Source of the DNA: Methanolinea sp.
Lineage (GTDB): Archaea > Halobacteriota > Methanomicrobia > Methanomicrobiales > Methanospirillaceae
Reading direction: 5' to 3'
Length of the DNA: 64,000 nt
NCBI GenBank assembly: GCA_029907345.1
Contig: JARYMB010000003.1
Span: forward strand, 1-64,000
In this document: positions 1 through 64,000 of the stretch, in pieces
Numbering within the stretch: the first letter of the stretch is position 1
How the letters are laid out: the number at the start of each line of letters is the position of its first letter
Translations under genes and position numbers: made by a program
Notes under the pieces: model-generated
What the model was told of the DNA's origin: nothing
Databases searched by the model: none
What the model saw: only the letters and a program-made list of their open reading frames with translations

Positions 1-119
1 TCACCAATGAACACATCTCCGCCTTGCGGGACCTGCTTGATAGTTGCGGCGGATGCCGGCAGCATAAGTGCGGCCAGTACGACCACTGCAATCAGTGCAA
101 GGCTAAAGCGCTTAATCAT
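1..119 (-). CDS. DUF3821-type secreted surface protein, N-terminal fragment
   Basis: This is the first 39 codons of a gene that runs off the left edge. It opens with a clear signal peptide: a short basic start (MIKR), a hydrophobic core to about residue 20, and a PASA cleavage-like site near residue 24. The segment after it (KQVPQGGDVFIG) resembles the start of DUF3821 proteins, which I know mainly from Methanomicrobiales surface proteins. The start is supported by a strong ribosome-binding site, TAAGGAGG, at 128-135. The function of the family is unknown. Confidence in a secreted protein is high; the family name rests on a short motif. Confidence 0.72.
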   Translation of the reverse strand, partial: MIKRFSLALIAVVVLAALMLPASAATIKQVPQGGDVFIG

Positions 120-689
120 TCTTTTGTCCTCCTTACTCATGTCCAAATCCTGAACGTTCAATCCATGCACACGCAAGAACCGTCATCGACAGATGCCGAA
201 CGCCGGTTCTCCCGTGCTCCATACTCCGAATAACGGAATATGATTGAATATTTGTGGAACGCCTCATATATCCTTTTTGGTCGGGAGATGGAGAAGAGAA
301 AGGGAAAAAACCGTTTAATCCCGAAATTGGTCAGCATTTTCACTTTTTTTCCTGTTTGGTGTCCGGTTATTCACCGGGTTCTGGCAACAACCCCATATAC
401 CCCTGTTCTTCCGGCATCATCGCATACGCGCACACCTGTTACTAGTACTTTAATTATAATCAAGTACGACTAAACCGGTTATCGTCTTTTTTTGAAGAGA
501 TAATGTGTTGCCTTTTGAAGGGTTGCTACCGACCCGGGGGTTGATAAGGTTCTTTTTATGCCCCCCACCTCCCTTTTGGAATTGCAATCCCCCTATTCCT
601 TACCATCCAGTGCCGGGGCCATGGTCAGAGAACAGGAGGAGGGCCGGAAAACATTACATTAACGACGTATCCCTTCCCCATATTGGAAC
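120..689. other. Intergenic region with divergent promoters
   Basis: No convincing gene was found between the DUF3821 gene and thyA. On the minus strand a TATA-like element at about 265-273 could drive the surface protein with a leader of roughly 120 bases. An inverted repeat (GTACTT at 445-450, AAGTAC at 462-467) flanks an AT-only core, TAATTATAAT. Upstream of thyA an AT-rich stretch at about 648-660 sits 30-40 bases before the ATG and may be the thyA promoter, giving a nearly leaderless transcript. The short reading frames here have no family resemblance and no ribosome-binding sites. Confidence 0.5.
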
Positions 690-1403
690 ATGCGGTGTAT
701 CAGAGCCCATACCCTCGCCTCTGCCCATGAACAGGTCGTCAAGATGGTCCTTGAGAAGGGAACTCCCCTCACGACCGAGAACGGGGAAGCAACCGTGGAG
801 TCAGAGGAAGTCGCCATCCGGGTTGAACAACCGGGTACACCCCCCATGGTGAGCCCCTCCTCGCGGTTCTCCGGCCGGTTCATGGAGCAGTATGCCCGTG
901 ACCTTATTTCCGGTACCGGATCTGTATTCGAGTACGATTACCACGACCGTCTCTTCAACTGGGGCGAGGGGCTCTTTTCCCGGGATGGGTCTGAAATACA
1001 CTCTGACCAGATTGCATACATTATCCGCAAGATTCAGGAGAACCCTTCGACGCGGCGGGCTATCGCAATCACGTGGAACCCGGTCAGGGACCAGTCCCTT
1101 GGGGACTGTCCCTGCCTGCAGCTGGTCCAGTGCGTTGCCCGGGCCGGTCTCCTCCACATGAAAGTGGTATTCAGGAGCAACGACATGCTCACCGCGGCGG
1201 GTGCAAACATGTTTGCCCTCGTGTCACTCCAGAAACACATCGCCGGGAAACTGGGGCTTGGCTGCGGATCATACACCCACGTCTCCCTCGTCCCCCATAT
1301 CTACTATGTCCGCGATGCCGCGGACATCGAACCATTCTGCAGGAGAGGAGAGGTCATTTCCCCCATCCCGGAAGTCTGCCGCTCCTGCGGGAAATGCAGG
1401 TGA
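690..1403 (+). CDS. thyA: Thymidylate synthase, methanogen/archaeal type
   Basis: Thymidylate synthase makes dTMP from dUMP by reductive methylation. The 237-residue protein matches the short methanogen-type ThyA family rather than the bacterial enzyme of about 264 residues. The nucleophile is probably Cys142 in DCPCLQLVQC (residues 139-148). Basic residues that would bind phosphate are in NPSTRRAIA (118-126), and NDML near 175 fits the dUMP pocket. The C-terminus is cysteine-rich (CRSCGKCR). In methanogens the one-carbon donor is thought to be a methanopterin derivative; that is family knowledge and is not seen here. There is no ribosome-binding site before the ATG, which fits a near-leaderless mRNA. 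Confidence 0.9.
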   Translation: MRCIRAHTLASAHEQVVKMVLEKGTPLTTENGEATVESEEVAIRVEQPGTPPMVSPSSRFSGRFMEQYARDLISGTGSVFEYDYHDRLFNWGEGLFSRDGSEIHSDQIAYIIRKIQENPSTRRAIAITWNPVRDQSLGDCPCLQLVQCVARAGLLHMKVVFRSNDMLTAAGANMFALVSLQKHIAGKLGLGCGSYTHVSLVPHIYYVRDAADIEPFCRRGEVISPIPEVCRSCGKCR

Positions 1404-1487
1404 CCGGCTCCCGGACAAACCGGTCAGGGTCGCATAAAAAACCAGTCAGGTTAATTAAGAGACAGGGAGAATAGATTAGGGTATCTC

Positions 1488-1560
<73 letters not shown>

Positions 1561-1613
1561 TAATCCATTATTTTTCCTGTTTTCCGTGACATCCGAAAAG
1601 GCACCCGGATCCC

Positions 1614-2216
1614 TCAATCCTTCGGACATTCGAGGATCGCGTGATCACGGTGGTATGGTTCAAGCCAGATGACCCGCCTTGAAATAAGTCCGGATTCTGC
1701 CAGCTTCTGCGATACTTCGTGCACAACGTCGGCTGGTTTTTGCGTCACATCGATACTGCGGGCCTTGACAACGATGAGGGCTGTCCCCCCGCGCCGGAGG
1801 AACGGGAGATTCATGAGTGCAATACCCGCCTGGTCGGGATGTGCGACATCCTGGAAGAGCAGATCTACCTCTTCCACGAGGGGCGCGTAGGAGGAGGGAT
1901 GTGCCGCATCGGCAAAGAGGGGTATGATGTTCTTCCTGCGCGATGCAACGGCAAGGAGGTCCCGCATTGGGGCATAGGCGTTTTCGACCGCGTAAACGAC
2001 CTCCGCAGAGTCTGAAACGTGCGAAACCGTTGTCCCGTGGGCAGCGCCAAGGTAAAGGACGCGCATCCAGGGTTCGAGGCTGACTTCCCCGCCGAGGTAA
2101 TAGTACGCCGCAAGCTTGCTCCGGCAGGGGTCCCAGACTCTGTGACCCCGGATCATACGTTCCCCGTAAACCCCCCCTTCTCCCCGGGAAACAAGGACCC
2201 CATCGATCCAGATCAT
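1614..2216 (-). CDS. flpA: Fibrillarin-like rRNA/tRNA 2'-O-methyltransferase
   Basis: FlpA is the methyltransferase of the archaeal box C/D ribonucleoprotein and methylates the 2'-OH of rRNA and tRNA at sites chosen by guide RNAs. The 200-residue protein has a Rossmann-type SAM site, VLYLGAAHGTTVSHV (about 53-67), then VYAVENA, FADAAHP and LFQDVAHP, and a late catalytic Lys in VVKARS, all typical of fibrillarin. It overlaps the end of nop5 by four bases (ATGA), so the two partners are translationally coupled. The third partner, L7Ae, is not in this window. Confidence 0.95.
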   Translation of the reverse strand: MIWIDGVLVSRGEGGVYGERMIRGHRVWDPCRSKLAAYYYLGGEVSLEPWMRVLYLGAAHGTTVSHVSDSAEVVYAVENAYAPMRDLLAVASRRKNIIPLFADAAHPSSYAPLVEEVDLLFQDVAHPDQAGIALMNLPFLRRGGTALIVVKARSIDVTQKPADVVHEVSQKLAESGLISRRVIWLEPYHRDHAILECPKD

Positions 2217-3109
2217 GTGCCGGGACCTCCTGCCGCCCTCTCTACTGCGGCGCGTGCATTATCCAGGAACCCCTCGTCCCTCTCACCCCGGAAATAATCA
2301 ATCCTGGCAGCAAGGGCAATTTTTGCCGCAAGTGTCCGGGAGACTTTTCCCCTCCGCCCCTTCTGGGCCCCGTGGACCCCCCGGTACTGGTAGATGATAC
2401 CGTGCTTCGGAGGGGAAGATCCTGATCTGATATGTGCAAACAGGGCAGTCCGGGCACCCAGTACCTGGATCGTGCCTGCAGGGAGGCGGGCGAGGGCTTC
2501 AAGACCACCTGCAGCAGCGAGGAGACGTGCCGCCACAATTCCCCCGACAAGCCCGGTGCAGTTGGGAATCACTTCGCCTGCCGTCTGCTCGATCTCCCGG
2601 GTAAGATCGGCCCTTATCTCCGACAGGTGCATCATTCCGGTTGCAATACCCCTGACACGGGGACTCCCCGTTTCGAGGAGAATCTCGAGCGCTCTTTTTC
2701 CCTTCAGGGCATGGAATTTCCGCGAGAATTCCGGGGACCTGGCGGCATGCCACTCCAGCGCCCGTCCTGTGACAAGGTTGATTGCCTCGTCCAGCTGGTC
2801 CCGCATGTGGACCATCTGGATCAGTTCCTGTTCAGGCCTTGCTGCGACAAGGCCGAGTGCCTTTTCTGCGCGAAAAATGCAGAGCTCGCGGAGCACCCGG
2901 ATGTATTCCCCGCGTGAACAGACAAAACCGCAGTCCCTTGCGGCTTCCCACGCGGGGGGACAGAACGATTCCATTTCCGTCCGAATTCCCTCCAGGCGCC
3001 GGGACAGGTATTCCGGGTCAGTGGAACCTGCCGGCGTGCACTTTCCGCCGGTGACATCGCCAAACCAGTACGATGGCATCAAAAGAGATCTGGGCTTACC
3101 AGGAGTCAT
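2213..3109 (-). CDS. nop5: Nop5/Nop56/Nop58-family box C/D RNP scaffold
   Basis: Nop5 bridges fibrillarin and L7Ae on box C/D guide RNAs. The C-terminal half carries the Nop domain: NCTGLVGGIVAARLL (about 182-196), then LARLPAGTIQVLGA and the GIIYQY segment. The N-terminal part before a helical middle is shorter than in many archaea, giving 298 residues instead of about 350-400. The start at 3109 is preceded by AGGTGG at 3113-3118; an internal ATG at 3079 lacks such a site. The gene lies 53 bases downstream of the TctA-like gene and overlaps flpA, so the three probably share a transcript. Confidence 0.92.
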   Translation of the reverse strand: MTPGKPRSLLMPSYWFGDVTGGKCTPAGSTDPEYLSRRLEGIRTEMESFCPPAWEAARDCGFVCSRGEYIRVLRELCIFRAEKALGLVAARPEQELIQMVHMRDQLDEAINLVTGRALEWHAARSPEFSRKFHALKGKRALEILLETGSPRVRGIATGMMHLSEIRADLTREIEQTAGEVIPNCTGLVGGIVAARLLAAAGGLEALARLPAGTIQVLGARTALFAHIRSGSSPPKHGIIYQYRGVHGAQKGRRGKVSRTLAAKIALAARIDYFRGERDEGFLDNARAAVERAAGGPGT

Positions 3110-3162
3110 ATACCCACCTGTTCGTTCCCCGCATCATCACCTGGGAACCCCCGGCAATCGGG

Positions 3163-4374
3163 TCAGAGTCCACCGATACCAAATGAAAAGAGCATTACGG
3201 GGAGCATGATCGATCCCATGCAGAAGACCTGGGGGATTGCAAGCAGCCGGGGAACGCACCCGATCGCCGTCGCGAGAGCGAGGACAAGGAGTCCGAAAGG
3301 CCCGGTGGTGAGGAATGCAACGAGAATTACGAATCCGATAACGACCATCGCCAGCCGGTTCCTGTCGATTCCCTCCAGGCGTTGCGCCATGCCTGCGAAG
3401 GCAACAGTGAGAATGTAGGCTGCAAGTGCCGCAATCGTCGCGGAGAGGAGAAGACAGGAGAGTGACGGAACCTCGAGGGCGGAAAGTGCAGACACGACCC
3501 CGTTCCTCGTTCTCTCGATTGAGAAGAAGGCGGCAAGCCCGACCAGTGCATTCGTGGTGTTTGCCGCACTCGTGGCAAGGATATACTCGCGCCGGTCCCG
3601 TGAATAGTCAACGCCGGAAGCGAGGACACCGTTTGCAGTCGCGTTCGATAGGCCCGGCAGCCACCCGACGAAGACGCCGGCGATGCATCCGAGGATCGTT
3701 CCGCGCATGATTCCCCTGTTTTCAAGGGCGATACCGGAAAAATCCTGCGGCGGAACTGCTCCCCTGCCGGAGAAGAGGAGGACGGAGACACCGAAGAGAC
3801 CGGAGAGGAGCGGCATGAGCACGGCACTCCCCCCGAACGGTGATGGGGACAGGAAGGCATAGCGGAACGAAAAAATACCGAGAAGACCGGAAACAAGGAA
3901 GACTGCGATGGATACGCGGGCAGCAGAGGAATGCAGCGCGAGGATGGTGACCACCGCGATGATAACGATTCCGCTCACCCAGTCGATTGCAGGCTGGATG
4001 GACGGCATGAGGATGATGAGGATCAGGCAGAGCGGAACGGAAAGGACCACCCCTGCAGCACTTCCCAGGGCGGCGATCCGGACTGCTTCCTCCCCCTTGC
4101 CTTCCAGGCAGAGGGAATGGGCGGGCAGGACTGCAACTGCTGTATCTGCATCGGGGATACCGAGGAACGTGCTTGGCACAGCGTCCAGGAAACAATGTGT
4201 CAGGAGCGCCGAGACCAGTACTGCAGCAAGGAAAACGGGACCGAACAGCGGCAGGAGGAGGGCGAGGAGCGCGATCATGATGCCTGCCAGTGTGTTGACA
4301 TGGATCCCCGGAAGGAGTCCTGATACGGTGCCAAGGGCAACCCCTGCTGCCGTCCCGGCGAGCAGCTCCATCAT
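3163..4374 (-). CDS. TctA/DUF112-family multi-pass membrane protein
   Basis: This is a very hydrophobic protein of about 403 residues with roughly ten membrane segments. Two glycine-proline motifs placed as in the TctA family, GLLPGIHVNT near the N-terminus and GWLPGLSNATANG in the middle, mark it as a relative of the large membrane subunit of tripartite tricarboxylate transporters. No TctB or TctC partner is visible, and archaeal members usually stand alone, so the substrate is unknown. I place the start at the ATG at 4374, the second of two adjacent ATGs reading back from the gene; a TTG at 4383 would add three residues. It is the first gene of the run tctA-like, nop5, flpA. Confidence 0.82.
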   Translation of the reverse strand: MMELLAGTAAGVALGTVSGLLPGIHVNTLAGIMIALLALLLPLFGPVFLAAVLVSALLTHCFLDAVPSTFLGIPDADTAVAVLPAHSLCLEGKGEEAVRIAALGSAAGVVLSVPLCLILIILMPSIQPAIDWVSGIVIIAVVTILALHSSAARVSIAVFLVSGLLGIFSFRYAFLSPSPFGGSAVLMPLLSGLFGVSVLLFSGRGAVPPQDFSGIALENRGIMRGTILGCIAGVFVGWLPGLSNATANGVLASGVDYSRDRREYILATSAANTTNALVGLAAFFSIERTRNGVVSALSALEVPSLSCLLLSATIAALAAYILTVAFAGMAQRLEGIDRNRLAMVVIGFVILVAFLTTGPFGLLVLALATAIGCVPRLLAIPQVFCMGSIMLPVMLFSFGIGGL

Positions 4375-4454
4375 CCCTGCCAAGGGAGGGGGGCAATTAT
4401 CTTAAAGGAATCGATACCAGATCAAAAGACCAGCAGCCTGCGGGGAGTTCCGGG

Positions 4455-5147
4455 ATGCGAATTGCAATAACGAGGCTCAGGGAAAAGGCAACCGATGACA
4501 GGGCCCGGTGTGCGGCCTTCGGTCACGAGTGTTACGCAGTCTCCCCTCTCGAGGCGGTTGTCGACCACGAAGCTGTGGATATGTTCACCCGCAAGGCTAA
4601 CAGCGGGGACTTTGACTGCATTTTTTTCACGAGTGCCCTTCCCGCCCGCCTGATTGCCCCAAAACTGGAGCGCTGGCCGCGCGTTATCGCCATCGGGCCG
4701 CAGACGAAACGGGAACTCGAAAAATTCGGGATACATTCCGAGATCCTGGACAGTTTCTACAGCCGGGACTTCGCTCGTTACGTCGGAGACTGGTTAGAAG
4801 GCAGACATGTCGGCATCCCCCGCGCGGACGTCCCGAACCCCGGTCTTATTGCCTCGATCGAATCTGCCGGGGGACGGGTTACGGAAGTCCTGTGTTACTC
4901 CCTGAAACCGACCGGGATTCCGCTGCCCCTCGACGGCGCTGACGGGCTGCTCTTCACGAGTGCCATGTCCTACCGGGAAGCCGTCTGGGAACCGGGGCCC
5001 GGCCTGATCCTGATTGCGATCGGTGACATTACGGCCGGTGCGATGGAGCGGGGGGGACATCCCCCTCACGTCGTGGGCGACGGATCCCTCGAGGGCACGC
5101 TTTCTGCCCTCAACAGTTTCCTCCAGTCTTCCGGGAGGGTTCCCTAG
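4455..5147 (+). CDS. hemD: Uroporphyrinogen-III synthase
   Basis: HemD cyclises and inverts ring D of hydroxymethylbilane to give uroporphyrinogen III, the precursor of siroheme, heme d1-type products, F430 and cobamides. The protein has 230 residues and the two-lobed HemD pattern: MRIAITR at the start, DCIFFTSALPARLI (about 55-68), VIAIGPQTKRELEKFG (about 77-92), then DGLLFTSAMSYREAV (about 170-184) and IAIGDITAGAM. GGGGAGTT precedes the ATG. The stop codon overlaps the GTG start of the downstream cbf5-type gene. No other heme or corrin genes are nearby. Confidence 0.9.
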   Translation: MRIAITRLREKATDDRARCAAFGHECYAVSPLEAVVDHEAVDMFTRKANSGDFDCIFFTSALPARLIAPKLERWPRVIAIGPQTKRELEKFGIHSEILDSFYSRDFARYVGDWLEGRHVGIPRADVPNPGLIASIESAGGRVTEVLCYSLKPTGIPLPLDGADGLLFTSAMSYREAVWEPGPGLILIAIGDITAGAMERGGHPPHVVGDGSLEGTLSALNSFLQSSGRVP

Positions 5148-6070
5148 TGGGGGATGCAGAGCCCGTGCCGCTGCCGCGTGGCGGCCTGGTCGTCATCGAC
5201 AAACCACGGGGACCCTCAAGTCACCAGGTGACCGCGTGGGTTGGCGACATCCTCGGGCAGAACGTCGGGCATGCCGGGACGCTCGACCCGGGTGTCTCGG
5301 GCGTCCTGGTCGTGATGGTGGGAAGTGCCGTCAGGCTCGCACCGGTTCTCCTCTCCCACGACAAGGAATACGTGGCTCTGGTGCGGTTCCATGGCAACCC
5401 TGCCGGGGAGGCAGTCAGGAATGCCTGCAGCGAGTTTTGCGGGCGCATCTACCAGAGGCCCCCCCGGAGGAGTTCTGTTGCAAGGAACCTCCGTATCCGG
5501 ACCGTCCAGTCCCTGGATCTCCTGGAACTCGACGGAAGGCTTGCCGTGCTCCGCATCTGCTGCGACGCAGGGACGTATATCAGGTCCCTCTGCCACCACA
5601 TGGGCCTTGCCCTCGGGTGCGGGGCCCATATGCAGGAACTCCGGAGGACGCGCTCCGGTCCGTTCCGGGAGGATTCTGCCCATACCCTCGCCGAGCTGCG
5701 CGATGCCGCAGACGCCTTCCGCAGCGGATTTGTCAATCCCCTCCGTGAGATAATCCTTCCGCCCGAATCCGCCCTTGTAGGCCTGCCGGAAGTTTTCATC
5801 CGCGACTCTGCAGTGGATGCACTCTGCCATGGTGCCGCACTCGCGGGGGTCGGGATTCTCTCGTCCGGGGCCTTCAGGAAGGGTGAACGCGTCGCAGTCC
5901 TGACGCGGAAAGGAGAACTCGTCTGCACGGGGCGGGCACTCGTCTCATCGGCGCAGTTCGTACCGGGAAAACCCGGCCTCGTTATCGCACCGGAAAGTGT
6001 TTTTCTCCCGCGTGGGACATATCCCCCGGGTTGGAAAAAGAAGGAGAGGCGGGTTGATCCTCCGGGGTAA
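5147..6070 (+). CDS. cbf5: Cbf5/TruB-family pseudouridine synthase, archaeal
   Basis: Cbf5 is the catalytic subunit of H/ACA ribonucleoproteins, which isomerise uridine to pseudouridine in rRNA; archaeal Cbf5 can also make tRNA Psi55. The catalytic motif GHAGTLDPGVSGVL (about 41-54) holds the essential Asp, and KEYVALVRF and the CDAGTYIRSLCHHMG segment (about 140-154) are typical. A C-terminal PUA domain begins near residue 205 and includes GAALAGVGIL, KGERVAVLTRKGELV and GRALVSS. Translation starts at GTG, which overlaps the hemD stop (TAGTG), with GGGAGG just upstream. Length (307) is normal for an archaeal Cbf5. Confidence 0.93.
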   Translation: MGDAEPVPLPRGGLVVIDKPRGPSSHQVTAWVGDILGQNVGHAGTLDPGVSGVLVVMVGSAVRLAPVLLSHDKEYVALVRFHGNPAGEAVRNACSEFCGRIYQRPPRRSSVARNLRIRTVQSLDLLELDGRLAVLRICCDAGTYIRSLCHHMGLALGCGAHMQELRRTRSGPFREDSAHTLAELRDAADAFRSGFVNPLREIILPPESALVGLPEVFIRDSAVDALCHGAALAGVGILSSGAFRKGERVAVLTRKGELVCTGRALVSSAQFVPGKPGLVIAPESVFLPRGTYPPGWKKKERRVDPPG

Positions 6071-6187
6071 AACACCCCTGGCCGGGGTCCCGCCAGGTTG
6101 GTCGCTCTCTGACCCGCCGGCGGGACATCCCAAGAATCAGATAGCATTAAAAAAAATCCCGCCCCATAGTATGGATACACTCCTTTT

Positions 6188-6271
6188 GCTGAGGTAGTCT
6201 AGCGGTACGGCGCAGGCCTGGAGAGCCTGTGGGGCCTCGGCCCCTCGGGAGTTCAATTCTCCCCCTCAGCG
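6188..6271 (+). tRNA. tRNA-Ser (anticodon GGA)
   Basis: A class II tRNA with a long variable arm. The acceptor stem GCTGAGG pairs with CCTCAGC, discriminator G is at 6271, the anticodon stem CAGGC/GCCTG encloses loop CTGGAGA, the extra arm GGGGCC/GGCCCC follows, and the T loop is TTCAATT. It reads TCC/TCT codons. CCA is not encoded. An A-rich element at 6145-6156 may be the promoter. The last 19 bases lie antisense to the end of the methyltransferase gene. Confidence 0.95.
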
Positions 6272-7023
6272 TTCCCTCTTTCAGATTTTATCCCGATGCG
6301 CATGCTTTCCTCCCGCAGCCTCTCGAGCGCAAACGCGTAATATTCACTGGAGACCTCAAAGCCGAGAAAGTGCCTGCCCATCTCCCTGGCAACCACGGCG
6401 ACCGTCCCGGATCCGATAAAAGGATCGAGGACCAGGTCTCCGGGATTGCTTGAATACGCAATTATCCTGCTGACAAGGTCGCGGGGGAGTTTCGTCGCGG
6501 TCTTTTTTTTCCCCTTCCAGTATTCTCTCCGGATAACCCAGACGTCCTCGGGGTAATGGTCCTGCTTGTTGAAGGTGTAATGCAGGGGATCCTTGACGGC
6601 AAAAAGGATATGGTAATGACTCGTCACGTACCGGCGGCGTGTAAAAACCCCGAACTGGAACTTCCATATCAGGTGATTGATCGTGTGAAACCCCGCCCCA
6701 TCAAGGCCGCAAAGAACCTCCTTGAGCCTGTTCCATCCTGAAAAAACATAGAGGCTCCCCGTCGGGGAGAGAACGCGATAAGCTTCTTCCATCCAGCGGT
6801 TGGTAAAGTCACCGTACTTGTCGGGCGCGACCTCGCAATAACCGTCCAGGACGCGGGAGCCAGTCCTGTTGTAGTTTGTCCTCTGGGCCCTGAAATCAAT
6901 TGCAAACGGCGGGTCTGTCACGATGAGATCGACTGCCCCTGCCGGGACTTCGGGCAGGAGCAGGAGAGCATCTCCCCTGTAGATGGTGTCCGGTGAAAAC
7001 GGGCCGATATCCTGTATCTTCAC
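6253..7023 (-). CDS. Orphan DNA methyltransferase, beta-class N4/N6 type
   Basis: This is a DNA methyltransferase of the N6-adenine/N4-cytosine family. The catalytic motif DLIVTDPPFAIDF comes first and the SAM-binding motif FIGSGTVAVV comes near the C-terminus, with a target-recognition stretch between them; this order defines the beta class. No restriction endonuclease is adjacent, so it is probably a solitary methylase. I chose the GTG at 7023 because it forms a GTGA overlap with the iorB stop and has GGGGAG upstream; an ATG at 7047 would add eight residues. Its 3' end runs 19 bases into the opposite-strand tRNA-Ser gene. Target sequence is unknown. Confidence 0.85.
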   Translation of the reverse strand: MKIQDIGPFSPDTIYRGDALLLLPEVPAGAVDLIVTDPPFAIDFRAQRTNYNRTGSRVLDGYCEVAPDKYGDFTNRWMEEAYRVLSPTGSLYVFSGWNRLKEVLCGLDGAGFHTINHLIWKFQFGVFTRRRYVTSHYHILFAVKDPLHYTFNKQDHYPEDVWVIRREYWKGKKKTATKLPRDLVSRIIAYSSNPGDLVLDPFIGSGTVAVVAREMGRHFLGFEVSSEYYAFALERLREESMRIGIKSERGNAEGEN

Positions 7024-7625
7024 GCTCCCTGTCTCCCCGTCCTGCATTTCTCCCCTGCTGCGCGGCCAAGTTCGAAAGCTTTGCGGTTGATCTCAATCGT
7101 CTTTCGCGGGACCAGCCTTTCGATTGCGCCAAGGAGAGATGCCGGCTCCAGGGGTAAAAACCAGGATGCGGCACCTATCATGACCACGTTCTGGGAGAGG
7201 GAACTGCCTGCCTCTGCCGCAATCCTGTCGGCATCGACCAGGCAGAGAGACCACGCAGAGAGTCTCTCCCTGAGTGATACCTCATCGGGAACGGGGAACC
7301 CCTGCATGTAGACCGGTGTCGGAACGACGAAACGGCTGTTGGAGACAATCGTTCCCTCCGGAGCAAGGAAGTGGGCATACCGGAGTGCCTCGAGCATGTC
7401 GAACGCGATAATGAGCCGGGCCGAACCCGGTGGGATCAGGGGGCCGAACTTTCCATCGATGCGGATGTGCCCCTCGACGGATCCTCCCCTCTGTGCCATC
7501 CCGTGTGTCTCTGCTCCCTTCACACTCCTCCCTTCGGCAAGGCATGCCTCTCCGAGAATGTTGGAGGCAAGGATAATCCCCTGCCCCCCGATTCCGACCA
7601 TGAGGACATCAAAACTCGTGCTCAT
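7020..7625 (-). CDS. iorB: Indolepyruvate:ferredoxin oxidoreductase, beta subunit
   Basis: IorB is the gamma-domain subunit of indolepyruvate ferredoxin oxidoreductase, which oxidatively decarboxylates aryl 2-oxoacids to aryl-acetyl-CoA with ferredoxin (or runs in reverse in methanogens). The N-terminal MVGIGGQGIILASNILGEA (about 8-26) and the ETHGMAQRGGSVEGH motif (about 40-54) are diagnostic. The ATG at 7625 has GGAGGG just upstream and overlaps the iorA stop by four bases; the open frame upstream of it is an extension without support. Length is 201 residues, as usual. Confidence 0.95.
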   Translation of the reverse strand: MSTSFDVLMVGIGGQGIILASNILGEACLAEGRSVKGAETHGMAQRGGSVEGHIRIDGKFGPLIPPGSARLIIAFDMLEALRYAHFLAPEGTIVSNSRFVVPTPVYMQGFPVPDEVSLRERLSAWSLCLVDADRIAAEAGSSLSQNVVMIGAASWFLPLEPASLLGAIERLVPRKTIEINRKAFELGRAAGEKCRTGRQGA

Positions 7626-9403
7626 CTCTTTCCCTCCGCCCTGCTCTCCTTCCTGATCGCCCCCGCCGGACAGATCTGGGCGCAGACTCCACAACCACTG
7701 CAGAGATCGGTGATGAATGCCTTATCATCCCTCTTCTCGATGGCCGGGCAGCCAAACCCAATACAGACGCCGCAGGCGGTGCAGGTCGCCGGGTCGACCT
7801 CGAAGCGTCCCCTGCGGAGGTTGGCCCTCCGCGCCATGATCACGCAGGGCTGCCGGGCAATCACCACCTTCACGCCGGGCTGGTCCTTTGCGGCCCGGAG
7901 GGTGGCCATGAGAGAGACGAGGTCATACGGATCCACGGTCTCGACCCATGATACCCCGCAAGCCCTGCATATCGCCTCGAGCGACACCTGGGGTGACGGC
8001 TCTCCGCAGGCCGTGACCCCGGAAGCCGGGTTGGGCTGGTGACCGGTCATGGCCGTGATGCGGTTGTCCAGGATGACCAGGATCATCCGGGCACCATTAT
8101 ACACTGCGTTGAGGAGACCGGGTATCCCGGAATGGAGAAACGTCGAGTCCCCGATAGTTGCAACAATGTCCCTTGCGTCTCCCGAATGGGCAATACCGCT
8201 TGCAACGGTAACCGCCGCGCCCATGCATATGGTCGTGTCAACGGCACCAAGCTGGAGGCCAAGAGTATAGCACCCTATATCGCTTGGATATATACCATCG
8301 CGGAACACCCGGCGCATTGTATAGAAAACCGGGCGGTGCATGCAACCGGCGCAGAGTATCGGCGGCCGCGGCGGGAGATCTGCCACGGCGCTTGTGACAG
8401 GATATTCTTCCCGGGGTGCGATCCCAAAGGATTTCATGATTCCTGCTACCGATGCCGTGGAGAGCTCCCCCTCGTATGGAACGATCCCGTTCTTCTTGCC
8501 GGATACCGGGATTGTTCCGGCAACCTGCCGGACCGCCTCCTCGACGACCGGGTGGAGTTCCTCGACGACAAGAACTTTCTCATGGCGCGATATCTGGGCT
8601 GCCAGCCATTCTTCGTCAATCGGATATGCGCCGATCTTGATAAACGAGACATCGTCAGGGAGGATCTCCTGGACGTAGGCGGCTGCAATGCCGCTTGCAA
8701 CGACTGCCCGGCGACCCCTGATCACGGCGGTGTTGTATCCCTTTTCGACCAGTGCCTTTTTGAGAGCAGGCTGCTTCTCGTTCAACTTTTTATGAAGGAT
8801 TCGGGTGTGGGCCGGGATGACGACGTACTGCCGGGGATCCTTGTGAAACTCTCCCTTCCGCGTATTCCTGACCGGCTCTCCCGTCACAGTGTCGCCCTTG
8901 GAATGGCATATGCGGGTCGTGGGCCGGAATATGACGGGGAGCGAAAACTGCTCCGAGAGTGCAAAGGCATCCCTGACCATGTCATGTGCCTCCTGGATGG
9001 TCGAGGGATCGAGGCAGGGAAGGCGGGAAAAAAGGGCATAACAACGGCTGTCCTGCTCGTTCTGTGAACTGTGGGCAAAGGGGTCGTCGGCGCTCATGAT
9101 CACGAGTCCGCCTGTCACACCCGTATAGGCACTCGTCATGAGGGGATCGGCTGCAACGTTCAGACCGACGTGTTTCATGGTGCACAATGCACGCAGACCA
9201 CACCATGCTGCAGAAAGGGCATTTTCAAACGCGACCTTTTCGTTGACAGACCACTCGATGTAATAGCCGCGACCGGGAACAGCCCTGAGGATATCGACAA
9301 CCTCCGAGGACGGTGTACCCGGGTATCCTGTCACAAAATCGACGGGTGCCTCCAGGCACCCATGGGCAATTGCTTCGTTGCCAAGCAGGTACTGGGTTTT
9401 CAT
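7622..9403 (-). CDS. iorA: Indolepyruvate:ferredoxin oxidoreductase, alpha subunit
   Basis: IorA is the large subunit of the same enzyme. Order of parts: pyrimidine domain with TGYPGTPSSEVVDIL (about 24-38); a middle region; a thiamine-diphosphate domain with IGDSTFLHSGIPGLLNAVYN and ILDN (about 420-450); and two C-terminal [4Fe-4S] ferredoxin motifs, CTACGVCIGFGCP and CSGCGVCAQICP (about 545-585). Length is 593 residues, normal for the family. It overlaps iorB (ATGA). On the minus strand a TATA-like ACTATATTAAAT lies at about 9448-9459, 45 bases upstream of the start. Likely role: aromatic amino acid synthesis from aryl acetates, or their degradation. Confidence 0.96.
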   Translation of the reverse strand: MKTQYLLGNEAIAHGCLEAPVDFVTGYPGTPSSEVVDILRAVPGRGYYIEWSVNEKVAFENALSAAWCGLRALCTMKHVGLNVAADPLMTSAYTGVTGGLVIMSADDPFAHSSQNEQDSRCYALFSRLPCLDPSTIQEAHDMVRDAFALSEQFSLPVIFRPTTRICHSKGDTVTGEPVRNTRKGEFHKDPRQYVVIPAHTRILHKKLNEKQPALKKALVEKGYNTAVIRGRRAVVASGIAAAYVQEILPDDVSFIKIGAYPIDEEWLAAQISRHEKVLVVEELHPVVEEAVRQVAGTIPVSGKKNGIVPYEGELSTASVAGIMKSFGIAPREEYPVTSAVADLPPRPPILCAGCMHRPVFYTMRRVFRDGIYPSDIGCYTLGLQLGAVDTTICMGAAVTVASGIAHSGDARDIVATIGDSTFLHSGIPGLLNAVYNGARMILVILDNRITAMTGHQPNPASGVTACGEPSPQVSLEAICRACGVSWVETVDPYDLVSLMATLRAAKDQPGVKVVIARQPCVIMARRANLRRGRFEVDPATCTACGVCIGFGCPAIEKRDDKAFITDLCSGCGVCAQICPAGAIRKESRAEGKR

Positions 9404-9497
9404 GAGTATTCACCAGGGATTCGCACACGTACATTCTGGCAGAACACATTTAATATAGTGGTTTTTGTAGTCCCCGGGCAGACCGGAATTCAAAACC

Positions 9498-9505
9498 TAT
9501 AAAAA
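9498..9505 (+). promoter_or_regulatory. TATA box for tRNA-Ile
   Basis: TATAAAAA, preceded by CC, lies 33-40 bases before the 5' end of mature tRNA-Ile. This leaves room for a pre-tRNA leader of about ten bases. Confidence 0.6.
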
Positions 9506-9537
9506 CCAGCGGGGATTAAGTAGTACGGCAACCCCGG

Positions 9538-9611
9538 GGGCCCGTAGCATAGCCAGGTGGTGCGCCCGGCTGATAACCGGGAGGTCATGTGTTCGAATCA
9601 CATCGGGCCCA
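9538..9611 (+). tRNA. tRNA-Ile (anticodon GAT)
   Basis: The acceptor stem GGGCCCG pairs with CGGGCCC, discriminator A is at 9611, the anticodon stem CCCGG/CCGGG holds loop CTGATAA, and the T loop is TTCGAAT. It reads ATC/ATT. CCA is not encoded. The acceptor and anticodon stems are identical to those of the CAT-anticodon tRNA at 23746-23820. Confidence 0.95.
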
Positions 9612-9644
9612 TTTCCCATCTTCTTATTATCCATCCCGTGTTAC

Positions 9645-10112
9645 ATGCATTGTATGAAAAGAGACCTGCTCATCGTCCTTGTGCTCGGACTCTTCGCCTG
9701 CGTCGCACTCTATTTCATTGTCGATATCTATGCCAGCCTGATTGCAGCAGTCCTCGTGATTGCACTGGCAATGTCCCTCTTCATCATGCAGGACAGCGTG
9801 ATGAAACCGAACGTCTTTGTGTTCATCGAGGAGAATGCAAAGGGAATCAGGGTGCGGAACAAGGGTAATGCAAAGGCACTGTCGGTAAAGGTATCGCTTG
9901 AACCCCAGGATCTCCATTTCGACCTTCCGGTTCTCGGGGAAGATGCAGTCGCAACGTTTCCCGTTCCTCCCGTGACTGATAAGATAAAAGTGAATGTCAG
10001 TTACAGGAACGAAGAGGGGAATACCTTTGCAAAGACCTTTTTCCTCAAACCGGGGGACATCGAGGACGAAGATCTTCTCAAACCCCTCTTTCCCCTCTTC
10101 GGGTGGAAATAA
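9645..10112 (+). CDS. Unknown small membrane protein
   Basis: I do not recognise this 155-residue protein. Two closely spaced hydrophobic segments (about 7-25 and 28-48) form a membrane hairpin. The rest is a soluble beta-rich domain, with VFVFIEENAKGIRVRNKG and later KVNVSYRNEEG, that looks like a small immunoglobulin-like or C2-like sandwich. A second ATG at 9654 (MKRDLL) is an equally good start; neither has a clear ribosome-binding site. It lies just behind tRNA-Ile and converges with the next gene, 12 bases apart. The codon pattern and clean hydrophobic segments support a real gene. Confidence 0.6.
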   Translation: MHCMKRDLLIVLVLGLFACVALYFIVDIYASLIAAVLVIALAMSLFIMQDSVMKPNVFVFIEENAKGIRVRNKGNAKALSVKVSLEPQDLHFDLPVLGEDAVATFPVPPVTDKIKVNVSYRNEEGNTFAKTFFLKPGDIEDEDLLKPLFPLFGWK

Positions 10113-10124
10113 CCCTGGAATCTC

Positions 10125-10661
10125 CTATTTTCCCTGCGTGATGAAGGCAATCGTTTTTTCCAGGGCATCGAGGAGTTCTTTCTGGCCCTGCAGGTAATCC
10201 CTCATCGCCCGGTACAGCATGACCATGATATCATATCCGTAGAGTTTCAGTGCATCCTGCGCGGAAAGGGGGTTCCTGTAGGAATCGACAACAACACCAT
10301 CGCTGCTGTACATCAGTTCGTAGAACCGGCCGTCCTCTCCGAGGACGCAGAACTGGTCATCCACCTTCTTTCCCGGATCATCGGGCCTGTGCGGCACGGG
10401 ATCTGTCCTTCCAAGGACTATCATCTTCTCCTTGTAAAAGACCGTATCATATAATTCGCCCTTTGTATCCTGCTTTCCCCTCATGAGCATGTTGAGCCCG
10501 ATCCTGCCGATGAGGGGGGCAGTCAGTTCCCCCATCCTTGCCATCAGGGCACTGTCACGGGACCTGACTTCTTCGCTGAGTTCCCCGACCTTCCCGTTAT
10601 ATTCCTCGATCTTCTCGAGCAATTTCGTGTATCCCTTTTCAATTTCGTCTTTTCCTGACAT
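10125..10661 (-). CDS. Unknown soluble protein with N-terminal coiled coil
   Basis: I do not recognise this 178-residue protein. The first 50 residues are charged and helical (YTKLLEKIEEYNGKVGELSE), probably a coiled coil. The middle has an ELYDTVFYKEKMIVLGR segment, and the end is helical (YRAMRDYLQGQKELLDALEK). There is no signal peptide or membrane segment. The start at 10661 is preceded by GGGGGAG; the open frame continues further upstream but lacks support there. A minus-strand TATA-like GGTTTATTATCC lies at about 10760-10772. The stop converges with the membrane protein on the other strand. Confidence 0.6.
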   Translation of the reverse strand: MSGKDEIEKGYTKLLEKIEEYNGKVGELSEEVRSRDSALMARMGELTAPLIGRIGLNMLMRGKQDTKGELYDTVFYKEKMIVLGRTDPVPHRPDDPGKKVDDQFCVLGEDGRFYELMYSSDGVVVDSYRNPLSAQDALKLYGYDIMVMLYRAMRDYLQGQKELLDALEKTIAFITQGK

Positions 10662-10818
10662 GTCTCCCCCTTCCCCGCACGCTGCAGGGGTTCTTCCGGG
10701 GTTTTCACAGAAGGGATCGGCAGCACCGGCAATAATGCTTCCTTTTGCCCCCTCCGGGGGATAATAAACCACATTTCGCGATATGGTAACACGGGGCTGC
10801 CGGGCGTGGTTCCCGCAA

Positions 10819-12087
10819 TCAAACCGGTTCACCGGTGAAATAGTAAGTGCGATCCTCCAGGATTCGGACGGAAAGGACAGCCCCGGGTTCATGGCTTCCC
10901 TGCAGAACAACAGCGCGGTACTCCCGTGTCCGCCCGAGCGAGGTTCCGGGCCGGACGTGCTCCGTGATCATGACAGGGACGACCCGGTCTTTCCACCTGG
11001 CATTCTTTTGCCGCGCAATCTCCTCGGCATAAACGCGGAGTGTCCGTGATCTCTCCTTCTTGATGCGATCAGGCATGTCCTTCTCGTGCCAGGCACGCGT
11101 ACCGGGACGCGGGGAATACCGCGTGACAATGACGCGGTCGGGCCTGATTCGTTGCAGGAGTGCCAGAGTCTCGGAAAAATCGTCCCCTGTTTCGCCCGGA
11201 TACCCGCAGATGATATCGGTTGTCAGCGAGAGGGCAGGGACTTCCCTTTCGAACCGCTCCACGATGGAAACGACCTGTTCCGGTGTGTATCCCCTTCGCA
11301 TCCTCGAAAGGACGTTTTCTGCTCCTGACTGGATGGGGAGGTGGAGGGCTGCAAAAACCTTCGGGAGCCGGAAGGCTTCTGCGACCTCATCCATGACGGG
11401 AAAAAGTGTCGCAGGGTTCATCATCCCTGCACGGACCATGAAACGGCCATGCAGGGCGTCCAGGGAACGGAGGAGAACGGCCGGAGACTGTCCCGAATCC
11501 CTCCCCCATGCACTCATGTCCTGCCCGGTGAGTCTCAGCTCCACTGCACCGGCAGCAACGAGCCGGGCTGCCTCCTGCGTGATATCTTCGAGGCTCCGGC
11601 TCACCAGAGTTCCGCGTGCCAGGCGCGTCGCGCAATAGGAGCATGACCCAAGGCAGCCCCTGCATGCCTGAACGACCCCTACGGATCCCTGAGGAACGGT
11701 CTTCAACTCGGTGTAAGCTGCATGGATATCGTCGGGGTGGATGATCACAGGCTCACACACGTTCCTGATTGCATCCTCCTGGACAAGAGCCATGCAACCC
11801 GTAATATAGAGGGGGCGCCCTGCGTAATGACGAAGTTCCCGAAGAATTTTCCTCTCTGTCTTCCCGACCACAATACAGGTATTGATGACAATGGCATCCG
11901 CACGGAAAGGGTCATTGACGAGTGTACACCCACGGGCTTTGAGGATCTCAGCGAGTTTCCAGCTGTCGCCCTCGTTGTAGGTGCATCCAAACGTGCGCAT
12001 GTAGACCCTGGTCCCCGGGAGAGGTAAATGCGGCCCGGGTTCCAAACGCGGGTCTTCCCTTTTGTCTCCGGGATTACCGCTTCCCAT
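10819..12087 (-). CDS. tRNA t6A37 methylthiotransferase, archaeal/eukaryotic CDKAL1-like
   Basis: This radical SAM enzyme adds a methylthio group to t6A at tRNA position 37 (ms2t6A). The N-terminal UPF0004 domain has RTFGCTYNEGDSWK (about 31-44) and further cysteines in VINTCIV and YITGCMAL; the radical SAM motif CLGSCSYCATR holds the CxxxCxxC cluster site; a C-terminal TRAM domain includes GTSLGRTREYRAVVL. Length (422) fits the family. The start is uncertain: homologues usually begin just before VYMRTFGC, so up to 25 residues may be extra. It connects with the Kae1-Bud32 gene at 61555, which contributes to the t6A substrate. Confidence 0.92.
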   Translation of the reverse strand: MGSGNPGDKREDPRLEPGPHLPLPGTRVYMRTFGCTYNEGDSWKLAEILKARGCTLVNDPFRADAIVINTCIVVGKTERKILRELRHYAGRPLYITGCMALVQEDAIRNVCEPVIIHPDDIHAAYTELKTVPQGSVGVVQACRGCLGSCSYCATRLARGTLVSRSLEDITQEAARLVAAGAVELRLTGQDMSAWGRDSGQSPAVLLRSLDALHGRFMVRAGMMNPATLFPVMDEVAEAFRLPKVFAALHLPIQSGAENVLSRMRRGYTPEQVVSIVERFEREVPALSLTTDIICGYPGETGDDFSETLALLQRIRPDRVIVTRYSPRPGTRAWHEKDMPDRIKKERSRTLRVYAEEIARQKNARWKDRVVPVMITEHVRPGTSLGRTREYRAVVLQGSHEPGAVLSVRILEDRTYYFTGEPV

Positions 12088-12136
12088 ACCTGATATGTAC
12101 TTTTCTTCCCAAACCTCCTGATTGTTCTTTGCTACG

Positions 12137-12171
12137 TTTGTTAACCGGTTGCCACCTTTGTTTACCGGTAA
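12137..12171 (+). promoter_or_regulatory. Two direct copies of a palindromic element upstream of nadX
   Basis: TTTGTTAACCGGTTG (12137-12151) and TTTGTTTACCGGTAA (12157-12171) are near-identical and start exactly 20 bases apart, two helical turns. Each contains a palindrome centred on CCGG; the second core, TTTACCGGTAAA, is perfect over 12 bases. They lie 124 bases before nadX and 50 bases before the divergent methylthiotransferase gene. They look like a tandem repressor or activator site; the regulator is unknown. Confidence 0.55.
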
Positions 12172-12260
12172 AGCAGTGGCGAGTCAAAGATGCATCTTTT
12201 TGGAAATCTCTTCTCCGTGGAGGAAAATGCTTAACCCGAAGAATTCATTATGTCTGTACA

Positions 12261-13019
12261 ATGATCCGGATCGGGCTTCTGGGCTGCGGGAATATTGGTC
12301 ATATCATCGCGAAAAACCGGGAAAATTGTCAGATTCTGGCCCTGTATGACCAGGTGTTTCCAAGGGCGCAGGAGCTCGCTGACATTTCAGGGGGAACGGC
12401 GTACAGCGATTTTGATTCGTTCATCAGCGCTGACTTCGATTATGTAGTCGAGGCCGCATCGGTACGGGCTGCACGGCAGTACGGGCAGCGCGTCCTTGCA
12501 GAGGGAAAACATCTCATCCTCCTCTCGGTAGGGGCACTTGCAGACCCCGTTTTCCTCTCCGGCCTCATTGCAACAGCCCGGCAGAGCGGACGCAGGATCT
12601 TTATCCCGAGCGGCGCCGTGACGGGTCTTGACAACCTCAAGGTGGGCCAGATCTCCCCTGTCCGGCGCCTTCTCCTGCGGACGACAAAAAGTCCCGAGTC
12701 CCTGGGAATTCAGGCCACGGGCCGGCAGCTGGTTTTCCGGGGAAAGGCCCACGAGTGTATCAAGGAGTTCCCCCGCAACGTGAACGTCTCCGTTGCCCTC
12801 AGCCTTGCCGCGGGCAGGGATGCGGATGTCGAACTCTACGCTGACCCGTCCGTGACGCGGAACATCCACGAGATCGAGGCCGAGGGAGAATTCGGAGAGA
12901 TCTACATCCGGGTGAGCAACGTCCCCAGCCCGGACAACCCTGCGACCAGTTACCTCGCCGCGCTCTCGATCCTCACCCTGCTGCGGAACCTCGACAGCCC
13001 CCTTGTGATTGGAACATGA
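12261..13019 (+). CDS. nadX: L-aspartate dehydrogenase
   Basis: NadX oxidises L-aspartate to iminoaspartate with NAD(P)+, the first step of de novo NAD synthesis in many archaea where it replaces aspartate oxidase NadB. The 252-residue protein starts with the dinucleotide site IGLLGCGNIG (residues 3-12). IPSGAVTGLDNL, then FPRNVNVSVALSLAAG, and NIHEIEAEGEFGEI near the end are typical. The ATG at 12261 is the only start that places the glycine motif at the N-terminus. The end overlaps nadA by four bases, so nadX, nadA and nadC form one operon. Confidence 0.94.
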   Translation: MIRIGLLGCGNIGHIIAKNRENCQILALYDQVFPRAQELADISGGTAYSDFDSFISADFDYVVEAASVRAARQYGQRVLAEGKHLILLSVGALADPVFLSGLIATARQSGRRIFIPSGAVTGLDNLKVGQISPVRRLLLRTTKSPESLGIQATGRQLVFRGKAHECIKEFPRNVNVSVALSLAAGRDADVELYADPSVTRNIHEIEAEGEFGEIYIRVSNVPSPDNPATSYLAALSILTLLRNLDSPLVIGT

Positions 13020-13921
13020 CGATCGAAGAGAGGATACGCACTTTAAAAGAAGAAAAGAATGCCCTCGTCCTCGCCCATAACTACCAGAGGCCCGGGATCC
13101 AGGACCTTGCAGATTTCGTGGGTGACAGTCTCGAGCTCGCGCGGATGGCAGAGGGGGCAAAAAAGCCCATTATCGTTTTCTGCGGTGTCCTCTTCATGGC
13201 CGAGACGGCAAAGATCCTCAACCCGGAAAGGAAAGTCCTCATCCCCGTCAGGGACGCAAAGTGCCCGCTTGCCGACCAGCTGACCCCTGATATGCTTGTC
13301 CGGGCAAAGGCCGAGCACCCCGGGGCAGCAGTCGTCCTCTATATCAACAGCACAGCGGAATGCAAGGCACTTGCTGACATCGTCTGTACTTCTGCAAATG
13401 CTGTCGATGTCGTCAGGTCCCTTGATGCAACCGAGGTGATCTTTGCCCCCGATGCAAACCTTGCTGCCTATGTCCAGTCCCGGGTGCCGGAAAAGAGGGT
13501 CATTGCGGTCCCCCCGGCAGGTCACTGCTACGTTCATGAGTGCTTCTCGAAGCAGGATGTCCTTTCTGCACGGGACCGGGGGGATACGATCATCTGCCAC
13601 CCCGAATGCCGCCGGGAGGTCCAGGAAATATCTGATCTCGTCGCTTCGACGGGTGGAATGGTACGGGCGCTCCGGGGCCAGCAACCCGGCAGGAGGTGGA
13701 CCATCCTGACGGAAAGGGAGATGGCTTACAGGTTAAGGACCCTTTACCCTGACCAGGAAGTGCACGCAAGAGACGATGCCGTCTGCAGGGACATGAAGAA
13801 GATTACAACCAGGGACCTTCTCCTGTCGCTCGAGAAAGAACAGTACGAAGTTATCCTCCCCAAAGAGACAATGGAGAAGGCCCGGCATGCAATCCGGAGG
13901 ATGCTGGAGGTAGGACGGTGA
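13016..13921 (+). CDS. nadA: Quinolinate synthase
   Basis: NadA condenses iminoaspartate with dihydroxyacetone phosphate to quinolinate, using a [4Fe-4S] cluster. Family motifs: LAHNYQRPGIQDLADFVGDS (about 20-39), FCGVLFMAETAKIL (about 61-74) with the first cluster Cys, YINSTAECKALADIVCTSAN (second Cys), FAPDANLAAY, and a third Cys near residue 260 (DDAVCRDMKK). At 301 residues it is the usual archaeal size. It overlaps nadX at its start (ATGA) and nadC at its end. Confidence 0.96.
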   Translation: MTIEERIRTLKEEKNALVLAHNYQRPGIQDLADFVGDSLELARMAEGAKKPIIVFCGVLFMAETAKILNPERKVLIPVRDAKCPLADQLTPDMLVRAKAEHPGAAVVLYINSTAECKALADIVCTSANAVDVVRSLDATEVIFAPDANLAAYVQSRVPEKRVIAVPPAGHCYVHECFSKQDVLSARDRGDTIICHPECRREVQEISDLVASTGGMVRALRGQQPGRRWTILTEREMAYRLRTLYPDQEVHARDDAVCRDMKKITTRDLLLSLEKEQYEVILPKETMEKARHAIRRMLEVGR

Positions 13922-14784
13922 CCGGGCCGTTCCATCTCCCAAGAGACAGGCTCCTCTCATTCCTCGCAGAAGACGCCCCTTTCGGGGATATCACATCGGG
14001 ATCTGTACTTTCCGGGGAAAGGTGCAGGGGTCGCATCGTAGCACGTGAGGGCGGCGTTATTGCCGGACTGGAGGAGGCGGGGGAGCTCTTTTCACTCTGT
14101 GACGTTACCTTTCGTCCCCTCGTTCGCGACGGGGATCGGGTCGGGCCAGAATGCGTGCTTGCGGAAGTAGAAGGACTGGCCGGGGCCGTTCTTCTGGTCG
14201 AGCGAACGGCACTCAATATCCTGGGACGGATGAGCGGGATTGCAACGATGACCCGGAGCCTCCAGGACGTGCTCGACGAAAAACTGCCCGGGGCACGCAT
14301 TGCATCGACCCGGAAAACATGTCCCGGTCTTCGCGTGCTCGACAAGAAGGCTGTCGTCCTCGGTGGTGGCGACCCTCACCGTCTGACGCTATCGGACGGG
14401 ATTCTCATCAAGGACAACCACCTGGCCCTCGTCCATCTCGAGACGGCAATTGAACGGGCCAGGGCCCACTCCTGCTACCGGAAGGTCGAGGTCGAGGTCG
14501 AGAGCCCGGAGATGGCACTGCGTGCGGCACGGGCGGGTGCCGATATTCTCCTCCTCGACAACATGGATCCCCCGGAAGTGAGGGAGACTCTCCGGGTGCT
14601 CAAGAATGCCCATCTTCCGCGGCTTCCTCTTATCGAAGTCTCCGGGAGAATAAATGCAGACAACATCGCCGAGTACGCAATCCGGGGTGTGTCTGCCATC
14701 AGTATCGGGGCACTCACCCACAGCCCGAGGAGCCTCGATATCGGGCTGGACCTGGACGTTACCACCGCATTTCCAACCCGTTGA
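13918..14784 (+). CDS. nadC: Nicotinate-nucleotide pyrophosphorylase (quinolinate phosphoribosyltransferase)
   Basis: NadC converts quinolinate and PRPP to nicotinate mononucleotide, CO2 and pyrophosphate. Motifs in order: EDAPFGDITSGSVL (about 18-31), ALNILGRMSGIAT (about 97-109), ASTRKTCPGLRVLDKKAV (about 123-140), KDNHLAL, VEVEVES, LLDNMDPPEV and ISIGALTHSPRSLDIGLDL at the end. Translation starts at GTG, overlapping the nadA stop, with GGAGGT six bases upstream. Length is 288. It completes the aspartate-to-NaMN pathway encoded by this operon. Confidence 0.96.
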   Translation: MTGPFHLPRDRLLSFLAEDAPFGDITSGSVLSGERCRGRIVAREGGVIAGLEEAGELFSLCDVTFRPLVRDGDRVGPECVLAEVEGLAGAVLLVERTALNILGRMSGIATMTRSLQDVLDEKLPGARIASTRKTCPGLRVLDKKAVVLGGGDPHRLTLSDGILIKDNHLALVHLETAIERARAHSCYRKVEVEVESPEMALRAARAGADILLLDNMDPPEVRETLRVLKNAHLPRLPLIEVSGRINADNIAEYAIRGVSAISIGALTHSPRSLDIGLDLDVTTAFPTR

Positions 14785-14889
14785 TGACGGGAACCGTACC
14801 AATTCACTCCTGGATAGTCCTTTTTTGCGATCAGCACGCCGGGATATCCCGGACAGGAGTTCGAGCCGGCCTGTTTCCTTCCACAACAC

Positions 14890-14896
14890 TTATAAT
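14890..14896 (+). promoter_or_regulatory. TATA box before the HEAT-repeat gene
   Basis: TTATAAT lies about 40 bases before the ATG at 14934 and predicts a transcript start near 14917. Because it lies inside the longest open frame, it argues that translation begins at 14934 and not at the nadC-overlapping ATGs. Confidence 0.6.
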
Positions 14897-14933
14897 GACC
14901 AGTTGCAAATGCCTGCCCTTGGGAACAAGCTGG

Positions 14934-15479
14934 ATGCCCGAAACGGAAGTGCCGGACCGCGTGAAGACAGAGGCTGAGGAGGCCGCACGGAGGAGGCAGG
15001 TCAGGAGGCTCGTTGCTCTCCTCAGGAGTCCATACCTGGACGACCGGTGGAAGGCTGCAGAGAAACTCGGTGTTATCGGGGATGGTTCAGCCGTCCCCGC
15101 CCTGATCGAGGCCCTCTCCGACCCTTTCGTGGAGGTCTCATGGATAGCTGCCAAGTCCCTTGGGGAGATCGGTGACGGCAGGGCGTTCGAGCCGCTTGCC
15201 CAGGCATTGCGATCCCCGGAGAAATGGCTGCGGATAGGTGCCGCAATAGGGCTTGGTCGCCTTGGAGACAGGCGCGCTGTCCCTGCCCTTATAGAGACTC
15301 TCAAAGACGAGAAAGCACTTGTGCGGAAACATGCCGCCTGGGCCCTGGGAGTTCTCGGAGACCCATCAGCAACCGGGCCACTCAAGGCACTCGTAAACGA
15401 CCCTGACCGGAGAGTGAGGGAAGAGGTGGCGATTGCTTTGAAAAAGCTTCTGCCTCCCGGGGAGGGAAATACTCCCTGA
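14934..15479 (+). CDS. HEAT-repeat protein
   Basis: A 181-residue all-helical protein made of about four HEAT or PBS-lyase-like repeats. Each repeat has a DxxVR or RxxAA helix followed by LGxxGDxxAVPALIEAL, for example WKAAEKLGVIGDGSAVPALI and IGAAIGLGRLGDRRAVPALI. Such repeats bind proteins or covalent cofactors, and the partner here is unknown. The start at MPETEV is chosen because a TATA box sits 40 bases upstream inside the longer open frame. The gene follows nadC but has its own promoter, so a role in NAD synthesis is not implied. Confidence 0.8.
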   Translation: MPETEVPDRVKTEAEEAARRRQVRRLVALLRSPYLDDRWKAAEKLGVIGDGSAVPALIEALSDPFVEVSWIAAKSLGEIGDGRAFEPLAQALRSPEKWLRIGAAIGLGRLGDRRAVPALIETLKDEKALVRKHAAWALGVLGDPSATGPLKALVNDPDRRVREEVAIALKKLLPPGEGNTP

Positions 15480-15546
15480 CAGGTATCACGCCACCTTTGC
15501 ATGGACGGGGAATCATTTTTCCGGTCGTTAATCCATTTCCCTGATC

Positions 15547-16056
15547 ATGGTTGATGTCACGGTCATGGTGCTTGCTGTCACGGTGGTTATTGCGTTTATT
15601 GCCCTTTTCATCCTTTTCTTCGCATACATTCGCACGCGGGAGAAGATTGAGGAGAGAGCCCGTATTCTCTTTGGGGAATGGCGATCCGGTACCCTTGAGA
15701 AAGAAGCCAGGGAACGCGCTGAACTGCTCTGCCGCGAGTGGGCTGCCGGACAGGAGGCCCGGATAAGGCGGGACGCAGTCGAGAGGAGCGAGGCAGTGGT
15801 GAGGGGCAGGGTCACCGAGCACCTTCTCCCTTTCTTTCCCAACTTTCCCTATAATCCCAGGGATGCACGCTTCCTTGGATCGCCCGTTGACTTCGTTGTC
15901 TTTTCAGGCCTCTCTGCTGGCAGCCTCGACGAGATCGTCTTTGTCGAAGTCAAGAGTGGCAGGTCGGCATCCCTCTCGTCCCGGGAGCGGATGGTCCGCG
16001 CCTGCGTGGAGGATGGAAAAGTAAGATACCACATCATCAAAACGGGGGATGCCTGA
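15547..16056 (+). CDS. Membrane-anchored Holliday-junction-resolvase-like protein
   Basis: This 169-residue protein has one N-terminal membrane segment (about 3-27), a charged helical stalk of about 60 residues, then a domain of the endonuclease-related-to-Holliday-resolvase family (PF10107 type). In that domain LGSPVDFVVFSGL and the late EIVFVEVKSGRSASLS match the restriction-enzyme-like fold, where the Asp and the ExK pair would be catalytic. Usually such enzymes are cytosolic DNA nucleases, so the membrane anchor is curious. It stands alone and converges with the next gene. Confidence 0.78.
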   Translation: MVDVTVMVLAVTVVIAFIALFILFFAYIRTREKIEERARILFGEWRSGTLEKEARERAELLCREWAAGQEARIRRDAVERSEAVVRGRVTEHLLPFFPNFPYNPRDARFLGSPVDFVVFSGLSAGSLDEIVFVEVKSGRSASLSSRERMVRACVEDGKVRYHIIKTGDA

Positions 16057-16070
16057 GATTTTGAAGAAAA

Positions 16071-16667
16071 TCAGGTTCCGAGAGGTTTGCTCTCATGTTC
16101 TGGAAGACCCGGGGGCCTGTCCATATCGATCACATCATCGACATAGGTCGTCAGCTGGGTCAGGAGAAGGGGGTCTATCCCTTTCTCCACTGCAAGGAAA
16201 ATCCCCGGTACATCGAGGAGTCGCAGCTTGCTCGTGACGAAATGGATGAACTTCGAGATGTGTATGGACGGCAGGTAAATGAGCATCGTGCTGATCGAGT
16301 CAAAGAGGAGACATGATCTCTCTCCGGATGCCGGGTTGAGGACCTCTGTGATGGCGATTCCGAGATCCGTCAGGTTCGAGGGGCTGTTGACGAACTTGGT
16401 GCCGGTCTCCCCCTCCGGGATACGCCCGATAGCATACTTCGTGATGGCATCGATGAATGTGACTTTCCCCATGTCGATCCCTTCAGCTGCATAATGCTTC
16501 TTCAGAATAGCCGAGGGCTGGTTGGTGGTGATAACGATCACCCTGTATCCCTTGTCAATGAGGGTCTTTATAACCCGGATGTTGTTCTGCCTGAGCCTTT
16601 CGGCTGACGAAAGTATCAGGAAGAGTTTTTCCTGGCCGAGACGGGTAATATCGAACTGCGTCTCCAT
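16071..16667 (-). CDS. RecA/KaiC-like protein without a Walker A motif
   Basis: The 198-residue sequence looks like a single RecA or KaiC-type core: an opening strand (KLFLILSSAERL), GYRVIVITTNQPSAILKK, VTFIDAIT, a Walker-B-like CLLFDSISTMLIY (about 118-130), and a VTSKLRLLDVPGIFLAVEKGID segment. The glycine-rich phosphate loop is absent, so it probably does not hydrolyse ATP. It starts 7 bases after the stop of the upstream membrane protein and has GGGAG before the ATG, so the two are a coupled pair. Function unknown; a signalling or scaffold role is inference. Confidence 0.65.
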   Translation of the reverse strand: METQFDITRLGQEKLFLILSSAERLRQNNIRVIKTLIDKGYRVIVITTNQPSAILKKHYAAEGIDMGKVTFIDAITKYAIGRIPEGETGTKFVNSPSNLTDLGIAITEVLNPASGERSCLLFDSISTMLIYLPSIHISKFIHFVTSKLRLLDVPGIFLAVEKGIDPLLLTQLTTYVDDVIDMDRPPGLPEHESKPLGT

Positions 16668-16673
16668 TCTCCC

Positions 16674-17318
16674 TCACCGTGTCAGGAAATCGCGGAACGC
16701 CTGGGGGATCTCGTCGCGCTCCTCGATGATTTCCCGGTTGAGCTCGCGAAAATTCTCAATGATCTGTTCCAGGTGCGTGATCTGGACCGAGAGCATCATC
16801 TTCAGCTCGTCGATATCCGGACCCTGGTCAAGCTGCATGCGCATCGATGTCAGGTTGTCCCGGAGCATCTCGAGGGGGTTCTTCATCCTGAGAGCCGCTT
16901 CGGAGATGTACCCGACGAGTGCGTAGTGCTTCCTCTCGATTTCTTCCTTCTTTTCCGCCAGCTCTCTATTCGCGCGGTCCCTTTCCTCCGATATGGTTGC
17001 AACGATCCATGTAATGACGAGGAACATGGCAACGCGGAGTATGGTCGCCCATGTCAGGTCTCCCACGAAAAGACTCGTTGCGAGTGTTGCACAAACAAGT
17101 CCTCCTGCGATGAAGAGGGCTTTGTGGTGGTACCAGAGCGCTGACAGGACAAGGAGGATGTAAAAGATATGCGTATACCCGACAGCTGTCCTGAAATAGA
17201 GGTGGACAATGATCTCCAGACCGATGCAGACGAGACCAAGGACCGCGAGAGCCCAGACCCTGTGCCCGCCTTCCCGGGTGATCTTCCCCTGCTCCATACC
17301 TTTTTCCCCCCGTTTCAT
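16674..17318 (-). CDS. Membrane protein with a degenerate histidine-kinase dimerisation region
   Basis: The 214-residue protein has four membrane segments in the first 110 residues, then a coiled coil (RANRELAEKKEEIERK) and a helical hairpin, YISEAALRMKNPLEML, that aligns with the H-box of sensor kinases (usual form SHELRTPL). The phospho-accepting His is missing and there is no ATPase domain. This would be a sensor-like dimeric protein without kinase activity. A second start at 17297 (MEQGK) is possible; both have purine-rich sites. A TATA-like AATTTTAATAT lies upstream on the minus strand at about 17358-17370. It is coupled to the RecA-like gene. Confidence 0.65.
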   Translation of the reverse strand: MKRGEKGMEQGKITREGGHRVWALAVLGLVCIGLEIIVHLYFRTAVGYTHIFYILLVLSALWYHHKALFIAGGLVCATLATSLFVGDLTWATILRVAMFLVITWIVATISEERDRANRELAEKKEEIERKHYALVGYISEAALRMKNPLEMLRDNLTSMRMQLDQGPDIDELKMMLSVQITHLEQIIENFRELNREIIEERDEIPQAFRDFLTR

Positions 17319-17443
17319 ACCGGAAAATCTCCCACCTTCTTCTATTTCTTTCCGCCCATATTAAAATTGGTCAGAAAGAACGCCTTTATCGCCCTGTTTT
17401 TCATTTTGTACACCTGTGTCCCAGGGAGATCCATGTGTTTTTT

Positions 17444-17824
17444 TCAGGGTGGAGACCGTACAGCCGTGATATCCCCTCCGGAGCGCACGAGCACCTCCCT
17501 CTCTCCCCTGTACGTCTGAACAGTTCCATAAACCCGTATCTCATCCCCGACGCCGGGCCATCCACTCCGGACCGCCGTGGAGGGTATAAAGACCCGGACT
17601 CCTGCCACCCGGAGAATCTGGTGACCCCCGGTCGCAGTCGCCCTGACTTCTTCCACGCTGCCCTGGAGAAAGACAAGATCTCCCTCGCGCGAGTCCGGAC
17701 CCATCGGGTGTGCGAAGGCTCCTTTCCCGGCAGATTCCAGGAAGAATGTGGTAATGGCGACCGCTGCTATAACAACCAGGATGAGCACGATTGCTATCTT
17801 TTCCTGCCGGACGAGTATCATCAC
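17444..17824 (-). CDS. Membrane-anchored OB-fold-like protein
   Basis: A 126-residue protein with one N-terminal membrane segment (about 9-29) and a beta-rich domain that reads like a small OB fold: LVFLQGSVEEVRAT, HQILRVAGVRVFIP, GDEIRVYGTVQTYRGE and VLVRSGGDI. It resembles short archaeal extracytoplasmic OB-fold proteins of unknown function. It diverges from the regulator gene at 17905, and both starts face the same short intergenic region that holds two TGTTAACA palindromes and a shared TATA-like site, so co-regulation is likely. Confidence 0.68.
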   Translation of the reverse strand: MMILVRQEKIAIVLILVVIAAVAITTFFLESAGKGAFAHPMGPDSREGDLVFLQGSVEEVRATATGGHQILRVAGVRVFIPSTAVRSGWPGVGDEIRVYGTVQTYRGEREVLVRSGGDITAVRSPP

Positions 17825-17852
17825 AATCCCGTAACTGTGGATGCCAAGGGAC

Positions 17853-17893
17853 TTATACCATCCAACATGTTCATTATGTTAACAGTGTTAACA
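17853..17893 (+). promoter_or_regulatory. Divergent promoter with tandem TGTTAACA operator
   Basis: TTATACCA at 17853-17860 can serve as a TATA element for the regulator gene, and its complement (GGTATAAGT) for the OB-fold gene. Two perfect 8-base palindromes, TGTTAACA, lie at 17877-17884 and 17886-17893, starting nine bases apart and covering the predicted plus-strand transcript start. Placement over the start site is typical of archaeal repressors, and the winged-helix gene directly downstream is the obvious candidate. Confidence 0.6.
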
Positions 17894-17904
17894 CTTGTCA
17901 GTGC

Positions 17905-18132
17905 ATGAACATGGAACACCTGCCACCCTCGTCTCTTATCGTTCTCCACATCCTCGATGAGAACGGGGCGATGACGCACAAGGAGATTGTGAAGAAGAGC
18001 CGGCTTGCTCCGCGGACTGTCCGGTATGCCCTCAAGAAATTAAAAGAACAGAACCTCATCGCAGAAAAGTTCAACTTCAGGGACGCACGCCAGGTCATCT
18101 ATCTTTCCCGGCCACAAGCAGTGACAGCATGA
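17905..18132 (+). CDS. Small winged-helix transcriptional regulator
   Basis: A 75-residue winged-helix protein of the MarR/ArsR-like kind. Helix-turn-helix: GAMTHKEIVKKSRLAPRTVR (about 22-41), followed by YALKKLKEQNLIAEKF and a wing ending in VIYLSR. There is no ligand domain. Start candidates are the ATGs at 17905 and 17911. Just upstream are two TGTTAACA palindromes, suggesting autoregulation. Its stop overlaps the start of a second DNA-binding protein (ATGA), so the two regulators are made together. Confidence 0.8.
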   Translation: MNMEHLPPSSLIVLHILDENGAMTHKEIVKKSRLAPRTVRYALKKLKEQNLIAEKFNFRDARQVIYLSRPQAVTA

Positions 18133-18449
18133 AAGGGCATGACTGTGATATCATGTTCTGCGACACGATGGCCAGGCGCATTCTCCCGTGCCTGCGTGCA
18201 GAGATGGTCTGCCGCCTCGTGCAGAAGCGGGGTATCAGCCAGAGCGATGCCGCGCGGCGCCTCGGTGTGAGCAGGGCTGCAGTCTCCCAATACATGAACA
18301 GGAAGAGGGGAGACACCTCCTTTGAGCTGTCGCCCGACCTGGATATCCTCCTCGACCGGTGGGCGGAGGCTGTTGCAGGAAACGGGGGCACAATCACTCT
18401 CTGCGATCTCTGCCGGTGCACCAGGAAGAGGTTTCCTGATCTTCACTGA
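18129..18449 (+). CDS. XRE-like helix-turn-helix regulator, COG2522 type
   Basis: A 106-residue predicted transcriptional regulator. The DNA-binding motif is QKRGISQSDAARRLGVSRAA followed by VSQYMNRKRG (about 32-61), a classic XRE/Cro helix-turn-helix. The C-terminal CDLCRCTRKRFP carries closely spaced cysteines, as in archaeal COG2522 proteins, and may bind metal or a cluster. It overlaps the winged-helix gene by four bases. Targets are unknown. Confidence 0.82.
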   Translation: MKGHDCDIMFCDTMARRILPCLRAEMVCRLVQKRGISQSDAARRLGVSRAAVSQYMNRKRGDTSFELSPDLDILLDRWAEAVAGNGGTITLCDLCRCTRKRFPDLH

Positions 18450-18465
18450 TCACGCGCATCCTGTT

Positions 18466-20133
18466 TTAACGGCCCCTCTTCCTGAACCGGAAGAGCACGA
18501 TGAGGACTGCCACCACGAGCGCTGCAGTAACCAGTTTTAACGTGTCGGGTCCGTGACCCGGTATCCTCTCCTGCCCGGCCCGGTTCCAGTCTGACTCGAA
18601 TACAGACGTAAAATACGCCCCGACACCAGGGTGGTCCACTATGAGGGCAGCCTCCCTGTTGTTCACCGGGGAGTTGGCATTCCAGTTGATGGAGCTGACG
18701 AGGACTCTCCTGCCATCGATGATGGCACCCTTGTTATGGATCTTCTCGACCTTCCCGGGACCGGTGTCTGCGCACCGCGCCTCGAGTGGCAGACCTTCTG
18801 CAGCGGCGATCCTGTTGATGACCGCAACCATCTCGTCGTTATCCGATTCGCCCTCGATGTTGTAATAGTAGGAGTCGAGGAGGACCCTGACACGGACTCC
18901 CCGGCGGGCGGCCTCGATCGCATCGCTGAGAAACGGGTTGAGCATTGACCCGGACTCATTCGTGATGTATGCCATCTCGATGTCCACGGACCTTTCTGCC
19001 CCCCGGACCAGCCGACGGACCAGGCTGCTCGTGTCGGGGGATATCACGGGAGTGACGGTCGCCCCTGAGAACCTGCAGGTCTCGAAAGATGATGAATAGG
19101 CATCCTGAGAGGGCATTTCCTCCGGCCCGTCACCTGCTTTTGCCCTGATCGTATACTTTCCGCCTGCATCGTGGGAAAAGACGGAAAAGAAATATCCTGC
19201 AAGTCCGGGATGGGTAACAACCACGCCAAAGCCCCTGTTACCCCGCTTTCCCCTTTCAGGAAAACCGCTCTCCTTGAAATTTTCGCTCGTGATAAGGACA
19301 CTGGACCGGTCAACGATCATGTACTTGGCATGCATGTACCGGTAGGGGGCATGAACGTCCGATGTACCGGACATGGTATATACCGGGATTCCGTGCTCTT
19401 CGAGACGGGAGATGACCCATTTTTCTTCTTTGGGGATGCCTCCCACCGGCCCGCCTTCCAGCAGGACTGTAACGTTGACGCCACGGTCCGCGGCCTCCAC
19501 GAGAGCCCCTGCGAGCACCGGGCTGGTGAATTCGTATACCGCGACGAGGATTTCTGTGCGGGCACTACGGGCAAGGGAGAGGAAAACATCCCGGGAACAG
19601 TCAGGGGAGACGAAGGCAAGGCCATCCGCATCCTGAAACGTCGCCTCGGGGAACTGGGACTGCCCGAGCATCAGGATACGCGGGTCCCACGTCCCGTTTT
19701 GGAAGTAATGGACCTGTCCCTGTCGCGTGCTGACCATCCCGGGCCACTCAACTCTCTGGACGGGGGTCCTCTCCCGGTAGAGGGTAATCTCGTCGCGGGT
19801 GTTCGCAAGCTGGAACCTGCCCGTCCTGGCCATGTCAGGCACTTCCCGTGTGGTCCCGTCCCACTCGTAATCCGGGTACTCGCCGTGGCTCCTCCTGTAA
19901 GCTTCGGCATCCCGCGCGACTACACACCGGCCGGCAAGGACAGCACCCGCAGGGAACCGCACACTCCCTTCGCCATCGCTGATCATGACCCCTTCGAGGG
20001 GGCCGCTCCCCTCGAGGCAGAAGTACTCGTCCCGGTCCTCAGGGAGGTACGGATCAGGGCAGAACTCGACGAGAGTGATACCGGTTGCATGTGAAACGAG
20101 GGCCAGTGCCAGAAAAAGGGAGCACCAGTGCAT
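18466..20133 (-). CDS. Secreted membrane-anchored phospholipase D-like protein
   Basis: A 555-residue extracytoplasmic protein. Signal peptide at 1-18; a lamin-tail-like N-terminal domain (TLVEFCPDPYLPEDRDEYF); then two phospholipase D half-domains with the catalytic HKD motifs HAKYMIVD (about 268) and HNKGAIID (about 466), each followed by the usual SENF or SINW; and a C-terminal membrane segment (about 530-550) with a basic end. Such proteins can be nucleases or phospholipases; I cannot tell which. It is probably anchored on the cell surface with the active sites outside. The start lies about 55 bases from the divergent mfnE-like gene. Confidence 0.88.
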   Translation of the reverse strand: MHWCSLFLALALVSHATGITLVEFCPDPYLPEDRDEYFCLEGSGPLEGVMISDGEGSVRFPAGAVLAGRCVVARDAEAYRRSHGEYPDYEWDGTTREVPDMARTGRFQLANTRDEITLYRERTPVQRVEWPGMVSTRQGQVHYFQNGTWDPRILMLGQSQFPEATFQDADGLAFVSPDCSRDVFLSLARSARTEILVAVYEFTSPVLAGALVEAADRGVNVTVLLEGGPVGGIPKEEKWVISRLEEHGIPVYTMSGTSDVHAPYRYMHAKYMIVDRSSVLITSENFKESGFPERGKRGNRGFGVVVTHPGLAGYFFSVFSHDAGGKYTIRAKAGDGPEEMPSQDAYSSSFETCRFSGATVTPVISPDTSSLVRRLVRGAERSVDIEMAYITNESGSMLNPFLSDAIEAARRGVRVRVLLDSYYYNIEGESDNDEMVAVINRIAAAEGLPLEARCADTGPGKVEKIHNKGAIIDGRRVLVSSINWNANSPVNNREAALIVDHPGVGAYFTSVFESDWNRAGQERIPGHGPDTLKLVTAALVVAVLIVLFRFRKRGR

Positions 20134-20188
20134 GATCTATCTCATGATATGGCAGGAAATGATTAATCTGCCGGAATATCTCACATTG

Positions 20189-20792
20189 ATGCACGAAACG
20201 CAGCATAATCTCCCCTCCCCTCATCCTCAAGATCGGTGGAAGCCTCCTTTCCTGTGCGGAGGGGATATGCTCTCTCCTCGCCAGAAAAGAGAAACCCGTC
20301 CTTGTCGTGCCCGGCGGCGGACCCTTTGCACGGGCCGTGCGTGAAACGGGAGCGATGGGAACGCAAGCCCACTGGATGGCCGTTTCTGCAATGGAACAGT
20401 ACGGGTGGTACCTTTCCCGGTTCGGCCTCCCTGTGACCGAAGAACTCGCCATGCCGGAAACGCCCCGCATCCTCCTTCCCTATTCCATCCTCCGGTCGCG
20501 TGATCCCCTCCCCCACTCGTGGGATGTGACGTCGGATACAATCGCTGCATGGTGTGCGCAGGTGCTCGGTGTTCCCCTGGTCCTCCTCAAATCTGTGGAT
20601 GCTATCCGCTCCGGGGGACTCGTCCGTCACGCCCTGCGGTCACCTGTCCCGACCGACGACGTCGATCCCTGTTTTTTGGGTTACGTACTGAATCACGGAA
20701 TACCCGCGATGGTTATCTCGGGGCTCCATCCCGAACGCCTCGCTGCCGTGCTTGATGGTATGGCGACCACGGGAACGACCATCGGCTTTTAA
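20189..20792 (+). CDS. mfnE: MfnE-like amino-acid-kinase-family protein with a frame problem at the N-terminus
   Basis: The protein belongs to the small archaeal amino acid kinase group (COG2054) that includes MfnE, the kinase phosphorylating an aminomethylfuran intermediate of methanofuran. The open frame carrying LILKIGGSLL, VVPGGGPFA, AHWMAVSAMEQYGW, SWDVTSDTIAAW and LLKSVDAI has no ATG, GTG or TTG before the GTG at 20307, which would delete the KIGGS phosphate loop. A TATA-like ATGATTAATC at about 20158-20167 predicts a transcript start near 20188, and an ATG lies at 20189 in another frame. One extra C in the C-rich run at 20211-20220 would explain this. Either a sequencing indel or a real frameshift; otherwise a non-standard start such as ATA at 20205. 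Confidence 0.72.
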
Positions 20793-20822
20793 GTGTTTCA
20801 GGAGAGATAGTATGAGACACTT
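20791..20822 (+). promoter_or_regulatory. Hairpin between the mfnE-like gene and the zinc-ribbon gene
   Basis: AAGTGTTTCA (20791-20800) pairs with TGAGACACTT (20813-20822), ten pairs with one G-U, around a 12-base purine-rich loop. It starts at the mfnE-like stop codon. There is no U-run after it, so it is more likely an RNA-processing or translation element than a terminator. Confidence 0.45.
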
Positions 20823-20837
20823 TGCGAGGAGGAAACC

Positions 20838-20999
20838 ATGCCAGTCAGAAAATGTACGTCATGCAATTCACCGCTTGCCGAAAGGGGCGCAACGGAGTTC
20901 GGTTGTCCGAAATGCGGGTACGAGATCAGGAGATGCTTCCGCTGCCGGGAACAGAGTATCCCCTACGTCTGTCCCAAGTGCGGATTTAAGGGGCCGTGA
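20838..20999 (+). CDS. Small zinc-ribbon protein (HVO_2753 type)
   Basis: A 53-residue protein with four CxxC pairs: CTSC, CPKC, CFRC and CPKC, enough for two zinc ribbons. This is the archaeal HVO_2753-like family, of unknown molecular role but commonly next to elongation factor 1-beta. The ATG at 20838 has a near-perfect ribosome-binding site, GAGGAGG at 20826-20832. The stop is followed three bases later by the EF-1beta start, so the pair is co-translated. Confidence 0.9.
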   Translation: MPVRKCTSCNSPLAERGATEFGCPKCGYEIRRCFRCREQSIPYVCPKCGFKGP

Positions 21000-21002
21000 A
21001 CC

Positions 21003-21260
21003 ATGGGGACCGTTGCAGTCATTCTCAAGGTCATGCCGGAATCGCCTGACGTTGATCTTGTAAAACTGAAGGATCGGATTAAAAATGAAGTCCCGGCCGT
21101 CAGGGACATCCGGGAAGAGCCCATCGGTTTTGGTCTCAAAGCCCTCATTGTTGCAGCGCTCGTGAACGATGCGGCAGGCGAAAGTGATGCAGTCGAGGCC
21201 GCGATCCAGAAAATCCCCGGGGTCGAGCGGGCCGAGATCACTGAAGTCACACTGACCTGA
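21003..21260 (+). CDS. ef1b: Elongation factor 1-beta
   Basis: Archaeal EF-1beta is the nucleotide-exchange factor for EF-1alpha. The 85-residue protein fits: VAVILKVMPESPDVDLVKLK at the start, VPAVRDIREEPIGFGLKAL in the middle, and VEAAIQKIPGVERAEITEV at the end, a ferredoxin-like fold of normal length. It follows the zinc-ribbon and mfnE-like genes, a neighbourhood I recall from other methanogens. Confidence 0.95.
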   Translation: MGTVAVILKVMPESPDVDLVKLKDRIKNEVPAVRDIREEPIGFGLKALIVAALVNDAAGESDAVEAAIQKIPGVERAEITEVTLT

Positions 21261-21309
21261 CGAAGGCAAAGCCCCCTCCTGGCGTTTCCCTTTTTTGGGA
21301 GAGAAAAGA

Positions 21310-22260
21310 TCACTGGGTTTTCAATTTTTCAAGGACTGCCGCGGTAATCGTCCGGATCTTCTCAACGGATTCCCTGAACCGGGCAACCTCGTCCTCGGAT
21401 ATCTTTATCGGAACCGGAAAGACCCCCTGCCTGTTCATCCTCGCAGGGACACCAATGCACACGTCACCGATATCGTGGACCTCGCTCCGGATATAGGCTG
21501 AGACCGTCAGGATACGGTTTTCGTTCCCCAGGACCGTTCGTACAAGAGTTGCGATGGTCTCCCCGGGGCCATACACTGTGGCTCCCTTGTTCCGGATAAT
21601 CTCCTCGCCGCTTGACCGGACGACTCCCATGATGTCGTCGACGGGCAAACCGATAAACGCAGGCAGGTTCGAGATCTGGATGCCCCCTATCGTGGTTGCG
21701 GACCAGAGCGGCACCATCGACTCGCCGTGTTCCCCGATGATGCGGGTGTGGACTTCGCTCACGTGGACCCGGAAGTGACGGGCGATCAGGGACTTCAGCC
21801 GCATGGAGTCAAGGTGCGTGCCGAGCCCAAACACCTGGTGCGGCGCCATGTGGGAATACCTGAGGGCAACCGATGTCATCACGTCCACCGGGTTTGTGAC
21901 CATCAGGATCAGTGCATCCGGTGCATGTAACCCGATACCTTCCGCCGTCTTTGAAACGATACGCGCATTCTCGAGCGCGAGGTCGAGGCGGTCCTGACCG
22001 GGTTTTCGGGCGACACCCGCTGTGCAGACGATGATATCGGAGTTCCGCGCATCGGCAAGGTCCGTTGTCCAGGAGAGGTTGACGGACTCTCCTGCTGCTG
22101 CAAAGGAATCGGAAAGGTCCCTTGTGATCCCGGCGAGGAGGTTCTCGCGCCCCTCCCTGCCGTGAAGCAGGATCTCATCCACGTAAGGGATATGCCCAAT
22201 CGTATGGGCACAGAACGTGCCTACATTGCCTGTTGCGCCAACGATGGTCACTTTTGCCAT
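21310..22260 (-). CDS. mdh: Malate dehydrogenase (LDH/MDH superfamily)
   Basis: The enzyme interconverts malate and oxaloacetate with NAD(P)H. NAD(P) site: VTIVGATGNVGTFCAHTIG (residues 4-22), with Ala-Thr in the glycine loop as in methanogen MDH. Active-site parts: NPVDVMTSVA, then GLGTHLDSMRLKSLIA with the conserved Asp-Arg region, and IGEHGESMVPLWS with the catalytic His. Length is 316. I start at the ATG at 22260; the upstream extension of the open frame runs through the SRP RNA gene and is not coding. In methanogens it belongs to the partial TCA cycle. Confidence 0.93.
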   Translation of the reverse strand: MAKVTIVGATGNVGTFCAHTIGHIPYVDEILLHGREGRENLLAGITRDLSDSFAAAGESVNLSWTTDLADARNSDIIVCTAGVARKPGQDRLDLALENARIVSKTAEGIGLHAPDALILMVTNPVDVMTSVALRYSHMAPHQVFGLGTHLDSMRLKSLIARHFRVHVSEVHTRIIGEHGESMVPLWSATTIGGIQISNLPAFIGLPVDDIMGVVRSSGEEIIRNKGATVYGPGETIATLVRTVLGNENRILTVSAYIRSEVHDIGDVCIGVPARMNRQGVFPVPIKISEDEVARFRESVEKIRTITAAVLEKLKTQ

Positions 22261-22286
22261 TGTAAAGTACCGCTTTGGTGGAAAGT

Positions 22287-22596
22287 GGGGACACGTTCTC
22301 GGTCGACGGTCCGAAACTGCCCCTTTCCGGCACAGCCCTCCTCCGCCCCGCACCCCCATGGGCGCCGAATGTTCACGGTGGGTCTGCTCCCTTCCGGGCC
22401 TGGACCGGTCCCCGCGACAGCAGGCCACGGACCCCCTCCGGGATCCTGGTTCCTGTCCACCGACCTCATGGGACGAGGTTTCAACGTCGGCCTGTACCGT
22501 TCGGAGGCAGCCCGGTTCCGCCTTCCTCGAACTTCGCCCCCCGCATACCGACGGTTTCGGGTCACAGGTGACGCCGGGCCACCCGGGCTAGTCCCC
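22287..22596 (-). ncRNA. Signal recognition particle RNA (7S RNA)
   Basis: The SRP RNA is the scaffold of the particle that brings ribosomes to the membrane. On the minus strand the conserved helix 8 tip is present at about 22381-22406: CCAGGCCCGGAAGGGAGCAG, with a GGAA-type tetraloop and the asymmetric AGCAG loop. The ends pair: GGGGAC at the 5' end (22591-22596) with GTCCCC at the 3' end (22287-22292), giving about 310 nucleotides, the usual archaeal size. A TATA element at 22618-22625 lies 26 bases before the 5' end. The exact ends are inferred from this pairing. Confidence 0.92.
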
Positions 22597-22611
22597 GTAT
22601 GATATGGGAGC

Positions 22612-23640
22612 CTATGGGATAAATACCTCGCCGGGGACCCGGTCCCGCCACTCCTTCATAATCCGCCTGTTTGCTTCCGCGTCCGATTTATCGAAGAGAT
22701 CGAGGACCGCGCAGACCGGTCCCCGGGGAAGAACCCGCCACAGTTCCCGGTAATCGCCGAAAAATACGGACACATCCTGTTCCCCTTCTGTCCTGGCGAC
22801 AAGGACAGGCTCCCTCGAGATCTGGCGATCCTTCATTTCATCATAGGACAGTTTGATTGTGACATCCTTTACCTTCAGGGCATCCCGGTTGACATGGATG
22901 TTCTGCGCCGACCAGTATGCTGCCGCATACCACGCGTCGTTGAGGATCACCTTTTTGACGCCATGCAGGGCTGCGCACAGGCCGAGCGTTCCGTTCCCTG
23001 CACAGGCATCGACAAAGACTGCCGGAAGACCCTCCTTCAGCCTTCGCTCGACCGACTCGATCTTCGGGTTCCGGGGGCGCGGGAACTCTACATGAATCTG
23101 GGACTGCTGCGTATAGATAACGAGGGGCCCTGCAGACGTAGGGAAAATTCCTGCCCTGACATCGCAGCCTGCGAGGAGATCATATGTCCGGGGAACTTTC
23201 TCCAGGGTCGGGTCAACCGCACCCGGCACGAAATCGCCTGACCTGACAACCCCGCGAATTTCCGGGACCTCGGCGACAAACCTCTCTGCGACAGGCACTG
23301 TCACGGCCGGGGAGAGGAGAACGAGGGAATCTTCCGGGAGGAAAGGTGGTGCGGCCGTGAAGACCCCGGGATGGATCAGGGGTGATCCTACCGCTCTGAG
23401 GGGCTCTTTCCCGGAGAAAACCCCCTCCTCCACGAGTATCACGTAGAGATGTGCAAAGACTTCGTCGATGAACCGCTTTCCGCACCTGCAGGGAGGGGCA
23501 TACTTTCCCTCGGGCGGCGGGGCGTTCTTGTCAAGAATGCGCTGGGAACACTCGTCGCAGGGTGAGAAGAGATCAGGCAGCCTCCCGAGGACGACCCCTG
23601 CATCCTCGATACAGTCACTGCCACACACCGGACACTTCAT
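22612..23640 (-). CDS. Zinc-ribbon SAM-dependent methyltransferase-like protein, unknown target
   Basis: A 342-residue protein in two parts. The first 50 residues hold metal-binding cysteines: CPVCGSDC, CDEC and CRCG. The last 150 residues read as a Rossmann methyltransferase: VFVDACAGNGTLGLCAALHG is the SAM loop, KKVILNDAWYAAAYW the second strand, and VFFGDYREL the third. The middle region matches nothing I recognise. Substrate unknown; RNA or protein are both possible. The start at 23640 places the zinc ribbon at the N-terminus; the longer open frame upstream is not supported. Its end lies about 15 bases from the SRP RNA 5' end, on the same strand. Confidence 0.72.
   Translation of the reverse strand: MKCPVCGSDCIEDAGVVLGRLPDLFSPCDECSQRILDKNAPPPEGKYAPPCRCGKRFIDEVFAHLYVILVEEGVFSGKEPLRAVGSPLIHPGVFTAAPPFLPEDSLVLLSPAVTVPVAERFVAEVPEIRGVVRSGDFVPGAVDPTLEKVPRTYDLLAGCDVRAGIFPTSAGPLVIYTQQSQIHVEFPRPRNPKIESVERRLKEGLPAVFVDACAGNGTLGLCAALHGVKKVILNDAWYAAAYWSAQNIHVNRDALKVKDVTIKLSYDEMKDRQISREPVLVARTEGEQDVSVFFGDYRELWRVLPRGPVCAVLDLFDKSDAEANRRIMKEWRDRVPGEVFIP
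22618..22625 (-). promoter_or_regulatory. TATA box of the SRP RNA gene
   Basis: On the minus strand TATTTATC is centred about 26 bases upstream of the proposed 5' end of the SRP RNA, ideal archaeal box A spacing. It overlaps the 3' end of the neighbouring coding gene. Confidence 0.65.
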
Positions 23641-23745
23641 ACCCCGAGATTGCACGGCACACCATACATACCTTGGCAATCGGGGGACCAGCTGGGAGGT
23701 TTCACAATCACCGGTCTGCAAAAAATGCACCATTGCGGTTTTTCA

Positions 23746-23820
23746 TGGGCCCGATGCGATTTGAACGCATGACCGCCCGGTTATGAGCCGGGCGCTCTGA
23801 CCGGACTAAGCTACGGGCCC
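23746..23820 (-). tRNA. tRNA with anticodon CAT, probably tRNA-Ile2 (or elongator Met)
   Basis: Full cloverleaf: acceptor GGGCCCG/CGGGCCC, discriminator A, anticodon stem CCCGG/CCGGG with loop CTCATAA, T loop TTCAAAT. The acceptor and anticodon stems are identical to those of tRNA-Ile(GAT) at 9538, which suggests the isoleucine tRNA that reads ATA after agmatidine modification of C34, but elongator Met is not excluded. It is not initiator-like, because the acceptor starts with G-C pairs. It follows tRNA-Asn by 13 bases on the same strand. Confidence 0.88.
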
Positions 23821-23833
23821 TTGGAGAAAAAAG

Positions 23834-23906
23834 CGCCGCCAACAGGACTCGAACCTGTGACATGCTGGTTAACAGCCAGCCACTCTACCAACTGAGTTAT
23901 GGCGGC
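23834..23906 (-). tRNA. tRNA-Asn (anticodon GTT)
   Basis: The acceptor stem GCCGCCA pairs with TGGCGGC, discriminator G, anticodon stem GCTGG/CCAGC with loop CTGTTAA, T loop TTCGAGT. It reads AAC/AAT and is the first gene of a two-tRNA transcript. Confidence 0.95.
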
Positions 23907-23919
23907 ACGCCTGGTATGC

Positions 23920-23928
23920 CTTTATAGG
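23920..23928 (-). promoter_or_regulatory. TATA box of the Asn/CAT tRNA pair
   Basis: CCTATAAAGG reads on the minus strand, centred about 18 bases before the mature 5' end of tRNA-Asn; transcription may begin at or just inside the mature 5' end. It overlaps the stop of the regulator gene upstream. Confidence 0.5.
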
Positions 23929-24284
23929 TTGCCCTTGGCGGTGTTAAAGGTAGCGGATGGCTTTTGTCCTCCTTCCGGGTTTTCTCTTCCGCGACCACAC
24001 CCTTCACTTTTCATCTGGAGGAGGAGCGCGATCATATCATCTATCTCCCCGTCAAGACCCTGCAGGAGTTCCTCACTCAAAGGGGTTGCAACCGCCCCCG
24101 CCGGGGAGGCCTGGATGTATCCCATCTGCTCCAGTACTCTGAGCGAGTAGCGAATCCTGTGAAAAGGCAGGTCCAGGAGCTCGGAGAGCTTCATGATTCC
24201 GATTGGCTGGTTGGAAACGACTGCCCTGAGTACCTGCACGTGCCGCTGCATGAGTTCTATCTCTTCCCTGACTCTTCCTATCAC
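23922..24284 (-). CDS. Winged-helix regulator with charged C-terminal tail
   Basis: A 120-residue DNA-binding protein. After a helical start (REEIELMQRHVQVLRAVV) comes a winged helix: PIGIMKLSELLDLPFHRIR (about 27-45), YSLRVLEQMGYIQASPAGAV and ATPLSEELL. The C-terminal 40 residues are helical, then low-complexity. It resembles archaeal predicted regulators that act on small gene sets; the target is unknown. The gene sits 33 bases downstream of a small membrane protein, so the two may share a transcript. Confidence 0.72.
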   Translation of the reverse strand: MIGRVREEIELMQRHVQVLRAVVSNQPIGIMKLSELLDLPFHRIRYSLRVLEQMGYIQASPAGAVATPLSEELLQGLDGEIDDMIALLLQMKSEGCGRGRENPEGGQKPSATFNTAKGNL

Positions 24285-24317
24285 AAAGGCACCCCCTTCA
24301 CCATGGGTCCCCGTCCG

Positions 24318-24590
24318 TCACGACTGCTCATCAAGCCACTCCCTCGTCGACCTGTATCGCCTGCGGAAGTAAAAGGAGAGCCCGGCTGCAAGGATGAAAA
24401 AGAGTGCTGCAAGGGGTGTGCTGATGGTTCCGGGCGCCTTGAACAAGACCACGACGCCGATGGCAGCCATCAGCACCACTCCGTTGAGAATTATTGCCAG
24501 TTTGTAAAATTTCCACTTGAACTGCTCCCTGGTCGCCGCGTCCATCACAGAAATGTCAGCTTCGAAATAAAAGTACTTGTGGGATTGCAT
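24318..24590 (-). CDS. Small two-span membrane protein
   Basis: A 90-residue protein with two hydrophobic segments (about 31-50 and 60-75) and a basic, then acidic tail, RRRYRSTREWLDEQ. I do not recognise the family. A minus-strand TATA-like GATATAAAAACG at about 24598-24607 is so close to the first ATG that transcription would begin near 24576; the true start may therefore be the ATG at 24545 (MDAATREQ), giving 75 residues with both spans kept. It lies upstream of, and near, the winged-helix gene. Confidence 0.6.
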   Translation of the reverse strand: MQSHKYFYFEADISVMDAATREQFKWKFYKLAIILNGVVLMAAIGVVVLFKAPGTISTPLAALFFILAAGLSFYFRRRYRSTREWLDEQS

Positions 24591-24607
24591 CTTACGTTTT
24601 TATATCC

Positions 24608-25735
24608 ATGGACGTGCTCGACCGGGCATTAAAAAAGGGAGGTTTTGGAGCTTACGTTGCATTCGGGACCTCGGGTGATGCAAACCTCCTCTATTTGACC
24701 CGTTTTTCCACGACGGATCCGATCCTCTATATCAGGAGACCGGGTGAAAAGGGCCTCATTGTCGTTTCCCAGATGGAGATCGAAAGGGCAGCAAAAGAGG
24801 CGACAACGGCTGTTATTTCCCGTGCAGATGCCGGTTTTTTCGATTTTGCAAAGGAAGAGAGCGACCCGTGGCGCGTGCTCGCCCTGGTCATCGGGCGCCT
24901 GGTCCGGGGACCGCTCCTCGTCCCTCCCCATTTACCCTACGCACTCGGCTCGGAACTTGCACGGGAGAGAAAGGTTGCCATCGATAGCGGGGTCGTTGCA
25001 GGTATGCGGGAAGTCAAGAAAGCGCAGGAAATAAAGTGCATACGGGATGTTCAGCACGTCTGTGATATCGCAATGGACCGGGCCCTTCGTATGATCCGAA
25101 AGGCAAGGGCCAGGAAGGGCCTCCTCTACCAGGGTGCGGTACCACTCACCTCGTCCCTTGTCCGTTCCGCCATTCACCAGGTTTTCGTGCAAAAAGGGTG
25201 TGTTCCGTGCGATACAATAGTGGCCTGCGGTGAAGAGACCGCGATGCCACACAGGAGGGGTGACGGCCAGCTCCGGGAGAACGAACCGATCGTTATAGAT
25301 TTCTTTCCACGGCACGAGCAGACCGGGTACTATTCGGACATGACGCGGACAGTCTGCCGTGGCGAGGCCCCTCCCGAAATTGCCGACATGTTCAGGGCCG
25401 TGCGTGACGCCCAGGATCTTGCCGCGAGGCTCATCAGGCCGGGTGTTTCCGGGGCCGCGGTATACCAGGCCGTCGTCGATTTTTTCCGCGATGCCGGGTA
25501 CGAGAGCGGGTCGCGGGGTTTCGTCCACAGCCTCGGGCACGGCGTCGGCCTCGAAGTACACGAGCGTCCGGGACTTGGTCCGTCAGGAGAGGAATTGAGG
25601 GAAAACAGCGTGGTGACAAACGAACCCGGCCTCTACTATCCAGGTACAGGCGGGGTACGGCTCGAAAATACGGGCCTGGTGAAACGGAGTGGTTTTTCTT
25701 CCTTCACCCGATTCGAAAGGGAACTGGTCCTGTGA
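24608..25735 (+). CDS. M24-family Xaa-Pro-type aminopeptidase
   Basis: A 375-residue metallopeptidase of the prolidase/aminopeptidase P group. An N-terminal creatinase-like domain is followed by the pita-bread domain with the five metal ligands in order: Asp in IVIDFFP, Asp in YYSDMTRTV, His in LGHGVGLEVHE, Glu in TNEPGLYYP and Glu in GVRLENTGLV. It probably removes N-terminal residues before proline or degrades proline dipeptides. Preceding AT-rich sequence (GAAATAAAAG, about 24562) may be the promoter. The next gene, methionine aminopeptidase, starts 11 bases after it, pairing two M24 enzymes. Confidence 0.88.
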   Translation: MDVLDRALKKGGFGAYVAFGTSGDANLLYLTRFSTTDPILYIRRPGEKGLIVVSQMEIERAAKEATTAVISRADAGFFDFAKEESDPWRVLALVIGRLVRGPLLVPPHLPYALGSELARERKVAIDSGVVAGMREVKKAQEIKCIRDVQHVCDIAMDRALRMIRKARARKGLLYQGAVPLTSSLVRSAIHQVFVQKGCVPCDTIVACGEETAMPHRRGDGQLRENEPIVIDFFPRHEQTGYYSDMTRTVCRGEAPPEIADMFRAVRDAQDLAARLIRPGVSGAAVYQAVVDFFRDAGYESGSRGFVHSLGHGVGLEVHERPGLGPSGEELRENSVVTNEPGLYYPGTGGVRLENTGLVKRSGFSSFTRFERELVL

Positions 25736-25745
25736 GGCAGTCATC

Positions 25746-26621
25746 ATGAACGAAGAGGAAATTGACCTTTACAGGGAGGCCGGGAAGATAGCGTCAAAAA
25801 TACTGGCGCAGGGCGCCCGTGAGATCAGGGTCGGTGTCCCCCTCCTCTCCCTCGTGGAAAAGGTCGAGGATATGGTCACCAACGCCGGTGCAGGGCTTGC
25901 ATTTCCCTTAAACGTCTCCCGGAACGAGGATGCGGCACACGACACTGCTTCGCGGGGTGACGAAAGACTCTTTGAGCAGGGTGATGTCGTCAAGATCGAT
26001 CTCGGCGTGCACCTCGAGGGGTACATCGCCGACTGCGCAACGACAGTAGACCTCGGTGACCATGGAGGCCTCGTCGCTGCCTCAAGGGAAGGACTCGAAC
26101 GCGCGCTGGAACTCGTCCGTCCCGGAATAACGACAGGAGCACTCGGTGAGGCAATCCAGCGGGCGATAGAGTCGCGGGGTTTCCGCCCGGTAGTAAACCT
26201 CACGGGTCATGGTCTTGCCCGGTACATGATCCACACACCCCCGAACATCCCCAACGTCGGTTTTCCGGGCGGGGCAGTCCTGAAAGAGGGGATGGTCCTT
26301 GCAATCGAGCCTTTTGCAACGACAGGTTCCGGCCAGGTGAGCGAGAAGTCGCGGGTCGAGATTTTCCAGCAGGTATCCGTCAGGCCCGTCCGGCCCCCTG
26401 CAGCAAGGAGGATACTCGAGGAAGTGCGGGAACGAAGGGGTATGCCTTTTTCACGCCGGTGGCTCTCGGATCCCCGCCCGGACATCCCGCTCGCCTCGCT
26501 TGCGCGGGACGGTGTTCTCCGGAGGTACCCCGTGCTTGCAGACGTCGCAGGGTCACTGGTCTCCCAGGCCGAGCACACCCTGATCGTCACCGGGGACGGG
26601 TGCATCGTGACGACCCGGTGA
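25746..26621 (+). CDS. map: Methionine aminopeptidase, type II (archaeal)
   Basis: Removes the initiator methionine from new proteins. Motifs of archaeal MetAP: AGKIASKILAQGAREIRVGVPLL split across residues 11-33, AFPLNVSRNEDAAHDT with the substrate-binding His, VVKIDLGVHLEGYIADCATTV with two Asp ligands, LTGHGLARYMIHTPPNIPN with a His ligand, AIEPFATTG and AEHTLIV with the Glu ligands. The helical insert near residues 205-245 is the type II mark. Length 291. The ATG at 25746 places the family start correctly; the longer frame overlaps the previous gene. Confidence 0.94.
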   Translation: MNEEEIDLYREAGKIASKILAQGAREIRVGVPLLSLVEKVEDMVTNAGAGLAFPLNVSRNEDAAHDTASRGDERLFEQGDVVKIDLGVHLEGYIADCATTVDLGDHGGLVAASREGLERALELVRPGITTGALGEAIQRAIESRGFRPVVNLTGHGLARYMIHTPPNIPNVGFPGGAVLKEGMVLAIEPFATTGSGQVSEKSRVEIFQQVSVRPVRPPAARRILEEVRERRGMPFSRRWLSDPRPDIPLASLARDGVLRRYPVLADVAGSLVSQAEHTLIVTGDGCIVTTR

Positions 26622-26665
26622 GATACACTTAAACAATTCCACAGGAAATGATTTAAGTTACAGAC

Positions 26666-27943
26666 ATGCCTGTTGACGATGAAATCCTCAAGCTCATGGA
26701 AATCGTCCTCACTGCCGAGATTTTCAATACGCGCCCCGACCTGGACGCAAATGACCTCACCCCCGAATGCAGGATCATCTTTGGGATTAACGGAGGCGTG
26801 GATGTTAAGCGCCCCGTGCACGTCAGCGAAGGGATGATCCGGAGGGGCCTTGGCATAACCGACGCGTGCCGGAAACTGCAGGAGACCCCTGTCATAACCT
26901 GCGAGGAGTTCGGCCAGCGCATCAGGGTGACGACACTGGAACCCGCAGCCCGGTGGTTCCTCAAAAAAGGAGGGCTCCCGATCATCCGGAAGAACCCGAC
27001 ACTTGCGTATTTTTTCCGCGACTTCGAATCGACAAGTGTTTCCTACGAGGACGTGCGCGCGAACAACCCCCCGGTCGAGGACACACGGGCGTTCCTCCAG
27101 TCGCGCATCGCAACACTGCTTGCCGGTGACGAGCGCCTGAAAGGTGCCCTCGATCTCGTTATCATCAGCGCGCCGGAGGAGGTCGAACAGGACTTCGGCG
27201 ACCTCGTATGCACACCTGCGCAGGAGACCGTCATCCGGAAGATCCAGGTCGCCAGGACGAACAGGGACCTGTTGCGGAGGCACCGCATCCACGAGGTAGG
27301 AAAACTCCTCTTCGTGGGTCCGCCGGGGACTGGAAAGACTTCGCTTGCACTCGCACTCTCGCGGAAGCTCCATCTCCCGGTTATAGAAGTGCGCCTCTCG
27401 ATGATCACGTCCCAGTACCTCGGGGAGACCTCGAAGAACATCGATCGGATCTTTGAACTCGCAAAGAGCCTTTCCCCGTGCATCCTCTTCATCGACGAAT
27501 TCGACTTCGTGGCCAAGAGCCGGGTCACCGATGACCATGGTGCCATGAAGAGGGCTGTCAACTCCCTCCTCAAAAACATCGACCAGGTGAGCCTCGTCCG
27601 CCACGGCGTCATCCTCATCGGGGCGACAAATCACCCCCAGCTCCTCGACGCGGCTGCCTGGCGGCGATTCGACGAGGTCGTGGAATTCGGTCTCCCTGAC
27701 AGGGACATGCGCCTTGCAATACTCCGGAAGATCGCTTCAGGTATCAGGTGTTCCTGTGACTTCCCGGAACTCGCCGATGCAACCGACGGTTTCTCGGGTG
27801 CCGACCTGCGCATCATGGTCAAGGAGGCCATCCTCTCAGCTCTCATGGACCGGCGGGAAGAGATCGGGCCTGCTGACATCGGGCGCGGTATCGCGGCCGT
27901 GAAGAACCGGAACACGATCCGGTCCCAGAACTGGCTGGCTTGA
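26666..27943 (+). CDS. AAA-family ATPase with archaeal N-terminal domain
   Basis: A 425-residue single-ring AAA protein. The first 200 residues are an unrecognised domain; then Walker A GPPGTGKTS (about 217-225), a pore-like SQYLGETSKN, Walker B CILFIDEFD, sensor GATNHP, arginine fingers in AAWRRFDEVVEF, and a C-terminal helical lid (DGFSGADLRIMVKEAILSAL). It resembles archaeal stand-alone AAA ATPases of the proteasome-activator or CDC48-like branch but has only one ATPase domain. Substrate is unknown. It ends three bases before the MBL hydrolase. Confidence 0.85.
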   Translation: MPVDDEILKLMEIVLTAEIFNTRPDLDANDLTPECRIIFGINGGVDVKRPVHVSEGMIRRGLGITDACRKLQETPVITCEEFGQRIRVTTLEPAARWFLKKGGLPIIRKNPTLAYFFRDFESTSVSYEDVRANNPPVEDTRAFLQSRIATLLAGDERLKGALDLVIISAPEEVEQDFGDLVCTPAQETVIRKIQVARTNRDLLRRHRIHEVGKLLFVGPPGTGKTSLALALSRKLHLPVIEVRLSMITSQYLGETSKNIDRIFELAKSLSPCILFIDEFDFVAKSRVTDDHGAMKRAVNSLLKNIDQVSLVRHGVILIGATNHPQLLDAAAWRRFDEVVEFGLPDRDMRLAILRKIASGIRCSCDFPELADATDGFSGADLRIMVKEAILSALMDRREEIGPADIGRGIAAVKNRNTIRSQNWLA

Positions 27944-27945
27944 GG

Positions 27946-28665
27946 ATGAAAATTGTCCTCCTGGGGACGGGTGACGCCGTCGGGACACCACGGGTCGGCT
28001 GTTCCTGTCCCCAGTGCTCATGGGCCGGAAAAACCGGAAGGGAGAGGCTCCGGACATCGCTGCTGGTCTCGGAATCCGGCCACAACATCCTCGTCGACAC
28101 GGGGCCCGACCTGCGCCGCCAGCTCCTGGAAAACGGGTCGCCCCGGATTGACGCGGTCCTCTGGACCCATGGCCATTATGACCATTTCATGGGGTTTGGC
28201 GAGTTCTACCGGGTCCAGAAGATGCCGACGGTCTTCGCCCCTCCCCCCGTCATGGATTACTGCGGAAAAATCTTTTCTTTTCTCGATTTTCCACCGGTCA
28301 GGGTCGGGGAGTACGAACCTTTCGTCATCCATGGCATCGAGTGGACGTTCCTTCCTGTCTGCCATCCCCCTGCATACACCTGCGGTCTCCTCATATCCGC
28401 AGGAGACGTGCGTATCGGGTACACGTCCGACACGAACAGGAACATCCCGGATCGGACCCGGGAGGCGCTGACCGGCGTTGACCTGCTCCTCGTCGATGCC
28501 CTCCTCCCCGGCAGGCTCCATGTCCCCAAGCACATGAACTACGAGGAAGCCTGCGAACTCGCAGAAGACCTCCATGCTGCCGACTTCCGGTGCGTCCACC
28601 TCAGCCACCTCGTGCCCTGGGACCTCCCTCACCTGGGACGTGACGGCGAGGAGTTTGTCTTCTGA
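27946..28665 (+). CDS. MBL-fold metal-dependent hydrolase (PhnP-like)
   Basis: A 239-residue metallo-beta-lactamase-fold enzyme. It has the metal motif THGHYDHFMG (about 65-74), a structural zinc site near the start (GCSCPQCSWAG), CHPPAYTCGLLI, GYTSDTN and a final His in HLSHLV. The cysteine cluster after the first strand is typical of PhnP-like phosphodiesterases acting on cyclic phosphates. The exact substrate is unknown. Start: the ATG at 27946, two bases after the AAA gene stop; a TTG at 27940 would overlap it. Confidence 0.85.
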   Translation: MKIVLLGTGDAVGTPRVGCSCPQCSWAGKTGRERLRTSLLVSESGHNILVDTGPDLRRQLLENGSPRIDAVLWTHGHYDHFMGFGEFYRVQKMPTVFAPPPVMDYCGKIFSFLDFPPVRVGEYEPFVIHGIEWTFLPVCHPPAYTCGLLISAGDVRIGYTSDTNRNIPDRTREALTGVDLLLVDALLPGRLHVPKHMNYEEACELAEDLHAADFRCVHLSHLVPWDLPHLGRDGEEFVF

Positions 28666-28713
28666 AGCGGTGCCTCTGCCCTCCCGGCAGCCGTGAGCAC
28701 CCTTTAACCATAT

Positions 28714-28721
28714 CTATATAG
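28714..28721 (+). promoter_or_regulatory. TATA box of rpoL
   Basis: CTATATAG lies about 29 bases before the rpoL ATG and predicts a nearly leaderless transcript starting around 28743. Confidence 0.65.
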
Positions 28722-28746
28722 GATTCCAGTTCTCATTCATAGGTGG

Positions 28747-29037
28747 ATGAATATAAAGATCCTTGAACTGACGAAAGACAAAGTGAGACTTCTCATCCAG
28801 GGAGAGGGTCACACCTTCATGAACGTCCTTACGGAGGAGATCCTGACCGACCCGGACGTTGATGTTGCCAAGTATCTCATCAAGTTCCAGTTCTCCGACC
28901 CGGAACTTCTGGTCACCACGAACGGGAAGAAGGACCCCCTCCAGGCAATCACCGAAGCCTGCCAGCGCATCTCGCGGACATGCGACGATCTTCTCGGAAG
29001 CCTCAATACGTCCGCGAAGAAAAAATCAAAAAAGTGA
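28747..29037 (+). CDS. rpoL: DNA-directed RNA polymerase subunit L
   Basis: RpoL (Rpb11 homologue) forms a heterodimer with subunit D as the assembly platform of archaeal RNA polymerase. The 96-residue protein has the alpha-like motif EGHTFMNVLTEEILTDPDV (about 20-38), FQFSDPELLVTTNG, KKDPLQAITEACQRI and a lysine-rich tail. Normal length. It has its own TATA box and converges with aIF2-beta. Confidence 0.95.
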   Translation: MNIKILELTKDKVRLLIQGEGHTFMNVLTEEILTDPDVDVAKYLIKFQFSDPELLVTTNGKKDPLQAITEACQRISRTCDDLLGSLNTSAKKKSKK

Positions 29038-29122
29038 AATCCTGACTTTTATTGAATAATTCTCCTTCACCCTCCCGGGCAAAGGAGGGGTTCTTTCCCC
29101 TGTGGATGATGCCGCCCTGTAT

Positions 29123-29740
29123 TCAGGACGGGAGCCTCTCGGTGAAAACTATCGAACCTGATACCCGCGTTATCCTGACCCTGACCTTCTGCCCCGGTTT
29201 TCCGCCCGGGATATAGAGGATATACTTGCCCATCCTCACGACACCATCGCCCCTCCTGCTCACGGACTGGACTTCCACGTCAAGGGTCGCCCCCTCTGTT
29301 ACCTCGTTGACGACCGGCTCCGTCCGCGCCTTCCTCTTCCTCACGGGCCGGTGCCCCCCGCACGCATCGCACCGGAGGAGGAGGACGCGGTCGTCCTTGA
29401 CAAGGCGCGTGTCCGGCTTGCCGCACTCCGAGCATATGACGTAATCCTCCGTATAGGACTTGATGAGGGAGTTAATCAGGCCGGGTTCGAACTTTCCGTT
29501 GAATATGGCCCGTGATCCGTCGATTTTACCCGCAGTCCCGAGTTCCCCGAGGAGGAACTTCATCAGGTGGTCACGGTCCCGCCGGAGGGTGTCGGCAATC
29601 TCGGCAAAGTTCTCGAGGACTGTTGTCTTGCCCTCGATGTAGGACCTGGCTTCCGGGACAGAAAAGCGTTCCCTGGCTTCTGTCGGCTCCGTGACGTGTG
29701 AATATGCCTTTTTCAGGAGGGTCTCGTAAGGATCTACCAT
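29123..29740 (-). CDS. Translation initiation factor aIF2 subunit beta with TRAM domain
   Basis: aIF2-beta is part of the factor that delivers initiator Met-tRNA. The first 135 residues have the eIF2-beta/eIF5 fold: [36 protein letters not shown] and the zinc ribbon CSECGKPDT to CDACGG. A C-terminal TRAM domain follows (about 145-205; [20 protein letters not shown] and VRVRITRV), known from some methanogen versions and expected to bind RNA. The start at 29740 fits the family; the open frame continues upstream without support. Length 205. Confidence 0.94.
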
Positions 29741-29829
29741 TGTCTTTCTATTTGTGCGCCCGGGTAAAAATGCCTCCGTCGCAGGATGCCCGCTGGCTTT
29801 TTGTGAGTTCAGCATGAAAATTTTCCTGC

Positions 29830-31902
29830 ATGCTATCTGCCCGGGACCTCGAACAGATCAGGAACAGGCTCGGCCGTGAACCGACCGACGTGGAACTCGC
29901 CTGCTTTGAAAACCTCTGGAGCGAACACTGCAGTTACCGCTCGACCCGCGCACTCTTAAAGACCCTCCCGACAACGGGTCCCGGTGTTCTCCTCGGTCCC
30001 GGGGATGATGCAGCGATCGTCCGTTTCAATGACCGGACTGCTCTTGCAGTGGGCATGGAGAGTCACAACCATCCCAGTTACGTGGACCCGCACGATGGGG
30101 CCGCGACAGGCGTGGGAGGGATTGTCCGGGACGTGCTCTCCATGGGTGCCCGGCCGATCGCCCTCATGGACCCCCTCTACTTCGGACCACTCGGGAGGGA
30201 GAAGAACAGGTATCTCTTCGAACACGTCGTTGCCGGGATAGGCGGCTACGGCAACTGCATCGGGGTACCTGTTGTGCGGGGTGACCTCTGCTTCGACCCG
30301 GACTTTTCCGGCAACCCGCTCGTCAACGTCGTCTGTATCGGGACAGTAGACCCGGACTCTTTTTTGACGGCGCGGGTGAAGAGACCGGGAAACAGGCTCG
30401 TCCTCGTCGGTTCATCAACGGGAAGGGACGGCCTTGGCGGCGCGTCGTTTGCATCAAGGGACCTCTCCGAAGACGCCGAGGCCTCCGACAGGCCGAGCGT
30501 GCAGATCGGTGACCCGTATACGGAAAAACTCCTCATCGAGGCGGTGCTGGAGATGGCCGCCACCGGAAAAGTCCTCTCCTGCCGGGACCTCGGCGCTGCC
30601 GGGCTTGCGGGTGCGTCAAGCGAGATGTGCAGCACGTTCGGAGGTCTCATTTGGGCAGAGAAAGTGCACCAGCGGGAGAAGGATATGCATCCCGTGGAGA
30701 TCATGCTCGCCGAGTCGCAGGAGAGGATGCTTCTCGAAGTGCAACCGGACGATGTCCCCCTCATGGGACAGATTGCAGAGAAGTACGACCTTGCCTGGAG
30801 CGAGGTCGGGGAAGTCATCGACGAGCCTGTGTACCGTGTTACGTTCCACGGGCGGGTCGTCTGCGATATTCCCATTGACTTCCTCGTCACGAAAGCCCCG
30901 CCCTGCACGTGGGATAGCCGGCCATACAATGCCTCAAAGCCCTTTTCGCGGCCTTCCGAGGACGTTGCGGAACTTGCGCGGAAGGTCCTCTCCCACCCGG
31001 AAGTGGCATTCAAAAACTGGGTCTTTGAGCAATACGACCACGATGTCCAGCTCCGGACCGTCTCTTTAGGCCCTGACGCCGCCGTCCTCCGGCTCGATGG
31101 AGAAGCCCTCGCCCTCTCCTGCGGGTGCAACCCCCGGCACATCTATCTCAAACCATACGAGGGAACGGCCAACGCGGTGCTCGAGAATGCATCGAACCTC
31201 GCATGCGTCGGGGCATCTCCCCTCTGCATCGTCAACTGCCTCAACTTCGCAAGCCCGGTTCACCCTGAAGTGTACTGGCAGCTCTCCGAGTGCGTGAGAG
31301 GTCTTGGGGATGCCGCCCGGAGCCTCGCGGCCCCGGTCGTCGGCGGGAACGTCTCGCTTTACAACGAAAGCGACGAGCACGACACCCGGATAAAACCCAC
31401 ACCGTCTATCGGCATGCTTGGAAAAGGGCCGCTGTTCACCCCGGCCCGGCCAGGAGAGGGGTGGGGACTTGCCCTCCTCGGGGAGCCGGGAGCCCATTTC
31501 GGCGGGTCCGTCCTCGATGCAGTAACGGGTTGCGGGGGCGATGCACCTCCCCTGGGCAGTGCACAGTTCCTTTCGCTCGTCCGCGAACGGGTTTGCGCAA
31601 CGCGGGATATCGCCGTGACCGATATATCTCAGGGAGGACTCCTTGGGGCCCTGGTGACTTTTTCCCCGGCCTCCACGGTTACACTCGACTGCGACCTCCT
31701 TCCAGGGCTCTTCTCAGAAACGTACGGAAGGTTTCTTCTCGCTTTCAGGGATGCAAATGACATCCGGGACCTCCCCTGCAGGGTCATAGGGACTCTGGGC
31801 GGTGACAGGCTGGAAGTGACAGGAAAGACGGGGAAACTCGTGCTGGATGCGGAGGAGGTCACGGACGCCCTCTCCTCCCTCACCCGCTGCATGCAGCTGT
31901 GA
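29830..31902 (+). CDS. purL: Phosphoribosylformylglycinamidine synthase subunit PurL
   Basis: PurL converts FGAR to FGAM with ATP and ammonia supplied by PurQ, with PurS as a third subunit. At 690 residues this is the small PurL form, so PurS and PurQ must be encoded elsewhere. It has the duplicated AIRS-like structure: [14 protein letters not shown] near the start, [24 protein letters not shown] split at about 76-96, [10 protein letters not shown] and [11 protein letters not shown]. The start is the ATG at 29830, about 90 bases from the divergent aIF2-beta start. Confidence 0.96.
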
Positions 31903-31939
31903 CCTGTTTCCCCGCGTTATTATTTTAAAAAAATAGTAA

Positions 31940-32941
31940 TCAGGTCTTTTCCGTATTCTGGAACTGTGGCATCATCGCCCGGACTTCTTTTCCGACCTGC
32001 TCGATTAAATGTTCCTCGTCGGCTTTTGTGAGGGCATTGAAGACCGGTCGGTTCACCATGTTCTCGAGCATCCATTCCTTGGCGAACTCGCCCGTCTGGA
32101 TCTCCCGGAGAATCTCCTGCATGGCAAGGTATGTCTCGGGCCCGATTACCCGCGGACCCCGGGTCAGGTCTCCGTACTGGGCCGTATTGCTGATTGAGTT
32201 GCGCATCTTGGTAAAGCCGCCCTCGTAAATCAGGTCGACAATGAGTTTTGTCTCGTGCAGGACCTCGAGGTACGCCATCTCCGGTGCATACCCCGCATCG
32301 ACGAGTGTTTCGAAGCCTGCCTTGATGAGCGATGTCATCCCCCCGCAAAGAACAGCCTGCTCCCCGAAGAGGTCCGTCTCGGTCTCCTCGCGGAATGTCG
32401 TCTCCAGGACGACCGCACGGGTGGCACCGATACCTTTTGCATACGCAAGAGCTATCTGCTGGGCCTGTCCCGTGTAGTTCTGGTGGACGGCAATAAGGGC
32501 GGGGACACCCTTCCCCTCCTCGTACATCTTCCTGACCATGCGCCCCGGGCCCTTTGGTGCCACCATGACCACGTCAACGTCCGGTGGCGGAACTATCTGG
32601 CCGTAATGGATATTGAACCCGTGAGAGAACATCAGGCACTTCTCCCCGGAGAGGTGGGGGCGGATCTCGGCCTGGTAGAGAGACCCCTGGAGCTCGTCGG
32701 GCACGAGGATCTGGATGACCTGGGCCATCTTCACGGCTTCCGGGACAGGGTAGACCTTGAACCCGTCCGCTGTCGCCGCCTGCCAGGAACGCCCGGGCCG
32801 CAGGCCTATCACAACGTCAAGTCCGCTGTCCCTTAAGTTGAGCGCCTGTCCCCGCCCCTGGGACCCGTACCCGATAACCGCGATCTTCTTTCCCGAGAGA
32901 ACACCAAGGTCGGCATCGGAATCATAGTATTTTTCCATCAT
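31940..32941 (-). CDS. ilvC: Ketol-acid reductoisomerase
   Basis: IlvC rearranges and reduces acetolactate or acetohydroxybutyrate in valine, leucine and isoleucine synthesis. N-terminal Rossmann domain: [21 protein letters not shown] (split, about 20-40) with GLRPGRSW in the cofactor-specificity loop. Knotted C-terminal domain: [22 protein letters not shown] and [18 protein letters not shown] with the Mg-binding acids. Class I length, 333. ATG at 32941 or the next codon. A TATA-like ATATTTAA lies on the minus strand at about 32975-32982. No other ilv genes are adjacent. Confidence 0.96.
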
Positions 32942-33064
32942 GGTCTGATCTCACATCTATCGGTAACAGAGCACTTAAATATTATATGAAAAAATTACAT
33001 TCCACATCAGACCTGGGAGAGATGCTCTATTCCCAATGCCATAAAACCCAGATCCGGGCGTGAT

Positions 33065-34006
33065 TTGCCCGATATCCAGTCCACGCTCCCGGATGTGCGT
33101 ATCAACCTCACCAGGGTCGGGGTCAAAAACGTCAAGAAGCTCGTCGAGGTCTCCCGTCCGGAGAAGAGGCCGGTCATATTCATCTCCAATTTCGACGTCT
33201 TCGTCGATCTTCCCGGGAGCCTCAAGGGTGCAAACCTTTCGCGCAACTTCGAGGTCATCGACGAGGTCCTCCAGCAGGCAATCGACGGTGAAGTCAAGGA
33301 GATCGAGAACCTCTGCAGCGTTGTTGCACGAAAGCTCCTCGACCGCCACGAATACGCCGACAGGACCGAGGTCCTCATGAACAGCCAGTTCATGGTCAAG
33401 AGAGAGACCCCCATTTCCCGGACTCACTGCCACGAGGTCGTAAAGGTCCACGCGCGTGCAGTCGCCCGGCGGACGTTCCGCGAACCCATCGTCAGGAAGA
33501 GCATCGGTGCCGAAGTGACGGGTATGACAGCCTGCCCGTGTGCACAGGATATCATGAAGGAGAGGGCAATATCCGTCCTCCAGGGACTCGGCATTCCGGA
33601 CGAAAAGATCGACCTCTTCCTCCAGGAGGTCCCGATGGCGACCCACAACCAGAGGGGAAGGGGTTTCCTCTGCATCGAGATCGATGACGACCAGCACGTG
33701 AAACTGGAAAAGATCATCACCATCCTGAAAGAGTCCATGAGCTCCTCGATTTTCGAACTGCTCAAGCGGAGCGATGAGAGTTACGTCGTCCTCAATGCGC
33801 ACAAGAACCCCCGGTTCGTGGAAGACTGCGTCCGCGAGATTGCCAAGAAGGTCATCCATGAGTTCCATGATCTCCCCGGAGACTCCCTCGTCACCATCAA
33901 GCAGACAAACGAGGAGAGTATTCACCAGCACGACGCATACGCAGAGCGCCAGGCAACAATGGCAGAGCTCTTCGTCGAGATGAACGGAGAGTCATCCGAT
34001 ACTTAA
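33065..34006 (+). CDS. mptA: GTP cyclohydrolase IV (MptA/FolE2 family)
   Basis: MptA opens GTP to a 7,8-dihydro-D-neopterin cyclic phosphate, the first step of tetrahydromethanopterin synthesis; it is an Fe(II) enzyme. Family segments: LPDVRINLTRVGVKNVKK (about 8-25), VVARKLLDRHEYADRTEV, SRTHCHEVVKVHARAV, EVTGMTACPCAQDIMKE with conserved cysteines, and PMATHNQRGRGFLCIEI. Length 313. No ATG fits: translation appears to begin at TTG 33065. A 13-codon reading frame (33022-33063) ends one base before this TTG and might couple the two. Upstream ATTATATG at 32981-32988 is a TATA candidate. Confidence 0.93.
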   Translation: MPDIQSTLPDVRINLTRVGVKNVKKLVEVSRPEKRPVIFISNFDVFVDLPGSLKGANLSRNFEVIDEVLQQAIDGEVKEIENLCSVVARKLLDRHEYADRTEVLMNSQFMVKRETPISRTHCHEVVKVHARAVARRTFREPIVRKSIGAEVTGMTACPCAQDIMKERAISVLQGLGIPDEKIDLFLQEVPMATHNQRGRGFLCIEIDDDQHVKLEKIITILKESMSSSIFELLKRSDESYVVLNAHKNPRFVEDCVREIAKKVIHEFHDLPGDSLVTIKQTNEESIHQHDAYAERQATMAELFVEMNGESSDT

Positions 34007-34401
34007 TGGACATAAAAACCTTTTGTTCGCTGAAAAGGGAATGGTAATTACTCTTTCTCCATGAGAGACCCGGCTTGAGAACGAGCGCATGGAGACCCCG
34101 TGAAAAACCCGTTTAAACGGTGATTTGGATCCTGGCCGGGGACTGCTTGTCCATATTCTTGATCATTTTTCTCATACCGGCATCCAAAAAAACTACTTAT
34201 TATCGTCTATTTTGTCTCATTCGCGTTATGGTCTGTTTTCCTTTCAGAACAGAAACTTTGCAGAGGAGATAAATAATAGGAGAAGATGACATTTTTGATG
34301 AACGTACTTTGTACGGTCAACCATCTCTCCAACCGAGAGGTGAGTGTGGAACAAACACCTGTATCGCACTACGAACACGGAAATACCATGAGGCGATTAT
34401 A
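34007..34401. other. Long leader and promoter region of the frh operon
   Basis: There is no established gene in these 395 bases. Notable items: a perfect 12-base palindrome, CCGTTTAAACGG, at 34109-34120; a TATA-like ACTTATTATC near 34193-34202; a small hairpin CGTAC-TTT-GTACG at 34303-34315; a second hairpin CTCTC-CAACC-GAGAG at 34324-34338; and a 43-codon reading frame, 34286-34417, with GGAG before its ATG. If the TATA call is right, the frhA leader is about 175 bases, long for an archaeon. Confidence 0.5.
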
Positions 34402-34417
34402 TTGTCGAAAATTGTAG
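34286..34417 (+). CDS. Possible upstream small ORF overlapping the frhA start
   Basis: A 43-residue frame begins MTFLMNVLCTVNHLS and ends REVSV...RRLYCRKL. It resembles nothing I know. GGAG lies three bases before the ATG. It covers the frhA TTG start in another frame and would end 13 bases inside frhA. It may be a regulatory leader peptide or simply chance; I list it because the leader is otherwise unexplained. Confidence 0.25.
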   Translation: MTFLMNVLCTVNHLSNREVSVEQTPVSHYEHGNTMRRLYCRKL

Positions 34418-35769
34418 AGATCTCTCCAACCACGAGGCATGAGGGACACTCAAAGCTCGTCCTGAAGGTAGACGATGCCGGTATCGTCGAGCGTGGTGAC
34501 TGGCTCTCGATCACCCCCGTCAGGGGAGTGGAGAAGCTCGCCATTGGAAAGACGATGGACCAGGTCCCGAAGATCGCGTCACGCGTGTGCGGTATCTGCC
34601 CGATCGCCCACACACTGGCCGGCATCGAGTCCATGGAAGGCTCGATCCGCTGCGAGATCCCAAAGGATGCAAAACTGCTCCGCATCATCCTGCAGGCGGC
34701 CAACCGGCTGCACAGCATCGCACTCCACAACATCCTGATCCTGCCTGACTTTTACCTGCCGGGTACGGATACCAAGATCAACCCGTTCTCCCCCCAGGAA
34801 CCTGTCCGGTCGGTGGCAAAGAGGATCCAGAGGCTTCGCGAGATCGGCCAGACTATCGGCGAGATCGCGGGCGGAGAGGCCGTGCACCCGAGCAACCCCC
34901 GTGTCGGCGGGATGTACAAGGCCTGCACGAAGCAGGCGGTCACAAAGATGTACGACCTCGCCAAGGAAGGTCTGGTCCTTGCCCACGAGCAGATGGAATT
35001 CATGCTTGCAATCATCAACAACATGAAAAAGAGAGACTGGGTCGAGGTCGGCGGGAAACAGATTCCCCTTCCCAAGACACTGGGTTACCACAACCAGGGT
35101 GTCATGGCCGCCCACCCGATGTATGCAAGCACCAACCTTGATGAGAACCCCGGCTGGGATCCCAACAGGTGGACCGATGTCAGGCCGTGGGACTGGTACA
35201 TGGGCGAGGGCGAGGTCAGCCTTGCAGACCCGAGCTACCCCATCGGAGGAACGTCCCCTGTCGGAACAAAGGTGAATCCCCAGATGGAGGCATGCACAGG
35301 TGTTCCGCTCTATGACGGGGCCCCCGTCGAGGTCGGCCCGCGGGCACGCCTTGTCACGTTCAAGAACTTCGACGAGAAGGGCACGTGGGGCCAGCACATC
35401 GCCCGGCAGCTGGAGTATACAGACTGCTTATATACCATCCTCAAAGCCCTTGACGAGTACAACCCGAGCGGCAAGGTCATTGCAGACCATATCCCGCAGG
35501 GTGACGGTTCCCTCGGCTGGGCTGCAAACGAGGCCCCGCGCGGGACGGACGTCCACCTCGCGAAGGTCAAGGACGGACGTGTCCTCTATTACGAGATGCT
35601 GGTCCCCACCACCTGGAACTTCCCGACCTGCAGCCGTGCCCTGACCGGTGCACCCTGGCAGGTTGCGGAATTGGTTGTCCGCGGATATGACCCGTGCGTA
35701 TCATGTGCAACTCACATGATCGTCATCGACGAGGACAGGAAAGTCATCGCCCAGAAACTCATCCAGTGA
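34402..35769 (+). CDS. frhA: Coenzyme F420-reducing [NiFe] hydrogenase, alpha subunit
   Basis: FrhA holds the [NiFe] centre that splits H2 for reduction of F420. Both nickel-binding pairs are present: RVCGICPIAHT near the N-terminus and DPCVSCATHM near the end. The family start reads (M)SKIVEISPTTRHEGHSKL, so translation begins at TTG 34402, with GAGGCG about eight bases upstream; the longer frame before it is not homologous. Length 455. It is cytoplasmic and forms a large complex with FrhB and FrhG. The C-terminal tail after the last Cys motif is the part removed by FrhD, encoded next. Confidence 0.96.
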   Translation: MSKIVEISPTTRHEGHSKLVLKVDDAGIVERGDWLSITPVRGVEKLAIGKTMDQVPKIASRVCGICPIAHTLAGIESMEGSIRCEIPKDAKLLRIILQAANRLHSIALHNILILPDFYLPGTDTKINPFSPQEPVRSVAKRIQRLREIGQTIGEIAGGEAVHPSNPRVGGMYKACTKQAVTKMYDLAKEGLVLAHEQMEFMLAIINNMKKRDWVEVGGKQIPLPKTLGYHNQGVMAAHPMYASTNLDENPGWDPNRWTDVRPWDWYMGEGEVSLADPSYPIGGTSPVGTKVNPQMEACTGVPLYDGAPVEVGPRARLVTFKNFDEKGTWGQHIARQLEYTDCLYTILKALDEYNPSGKVIADHIPQGDGSLGWAANEAPRGTDVHLAKVKDGRVLYYEMLVPTTWNFPTCSRALTGAPWQVAELVVRGYDPCVSCATHMIVIDEDRKVIAQKLIQ

Positions 35770-35779
35770 GAATTCCGGC

Positions 35780-36334
35780 ATGCTGTATCCCGAGATCGTG
35801 ATCGCAGGGTGTGGCAACCCGCTGTTTGCCGATGACGGGTTTGGTCCCGCAGTGATTGAGGAGCTCCAGCGCCTCGGTCTTCCCGACAATGTAAAAGCCG
35901 TGGATGCAGGCCTTGGTGGCCCGCACTTCATTTTTACGCTGCTCGATCCGGCAGTGACACGGAAACTCATCATTGTCGATACCGCGGACTTCGGTGGAAA
36001 ACCCGGCCAGCTGGCGCGGTTCTCTGTCGATGACCTCCCGCCGGGCAGTTATCGCGATGCCCACTCGTGGGATCTCACCGAGCCGCTTCACAGGTTGAAG
36101 CATAAGGTCGACATCACAGTCATCGGGTGCCAGCCCCGGCGCGTAAGTGCACCGGAATTCGAGATCGGACTCTCGGATGAAGTAATGGCGGCGATTCCCC
36201 GGGCAGTGCGTGAAGTACTGGCCCTGATAGGGGTGGATTATGGGACTACTCTCGAAAATCTTCGGAAAGAAGAGCACCAGCGAGAAGCCGGAGGCAAAAC
36301 CTGCGGCAGCAGCTGGTGTGGAGAAGAAGGCTGA
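35780..36334 (+). CDS. frhD: Hydrogenase maturation protease for FrhA
   Basis: FrhD is the endopeptidase that trims the C-terminus of FrhA after nickel insertion. Family motifs: VIAGCGNPLFADDGFGPAVI (about 7-26) with the metal-binding Asp, VDAGLGGPHFIFTLL, IIVDTADFGG, and DAHSWDLTEPLH with the His. Length is 184, somewhat long; the last 30 residues overlap the proposed early start of frhG and are poorly conserved in character. It lies between frhA and frhG, the usual frhADGB order. Confidence 0.92.
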   Translation: MLYPEIVIAGCGNPLFADDGFGPAVIEELQRLGLPDNVKAVDAGLGGPHFIFTLLDPAVTRKLIIVDTADFGGKPGQLARFSVDDLPPGSYRDAHSWDLTEPLHRLKHKVDITVIGCQPRRVSAPEFEIGLSDEVMAAIPRAVREVLALIGVDYGTTLENLRKEEHQREAGGKTCGSSWCGEEG

Positions 36335-37121
36335 AACGATAAAAAAGGAGGAAAAGCCTGTGGCAGACAAGATTACAGTTGGCCACGTGCACATGAGCGG
36401 GTGCACGGGCTGTCTGGTATCCCTAGCAGACAACTATGGTGGATTGTTAACCATTCTTGACAAATACGCCGACCTTGTCTATGGCCTGACCCTCGCCGAC
36501 GTGCGGCACATCCCCAAGATGGACGTGGCACTCGTCGAGGGGTCGGTGTGTATCCAGGACAAACTATCAGTACAGGAGATCAAGGAGACCCGCGAGAAGG
36601 CAGCTGTCGTGGTGGCAGTCGGCGGGTGTGCCTGTTACGGCAACATCACGCGGTTTTCACGTGGTGGCCAGCCAAACCAGCCGCAGCACGAGTCATACCT
36701 GCCTATCGGAGACCTGATCAAGGTGGATGTCTACATCCCCGGGTGTGCCCCCTGCCCGCAACTAATCAGGAACGTATGCGTCATGGCATACCTGCTCCTG
36801 AAGGGCAACAAGGACCAGCAGGAGCTTGCAAAGAAGTACCTCGCCCCGCTGATGCAGCTTGCCGAGCGCGGGACCGAGGCCTGTGGCTGTGACCTGATGA
36901 TCGATGTCGTCAACCAGGGACTCTGCATGGGATGCGGGTCCTGTGCGGCGGCATGCCCGGTCCGGGCAATTACCCACGAGTACGGGAAACCCAACGTGAA
37001 CAGGGAGATGTGCATCAAGTGCGGTGCATGCTACGCCCAGTGCCCGAGGAGTTTCTTCAACTTCGACGTGGTTCCCGAATTCGAGGCCATAATGGACGCT
37101 ATTGGGGCGGCACTCAAGTGA
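36240..37121 (+). CDS. frhG: Coenzyme F420-reducing hydrogenase, gamma (small) subunit
   Basis: FrhG carries the electron-transfer [4Fe-4S] clusters between FrhA and FrhB. The core begins ADKITVGHVHMSGCTGCLVS and holds further cluster Cys in GGCACYG and IPGCAPCP, then two ferredoxin motifs, CMGCGSCAAACP and CIKCGACYAQCP. Two starts compete. The ATG at 36240 gives an extra 40 residues, an amphipathic MGLLSKIFGKK then a Lys/Ala/Glu-rich linker, and overlaps frhD by 95 bases. The GTG at 36360 has an excellent AAGGAGG and gives the standard N-terminus. I list the longer one because its extra part looks protein-like. Confidence 0.9.
   Translation: MGLLSKIFGKKSTSEKPEAKPAAAAGVEKKAETIKKEEKPVADKITVGHVHMSGCTGCLVSLADNYGGLLTILDKYADLVYGLTLADVRHIPKMDVALVEGSVCIQDKLSVQEIKETREKAAVVVAVGGCACYGNITRFSRGGQPNQPQHESYLPIGDLIKVDVYIPGCAPCPQLIRNVCVMAYLLLKGNKDQQELAKKYLAPLMQLAERGTEACGCDLMIDVVNQGLCMGCGSCAAACPVRAITHEYGKPNVNREMCIKCGACYAQCPRSFFNFDVVPEFEAIMDAIGAALK
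36345..36351 (+). promoter_or_regulatory. Strong ribosome-binding site inside the long frhG frame
   Basis: AAGGAGG lies eight bases before the GTG at 36360, ideal spacing. It suggests that the standard-length FrhG is made from this GTG, either alone or beside a longer form. Confidence 0.6.
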
Positions 37122-37131
37122 GGTGAGAGAA

Positions 37132-38010
37132 ATGGCAGGAGAACTCGGAAAGTACAAACTCTGCGTATCGGCTCGCAGCACTGACAAGGCCATCCTCAAG
37201 AAGGCCCAGGACGGGGGAATTGTGACCCAGCTATTCAAGGTCGCCCTTGAAGAGGGTATCATCGATGGTGCCATAGTTGCCGGACCCGGCGATGAGCCGT
37301 GGAGACCCCGCCCGTTCATTGCGACCACCGTCGAAGAACTGATGACCGCTGGCGGCACGAAGTACAACATCAGCCCCCAGGTCTCATGGATCAAGGAAGC
37401 GACAAGGAGCTATGGCCTCGACAAGATAGGTATCGTCGGGACACCGTGCCAGATGCAGGCAGTCCGGAAGGGCCAGCTCTACCCGGTCGGGTGGCGTGAC
37501 GTCGACGACAAGATCAAGCTTGCCATCGGCATCTTCTGCATGGAGAACTTCTCCTACCAGAGCATCAGGCAGCTCGTGGAGGACCATGCGGCAATGAAGA
37601 TGGAGGCCGTCAAGAAGATGGAGATCGGCAAGGGCAAGTTCTGGGTGTATGGGCAGCGCGGGCAGGTCGTCCAGCTTCCCCTCAAGGTGACCCACAAGTA
37701 CGAACAGCCCGCATGCCACGTCTGCCTCGACTACGTGGCCAACCTCGCCGATGTCTCGACCGGGTCGGTCGGAAGCCCCGACGGGTGGAGCACGGTCTTT
37801 GTCCGGACACGCAACGGTGACGATATCTGGAGCAAGGCGATCGCTGCCGGGTGTTTCGAGACCAAGCCCATCGAGCAGGTGAAACCCGGTCTTGAGCTCG
37901 TCACCAAGCTTGCGACCGAGAAGATCACGAAGAACCAGAAGACCGTCGAGGAGAGGGCGAAGTTCGGCGTGAACAAGGCCCTGCGGAATCCCTACCTGGG
38001 ACCAAAATAA
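37132..38010 (+). CDS. frhB: Coenzyme F420-reducing hydrogenase, beta subunit
   Basis: FrhB contains FAD and one [4Fe-4S] cluster and passes electrons to F420. Family motifs: KKAQDGGIVTQLFKVALEEG (about 24-43), GTKYNISPQVSWIKEA, VGTPCQMQAVRKGQLYPVG, IGIFCMENFSYQSI and CHVCLDYVANLADVSTGSVG. Length 292. The start is ATG 37132, with GGTGAGAG just before it, ten bases after the frhG stop. It ends the operon and is followed by a T-rich stretch. Confidence 0.96.
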   Translation: MAGELGKYKLCVSARSTDKAILKKAQDGGIVTQLFKVALEEGIIDGAIVAGPGDEPWRPRPFIATTVEELMTAGGTKYNISPQVSWIKEATRSYGLDKIGIVGTPCQMQAVRKGQLYPVGWRDVDDKIKLAIGIFCMENFSYQSIRQLVEDHAAMKMEAVKKMEIGKGKFWVYGQRGQVVQLPLKVTHKYEQPACHVCLDYVANLADVSTGSVGSPDGWSTVFVRTRNGDDIWSKAIAAGCFETKPIEQVKPGLELVTKLATEKITKNQKTVEERAKFGVNKALRNPYLGPK

Positions 38011-38035
38011 ACTTTTTCCCTTTTTTATTTTTCAT
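38011..38035 (+). terminator. T-rich transcription terminator after frhB
   Basis: Directly after the frhB stop come five, six and five T residues within 22 bases (ACTTTTTCCCTTTTTTATTT). Archaeal RNA polymerase stops at such U-tracts without a hairpin. Confidence 0.65.
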
Positions 38036-38124
38036 GAGTGGCGGGGACTTGAGCTTGCCCTGTCTTTCGATTTCTTGGGGATTTATCAGGATTAAGAGGG
38101 CCGTAAGATCAATCAGTTTTCCAC

Positions 38125-38156
38125 CCCATGACTGCGATTTCCTTCGCAATCATGGG
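38125..38156. repeat. Imperfect inverted repeat between frhB and the chagasin-like gene
   Basis: CCCATGA-CT-GCGA and TCGC-AA-TCATGGG are inverted copies with one two-base mismatch around a six-base loop. The 32-base element stands alone 57 bases before the next gene, with no U-run, so it is not a simple terminator. It could be an operator, an RNA processing site or a relic of a small mobile repeat. Confidence 0.5.
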
Positions 38157-38212
38157 AAAGTGTATATCCGGCCATGCCCTCTTTCTTTTCATACAAGAAG
38201 GTGAATCAGACA

Positions 38213-38824
38213 ATGAACCGTTCCATGCTCCTCCTCGCCCCCGTGGCGATAATCTCCGTATGCCTTGTCCTCTCTTCCGGATGCCTCCAGGAACAGGGCA
38301 CCGGTAAGGAACCCGTGACCACGACTCCCGTATTCGGTCCCCAAGACAACGGCAAAAACGTCTCCATCCCGGCGGGGACAGGGTTTACCCTGCGCCTCCC
38401 CGAGAATCCGACCACCGGTTACATGTGGAACATGACGCGGCCGCAAGGCCTTGCCATCGACAAAGACGAGTTTATTGCTCCCGATACGAAGCTTGTCGGT
38501 GCAGGCGGCACCCGGGAATGGGTTTTCTCGTGCAAAGAGAAGGGCCCTACCCTGGTTCATGCCGAGTACAGGCGCCCGTGGGTTCCGGCCGGCACCATCG
38601 TCTTCGTGCCCCTTGAAGGCGGGTTCTTCGGGATTGCTGGTGACGATGGGAAAAAGTACCTTCCCCTCACTCTCAGCCCGGAGTTTCAGGCGGACGGTCT
38701 CCGCGTGGCATTCGAGGCAGAGGAGGCCCCGGACACCGCAACAATCCAGATGTGGGGCACTCCGGTGAACATAACGTTCATCGAGGCTGCGGAGACGTAT
38801 GACCTCCATGTCACACTGACATAG
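38213..38824 (+). CDS. Chagasin-like (I42) protease-inhibitor lipoprotein
   Basis: A 203-residue predicted lipoprotein: hydrophobic signal then LVLSSGCLQ with the lipobox Cys near residue 24. The mature part has the inhibitor motifs of family I42 (chagasin), which block papain-like cysteine proteases: NPTTGYMWN in loop one, GAGGTREWVFSCKEKG in the strand region and RPW in loop three. The C-terminal 60 residues go beyond a minimal chagasin domain. It is probably surface-anchored and protective. The ATG at 38213 gives the best signal; an upstream ATG at 38174 would add 13 residues. Confidence 0.82.
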   Translation: MNRSMLLLAPVAIISVCLVLSSGCLQEQGTGKEPVTTTPVFGPQDNGKNVSIPAGTGFTLRLPENPTTGYMWNMTRPQGLAIDKDEFIAPDTKLVGAGGTREWVFSCKEKGPTLVHAEYRRPWVPAGTIVFVPLEGGFFGIAGDDGKKYLPLTLSPEFQADGLRVAFEAEEAPDTATIQMWGTPVNITFIEAAETYDLHVTLT

Positions 38825-38896
38825 AAAACCCGTGGGAACCCCGATACGGTCCGGCAGGGATTTTTCGATCCCCGCCCTTTCCTTTTCCCCGCAGTT

Positions 38897-39463
38897 TCAC
38901 AGACCAAGGATCTGCGGGAGTCGCCGGGCATATGCCCTCACCATGTCCTCGTCGCGGAAATCGCCCGGAGTCACCTTTGCCAGAGACAGTATCGCCCGGT
39001 CTGCAGCACTCACTTTTTCCATGTCCACCTTCCCGGGGAAAAAAGCATGGTCCCTGACCGGGATGAAACCGGTAACGTCGGAGAGCGCATCGCATCCGGC
39101 TTGGATCACCGGTGGTGACCGATCCCGGAACGTGTAGCCGACCGAGAAAACAGCAACAGGGATCCTCCCGAGAGCCGTCCGTTCCCGGGAAACATACTCC
39201 CGGGCCTCTGCAAGCCACTTGCCCATGTAGAGCGGGCTGCCAAGAACGGCGGCATCGTAACCTTCCGGCCGGGAACGGACCCCCTGCAGGGGCACGCAGT
39301 CGGCGATATACCCGTGGGCCCGGAGTTCCTCTGCGATTATATCCGCGATTTCCGCCGTCGAACCATACCTGGTCGCGTACCCGACCATGATGGTTTTGGG
39401 AAGTCCGGTAATCTTCCCGCCTGCCACATCCCTTGCTCCTGCCTGTTTGACCTTTGTCACCAT
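38897..39463 (-). CDS. Flavodoxin-domain protein
   Basis: A 188-residue FMN-binding protein. The phosphate loop is VGYATRYGSTAEIADIIAEE (about 27-46), followed by DAAVLGSPLYMGKWLAEARE and VAVFSVGYTF, the layout of the HemG-like flavodoxin branch. It could pass electrons in the cytoplasm; partner unknown. Start at ATG 39463 with GGGGGA eight bases upstream; an ATG just before the flavin loop and one further upstream are alternatives. Confidence 0.85.
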   Translation of the reverse strand: MVTKVKQAGARDVAGGKITGLPKTIMVGYATRYGSTAEIADIIAEELRAHGYIADCVPLQGVRSRPEGYDAAVLGSPLYMGKWLAEAREYVSRERTALGRIPVAVFSVGYTFRDRSPPVIQAGCDALSDVTGFIPVRDHAFFPGKVDMEKVSAADRAILSLAKVTPGDFRDEDMVRAYARRLPQILGL

Positions 39464-39549
39464 CCGGCTGTCCCCCTTCTCTCTTCTGGTGTACCTATAC
39501 ATTCATATAAACCACGGAGATTATTCTTACTCATAGGAGCATAATTGAG

Positions 39550-40032
39550 ATGGCAGAGAGAGAGATCTTCCAGGGCGTGCCGGGAATGCTCCGGCCATTC
39601 AGGGAGTTCATGGAAAAGAAGGGGTACAAACGCGGTGACCAGGTCGTATACTACGGGTGTCCCGGGACCTGCACGCCGTTCGTGGAACTCCTGGGATTCG
39701 CCGTACGCAGCCTTGAGCTCGATCAGGTCTTTGTCCCGTACGTCGACGAGTCAAAGGCGCGGAAGGTGACACTTGTCCCGGATGTGGGGATGCAGGCATC
39801 CGGTGCTGCATCCGTCAGGAACCCTGCCGCAGTTGTGGTGATGGGGGGACTCTCGATGCCCAACGTCCCTGTAACGCTGGAACAGGTTGCAGGTGCCATC
39901 GGGAAGTACCAGGGGGCGGCAAGAATCGGTGTCTGTTTCATGAACATGTTCGAGAAGGCAGGGTGGACGAAGGAGATACGTTTCGACCTCCTCATCGATG
40001 CAACCATCAACCCTGTCACTGTCTGGAAATGA
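39550..40032 (+). CDS. DUF2124 family protein
   Basis: A 160-residue cytosolic protein of a family (DUF2124) that I know only from methanogens. Typical features are VVYYGCPGTCTPFVELLGFAV with two close cysteines (about 32-52), VTLVPDVGMQASGAASVRNP, VVMGGLSMPNVPV and CFMNMFEKAGW. The fold looks like an alternating alpha-beta Rossmann-type domain, and Gly-Gly turns suggest ligand binding. Role unknown. It is divergent from the flavodoxin gene and convergent with a small GTPase. Confidence 0.8.
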   Translation: MAEREIFQGVPGMLRPFREFMEKKGYKRGDQVVYYGCPGTCTPFVELLGFAVRSLELDQVFVPYVDESKARKVTLVPDVGMQASGAASVRNPAAVVVMGGLSMPNVPVTLEQVAGAIGKYQGAARIGVCFMNMFEKAGWTKEIRFDLLIDATINPVTVWK

Positions 40033-40055
40033 GGGAAAATACTCTTCTTTTTCCC

Positions 40056-40544
40056 TTACAGGTCCCTGATAAAAGATTCCACGAATTTTGTCAGGGCCGC
40101 GCTGACTGATGCCCTGTCCTGCGCACATACGGAGAATATCAGTGCATTTTTGAAAGTGTCCTCGAGATCCCGGGGACAGGCCCCGGGCAGATCACACTTG
40201 TTCAGCATCACGGCAAGCGGTATCTTCTGGTCCATGAGCGTGGAGAAGAGGTGCAGGGTAAACTCATCGGGCGGGACACTCGAATCGACAACGAGGATGG
40301 CAGCATCCATCCCGCGGGCGATGATCTGGCGAACGAACTCGAATCGGTCCTGGCCGGGAGTCCCAAAGAGATAGACCTGCAGCGCATGGATGTCAATTCG
40401 GCCGTAATCCAGGGCAACGGTCGTATCCCCCTCCCCGGTATGCGCCTCGACGTGACGGGAGGCGGGGTCAAGTGTCTGGATCAGTGTTGACTTCCCTGCA
40501 TTGTATGCTCCGAAAATAACGACCTTGATCTTTCCGCCAGCCAT
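40056..40544 (-). CDS. Small Ras/Arf-like GTPase
   Basis: A 162-residue G protein with all five motifs: G1 GAYNAGKST (about 9-17), switch I Thr in GDTTVALDYG, G3 LFGTPGQDRFEF, G4 NKCD and G5 SVCA. The Gly-Thr-Pro-Gly-Gln form of G3 is shared with archaeal and bacterial MglA-like GTPases. No lipid site or membrane segment. Regulators are not adjacent. Start at ATG 40544; the upstream open frame passes through the promoter region and is not supported. Confidence 0.87.
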   Translation of the reverse strand: MAGGKIKVVIFGAYNAGKSTLIQTLDPASRHVEAHTGEGDTTVALDYGRIDIHALQVYLFGTPGQDRFEFVRQIIARGMDAAILVVDSSVPPDEFTLHLFSTLMDQKIPLAVMLNKCDLPGACPRDLEDTFKNALIFSVCAQDRASVSAALTKFVESFIRDL

Positions 40545-40665
40545 TGTAAGTACTTTGCACCGGGTTTTTTTTATCGTTTCGATATTAATCCGGTTTTTTG
40601 AAGAAACCTGTCTCCCCTTCCCACCTTCATAAACTCCATGTGGGTCCGGGCATATACTATTCACC

Positions 40666-41160
40666 ATGACCAGTCAAGACACACGGGGCAATCCCGCTCC
40701 TGATCAGAAAGTCATAATGGAGACGACTCTTGGGAAAATCGAGATCGAGCTCTTCCCGGATATGCCCATCACCGCCGGGAACTTCGCATCCCTCGTCCGG
40801 AAAGGGTTTTACAACGGGACCATCTTTCACAGGGTCATCGACGGTTTCATGATCCAGGGAGGAGATCCCACGGGGACCGGCCGGGGTGGACCGGGTTACA
40901 TGATCAGGGACGAATTCGCGCCCGGTAGGAAAAATGACCGGGGAACCATTGCCATGGCCAACGCAGGCCCGAACACCGGCGGGAGCCAGTTCTTCATCAA
41001 CCTGGTGAACAACCACTACCTGGACGGGCGCCACCCGGTCTTCGGGAGGGTCACTGCAGGAATGGACGTCGTGGATCGGATTGCAAAGCAAAAGACCGAC
41101 CGGAACGATCGCCCGCTCCAGCCGGTCACGATCGTCCGGGCAGAAATCGCAGGGGATTAA
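40666..41160 (+). CDS. Cyclophilin-type peptidyl-prolyl isomerase
   Basis: Catalyses cis-trans isomerisation of proline peptide bonds. The 164-residue protein has the cyclophilin core: NFASLVRKGFYNGTIFHRVI with the catalytic Arg (about 45-64), GFMIQGGDPTGTGRGGPGY, GTIAMANAGPNTGGSQFFIN and HPVFGRVTAGMDVVD. No signal peptide, so cytosolic. The first ATG at 40666 gives a short charged lead; MET at about residue 18 is another possible start. Confidence 0.93.
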   Translation: MTSQDTRGNPAPDQKVIMETTLGKIEIELFPDMPITAGNFASLVRKGFYNGTIFHRVIDGFMIQGGDPTGTGRGGPGYMIRDEFAPGRKNDRGTIAMANAGPNTGGSQFFINLVNNHYLDGRHPVFGRVTAGMDVVDRIAKQKTDRNDRPLQPVTIVRAEIAGD

Positions 41161-41294
41161 AGCATCCCCCTCTGCCCCGTGCCCTGTGCCGGGAAAGGAT
41201 CGCCTGTTTCCCACGGGCAACCCGTCCTGTACAGCGACCGGAAACAAAAACAGCGGGTACAGGAATTTCCCGGGACAATGGGAAAAAAGGGTAT

Positions 41295-43487
41295 TCAGGC
41301 CAGGTAGTCTGCAGGTGTCGGGATCTGTTCCTTCAAACCCTTCCTCTTGCGTATGCCGGACACGACTTCCTTGAGCATGTTGGCCGGTACGAGTTCGAAC
41401 CCTGCAAACTCCGTGCTCCACATCGCCCTACCCTCGGTTGCTGACCTGATGTCCCCGGCAAACCCGAAGAGCTCGGCGACGGGTGCCTTGCCGACGACGG
41501 TCACCGTGTCACCCTCGCTCTGGATGTCGTAGACCTGTCCCCGGCGCCCCTGGATCTGGGCAGTGGCGTTGCCCATCTGCTCCGTCGGGACGGTGATCTG
41601 GATCTTCTGGATGGGCTCAAGGAGCGTGTCGCCTGCCATCAGCATCGCTGCCTTGACTGCCGCGCGGACCGCCGGGATAACCTGTGCGGGGCCGCGGTGG
41701 ATGGCATCCTCGTGCAGTTTCACGTCGACGAGGCGGAGCTTGAGGTTCTGGACCTTCTCGTCGGCAAGAGGCCCGCCATCGAGTGCCTCGTGGATACCCT
41801 CGATGATCAGCTCCATCGTCTCGTTCAGGTACTGGATACCCTTGGTCATGTCGATGAACATGTTGTTGCCGTAGATGTCCTTGACGTTCTTTGCCTCTTC
41901 CTTGTCCATTCCTGCAGCGATGAGGACATCCCGGCGCTCGAGTGCCATCTGGTTCATCGAGACCTTCCCCTCCTTGATCAGGTCGACGATCGCATCGGGG
42001 AGCGGCTCCACCTCGATATAGAACCTGTTGTGCCGGTTCGGTGACTTTCCTTCCACGGGTCCTGCCTTCTGCGTCACGGTCTCCCTGTACACGACGATAG
42101 GCTCGGACGTGACGATCTCGACACCCTTGTCCCTCTTGATCCGCCCTGTGATGATCTCGAGATGCAGCTCGCCCATCCCGGAGATGAGGTGTTCCCCGGT
42201 CTCCTCGTTGATGGTGACCTGGAGTGTCGGGTCTTCCTTTGCAACCTGTCGCAGGACCTCGACCAGTTTCGGGAGGTCCTTCATGTTCTTGGCCTCGACG
42301 GCAACTGTCATGACCGGCTCGCTGTAGTGCTTGAGCGACTCAAACGGCGTCATGTCCTGCAGGGTCGTCACGGTCGATCCAACGATTGCATCCTTCAGTC
42401 CCGTCACGGCCGCGATGTTGCCGGCTGTAATCTCCTCCACCTCGACCCGTGTCGGTCCCATGAAGATCCCGACCTGCTGGAGCCGGTTGACCTTCTTTGC
42501 GGTCCCCATGACATACATCTCCGTCCCGCGGCGGATTTTTCCGGAAAACAGCCGGCCCGTCGCAACTTCTCCCGCATGGGGATCGAAGGAGATGTCCGTG
42601 ATCATCAGGGTTGCAGGCCCGTTGGGGTCGCAGTTGAGCATGGCCTTCCCTTCCGGCGTCTCGGGGTCACCGTGCCAGATTACCCGTATCCTGCGTTTCT
42701 GTGCCTCGAGCGGGTTCGGCAGGTGCCTGACGACCATGTCGAGAACCACGTCGCAGAGCGGGCTTTTCTTTGCCAGTTCCTTCATGCTCCCGCTCCGGCA
42801 CTTCTCGTAGACCTCCTTGAACGAGACCCCGCTCTTCTTCATGAAGGGGACAGAGACCGCCCAGTTGTAGAGGGCAGAGCCGAATGCAACGGTGCCCTGC
42901 GCCGCATCGAGTTTCCAGCCGGCCTTGTAGGCCTCCTCGTTCATACCCTTAATCAGCTTGTTGACCTTGTCGATGACGCGCCCGAGCCGTATCTGCATCT
43001 CCATCTCGTCGACCTTGAGCTCGTTGATGAGCCTGTCGACCTTGTTGATGAAAAGGACCGGGCGGACACCCTCCTTGAGTGCCTGCCGGAGCACCGTCTC
43101 GGTCTGGGGCATGGTGCCCTCGACGGCGTCAACGAGCACGACCGCCCCGTCAACTGCCCGCATTGCCCTGGTCACGTCACCGCCGAAGTCCACGTGGCCC
43201 GGGGTGTCGATCATGTTGATCAGGTATTCCTGTCCCTCGTACTCGTGGACCATGGAGACGTTGCTTGCGTCAATCGTGATACCGCGGGCCTGCTCCTCCT
43301 CGTCGGAGTCCATGAAGAGCTGTTTGCCCGCAAGTTCCTCCGAGATGATCCCGGCCCCTGCAAGCAGGTTGTCGGAGAGGGTGGTCTTGCCATGGTCGAT
43401 ATGGGCAACGATGCCGATGTTCCGGATGTGAGCCGGGTTGCTCATCAGTTCGGTCACTTTCTCGATTGATTTTCTGCCTCGGGCCAT
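41295..43487 (-). CDS. fusA: Elongation factor 2
   Basis: aEF-2 drives translocation on the ribosome. The GTPase motifs are [19 protein letters not shown] (about 25-43), [10 protein letters not shown] and NKVDR. In domain [17 protein letters not shown] carries the His that is modified to diphthamide. Length 730, as expected. The start at 43487 (MARGRK) is preferred over an upstream codon. It is third in the operon S12, S7, EF-2; EF-1alpha is not within this window. Confidence 0.97.
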
Positions 43488-43515
43488 AAAACACCACAAA
43501 AAAGTAAATCGGTTT

Positions 43516-44097
43516 TTATCTGGCGGATTTTGCGATCCGCTCGCGTTCTTCCTTCTTGTTCACGGAGTAAGCCTTCACGTCCCCTTTCGATGCGGCAATC
43601 AGCTCGTCAGCAAGGCACTGGGCAACAGGTTTCCTGCTCTTGTGCGCTGCCTTGTACACTGCCTCGGAGATGAAGAAGAGGGCCGTGTTCACCCGCCGCA
43701 GGGGCGCGGTATCAACGGACTTGGGGACGTTGATCCCGCCGTATTTCAGGCGGACTGTCTCTTCACGCGGGCCCGTGTTTGCAATGGCCTCCACGAGGAC
43801 CTGGACCGGGTTCTTCTTGGTCTTCTTGGAGATGATATCAAAGGCATCCCGAACGATCCGGGTGGCAAGCTGCTTGTTGCCGGTATTCATCTCGGACTGC
43901 ATCAGCCTGTTGATGAGGCGCTCCACGATGAGCATGTTGGCCTTATTGAATTCCTGCCGGGTGAATTTTCCTGTCGTATGAGGGACGATCACGGGGTTGA
44001 GGCTGATGTACTTGACGAGGCTCGGGTCGGTCACCTGGACTTCCCCAAGATCCCACCTGTTGAAGAGGAGGCGTGTTGCGGGTTCGGTCTCTGTCAT
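43516..44097 (-). CDS. rps7: Ribosomal protein S7 (uS7)
   Basis: A 193-residue archaeal uS7 that nucleates assembly of the head of the small subunit. Family segments: [19 protein letters not shown]-like ([18 protein letters not shown]), [21 protein letters not shown] and the end [13 protein letters not shown]. It lies 8 bases after the S12 stop and 28 bases before EF-2, one operon. Confidence 0.97.
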
Positions 44098-44105
44098 TTT
44101 CTACC

Positions 44106-44534
44106 TCACCTGCGTGGCTTCTCCTTGCGCCCGATGACCATCTCGTGGAGCGAGACGTTGTTGACCTTTGTCACGACGTACCGGACACCCGGGATATCTC
44201 CCATCGACCTGCCCAGACGACCGCCGATCCCCTCGATCTCGACCTCGTCGTGCTCGTCGATGAAGTTGATCGCACCGTCGCCGACCGCAAACGCGGTGAC
44301 CTGCCGCCCGTTCTTGATGAGCTGGACACGCACGCACTTGCGGATAGCAGAGTTCGGCTGCTTTGCCTCAACACCGATCTTCTCGAGCACGATCCCGCGG
44401 GCCTGCGGTGCTCCTTCCAGCGGGTCCGACTTGATGTTGACTCCGCCGTGGCTGCGCACAAACTTGGGGTCGCTCCACCGAAACTTCTTTGCGTCCTTGA
44501 TGAGTTTTCTCGCTGCAAATTTGCCCTTACCCAT
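44106..44534 (-). CDS. rps12: Ribosomal protein S12 (uS12)
   Basis: A 142-residue archaeal uS12, part of the decoding centre. [21 protein letters not shown] is the hallmark loop (residues about 84-104), and [26 protein letters not shown] closes the protein. It is the first gene of the str-type operon, with a minus-strand TATA box TTTATATA at about 44593-44600. Confidence 0.97.
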
Positions 44535-44590
44535 GAAATACCCTCATTTCTGTTTTTCTCTGAAAGTGGACAGAATTCACCCTGTGTGGT

Positions 44591-44600
44591 ATATATAAAC
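44591..44600 (-). promoter_or_regulatory. TATA box of the S12-S7-EF-2 operon
   Basis: GTTTATATAT reads on the minus strand about 60 bases before the S12 ATG, predicting a leader of roughly 35 bases. Confidence 0.7.
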
Positions 44601-44702
44601 GCGCGGTGGCGATTTATACATTTGCACTTGTCCACGATTGCCTTACTTTGTTGGACACCATTGCTAATAATATTATATCCCGTTCCCTCCAACATACTCC
44701 CA

Positions 44703-45116
44703 ATGATCTTCCGTATTTTCAAGGAAGTCCAGTTCGACGCGAGCCACAGGCTCCTCCATTACCGCGGAAAGTGTAACCGCCTCCACGGGCACCGGTGGAA
44801 GGTGGAGATCTGGATGGAAGGCCAGGCCGACGAAAAGACCGGAATCGTTGTCGATTTCAACACGATGAAAGATGTCATATGCGGGTTCGACCACCAGGTC
44901 ATCCTGAACAGCGAAGACCCGATGGTGGATGCAATCAGGGCCTTCCACCCGGTCATTACCACGCAGGGAGACCCGACAAGTGAGAACCTTGCGTCCCTCT
45001 GCGCCGAAATGATCCGCGAGGAATGCACGCGCCGGGGCATTGATGCACGCGTCCTCCGGGTCAGGGTCTGGGAATCCCCCGCGTGCTATGCCGAAGTGAC
45101 GTATGAAGGTGAATGA
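44703..45116 (+). CDS. queD: 6-carboxytetrahydropterin synthase
   Basis: QueD makes 6-carboxy-5,6,7,8-tetrahydropterin, the second step from GTP toward preQ0 and archaeosine. The 137-residue protein has the zinc ligands in SHRLLHY and LHGHRWKVEIW, catalytic Cys in YRGKCNRLHG, and VVDFNTMK and DHQVILN. Start ATG 44703; an AT-rich TATA candidate (AATATTATAT) at about 44669-44678 makes the mRNA nearly leaderless. It overlaps queE by 14 bases. Confidence 0.95.
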   Translation: MIFRIFKEVQFDASHRLLHYRGKCNRLHGHRWKVEIWMEGQADEKTGIVVDFNTMKDVICGFDHQVILNSEDPMVDAIRAFHPVITTQGDPTSENLASLCAEMIREECTRRGIDARVLRVRVWESPACYAEVTYEGE

Positions 45117-45711
45117 GATCTTCCGGAGTATCCAGGGGGAGGGTATCAACCAGGGGAGGCCCTGCACCTTCATCAGGTTCGCCGGGTGCAATCTCGACTG
45201 TGCATGGTGTGACACACGGAGGGCACGTTCGGAGGGCGAGGAGATGGACCGGGACACCATCCTCGGACGGGTTCGCGAACTGGGCGGCAGGTACATCTGC
45301 ATCACGGGGGGAGAGCCCCTCCTGCAGGGCCCGCCCCTCCTCTCCCTCGTGCAGGACCTTTTCACTGCAGGCTGCACGATCGATATCGAGACAAACGGCA
45401 CACTCGATTTCTCCCTGTTCCAACCATATGCGGGCATCTGCATGGACGTCAAGTGCCCGTCGTCAGGAGAGAGGAGCAACCTTGCACTCCTGCCCCTCCT
45501 CTCCGGCCGCGATGCCGTCAAGTTCGTTGTCAGGGACCTGGAAGATTGCAAGTATGCCGCTGGAGTCATGCGGACCGTGCCCCACGGCACGCAGGTCTTC
45601 TTCTCGCCCGTCGGGGGGACAGACCCCCTTGTGGTGGCCCGTTTCCTCATCCGGGAAGACCTGCCCGCCCGCCTGCAGCTCCAGCTCCACAAGGTCATCG
45701 GGGTGAGTTAG
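45103..45711 (+). CDS. queE: 7-carboxy-7-deazaguanine synthase
   Basis: QueE is the radical SAM enzyme that contracts the pterin ring to 7-carboxy-7-deazaguanine. The 202-residue protein starts [19 protein letters not shown], typical of the family, with the cluster motif [10 protein letters not shown] (about 29-38), ITGGEPLLQ and ETNGTLDF. It overlaps queD and ends four bases before queC, so queD, queE and queC are one operon. Confidence 0.95.
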
Positions 45712-45715
45712 GGAC

Positions 45716-46387
45716 ATGAAAGCCGTCTGCCTCCTCTCCGGTGGCATGGACTCTTCGACACTTGCCTATCTTGCCCGGGACAGGGGCTACAGCGTCCTTG
45801 CACTCCACCTCAACTACGGGCAGAGGACCGAGGAGAAGGAGCGGGCCTCTGCAAGGACCATTGCCCGGCTGCTTGGAGCTGCCGAGTTCCTGGAGATAGA
45901 CCTGTCGTACTTTTCTGTCTTTGGGTCAAGCAGCCTCACGGATCGCACCATCCCTGTGGCACCCTACCGTCCGGAGGCAGAAGACATCCCCAACACCTAT
46001 GTTCCGTTCCGGAACGCAAATCTCCTCTCCATCGCGACGAGTTACGCCGAGTCACGCAATGCGGACGCGATCTTCATCGGTGTCCAGTCGCAGGACTACA
46101 GCGGGTATCCCGACTGCAGGCCTGCTTTCATCGAGGCGTTCCAGAAGGTGATAGAGACCGGGACACGGAGCGGTAACCGTATCCGCCTCATGACCCCCTT
46201 CATCTCCCTGTCCAAGAAGGAGATCCTCTCCCTCGGCCTTTCCCTCGGTGTCCCGTATGAGCATACCTGGTCCTGCTACCAGGCCGAAGATGTCGCTTGC
46301 GGTGTCTGCGGGGCATGTCACTTCCGCCGTGCCGCCTTTGACGCCCTCGGCGTCAGGGACCCCATACCCTACAGGAGCCAGACATGA
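45716..46387 (+). CDS. queC: 7-cyano-7-deazaguanine (preQ0) synthase
   Basis: QueC turns 7-carboxy-7-deazaguanine into preQ0 with ATP and ammonia. N-terminal PP-loop [15 protein letters not shown] (about 5-19), [24 protein letters not shown], and the C-terminal zinc site [18 protein letters not shown]. Length 223. preQ0 is then inserted into tRNA to give archaeosine by enzymes not in this window. Its stop overlaps the Nudix gene start (ATGA). Confidence 0.95.
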
Positions 46388-46893
46388 CCGAGATATACCG
46401 CGGCAAGAGACTGGCGGTCGAGAGAAAAGAGTACGTGCTCCCGAACGGAAAACGGGTCGAAAAGGTCTCTGTGCACCCCGGGAATGCCGTCGCCATGCTC
46501 CCCTTCTTCGGGGACGGGTCATGCTGCCTCATCCGGCAGTTCCGGTTCGTCGTCGGCACATATATCCTCGAGGCACCTGCCGGAACCCTCGAACCCGGCG
46601 AAGACCCCCTCGAAGCGGCCCGCCGGGAGCTGATCGAGGAGACCGGGTTCGATGCAGAGACCTTTATTCCCCGCGGCTGGATCTACACGACACCCGGGTT
46701 CTCGGACGAGGTAATCTTCCTCTACGAGGCACGGGGGCTTTTTCCATCGTCCATCCACGAAAAAGACGAGGACGAAGTCATCGAGACCGTCAGGGTCAGG
46801 GCAGGCGACCTCCCCGCGATGGTCCGGGACGGACGAATCTCTGACGCGAAGACTATCAGCCTCGTCTGCCGGTGCATGGGGCAGGAGAGATGA
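46384..46893 (+). CDS. Nudix hydrolase, ADP-ribose-pyrophosphatase type
   Basis: A 169-residue enzyme with a complete Nudix box, [18 protein letters not shown] (about 76-93), that would bind Mg and cleave a nucleoside diphosphate linked to another group. The N-terminal [18 protein letters not shown] and the [12 protein letters not shown] stretch before the box are typical of ADP-ribose pyrophosphatases. It is coupled by four-base overlaps to queC upstream and a lipoprotein hydrolase downstream. Confidence 0.88.
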
Positions 46894-47771
46894 GGGCTTT
46901 CGTCGTCCTATCCTGCCTCTGCTTTGCCGGCCTGCTGGCCGCCGGGTGCAGCGAGAACCTTTCCGGGCCCAAGGAGGGGTTTTTTGTTGATGACGCGGGC
47001 AGGCTCACCCTCCGGTGCCCTCCCTGCACCGTCAATGAGACGCTGGTGGAGCACAGCGGAAACGTATCGATCCACCGCGTGATCTTCGCGGGCAGGCAGG
47101 GGGACGTCTATGCCATTGCTGCTCTCCCACCTGCACCCGTGGCAGGGTTTGTGGTTGCACCGGGGGCCGGGGTGAAAAAGGAGGGATACCTGCCTTTGGC
47201 CCGGCAGTACGCAGAGAACGGGTACGCTTTCCTCATCCTCGACGTGCGGGGCAACGGCGGTGAGACTCCCGGTTACCCCCTCGACCTTGAGCGGGACTTC
47301 GAGAAATTCAGGGCGGGGGCCTGGCCCCAGTACTACCTGTCTGTCTGCGACATGTCGGCTGCCCGCACATTCCTCCAGGAGCGGTATGCAATTCCTGTCT
47401 ACGCCATGGGAGAAAGTAACGGGGGGAGGTACGCGGCAATTGCGGCCGAGACCGACCCTGCGTTCGCCGGGTTCATCGGTATCTCGACGTCCGGGTTCTC
47501 CCGGTCTGGCGATGCATATTCAGGGGACGCCCGCCGGTTTCTCCTCTCCGTCGACCCCGTCACCCAGGCCGACCTTCTGTCGTCGCGGCCTTCCTGGATC
47601 TTCCATGCCCCTGCCGACCCGGTCATCCCGTTCTCCTATGGCCGGGAATTGTTCACGGCCCTTCCGGAACCAAAGATTTTCTTCCCGTTCAACGGGACGC
47701 ACGGCTCAAATGCTGCCGTGCACGAGATGATACTGGGTAAATGTGCGCAAATTTATGGCACTGCGGGTTGA
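46890..47771 (+). CDS. Alpha/beta-hydrolase lipoprotein
   Basis: A 293-residue extracytoplasmic esterase or peptidase-like protein. The signal peptide ends in LLAAGC, a lipobox. The hydrolase core has LILDVRGNGGETPG, the nucleophile elbow MGESNGGRYAA, the acid in HAPADPVIPFSYG and the probable catalytic His in NGTHGSN. Substrate unknown. It overlaps the Nudix gene (ATGA), an odd partner for a surface enzyme, and precedes aRF1. Confidence 0.82.
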   Translation: MRAFVVLSCLCFAGLLAAGCSENLSGPKEGFFVDDAGRLTLRCPPCTVNETLVEHSGNVSIHRVIFAGRQGDVYAIAALPPAPVAGFVVAPGAGVKKEGYLPLARQYAENGYAFLILDVRGNGGETPGYPLDLERDFEKFRAGAWPQYYLSVCDMSAARTFLQERYAIPVYAMGESNGGRYAAIAAETDPAFAGFIGISTSGFSRSGDAYSGDARRFLLSVDPVTQADLLSSRPSWIFHAPADPVIPFSYGRELFTALPEPKIFFPFNGTHGSNAAVHEMILGKCAQIYGTAG

Positions 47772-47808
47772 AATATAGTGAAGCTTTAAAACCGGGGAAG
47801 TGGGTGAG

Positions 47809-49083
47809 ATGACCGAGACCCAGGAGATGGACGAGGGGCGCAGGAAGTACGAGTTCAAGAAAACTCTTGAAAAACTCCAGTCCAAGCAGGGGAGCGGGAC
47901 AGAGCTCATTTCCCTCTATATTCCCCCCGACAAGCAGATCCATGACGTGGTCGCCCAGCTCCGCGACGAGTTCGGGCAGTGCGCAAACATCAAGAGCAAG
48001 CAGACCCGGACAAACGTCCAGAGCGCCATCTCTTCCATCCTCGCCCGGCTCAAGTATTACAAAACACCTCCTCCCAACGGGATGGCCATCTTCTGCGGTA
48101 CAATCCAGCTGCAGGGGGACCGGACCGACCTCGAGTGCACCATCATCGAGCCCCCCGAGCCGCTCAACCTCTACATGTACCGCTGCAGCTCGGTCTTTGA
48201 ACTCGAACCGCTCCAGCAGATGCTCGAGGAGAAGAACGTGTACGGGCTCCTCGTGCTCGACCGCCGCGAGGCATACTGGGGTTTTTTGCGGGGGAACCGC
48301 ATCGAGCCCGTCGGAGGGGTCACCTCCACGGTTCCGGGGAAACAGAGGAAAGGGGGGCAGTCGAGCGTCCGTTTCCAGCGTCTTCGCGAGATCGCCATCC
48401 ACGAGTTTTACACGAAGATCGGGGAACGTGCAAGCGCGATATTCCTCGCCGAAAAGGACTTCTTCGAACGTTTCCGGGGTGTCCTCATCGGAGGCCCGAG
48501 CCCGACGAAGGAGGAGTTCGAGGCAGGCCAGTACCTCCACCACGAGATCCAGAAGCGCATCATCGGCCTCTTTGACGTTGCCTACACGAACGAGAGCGGC
48601 CTTGCGGAACTGGTGGACGCGGCCCGTGATGCACTCAAGGGAGTCGAGGTTATCAAGGAAAAGGAACTGATGAACCGGTTCCTCAAGGAACTCGTGAAGG
48701 AAAACGGTCTTGCCGCTTACGGTGAAGAAAGCGTGCGGAAGAACCTTGCAACGGGATCGGTCGACACCCTCCTCCTCTCAGCCTCCCTGCGGAAATCGCG
48801 GGTAAAAGTCCGCTGCCAGGCATGCGGTCATGCCGAGGAACGGACGGTCCAGCTCGAACCCGGAAAAACCATCGCCGACATCCTCTCGTCCCAGACCTGC
48901 AGGGCCTGCACGGGACCGCTCATCGTGGACGAGGAGACGGACATCATCGAGGAGCTGACAAGGCTTGCAGACCAGACCAGCACGCGGGTGCAGATCATCT
49001 CTGACGACTTCGAAGAAGGATCGATGCTCTATTCCGCATTCGGGGGTATCGCCGCCATTCTGAGGTACAGGACGGGTTACTGA
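47809..49083 (+). CDS. prf1: Peptide chain release factor aRF1
   Basis: aRF1 reads all three stop codons and triggers peptide release. Key motifs: NIKSKQTRTNV in the decoding domain (about 59-69) and RKGGQSSVRFQRLR with the catalytic GGQ (about 180-193). The third domain contains a zinc-ribbon-like CQACGHAEE and CRACTG, as in euryarchaeal forms. Length 424. ATG 47809 has GGTGAG directly upstream; a GTG nine bases earlier is less likely. It heads the run aRF1, argS, taw1, sepS. Confidence 0.96.
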   Translation: MTETQEMDEGRRKYEFKKTLEKLQSKQGSGTELISLYIPPDKQIHDVVAQLRDEFGQCANIKSKQTRTNVQSAISSILARLKYYKTPPPNGMAIFCGTIQLQGDRTDLECTIIEPPEPLNLYMYRCSSVFELEPLQQMLEEKNVYGLLVLDRREAYWGFLRGNRIEPVGGVTSTVPGKQRKGGQSSVRFQRLREIAIHEFYTKIGERASAIFLAEKDFFERFRGVLIGGPSPTKEEFEAGQYLHHEIQKRIIGLFDVAYTNESGLAELVDAARDALKGVEVIKEKELMNRFLKELVKENGLAAYGEESVRKNLATGSVDTLLLSASLRKSRVKVRCQACGHAEERTVQLEPGKTIADILSSQTCRACTGPLIVDEETDIIEELTRLADQTSTRVQIISDDFEEGSMLYSAFGGIAAILRYRTGY

Positions 49084-49084
49084 T

Positions 49085-50752
49085 ATGATGCTCTCCCGGC
49101 TTTATTCCACGATTGAGAGTGCACTGCAGGAGGTATGTGGCCAGAAAGACGTTCATCTGTCCGACGGCGGGAGCCATGCAGACCTCTCCAGCACCGTTTC
49201 GTTTTCCCTTGCAAAGAAGCTCCGCCGATCCCCGGCAGAAATTGCACGGGAGATGGCAGAGACGCTCTCCCGCCGCGAGGATCTTGCGGGCGTCAGGGTC
49301 GAGGCACTCGGACCCTACCTTAACTTCCACATCGGTCCGGAACTCCTCGAAACGGCGATTATCGAGGCCACGCAGCCCGGGTACGGGTCATTCCCGGCGC
49401 GGGAGGAACGCGTCGTCCTCGAACACACGAGTGCCAATCCCAACGGGCCGCTCCACGTGGGCCACATCCGGAACACGATCATCGGGGACACGCTCGCCCG
49501 GTGCCTCCGGAAAGCAGGCTATCCCCTCGAGGTCCAGTATTACGTCAATGACATGGGCCGCCAGATCGCGATCGTGGTCTGGGGGTTCCAAAACATCCCG
49601 GATACCCCGGTGCCGGGCGAGAAGGGGGATCACCACGTCGCCCGGATCTACATCGCTGCGAACAGGGAACTTGAAAAGAGGCCTGATGCCGTTGCCGAGG
49701 TGGACCTCCTGATGCAGCGTGTCGAGTCCGGTGACCCGCAGACCGTCCGGGAGTTCCGGTCAGCCGTTACTGAGTGCCTGGACGGGTTTTTGGTGACGCT
49801 CGCCCGCCTGGGCGCAAAGCACGACAGGTTCGTCTGGGAAAGCGACTTTATCCGGAACGGCGATACGCAAAGGGTCCTTTCCAAGGTATCGCACATGGAC
49901 GAATGCCACGAGGACGGCAGGCTCTGGCTCGACCTCTCCGCGTTTGGTTTCGAGAAGGAGTACGTGCTGCGCAGGAGTGACGGGACGTCAGTATACGCGG
50001 CACGGGACCTCGCGTACCACATCTGGAAGGCGCGGAACTTCGACCGTGTCATCGATGTCCTGGGTGCGGACCACAAGCTGATCGGTGCACAGCTCGTGAC
50101 CACGCTCCGCCTCCTCGGGGAACGCCCGCCCGAGATCGTCCACTTCGAGTTCGTCTCCCTCCCGGAGGGGTCGATGAGTACCAGGGCAGGCAAGTTCGTC
50201 TCAGCCGACGAACTCCTGGACGAGGTCACCCGCAGGGCCTACGAAGAGGTGACGTCCCGGAGGCCTGAACTCCCCGGGGCACAGAGGCACGAGATAGCAC
50301 GATCCGTCGCCCTTGCTGCGGTCCGGTACGACATCGTGAAGATATCCCCTGACAAGAGCACGGTCTTTGACTGGAAGGAGGCCCTTGACTTCGAGCGGCA
50401 GAGCGGCCCCTACATCCAGTACGCCCACGCCCGGGCATGCAGCATCCTCGAAAAGGCCGGGTCGTTCGGGACTGCCTATGCACCGGAAGACCCCCACGAA
50501 CACGCCCTCGTCCGCCACATCACCCGGTTTCCGCTCGTGATGGAAAACGTCGTGCGTGACCTCAAACCACACCTCCTTGCTGCGTATGCCCGGGAACTTG
50601 CAGACCTCTTCAACACGTTCTACCACTTCGTCCCGGTCTTGAAGAGCGGGGGTGTCCTCCGGAACTCCCGCCTCACGCTCGTTTTGGCAACCCGGAACAC
50701 ACTCGCGGAGGCGTTGCAGGCACTTGGCATCGACCCACTCACAACCATGTGA
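49085..50752 (+). CDS. argS: Arginyl-tRNA synthetase
   Basis: A class I synthetase of 555 residues charging tRNA-Arg. The HIGH region is NPNGPLHVGHIRNTIIGDTLAR split at about 116-137; the KMSK-like loop is SMSTRAGKFV; the N-terminal Arg-specific Add domain and C-terminal DALR anticodon-binding domain (GPYIQYAHARACSILEKAG and beyond) are complete. It starts one base after the aRF1 stop. Its 3' end overlaps the presumed start of taw1. Confidence 0.96.
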   Translation: MMLSRLYSTIESALQEVCGQKDVHLSDGGSHADLSSTVSFSLAKKLRRSPAEIAREMAETLSRREDLAGVRVEALGPYLNFHIGPELLETAIIEATQPGYGSFPAREERVVLEHTSANPNGPLHVGHIRNTIIGDTLARCLRKAGYPLEVQYYVNDMGRQIAIVVWGFQNIPDTPVPGEKGDHHVARIYIAANRELEKRPDAVAEVDLLMQRVESGDPQTVREFRSAVTECLDGFLVTLARLGAKHDRFVWESDFIRNGDTQRVLSKVSHMDECHEDGRLWLDLSAFGFEKEYVLRRSDGTSVYAARDLAYHIWKARNFDRVIDVLGADHKLIGAQLVTTLRLLGERPPEIVHFEFVSLPEGSMSTRAGKFVSADELLDEVTRRAYEEVTSRRPELPGAQRHEIARSVALAAVRYDIVKISPDKSTVFDWKEALDFERQSGPYIQYAHARACSILEKAGSFGTAYAPEDPHEHALVRHITRFPLVMENVVRDLKPHLLAAYARELADLFNTFYHFVPVLKSGGVLRNSRLTLVLATRNTLAEALQALGIDPLTTM

Positions 50753-51626
50753 TGCCCTGCGGCGCCAGGGTTACCAGTTCTTCAGAGATGGGTCTTCCGC
50801 TGCCCTCAAGCCATGCCTCTGGTGCAAGAAGGCTTTGAAGGGGCAGGAGAAATGTTACAAGCACCAGTTCTACGGGATAGAGAGCCACCGCTGTGTCCAG
50901 ATGACCCCCACCCTGCGGTGTAACCAGCGCTGCCTTTTCTGCTGGCGGTCTTTTGAACACACCTATCCCGGCGGGAGGGACTGTACCCCTGCCGAGATCT
51001 GGGAGCGCCTCCCCGCGCTCCAGAAACGGGCTCTTGCCGGGTACAAGCCGTCGCCCTACGTCACGCCGGAACGTTTCACCGAGGCCCTGGCTCCGCGCCA
51101 CGTCGCCATATCCCTCTCTGGGGAGCCGACCCTCTATCCCTCCCTGCCAGAGCTCATCGGCCTTTTTACCGAGAAGGGCCTCACAACCTTTCTCGTGAGC
51201 AACGGGACGAACCCGGACGTCCTCTCCCGGTGCAGACCCTTCCAGACGTACGTCTCGCTCACTGCACCGGACCGGCAGACATACCTTGGTCTCTGCAGGC
51301 CACAGGAGGACTTCTGGGACAGGATCCAGGAAAGCCTCCACCTCCTGGGAAAACGGAGGTCCGCGGTGCGAATTACCCTGGTGAAGGGGTACAACGACTT
51401 CAATCCGCTCTCGTATGCCCGGATGGTCCAGGACTCCGGCGCCACGTTCGTGGAGGTGAAGGGATATATGTTTCTGGGATACAGTAGAAAAAGGTTGGAA
51501 AGGGAGAACATGCCGAGTTTTGCCCACGTGAAGAAGTTTGCGGAAGAAATCGCCCGTGGTTCCGGGTACCGTTTCAGGGACGAGAACCCGGCAAGCCGCG
51601 TCGTGTGCCTGGAGCGTGAGGAATGA
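50724..51626 (+). CDS. taw1: tRNA 4-demethylwyosine synthase
   Basis: Taw1 is the radical SAM enzyme that forms the tricyclic base imG-14 at G37 of tRNA-Phe. It has [34 protein letters not shown] and the cluster motif [20 protein letters not shown], all typical. Length about 300. The start is a problem: this frame has only TTG at 50724 (GGAGG is 12 bases upstream) or GTG at 50652 near the homologous region. The ATG at 50752, overlapping the argS stop, is in another frame; one extra C in the CCC run at 50755-50757 would bring it in frame. It overlaps sepS by four bases. Confidence 0.9.
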
Positions 51627-53203
51627 GGTTTGATCCCGGAGCCTGGAAGGCGCGGTCCCGTGAACATTTCGAGAGGGCCTGGCATGAGGGCCCCGGTGTC
51701 CTGACACCGCCGCGGGCCGGTGATCGGTACCCGCGGCTCCGTTACCCGGCACCTCTCCCCCATCCCGTCTTCGATATGGTCCACCGGCTGCGCGAGACCT
51801 ACCTCCGCCTCGGGTTCGTCGAGACCTGCAATCCCATCATCGTCGAGGAGCAGGACGTGTACAGGCAGTTCGGGCCCGAAGCGAGTGCTGTCCTTGACCG
51901 GGTCTTCTACCTCGGGGGACTCGATCGCCCCAACCAGGGGATAGGGAGGGAAGAACTCGAGGGTATCGCGTCGATAACAGGAAAACCGGTCACCGCTGAC
52001 GAGGAGGCAAGGCTTCGCCGAATCCTCCAGGACTACAAGAGGTCCGCTATCGACGGGGATGACCTTATCCACGCAACCTCGGATGCCCTCGGTATCGATG
52101 ACGGCGTGACCGTCGAGATCTACGAGAAAGTCTTCTCGGCTTTCCGTGAGCTTTCCCCCCGGTCCTCCCGGTCCACGCTGCGCAGCCACATGACGAGCGG
52201 ATGGTTCCTTACCCTCTCCGCCCTCTGGGAGAGGTGCCCGCATCCCCTGAAGCTCTTTTCCGTGGACCGCTGTTTCCGGCGCGAGCAGGAGGAGGGCCCG
52301 ACCCGGCTGATGAGCTATCACTCCGCGTCCTGTGTCGTTGCGGGGGACGACGTCACCAACGAGGAGGGAAAAGCCGTTGCCGAGGCCCTCCTCTCTGCAT
52401 TTGGGTTTACGGACTTCCGGTTCCGCCCGGACGAGAAAAGGTCAAAGTACTACATGCCTGACACCCAGACCGAGGTCTATGCACGCCATCCCGTCCATGA
52501 CTGGGTCGAGGTGGCGACGTTTGGCATGTATTCGCCTTCCGCCCTTGCCGAATACGGGATCGGGATTCCCGTGATGAACCTCGGGCTCGGCGTGGAACGC
52601 CTTGCAATGATTGCAACCAATGCAAAGGATATTCGGGAAATGGTCTATCCCCAGTTCCACCCCGGTCCACTCCCGGATCTCGAGATTGCACGGGGAGTCA
52701 CAGTACGCAGCGAACCTGTCACGGTGGAGGGAAGAATCCTCTGCCAGGCAATCGCCCGGACGGCACGGGAGCATGCGGCAGAGACCGGACCATGCTCGTT
52801 CGTTGCATTCGAAGGGCAGCTTGGTGCTGCCCGGATCCGTGTTCTCGTCGAAGAGCAGGAGGAAGGGGCCAAGCTTCTCGGGCCTGCATGCGGCAACGAG
52901 GTCTTTGTTTACCAGGGGTCCATCCTCGGTGTGCCGGACACTCCCCAGTGGGCTGTTGTCCGAACCGAGGGTGTTTCCTGCGGTATCTCCTACCTGGACG
53001 CTGTCAGCATGCTTGCTGCTGCCCGGATCGAGGAAGGGGCCGCCTGCGGAAAACCGGTTCACGTCCAGGTCAAGATGGCAAAACTCCCAAGCGACGTTAA
53101 CCTGCGCATCGCCGACTACGTGATGCGGGATATCACCGACAGGAAGAAGAAAGTGGATGTCCGCGGGCCTGTTTTCTTTGCCGCGCGGTCGGAACTCATC
53201 TAG
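51623..53203 (+). CDS. sepS: O-phosphoseryl-tRNA(Cys) synthetase
   Basis: SepRS attaches O-phosphoserine to tRNA-Cys; SepCysS then converts it to Cys-tRNA. This route is characteristic of methanogens. The 526-residue class II enzyme has a PheRS-like core: [19 protein letters not shown] (about 47-65), [38 protein letters not shown] and [10 protein letters not shown]. The C-terminal RNA-binding part runs to the end. It is coupled to taw1 (ATGA). No CysRS, SepCysS or SepCysE lies in this window. Confidence 0.96.
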
Positions 53204-53245
53204 ACGCCGACCCCTTTCCGACACCTTGCGGGCCGTTCCCTCCTC

Positions 53246-54382
53246 CTATCCGGGCGGGGGGGACGCCCTGTTTTCCTCCCGGGGCCTGGCAAGTACATTC
53301 CGGATAGCGTTGCTGTACTTTGCGACAAATGCTCCGATGATCGAGGTCACGATGACCATCGTGGCCACAGCGCTCGAGACTGCACCAGACCCCCAGAGGG
53401 CAGCGATGGCAATCGAGAATTCACCGCGGCCAATGGTATTTGCCCAAATCTCTACTCCGGAATTCCTGCTTCCATGGACGAAATGCCCGATGGCAATCCC
53501 GGACAGGTACTTGGAGAACACTGCAACGATACTCACACCTGCAATCGCCGCCACCGAGACTCCTTCGGCGAAGATATCGGTTGTTATCCCGAAGAAGACG
53601 AAGAAGACCACAAGGAAGACATCCTTGAAAGGCCTCGAGTGGACCTCGAAGGAGACGGGGTCGATCGTCCCGAGGACGGTCCCAAACGCGATCACCATGA
53701 AGGACTCGGGGATGCCCCACGCGCTGGCCAGGGCTGCGATGCCGAGCACCGCGGAGAACGTCAGGAGCACGGGGAGTTCGTCGTCCCGTTTCAGGATCGA
53801 CGTGATGTAGTCCCTGCCCGTATGCGTGATCAGAATAAGGGCAAGCAGGAGACTCACCGTCTTTGCTAAGACGATGAGGGGGTGTTCCCCTGATGACCCG
53901 AAGAATGCGAGGACGAGGATGACAACGATATCTTCAAAGACCATGAGCCAGACAATGGTTTCTGCCTCCCTCATCAGGAGCTTCTTGTTCTCGACAAGTG
54001 ACGTGACCGCCATTGCCGTGCTGCTGATGAAAAATGCAGCGGCAATAACAAGGGCGTCTGCAAGGGAAAAGCCCAGTGCATACGCTGCCACAAACCCGAT
54101 GATGACGTTGATGTGGAGGTCCAGCAGCCCGCTCTGGGCAATGGCCCTGTGGTTGCTCCATATCCTGTCGGGCTTGATCTCGAGCCCGAGGAAGAAGAGG
54201 AGGAAGAGCAGGCCGAGATGGGTGAGGAACAGGGCGACGCCGTCCACCCCGACGAGACCAAGCCCGCTCTTCCCTATCAGGAGCCCTGCGATGATGTAGA
54301 AGGGTATCGAGGGGAGCGCCAGTTTCTTGGTGATCAGGGCGAGCACCAGGCAGACAAAGAGAGCGAGGACGACCCCTTCCAT
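53246..54382 (-). CDS. Kef-type cation/proton antiporter (CPA2 family)
   Basis: A 378-residue transporter with about twelve membrane segments. Features of CPA2: PSIPFYIIAGLLIGKSGLG at the start (about 25-43), LFFLGLEIKPDRI, a discontinuous helix with AAFFISSTAMAVTSL, and GRGEFSIAIAALWG near the end with the polar residues of the ion path. It likely exchanges K+ or Na+ for H+. The adjacent TrkA-C protein overlaps it by four bases and is probably its cytosolic gate. Confidence 0.92.
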   Translation of the reverse strand: MEGVVLALFVCLVLALITKKLALPSIPFYIIAGLLIGKSGLGLVGVDGVALFLTHLGLLFLLFFLGLEIKPDRIWSNHRAIAQSGLLDLHINVIIGFVAAYALGFSLADALVIAAAFFISSTAMAVTSLVENKKLLMREAETIVWLMVFEDIVVILVLAFFGSSGEHPLIVLAKTVSLLLALILITHTGRDYITSILKRDDELPVLLTFSAVLGIAALASAWGIPESFMVIAFGTVLGTIDPVSFEVHSRPFKDVFLVVFFVFFGITTDIFAEGVSVAAIAGVSIVAVFSKYLSGIAIGHFVHGSRNSGVEIWANTIGRGEFSIAIAALWGSGAVSSAVATMVIVTSIIGAFVAKYSNAIRNVLARPREENRASPPPG

Positions 54383-54867
54383 CAGGTCACCAGGATAACC
54401 TGCTCAAGCTGCTTCAGCTGATCTGCCTCCCCTATGGCAACGATCGCGTCTCCTTCCTCGAACGTAAAACCGGGCGGCGGGTTGATGATGTTTCGCCCGC
54501 CCCGGGATACCGCGATCACCGTTGCACCCGTTCGTGCCCGTATCTGGAGTTCCTCGAGGCTCTTTCCCGCGCAGTGCTTTCCGATGATGTAGGTATGCAC
54601 GCTGATGCGGAGGTCCGAGAGTGCCGAGAATGCTATCTCCACGCTCTCTTTATCGGCCTCCATGATGGCCCCCGAGAGGATCGCTCCTATCCTGCGGGCT
54701 TCAGCGGGAGTCAGTTCGGCAACGCACGGTGTCGACGAGTCGTGCGGGAGCGTGTACATCTGGATATTCCCGCTTTTCAGGAAGAAGATGGCAACGGTAT
54801 CCTTCTTTTCCGTTTCAAGCTCGTATTTCGTCCCTATCCCCGGCAGGTTGAGAGAACGGAGTGCCAT
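54382..54867 (-). CDS. TrkA-C-domain regulator of the antiporter
   Basis: A 161-residue cytosolic protein. The first 75 residues are an unassigned domain with MALRSLNLPGIGTKYELET; the second half is a TrkA C-terminal domain: IGKHCAGKSLEELQIRARTG, VIAVSRGGRNIINPPPGFTF and EGDAIVAIGEADQLKQL. Such domains bind nucleotides or c-di-AMP and gate K+ transporters (KhtT-like). Start at ATG 54867; CTTTTTAAGATCC at about 54889-54901 on the minus strand is a TATA candidate, giving a nearly leaderless mRNA. Coupled to the antiporter. Confidence 0.87.
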   Translation of the reverse strand: MALRSLNLPGIGTKYELETEKKDTVAIFFLKSGNIQMYTLPHDSSTPCVAELTPAEARRIGAILSGAIMEADKESVEIAFSALSDLRISVHTYIIGKHCAGKSLEELQIRARTGATVIAVSRGGRNIINPPPGFTFEEGDAIVAIGEADQLKQLEQVILVT

Positions 54868-55184
54868 AAACACGTTTCTCCCGCGGATCTTAAAAAGAAT
54901 GAGGATATGCGGAGAACGGGCCCGGAGTCGCGCCTGCCCGGGAAGGCCCCTGCTGCACGTGCAAACGAGGGAGTGGGGACCCGGAAAAAAGGGGGAGTTG
55001 GCGGGTCCTTCCCCATCAAGGTGGCTTTTTGGAGGGTTGCAGAGGGAGGTCGTTTTCTTCCCGGCCTCCTCGATCCAGATGTCTGGCATACCTGTTTATA
55101 AACTCCTGCCGTGGAGGGTGAAAGTGTCCGGACAGCATGGCCCATCCCCCATGTATTAATGGCAGCAGCACCACACCATGGGTG
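54868..55184. other. GC-rich intergenic region with a symmetric TATA element
   Basis: No gene is supported here. The open frame upstream of the TrkA-C gene runs through it without homology. GTTTATAAAC, a perfect 10-base palindrome near 55094-55103, can act as a TATA box in either direction: toward rlmH (start near 55125) or toward a possible minus-strand RNA beginning near 55072. The stretch 54905-55070 is rich in C and G runs and could fold, but I see no box C/D, H/ACA or RNase P signature. Confidence 0.4.
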
Positions 55185-55664
55185 ATGCAGGTCCGCGTTA
55201 TCGGTGTAGGCCGGGTGAGAGAAAATTACATCCGGGAGGGGATTCGGGACTACTGTACCCGGATCATGCCCTACATGCGGGTCGAGCTGCGTGACATTCC
55301 CGATGAAAGGATACCCGAAAGGATAGGGGAGCGGGAACGGGAAGATCTCCTCGCCCGGGAGGGTGCACGGATCCTCGCTGCCACAGAGGGTGCAGCCATC
55401 CGAATCGTGTGTGCTGTCGACGGGGAACCCTGGAGCAGCGAGGAACTTGCAGCCAGGCTGAAGAAGTGGGAACTGTCCGGGCAGTCAAGGGTCGCGTTCG
55501 TGGTCGGCGGACCCCTCGGGATTGGCAGTCCGGTCCTGTCTGCCGCAACCCACGTGCTCTCCCTCTCCCGGATGACGTTCCCCCACCAGCTCGCCCGCCT
55601 CATACTCCTCGAGCAAATCTTTCGTGCATGCCGGATCAACAGCGGAGAGGCCTACCATAAATAA
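55185..55664 (+). CDS. rlmH: 23S rRNA (pseudouridine-1915-N3)-methyltransferase RlmH family
   Basis: A 159-residue SPOUT methyltransferase. The knot region is VAFVVGGPLGIGSPVL (about 106-121) followed by LSLSRMTFPHQLARLILLEQIFRACRI split at about 126-152, the RlmH signature. In bacteria it methylates pseudouridine 1915 in helix 69; archaeal relatives are assumed to act on the equivalent site. ATG 55185 fits the family start (MQVRVIGVGR), with GGGTG just before; the first ATG at 55137 is upstream of it and less likely. It converges with the radical SAM gene. Confidence 0.9.
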   Translation: MQVRVIGVGRVRENYIREGIRDYCTRIMPYMRVELRDIPDERIPERIGEREREDLLAREGARILAATEGAAIRIVCAVDGEPWSSEELAARLKKWELSGQSRVAFVVGGPLGIGSPVLSAATHVLSLSRMTFPHQLARLILLEQIFRACRINSGEAYHK

Positions 55665-55680
55665 ATGAGGGGGAGGGGCG

Positions 55681-56808
55681 TCAGGGGATTATCTCGCATC
55701 CGTTGTACCGCGTGTGGGAAAAGTCATCCCTCCTTATCAGCCCCTTCCGGATACACTCCCTGACCCGGGGGAGCACTTCGAGGAGGCAATCGTGCAGGTT
55801 CTCAACCGTCTGGCACACGAGTTTTCTCATCTGCTCGGGCCATGGCCGCATGACCTGTGAATAGAGGCATCTTCCCCCGCAGAACCAGAGAAGATGGCAT
55901 GACGAGCAGCCTGAGCCGACCGCGACACGGGGCAGGCAAAGGGGGTCGGCAGTTGCGATGTGCCCGACGTAGAACTCCTTCATCCCTGCCATGACCGGGC
56001 AGGGGCCGATGTGCCCGTCGGTCATGATGGTATAGTTGGCATGGCCCGAACCGCAGCGGAGGAGACTGGCCCGCCCATCCAGGAGATCCTGCATGGGCTG
56101 CAGGAAGGGATACCAGCGGCGGACTCCCTCCCCGGCTTCCATGCTTTCCACCCAGTCCCGGACCAGCCTCCGGATACCCGGGTTATAGCTGGTGCGGGCC
56201 CACTCGCAGAATGTTCGCATCGCGCCATACCCTGAAAAATCCGCGTCGAGCTGCCAGTGAATGGACCGGAACGGAAAGACAGGGTTTCCTGCAAGTGCCC
56301 GGACCGCCTCGCGGATGTCCGTGTCCTCCCCGACAGTCATCCGGGCGATGAGTTCCCCGCGAAAACCTCCCCGGGCAAGCTCCTGCACGTTCTCCATGAC
56401 ACGCCGGTATGTCCCCTTCCCCCGGTGCCGGTCGGTAAGCTCCTCCGTGCCGTCGAGCGAGACAAGGATGGTCTCGAACCGGTTCCGGTAGGGAGCAGGG
56501 AGACGGGAGAGGAGCACGCCGTTTGTCTGGAGCATGAACCTTTTGACAGGGGCATTGTCCATGATCTCCTCGATCAGGGCCACACGGAGCAGGGGCTCCC
56601 CCCCGTAGAACGTCAGGCAGGCCGAGGGGTCTCCCGCAAGGAAGGAGTAGAGGTCACGCAGGTCAAAAGAGAGTTCGGATGGGAGATCCCAGTCTATCTC
56701 CACGTCACGACCGCCGGACCATGGTGCATTGCCTTCAAGGACCCTGCCCCTGCAGTAACTGCAGCAGAGGTTGCAGTCATCGGTGAGGATGAGATGAAAA
56801 AAGACCAT
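55681..56808 (-). CDS. Radical SAM/SPASM enzyme, putative peptide modifier
   Basis: A 375-residue radical SAM enzyme. The cluster motif is CNLCCSYCRGR (about 12-22), then FYGGEPLLRV and MLQTNGVLLSRL. The C-terminal region is a SPASM-type domain with many cysteines: CGSGHANYTIMTDGHIGPCP, then CSSCHLLWFCGGRCLY and CQTVENLHDC. It resembles the archaeal AF1577/Mhun_1560 families, annotated as putative peptide-modifying enzymes. No precursor peptide, peptidase or exporter is adjacent. Start at ATG 56808 places the cluster near the N-terminus as in homologues. Confidence 0.85.
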   Translation of the reverse strand: MVFFHLILTDDCNLCCSYCRGRVLEGNAPWSGGRDVEIDWDLPSELSFDLRDLYSFLAGDPSACLTFYGGEPLLRVALIEEIMDNAPVKRFMLQTNGVLLSRLPAPYRNRFETILVSLDGTEELTDRHRGKGTYRRVMENVQELARGGFRGELIARMTVGEDTDIREAVRALAGNPVFPFRSIHWQLDADFSGYGAMRTFCEWARTSYNPGIRRLVRDWVESMEAGEGVRRWYPFLQPMQDLLDGRASLLRCGSGHANYTIMTDGHIGPCPVMAGMKEFYVGHIATADPLCLPRVAVGSGCSSCHLLWFCGGRCLYSQVMRPWPEQMRKLVCQTVENLHDCLLEVLPRVRECIRKGLIRRDDFSHTRYNGCEIIP

Positions 56809-56833
56809 TATGATCGGAAAATGGTATTGCTTC

Positions 56834-57697
56834 TTATCGGTCCCTTCTCCGGGATACCGTGGCCGCGAGGGCAAATGCAGCAATCCCCAGCGACAGGATG
56901 GTGACAGGAGAGGCAAGGGGTGTTGCTGTCTTCCTTGGTGCAGTCGTCTGCGGCGGGACCGCCGTCTGGAGAAGTTCCGGGGAGCTCCGTGCCCTGTAGA
57001 GCGTCTCGTTGACCCGCTGCATCCCGGCTATGGCATTCTCCATCTTCGGATTGATCCGGACCGCTTCCTGGTATGCCTCGAGCGCTTCCTGGTACCGGCC
57101 GAGGTGGGAGAGGGCATCTCCCTTCGTTGTCCAGAGCTGTGCGTTGTATCGCGCCTCGTTGGGGTTGCGCCTCATCTCCCTCTCTGCAAGACGGACGACC
57201 TCGTTGTACACCTCCATTGCCTTGTCCGGCCGTCCCATCTTCTGGAGGCAGACCCCTTTTTCGTAGAGGGTGTATAAATCGTTGGCATTGATGGCAAGGG
57301 CCCGATCATACGAATCGATAGCCGCCTGGTACTGTTCCTGCGCCTGGAGCGCATCGCCCTTGTTCTTCCAGGCCACTGTATAGTAGGGGTCGATATCGAG
57401 TGCCTTCTGGAAGGACTCGACCGCGTCGGGGAACCTGCCGACCTTCATCTGTGCTATCCCTAGCCGGTTCCATATCTGGCTGCTGTAGGGATCAAGCTCG
57501 ATTGCCTCCCTGTAGAGGTCGAGAGCTTCCGTATACTGCCCCTGCAGCACGAGGTCATCTGCCCTTCGCATGAGGCCCTGGGCAATCTCGGCCGGGGTGT
57601 CCGCAAGCACGGGGGCTGCCAGTATGACGAGGACTGTCGCTGCCGCTAAAAAGATCCCGATCCTGCCCCCACCCCATGCGGTATGTCCACTCCTCAT
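56834..57697 (-). CDS. Secreted TPR-repeat protein with C-terminal anchor
   Basis: A 287-residue exported protein. The signal peptide ends near LAAPVLADTPA. Five to six TPR units follow: YTEALDLYREAIELDPYSSQ, WNRLGIAQMKVGRFPDAVES, WKNKGDALQAQEQYQAAIDS and so on to about residue 235. A Thr/Pro-rich linker then leads to a C-terminal membrane segment with an RRRDR end, which may be a sorting or anchoring signal. The start at 57697 is chosen because a TATA box (GTTTTATATAGT, minus strand, 57727-57738) lies 36 bases upstream, beyond which the earlier ATG at 57739 falls. Confidence 0.85.
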   Translation of the reverse strand: MRSGHTAWGGGRIGIFLAAATVLVILAAPVLADTPAEIAQGLMRRADDLVLQGQYTEALDLYREAIELDPYSSQIWNRLGIAQMKVGRFPDAVESFQKALDIDPYYTVAWKNKGDALQAQEQYQAAIDSYDRALAINANDLYTLYEKGVCLQKMGRPDKAMEVYNEVVRLAEREMRRNPNEARYNAQLWTTKGDALSHLGRYQEALEAYQEAVRINPKMENAIAGMQRVNETLYRARSSPELLQTAVPPQTTAPRKTATPLASPVTILSLGIAAFALAATVSRRRDR

Positions 57698-57726
57698 ATC
57701 ACTGCAGTATTCATTGATGCCCGGCA

Positions 57727-57738
57727 CTATATAAAACA
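57727..57738 (-). promoter_or_regulatory. TATA box of the TPR gene
   Basis: GTTTTATATAGT on the minus strand is centred about 26 bases before a probable transcript start near 57707, ten bases before the chosen ATG. Confidence 0.65.
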
Positions 57739-57995
57739 TAATTTGACTGCCGGGTTCATTTCCGCTGCCGCGTTTCCTTCCATGGGCTCTCCCAAAAACC
57801 CTGCATTTCGCAGTTTTTCCTCAAAGGTGCCATTGTGCACAGGACAGTCCCGGGACATCAGGGATTTTGGGCATATCCCTATCCAGATTCCTCATAAGCC
57901 GTTCCTATGGAAGGGTGTCCCAGGAACTTGGAAAAAACACCGTGCCCTTACAAAACCGGACCCTCTTCCGTGACCGCGAGAGATCTTTGGAGTAA

Positions 57996-58069
57996 TGGGC
58001 TCGAGGAGATTCGAACTCCTGACCTCCGCCGTGTGAAGGCGACGTCATAGCCAGCTAGACCACGAGCCC
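57996..58069 (-). tRNA. tRNA-Val (anticodon CAC)
   Basis: The acceptor stem GGGCTCG pairs with CGAGCCC, discriminator A; the anticodon stem TCGCC/GGCGG (G-U closing) holds loop TTCACAC; T loop TTCGAAT. Reads GTG. It lies three bases after tRNA-Gly on the same strand, so the two come from one precursor. Confidence 0.94.
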
Positions 58070-58072
58070 GAG

Positions 58073-58143
58073 TGCATCGACCGGGAATTGAACCCGGGCT
58101 ATAGGCTTGGAAGGCCTAAGTCATGCCACTAGACCATCGATGC
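58073..58143 (-). tRNA. tRNA-Gly (anticodon TCC)
   Basis: The acceptor stem GCATCGA pairs with TCGATGC, discriminator A; anticodon stem TAGGC/GCCTA with loop CTTCCAA; T loop TTCAATT. Reads GGA/GGG. It is first in the Gly-Val pair. AT-rich elements upstream on the minus strand (GCATAATACG near 58172-58181, or AAAATAAAAA near 58151) may be its promoter. Confidence 0.94.
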
Positions 58144-58310
58144 AATGAGCCTTTTTATTTTGGAAATGATGCGTATTATGCTTTGTGTTCCCGCGCTCCC
58201 TTTGCCTCAAAAGCCCTTGAATCGGCCCTGTTTGGGAGAAAAGCCAGGTAGGTGCAGGGAGGCGGAACACCATCCGTCCAGTGATAATTAAAAAAAAGTG
58301 AGAGCCGGCA

Positions 58311-59198
58311 CTATCCTTCCTGGTATCCCCTCATTTCGAGCTCGATCTTTTCGAGCGCTGCGATCCTCTTTTCCAGGGGCGGGTGGGTGGAGAAGAGCTC
58401 CATCAGCGTGGCTCCCGAGAGTGCGGGGATGATGAAGAAGGCATTTGCACTCTCGACCATTCTCTTCTGTTCCGGGGGAATGTAGTCCATCCTGCCGCTG
58501 ATCTTCTCGAGTGCAGAGATGAGGTCTCCCGGACGCCCGGTTATGTAGGCACTTCCACGGTCTGCAGAAAACTCCCTGTACCGGGAGAGGGCCATGATCA
58601 GGAGCTGTGATACGAAGTAAACGATGACAGCCACGATACCCGCGATGATCCAGGGGTTGTCATCCCTGCGCGAGAACATGCTCGCAAAGAGGAAGTTGTT
58701 CATGATCAGCGCAGCGATCATCGCCACGAAACTTGCCACCGTCATGGTCAGGACATCCCTGTTTTTCACGTGGGACAGCTCGTGTGCAATGACTGCCTCG
58801 AGCTCCCGGGGGGAAAGGAGCCTCATGATGGAATCGGTGACTGCCACAACGGCATGGCGCGGACTCCTCCCCGTGGCAAACGCGTTCGGAACAGGAGACT
58901 GCATGATCGCAACCCTGGGCATGGGTAACCCGGCTTCGGTTGCCAGCTTCTCGACCATGGCAAAGAGCTGGGGATTCTCGTCCCTCTCGATCACCCTTGC
59001 CCGCGTGCTCCAGAGCACAAGCTTGTCCGAGAAGAAATACTGGACGAACGCCATCCCGAAGACGAGTATGACCAGGAACGGAAGTCCCACGCCGAGCATG
59101 GAGAGTACTGCGAGGAAGACCAGGTACACCAGGAACAGGAGGAACATGGTCAGCCAGATCCTCACGGTGAGTCCGAGATCGCGTTTCCATACTTTCAT
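58311..59198 (-). CDS. htpX: HtpX-family M48 membrane metalloprotease
   Basis: A 295-residue zinc protease that degrades damaged membrane proteins. Two membrane segments near the N-terminus (about 11-29 and 33-51); the zinc motif HELSHVKNRDVL (about 136-147) with HExxH; two more hydrophobic spans; then the third zinc ligand in SRYREFSADRGSAYITG. PNAFATGRSP and THPPLEKRIAALEK are typical. The ATG at 59198 lies about 27 bases after a TATA box (TTTATAGATT), so the mRNA is leaderless; the longer upstream frame is not coding. Confidence 0.94.
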   Translation of the reverse strand: MKVWKRDLGLTVRIWLTMFLLFLVYLVFLAVLSMLGVGLPFLVILVFGMAFVQYFFSDKLVLWSTRARVIERDENPQLFAMVEKLATEAGLPMPRVAIMQSPVPNAFATGRSPRHAVVAVTDSIMRLLSPRELEAVIAHELSHVKNRDVLTMTVASFVAMIAALIMNNFLFASMFSRRDDNPWIIAGIVAVIVYFVSQLLIMALSRYREFSADRGSAYITGRPGDLISALEKISGRMDYIPPEQKRMVESANAFFIIPALSGATLMELFSTHPPLEKRIAALEKIELEMRGYQEG

Positions 59199-59220
59199 AA
59201 GTAACTTATTTGCCCTGCAA

Positions 59221-59230
59221 AATCTATAAA
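59221..59230 (-). promoter_or_regulatory. TATA box of htpX
   Basis: TTTATAGATT on the minus strand sits about 26 bases before the htpX ATG, consistent with a leaderless transcript. Confidence 0.65.
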
Positions 59231-59316
59231 TATTCTTCCAGCGGCATTCTGACCCCCCAAAAACCCGGGTTTCCCGGACGGATGAGTGCCAAGACCGTTC
59301 AAGGAAAGACGACACC

Positions 59317-60081
59317 ATGGAGCTTGACGAGATAACTATCAGCAGGGCCATCGTGGCATCCCAGCTCGAGAAATTCCTCGATTTCATGGAGATGGACGTG
59401 GCCGTGGTCGGAGCCGGGCCATCGGGACTCACTGCAGCAGCCCTCCTTGCGGAAAGGGGACACCGCGTCGGCCTCATCGAGAAGAAACTCTCTGTCGGAG
59501 GCGGTATGTGGGGAGGTGGAATGATGTTTCCCCGCATCGTTGTCCAGGAGGAGGCCCGGCGGCTCCTCGACCGTTTCGCAATCAGGTATACACCCTACCG
59601 GGAGGGTTACTACGTCTCCTCCTCTGTCGAGGCCGTGTCAAAGCTTACGGCTGCTGCATGCGACGCGGGTGTCGAGTTCTTCACGCTCTTTTCCGTCGAG
59701 GACGTGATGATCCACGGCGACGGGAGGCTCTCGGGCCTCGTCCTGAACTGGACGCCCGTGGAGATGGCCGGGCTCCACATCGACCCCCTTACCATGGGCT
59801 GCCGGGTTGCCGTGGATGCAACCGGTCACGACGCCGTTCTCGCACGCCTCGTCGAGAGGAAGGGAGGGGAGATCCGGGTGAAGGGAGAGAGTTTCATGTG
59901 GGCACACCGGGCAGAGAACGAGATCCTCTCTCACACGCGCGAGATCTTTCCCGGGCTGGTTGCCTGTGGCATGGCCGCCAATGCAATCGCCGGGGAACAC
60001 CGGATGGGACCGGTCTTTGGCGGTATGCTCCTCTCAGGGGAACGGGCAGCAGCACTTGCGGATTCGCTCCTTCGGACGTGA
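59317..60081 (+). CDS. thi4: Thi4-family thiazole synthase (sulfide-dependent archaeal type)
   Basis: Archaeal Thi4 makes the ADP-thiazole part of thiamin from NAD, glycine and sulfide; a related enzyme makes ribulose 1,5-bisphosphate. The 254-residue protein has the NAD site DVAVVGAGPSGLTAAALLAE (about 27-46), EKKLSVGGGMWGGGMMFPR (about 55-73) and GMAANAIAGEHRMGPVFGGM near the end. Where yeast Thi4 has its sulfur-donating Cys, this one reads AGLHIDPL with His, as in catalytic, sulfide-using archaeal forms. Confidence 0.93.
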   Translation: MELDEITISRAIVASQLEKFLDFMEMDVAVVGAGPSGLTAAALLAERGHRVGLIEKKLSVGGGMWGGGMMFPRIVVQEEARRLLDRFAIRYTPYREGYYVSSSVEAVSKLTAAACDAGVEFFTLFSVEDVMIHGDGRLSGLVLNWTPVEMAGLHIDPLTMGCRVAVDATGHDAVLARLVERKGGEIRVKGESFMWAHRAENEILSHTREIFPGLVACGMAANAIAGEHRMGPVFGGMLLSGERAAALADSLLRT

Positions 60082-60125
60082 TGCATCCCAATACCCTTTT
60101 TAGCCGATCCCCGCAATTCTCATGT

Positions 60126-60776
60126 ATGAGTGAGATCGATCCGGATTCGCTCTCTGACCTCGCCTGCGGGCTCTTCTTCCACCTCTTGAACCGGGAGCTC
60201 CATGACCGGGGTCTTGTCCTCTTCTCCCTGGTCGAGAACCGGGTCGACTTCCGGGATGCATTTTTCGAGGTGTTCCGTTCCTTCTGCGCGGATTACCCGG
60301 ACCTTGGAGAGGCAATGGAAAAGAAGTACGGCGGGCCGGAGGGGGTCTACGGGCTCATCTGCCGGGGCGAGGGGGTGATACCCGGAAAGACGACGACCAT
60401 GCACTGGATCGTCCAGGATGCCCCCGGCGTCTCCCCGGATGCCATCGAGGACGAGCTTGCAGGGAAATGGCTTATCTTCGTCCCTCCCGCCGATATCGAT
60501 TCTGCCTGGGCAAAAGTGCGGGATGCAACCTGCCGTGGAGAACTGGGGATATCGTCGAAGGTGAGCACCGCACGACCTGACCCCGACTCGCGGGACGAGC
60601 GAAAGGTCATCTATGTCTACACGCGCGACTGGAGGGACGAGGCCGACGTGATGCGGGTCCGCGAAAAACTGCGGGAACTTGGTTTTACGGAAAGAATCGG
60701 GTACAAGAGGAATATCGAGACTTACCGCGGTGAATACAGCGAGCGGGGGAAAAAGGTGACCTATTATTCGGCCTGA
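60126..60776 (+). CDS. DUF1917-type protein
   Basis: A 216-residue cytosolic protein that I associate with DUF1917 (PF08939), a family shared by archaea and eukaryotes (BLES03) without firm function. The middle has TTTMHWIVQDAPGVSPDAIE, GKWLIFVPPADIDSAWAKV and GELGISSKVSTARPDPDSRD, and the end YTRDWRDEADVMRVREKLRE and GYKRNIETYRGEY. Some relatives are called putative phosphothreonine lyase-like. Start at ATG 60126. It ends five bases from the convergent L40e stop. Confidence 0.75.
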   Translation: MSEIDPDSLSDLACGLFFHLLNRELHDRGLVLFSLVENRVDFRDAFFEVFRSFCADYPDLGEAMEKKYGGPEGVYGLICRGEGVIPGKTTTMHWIVQDAPGVSPDAIEDELAGKWLIFVPPADIDSAWAKVRDATCRGELGISSKVSTARPDPDSRDERKVIYVYTRDWRDEADVMRVREKLRELGFTERIGYKRNIETYRGEYSERGKKVTYYSA

Positions 60777-60780
60777 TGGA

Positions 60781-60927
60781 TCAGGCCTTGCGTTCCTTGT
60801 TCTTCGGGCGGAGGTGCTGGTATCCGCACTTGCGGCACCTCGTTGCGCGGATGGCGTTTCTTGCGTTGCATTTCATGCAGATTTTCACGTTGAGCAACCG
60901 TGCTTCAGCTTCCGGGAACCGTGCCAT
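60781..60927 (-). CDS. rpl40e: Ribosomal protein L40e
   Basis: A 48-residue zinc-binding ribosomal protein: [20 protein letters not shown], then [20 protein letters not shown] and a basic tail, with four zinc cysteines in two CxxC pairs. It is short and easily missed. A TATA box CTTTATTTAAAG lies on the minus strand at about 60949-60960, predicting a nearly leaderless mRNA. Confidence 0.96.
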
Positions 60928-61015
60928 GATCAAACACCGCTGATTCAGTCTTTAAATAAAGGTCCTTGGATCACATAAGGATTTGCGTGCCCCCGCGGGG
61001 AGACCCGCAACTTCC

Positions 61016-61558
61016 CTACCCGCGGGCGACGAGGAAGTCCCGGAGCCGCCTGAGAGCCCGGGCCCGGTGCGAGACCCTGTTCTTCTCCTCCGGTGACATC
61101 TCGGCAAGCGTGCGCCCGCGCCACTCGAAGATCGGATCGTATCCGAACCCTCCTGTTCCCCGGGGCGCGACAACCCTTCCCTGTATCCTGCCGGAAAAGA
61201 CGCGGATCTGCTCGCCGTCGGCATAGGCAACAGCTGTCTCGAAAAAGGCCTTCCGGTCAGAGACCCCCTCCATCAGGCGCAGGATTCCCTCGTTTCCGAT
61301 CGTTTCCTGCACGAATGCCGCATACGGCCCCGGAAATCCGCGGAGTGCATGGATGTAAAACCCGGTATCGTCACAGATCAGCGGCCTTCCGAGGACGTGG
61401 TAGGCATATTCCGCCTTCTTTTCCGCGATCGTCCTCACGCTGTCGTCCCGAACCTCGGGGCACTCGAGTGCAACATGCGTCACCTCTGCCACCCCCTCGA
61501 AGAAGAGGCCGATCTCGCGTGCCTTGTGGGGGTTGTTCGTGACAACCGTGATCTTCAC
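61016..61558 (-). CDS. XTP/dITP diphosphatase (Ham1/RdgB family)
   Basis: This housekeeping enzyme removes inosine, xanthosine and related triphosphates from the nucleotide pool. The 180-residue protein has VTNNPHKAREIGLFF (about 6-20), CDDTGFYIHALRGFPGPYAA (about 70-89) and GTGGFGYDPIFEW, followed by MSPEEKNRVSHRARAL. Translation starts at GTG 61558, which overlaps the stop of the Kae1-Bud32 gene and has GGAGGGG upstream. Confidence 0.95.
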   Translation of the reverse strand: MKITVVTNNPHKAREIGLFFEGVAEVTHVALECPEVRDDSVRTIAEKKAEYAYHVLGRPLICDDTGFYIHALRGFPGPYAAFVQETIGNEGILRLMEGVSDRKAFFETAVAYADGEQIRVFSGRIQGRVVAPRGTGGFGYDPIFEWRGRTLAEMSPEEKNRVSHRARALRRLRDFLVARG

Positions 61559-63126
61559 AGGTACCGCCCCCTCCGCTCGATCTCCTGTTCCCGCACAATG
61601 ACTTCGTCGGCGAACGCACATTCTTCCCTGTAACCCCTCAGGAACGATCCCTTCAGTGCAGGGTGGTTGTCCGTCGTGCTCTCGAGCGTCTGGAAGAGGA
61701 CATGGAGATCAACGCCGCGTGCTTCGAGTTCTCCCGAAACCTGGGCGAGCCCGAAATCGATGAGGAAGCACCGCCCTTCCCTGCAGATCATGTTGCTCGT
61801 CGTCAGGTCGCCATGGACGATCCCTGCTGAATGGAGCCTCCCCACCGTTTTTCCAGCAAGGTACATGTTTTCGCCGGAGAGCTGGTCCCTGACGAGGGTG
61901 CCTGCAACCCTTTCCATCACGATCGTGTCTGCCGTGATGTCCCGGATGATGGGTGTCGGTACTCCGTGTCTCCTGGCCATCGAGATGAGGCGTGCCTCTG
62001 CCCTCGTCCGTTCCGAAATGAGGCGCATGTCGAGTGAAGGCTGGCGGTAGGCCTTTTTCTGGCGCTGCTTTTCCACAACGTCGGGACCGACCCTGACGAT
62101 GGCCTCTGCACCCCGGGCAACACCCGGTTCCCCGGTCCTCCGCGCTCCCTCTTCCGCCCCGCCGTCCCACCACGTGACCTCGACCTGGTCCGCCCGGAAC
62201 ACGGGATTTGCCCGGGTCTGTTCGGGAGGCATTGCCAGTCCCTTGCCGAGCATGAGCCTCCCGGTATAGGCAATCATCGCGCCGTTGTCTCCCATGAACT
62301 TCCTGTCAGGCACGTGGAGAACTGCACCCCTCTCGCTGCACATCGTGGCAAGCATCTCCTGCAGGCGGCGGTTTGCTCCGACACCCCCGACGAGCAGGAC
62401 CTCGTCCTTGCCTGCATGGGCAAGCGCCCTCTCGGTCACCTCCACGCACATCGCAAACGCGGTCTCCTGGAGGCTGTTGCAGACGTCCTCGAGGGGGGCT
62501 GGATGGTCCTTTGCAGCGCTCACCAACCCCGAGAAGGCAAGATCCATGCCCTTGACCGTGTAGGGCAGCTCCACGTACCCGCCTTTCAGGGCGAGCCGTT
62601 CGACCTCGGGACCACCGGGATGGGGAAGACCCCTGCTCCGTGCAAACTTGTCCAGCGCATTTCCAAGGCCGATATCCAGGGTCTCCCCGAATATCCTGTA
62701 ACGCCGGTTGAGGTACCCGATCACCTGCGTGTTTGCACCGCTGGCATACAGGACGATCGGGTCGCGGGCACCGGTGGCAAACCGGCCAATCTCCACGTGG
62801 GCGACACAGTGATTCACTCCCACGAGCGGGACATCGAGGGCAATTGCCAGCGCCCGGGCAGCAGTTGCAACGGTCCGCAGGCAGGGGCCAAGGCCGGGAC
62901 CCATGGAGAACGCAACTCCCGCAATCCGCCCCGAAGGGGGCATAACGCGGGCAATGACCTCCTTCATGAAGGTGGCATGGTGCTGCGCAGCCTCCCGGGG
63001 ATGGATCCCCCCATGAGGGGGCATGTAGGGCCTTGAGTAAAGGGAGACGAGGTCTTTGTCAAAAAGAGCGGCGGAGAGGTTCCAGGCTGTCCCTTCGATC
63101 CCCAGGACCGGGCCGATATCTGGCAT
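61555..63126 (-). CDS. Kae1-Bud32 fusion, tRNA t6A synthesis
   Basis: Bifunctional KEOPS protein of 523 residues. The N-terminal Kae1 part (to about 325) transfers the threonylcarbamoyl group to A37 of tRNA; it has the metal-binding NHCVAHVEIGRF, LYASGANTQVIGY and VGGVGANRRLQEML. The C-terminal Bud32 part is a small kinase/ATPase with GAEAIV, VMERVAGTLVRDQL, VHGDLTTSNMI and FLIDFGLAQ. The fusion is known in methanogens. It overlaps the ITPase gene (GTGA). Other KEOPS subunits are not in this window. Confidence 0.96.
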   Translation of the reverse strand: MPDIGPVLGIEGTAWNLSAALFDKDLVSLYSRPYMPPHGGIHPREAAQHHATFMKEVIARVMPPSGRIAGVAFSMGPGLGPCLRTVATAARALAIALDVPLVGVNHCVAHVEIGRFATGARDPIVLYASGANTQVIGYLNRRYRIFGETLDIGLGNALDKFARSRGLPHPGGPEVERLALKGGYVELPYTVKGMDLAFSGLVSAAKDHPAPLEDVCNSLQETAFAMCVEVTERALAHAGKDEVLLVGGVGANRRLQEMLATMCSERGAVLHVPDRKFMGDNGAMIAYTGRLMLGKGLAMPPEQTRANPVFRADQVEVTWWDGGAEEGARRTGEPGVARGAEAIVRVGPDVVEKQRQKKAYRQPSLDMRLISERTRAEARLISMARRHGVPTPIIRDITADTIVMERVAGTLVRDQLSGENMYLAGKTVGRLHSAGIVHGDLTTSNMICREGRCFLIDFGLAQVSGELEARGVDLHVLFQTLESTTDNHPALKGSFLRGYREECAFADEVIVREQEIERRGRYL

Positions 63127-63190
63127 GACGAGTGTTCCCGGGACGGTCCTGCCCCCCGAACCGTGCAGGTGTCAGGTGCCGGTGTCCCTT

Positions 63191-63379
63191 TCAGGCAGCC
63201 TTCCGGAACTCGGTATACCCGCACTTCCCGCAGGCTGCGCGGTCAGGGTGCTCGGCAAGGATGATCCCCGGGCCGCAGCGGGGACAGAACTTCCGGGAGA
63301 ACGCGACTTTGCCACCGGACACAGAGTAATATGTCCCCCTGCCAGGTTTTTTTGCCTTTGCCTTCTTCTTTGCCGCCAT
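63191..63379 (-). CDS. rps27ae: Ribosomal protein S27ae (eS31)
   Basis: A 62-residue zinc ribosomal protein: Lys-rich start, [20 protein letters not shown] and CGKCGYTEF, with four zinc cysteines. It follows S24e by four bases on the same strand, a conserved archaeal pair. Confidence 0.97.
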
Positions 63380-63383
63380 GCTT

Positions 63384-63680
63384 TTACGCTCCTTCTTCTT
63401 TTGGTTTCGGGACGCCGCGCTTGAGGATGAACTCCCGCTCTGTCCTGTTCCTCAGCTCTTCCGTGTCGTAAATTCGTGCATTTCCTGTGCAGGAGGTCAT
63501 CCCGAAACTCGTCTTCAGGGAGTCCAGCGCGACCTGGTTCTCCTTGGCATTCAGCATTGCCGCCAGCTTTCCCAGGACCTGCATGCGTGATGGTGTCGGA
63601 CCATCGAAGCGAAGGACGAAATCAACCTCCCTTCGCCCGAGCAGTTCATTCCGGTTATCCCTGGTAACCTCGATCTCCAT
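63384..63680 (-). CDS. rps24e: Ribosomal protein S24e
   Basis: A 98-residue eS24: [19 protein letters not shown] (about 5-23), [15 protein letters not shown] and the closing [16 protein letters not shown]. It lies between the DUF359 kinase and S27ae, a conserved archaeal order. TATA candidates upstream on the minus strand are GATATAAATAACC near 63719-63731 and GTATAATAAG near 63697-63706. Confidence 0.97.
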
Positions 63681-63817
63681 GGGTATCCTCTCGGTATCCT
63701 CTTATTATACGCCCCCGGGTTATTTATATCCTATCTCGCTGCCCTGGAAATGCCCCGGCGATATATTTTCGCGAGGCTTCCCGGGCGCTTTCCTTTCCGG
63801 ATCGCAGGGGGGCCGTA

Positions 63818-64000
63818 TCAAAGTTCCAGTTCGCCCTCGTCACCGGGAACAAAACACGCAAGGAGCCTGCGGGCCTCCTTTTTTGCGGACTCGTCTATCT
63901 CCCTGATGACAACCCCTTCTCCGGGCTGACCGTAGAGGATGATGCTCCCGGGAGCGAGAATGAGCGCGAGGGGGATGACGGCGAGGTCTTCTTCGCCCTC
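63818..64000 (-). CDS. GTP-dependent dephospho-CoA kinase (DUF359), C-terminal fragment
   Basis: The last 60 residues of a gene that begins beyond the right edge. The sequence [19 protein letters not shown] followed by [16 protein letters not shown] matches the C-terminal half of the archaeal DUF359 family, shown to phosphorylate dephospho-CoA with GTP in the last step of CoA synthesis. Its position next to S24e and S27ae is the usual archaeal one, which supports the call. Confidence 0.87.

Follow-up and report, generated by a model that had tools for sequence, protein, structure and literature searches.

A stand-alone TIGR04084 radical SAM/SPASM protein from Methanolinea with a conserved C-terminal tail

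SPASM enzymes are usually taken as a sign of peptide natural products, and the gene examined here raises the question of what such an enzyme modifies when it stands alone. It lies on a 64,000-nucleotide stretch of DNA (the window) from Methanolinea sp. (assembly GCA_029907345.1, contig JARYMB010000003.1, positions 1 to 64,000), where its open reading frame runs on the minus strand from an ATG at 56808 to a TGA at 55681-55683. A preliminary description had read it as an orphan enzyme belonging to an undescribed modified-peptide system, with a substrate either encoded elsewhere or supplied by a larger protein, possibly the adjacent TPR protein. The features of the gene and its surroundings are listed in Table 1. 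The window also holds another radical SAM enzyme, the 4-demethylwyosine synthase TYW1 (50652-51626), directly before the O-phosphoserine--tRNA ligase SepS (51623-53203), and a fused Kae1-Bud32 protein (61555-63126), an arrangement common in archaea.

Table 1 Features of the radical SAM gene and its neighbours in the window
Feature	Coordinates	Strand	Basis and remarks
TIGR04084-family radical SAM/SPASM protein, 375 aa	55681..56808	-	NCBIfam 263.7 bits; Pfam PF04055; AlphaFold2 pLDDT 88.6
CxxxCxxC radical SAM [4Fe-4S] site (C12, C16, C19)	56752..56775	-	Sequence; 119/119 intact homologues
H184-W185-Q186, barrel strand 6	56251..56259	-	Family-specific, 119/119; model strand E182-188
SPASM first half, C252-x12-G265-x4-C270	55999..56055	-	Both Cys 119/119; aligned to 5wgg
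SPASM C301-x2-C304-x5-C310-x3-C314	55867..55908	-	C301 118/119, other three 119/119
C332, predicted last AuxII ligand	55813..55815	-	Least conserved Cys, 102/119
Conserved C-terminal tail N-G-C-E-I-I-P + stop (residues 369-375)	55681..55704	-	E372 and P375-COOH 119/119
Secreted TPR protein, upstream	56834..57739	-	Pfam TPR; judged outside the system
RlmH rRNA methyltransferase, convergent	55137..55664	+	NCBIfam/Pfam; judged outside the system
HtpX protease	58311-59537		Near the radical SAM gene; NCBIfam/Pfam; not of RiPP type
Cation/proton antiporter	53246-54382		Near the radical SAM gene; NCBIfam/Pfam; not of RiPP type

Judged by its sequence, the protein is a member of the catalogued family TIGR04084 (rSAM_AF0577, the AF0577 family) and not a new kind of enzyme, so that the earlier term "undescribed" does not hold. 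The NCBIfam match scores 263.7 bits where the cut-off is 225 and joins residues 7-375 to positions 2-347 of the 347-position model, and the Radical_SAM domain was recognised by Pfam (PF04055, E 2.6e-11). The full CxxxCxxC site and the cysteine-rich, SPASM-like C-terminus noted previously are both borne out, as the protein carries the pattern C-x12-G-x4-C ... C-x2-C-x5-C-x3-C ... C with all seven cysteines in place (252, 270, 301, 304, 310, 314 and 332). A literature search found no publication on TIGR04084, and AF0577 returned only matches that were unrelated by title; these families are said to have been described in one earlier paper. The family is catalogued, but no characterisation of it could be found.

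The orphan status of the enzyme holds well beyond the window. We clustered the ORFs flanking 119 intact radical SAM loci from two archaeal phyla by all-against-all BLAST, using a simple gene caller that may miss very small genes elsewhere but not in the sequence directly next to the window gene. No companion gene was shared across clades at these loci, apart from families of a generic kind (ABC ATPases, for instance) that vary in distance and orientation. Nor was there a small ORF conserved across clades, the feature sought among orthologue neighbourhoods as a sign of a precursor; those small ORFs that are conserved are confined to particular clades and resemble ordinary genes (by reading, for example a ferredoxin and an acylphosphatase-like protein) or antisense artefacts. 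Members of TIGR04084 are lone genes. Within the window itself, only 25 bases separate the radical SAM gene from the TPR gene and 16 bases lie between the end of rlmH and its stop codon, so a precursor gene cannot fit into either immediate flank. The earlier statement that no precursor, protease or transporter is visible nearby was accurate for the precursor; a protease (HtpX) and an antiporter do lie close by, neither of them of the RiPP type.

The family is widespread in the two archaeal phyla sampled. Of 247 genomes sampled from the window's phylum, 78 have a copy scoring over the cut-off, the window's own genome having one, and so do 112 of 250 from the phylum to which Ca. Bathyarchaeum belongs; within the f9 genera the presence of the gene is variable. 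Among named genomes, matches came from Methanomicrobiales (the closest being Methanolinea, at 90% identity) and Bathyarchaeota. All listed genomes of the window's own order carry the gene, with the exception of G188, whose copy (L048, about 8800-9950) is broken by two stop codons; as this genome is 99% complete, the gene may be dispensable there. Plasmid-borne sequences gave matches at only ~25% identity, several of them annotated as QHNDH maturases. The gene tree broadly follows taxonomy. One exception is formed by Bathyarchaeota copies (L166, L169, L171, L173 and L174) that cluster with those of Methanomicrobiales and of the f14 genomes instead of their own phylum, which suggests that the gene was transferred between phyla in this case.

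Residue conservation was assessed over the 119 intact homologues, whose pairwise identity falls as low as 28%. The cysteines C12, C16, C19, C252, C270, C304, C310 and C314 are invariant, and C301 is present in 118. The loss of auxiliary-cluster cysteines, which would have spoken against the earlier assignment, is confined to C301, missing from one sequence, and to C332, which is kept in 102 sequences and replaced by Asp in 14 from the Thermoproteota side (by reading, most likely L204-L211, L213-L215, L217, L240 and L258) and by Tyr or Lys in three Methanomicrobiales. AuxII coordination consequently varies across the family and may differ in the sequences with Asp. A further set of residues, R156, H184, W185, Q186, W203, Y208 and P234, is identical in all 119, and among these H184-W185-Q186, W203 and Y208 make up what on alignment is an invariant family signature. 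Such a fixed set would be unusual for an enzyme that tracks changing precursors, and it would be in keeping with one conserved substrate.

The most distinctive element is the C-terminus itself. Every one of the 119 proteins ends in the consensus [NDE]-[STG]-x-E-[IVAL]-[IVM]-P-COOH, with the stop codon directly after the proline, although the stretch just before it, residues 340-368, varies (mean top-residue frequency 0.38). At position 371, Methanomicrobiales, the f14 genomes and Bathyarchaeota have Cys throughout, and the other sequences have Thr, Val, Ile or Leu. An overlapping signal at the DNA level can be ruled out as the cause, because the tail codons vary freely among synonyms (all four for Pro and both for Glu in the 119 homologues) and selection thus acts on the protein. 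The tail was absent from nine other radical SAM-like ORFs of the same genomes (the longest ORF per locus, picked automatically). A scan of eight genomes for ends of the form E-[IV]-I-P recovered the radical SAM gene in each, along with one other convincing ORF, a UMP-kinase-like protein ending in ...GTEIIP (genome G034, L264, about 1500); it was seen in one genome and was judged a coincidence. Since the last position of the TIGR04084 model coincides with the last residue of the window protein, the tail is part of the family as curated. We found no published mention of it, and its conservation, as read from the alignment, appears to be what is new here.

AlphaFold2 predicted the fold of the window protein with a pLDDT of 88.6 and a pTM of 0.89, and that of a Bathyarchaeum homologue with values of 88.1 and 0.89; the two models agree and rest on overlapping alignments. 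In both, the tail forms a short strand (residues 373-374 in the window model and 370-371 in the Bathyarchaeum model), and a second strand ends just before the invariant proline (231-232 and 228-230, respectively). The secondary structure is most simply read as the tail strand pairing with the strand before P234, in a part of the models that was predicted with moderate confidence (the last block averages a pLDDT of 72 and 61, respectively).

Taken together, these results lead us to a reading that we hold at about an even chance: the protein is a stand-alone TIGR04084 SPASM enzyme that works in trans, and its target is a single conserved one, most probably a protein or peptide, whose gene lies elsewhere. 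One conserved target fits better than a variable RiPP precursor because the tree is broadly taxonomic, the signature is invariant and neither an RRE nor a partner gene is conserved. A substrate encoded elsewhere had been correctly allowed for in the preliminary description. In the mechanism that we propose, the CxxxCxxC cluster would split SAM to give a 5'-deoxyadenosyl radical, which would abstract hydrogen from the residue bound in the enzyme. AuxI (C252, C270 and C314, with an open site as in CteB) would then bind or oxidise the resulting radical, and AuxII (C301, C304, C310 and C332) would carry the electron away, so that the residue ends up oxidised or cross-linked. In the models the tail, E-I/V-I-P-COOH, turns back to lie next to the stretch preceding P234, where it probably helps to close or shape the substrate site.

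The main rival, which we consider unlikely but deserving of serious attention, is that the enzyme modifies a small molecule or cofactor. A precedent is the heme synthase AhbD, an archaeal SPASM/Twitch radical SAM enzyme that acts on a tetrapyrrole, iron-coproporphyrin, and is not a RiPP maturase (PMC10452713). Such a role agrees with the absence of a peptide partner from all 119 intact loci and with the lack of an RRE, and an invariant pocket with signature residues shared across phyla would suit a cofactor equally well. However, neither linkage to heme genes nor linkage to any other known cofactor or non-peptide pathway recurs around the TIGR04084 loci, so the earlier reading is not refuted from this side. 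The best relatives by fold and sequence also modify peptides or proteins, and peptide maturases make up most of the NCBIfam models to which the window protein shows partial matches. The 25 listed of the 43 matching NCBIfam families include no AhbD model.

Distinctly less probable is a RiPP maturase with a variable precursor peptide that each genome encodes at some other site. The SPASM architecture and the partial matches to peptide maturases speak for it, but those matches fall far below the respective cut-offs (PapB, 81.7 against 340 bits; SCIFF, 50.9 against 425; nif11, 67 against 518.7; NCBIfam). No RRE is fused to the window protein, whose N-terminus begins at the radical SAM domain according to Pfam and the model. 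PqqD-like domains (PF05402) were absent in eight of 12 carrier genomes, the window's own (88% complete) among them, and a separate RRE is accordingly not required. The lack of a small ORF conserved across clades at the 119 loci and flanks too short for a precursor in the window also speak against it, and an invariant signature together with mostly vertical inheritance is unlike a RiPP cluster. With no precursor, RRE or other partner conserved, "undescribed modified-peptide system" overstates the case. The description of the architecture as that used for peptides fares better, in that the nearest solved relatives act on peptides or proteins, while nothing shows a peptide system as such.

Two related proposals give the tail a more active part. 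It is doubtful that a lone SPASM enzyme makes a widely conserved archaeal modification on one ancient protein while its own conserved tail reaches into the active site, there to serve as a built-in pseudosubstrate, a cluster ligand or a self-modified segment. Less probable still is that the tail is itself what is modified or bound, in which case the C-terminus would provide the enzyme with a substrate or pseudosubstrate of its own. The glutamate and terminal proline kept in all 119 homologues beyond a variable stretch, the position of the tail next to the stretch preceding P234, shared by two models, and the missing neighbouring substrate gene are all in keeping with this. A purely structural or cluster-binding role would nevertheless explain the conservation equally, and the position of the tail is a prediction of moderate confidence.

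It is very improbable that the adjacent TPR protein is the substrate or an obligate partner, as the preliminary description had entertained. The two genes do lie on the same strand, 25 bases apart, exactly as had been described, and the adjacency is kept in eight of the 119 intact loci, all of them from the window's own family (f1). It is missing from the remaining 111, other genera of that family included, when scored as adjacency at the locus; the pairing of neighbours is local to one family. The TPR protein also bears a signal peptide, whereas the enzyme appears to be cytosolic. In its C-terminal part the TPR protein has a hydrophobic stretch and then RRRDR, which resembles a cell-surface sorting signal. 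Formylglycine formation by an anaerobic sulfatase-maturating enzyme (anSME) can be practically dismissed despite the second-best structural match to anSMEcpe, since nine of 12 carrier genomes, among them the window's own and that of a 99% complete congener, have no sulfatase domain (PF00884), which refutes sulfatase maturation as a general function, and 119 of 120 homologues have proline (P271) after the second SPASM cysteine, where anSME aligns an Asp that we take to be its catalytic base.

The reading we prefer, a lone enzyme with one conserved target, has wider implications. Conservation of this kind speaks for one function maintained across both archaeal phyla, and the target, once found, would reveal a basic archaeal modification and not another antibiotic. 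The conserved C-terminus offers a concrete handle for mutagenesis and structural work.

Comparison with known systems finds the closest solved structures among enzymes that act on peptides and proteins. The top Foldseek matches of the model were CteB (5why, E 3.7e-13) followed by anSMEcpe (4k36-4k39), and a profile search agreed. PapB, a ranthipeptide maturase (NF047865), is the second-best NCBIfam model (E 5e-23, residues 5-315); it differs in its score, noted above, and in the lack of a precursor gene at the window locus. The SCIFF thioether maturase CteB (5why, 5wgg) is the best match by sequence and fold (TM 0.66), and its AuxI spacing, C-x17-C, is that of C252-x17-C270 in the window protein. 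The AuxI cluster of CteB is held by three cysteines and keeps a site open, and in some maturases a site of this type can bind substrate (PMC10452713). CteB differs in having an N-terminal extension without counterpart here (it aligns from about residue 101), in sharing only about 21% identity, and in its partner, the SCIFF peptide, for which there is no gene near the window gene. The size of anSMEcpe is similar to that of the window protein, it likewise lacks the N-terminal extension, and it acts on a protein substrate (TM 0.67). With CteB and anSMEcpe as the closest structures, a protein substrate is favoured for the TIGR04084 enzymes.
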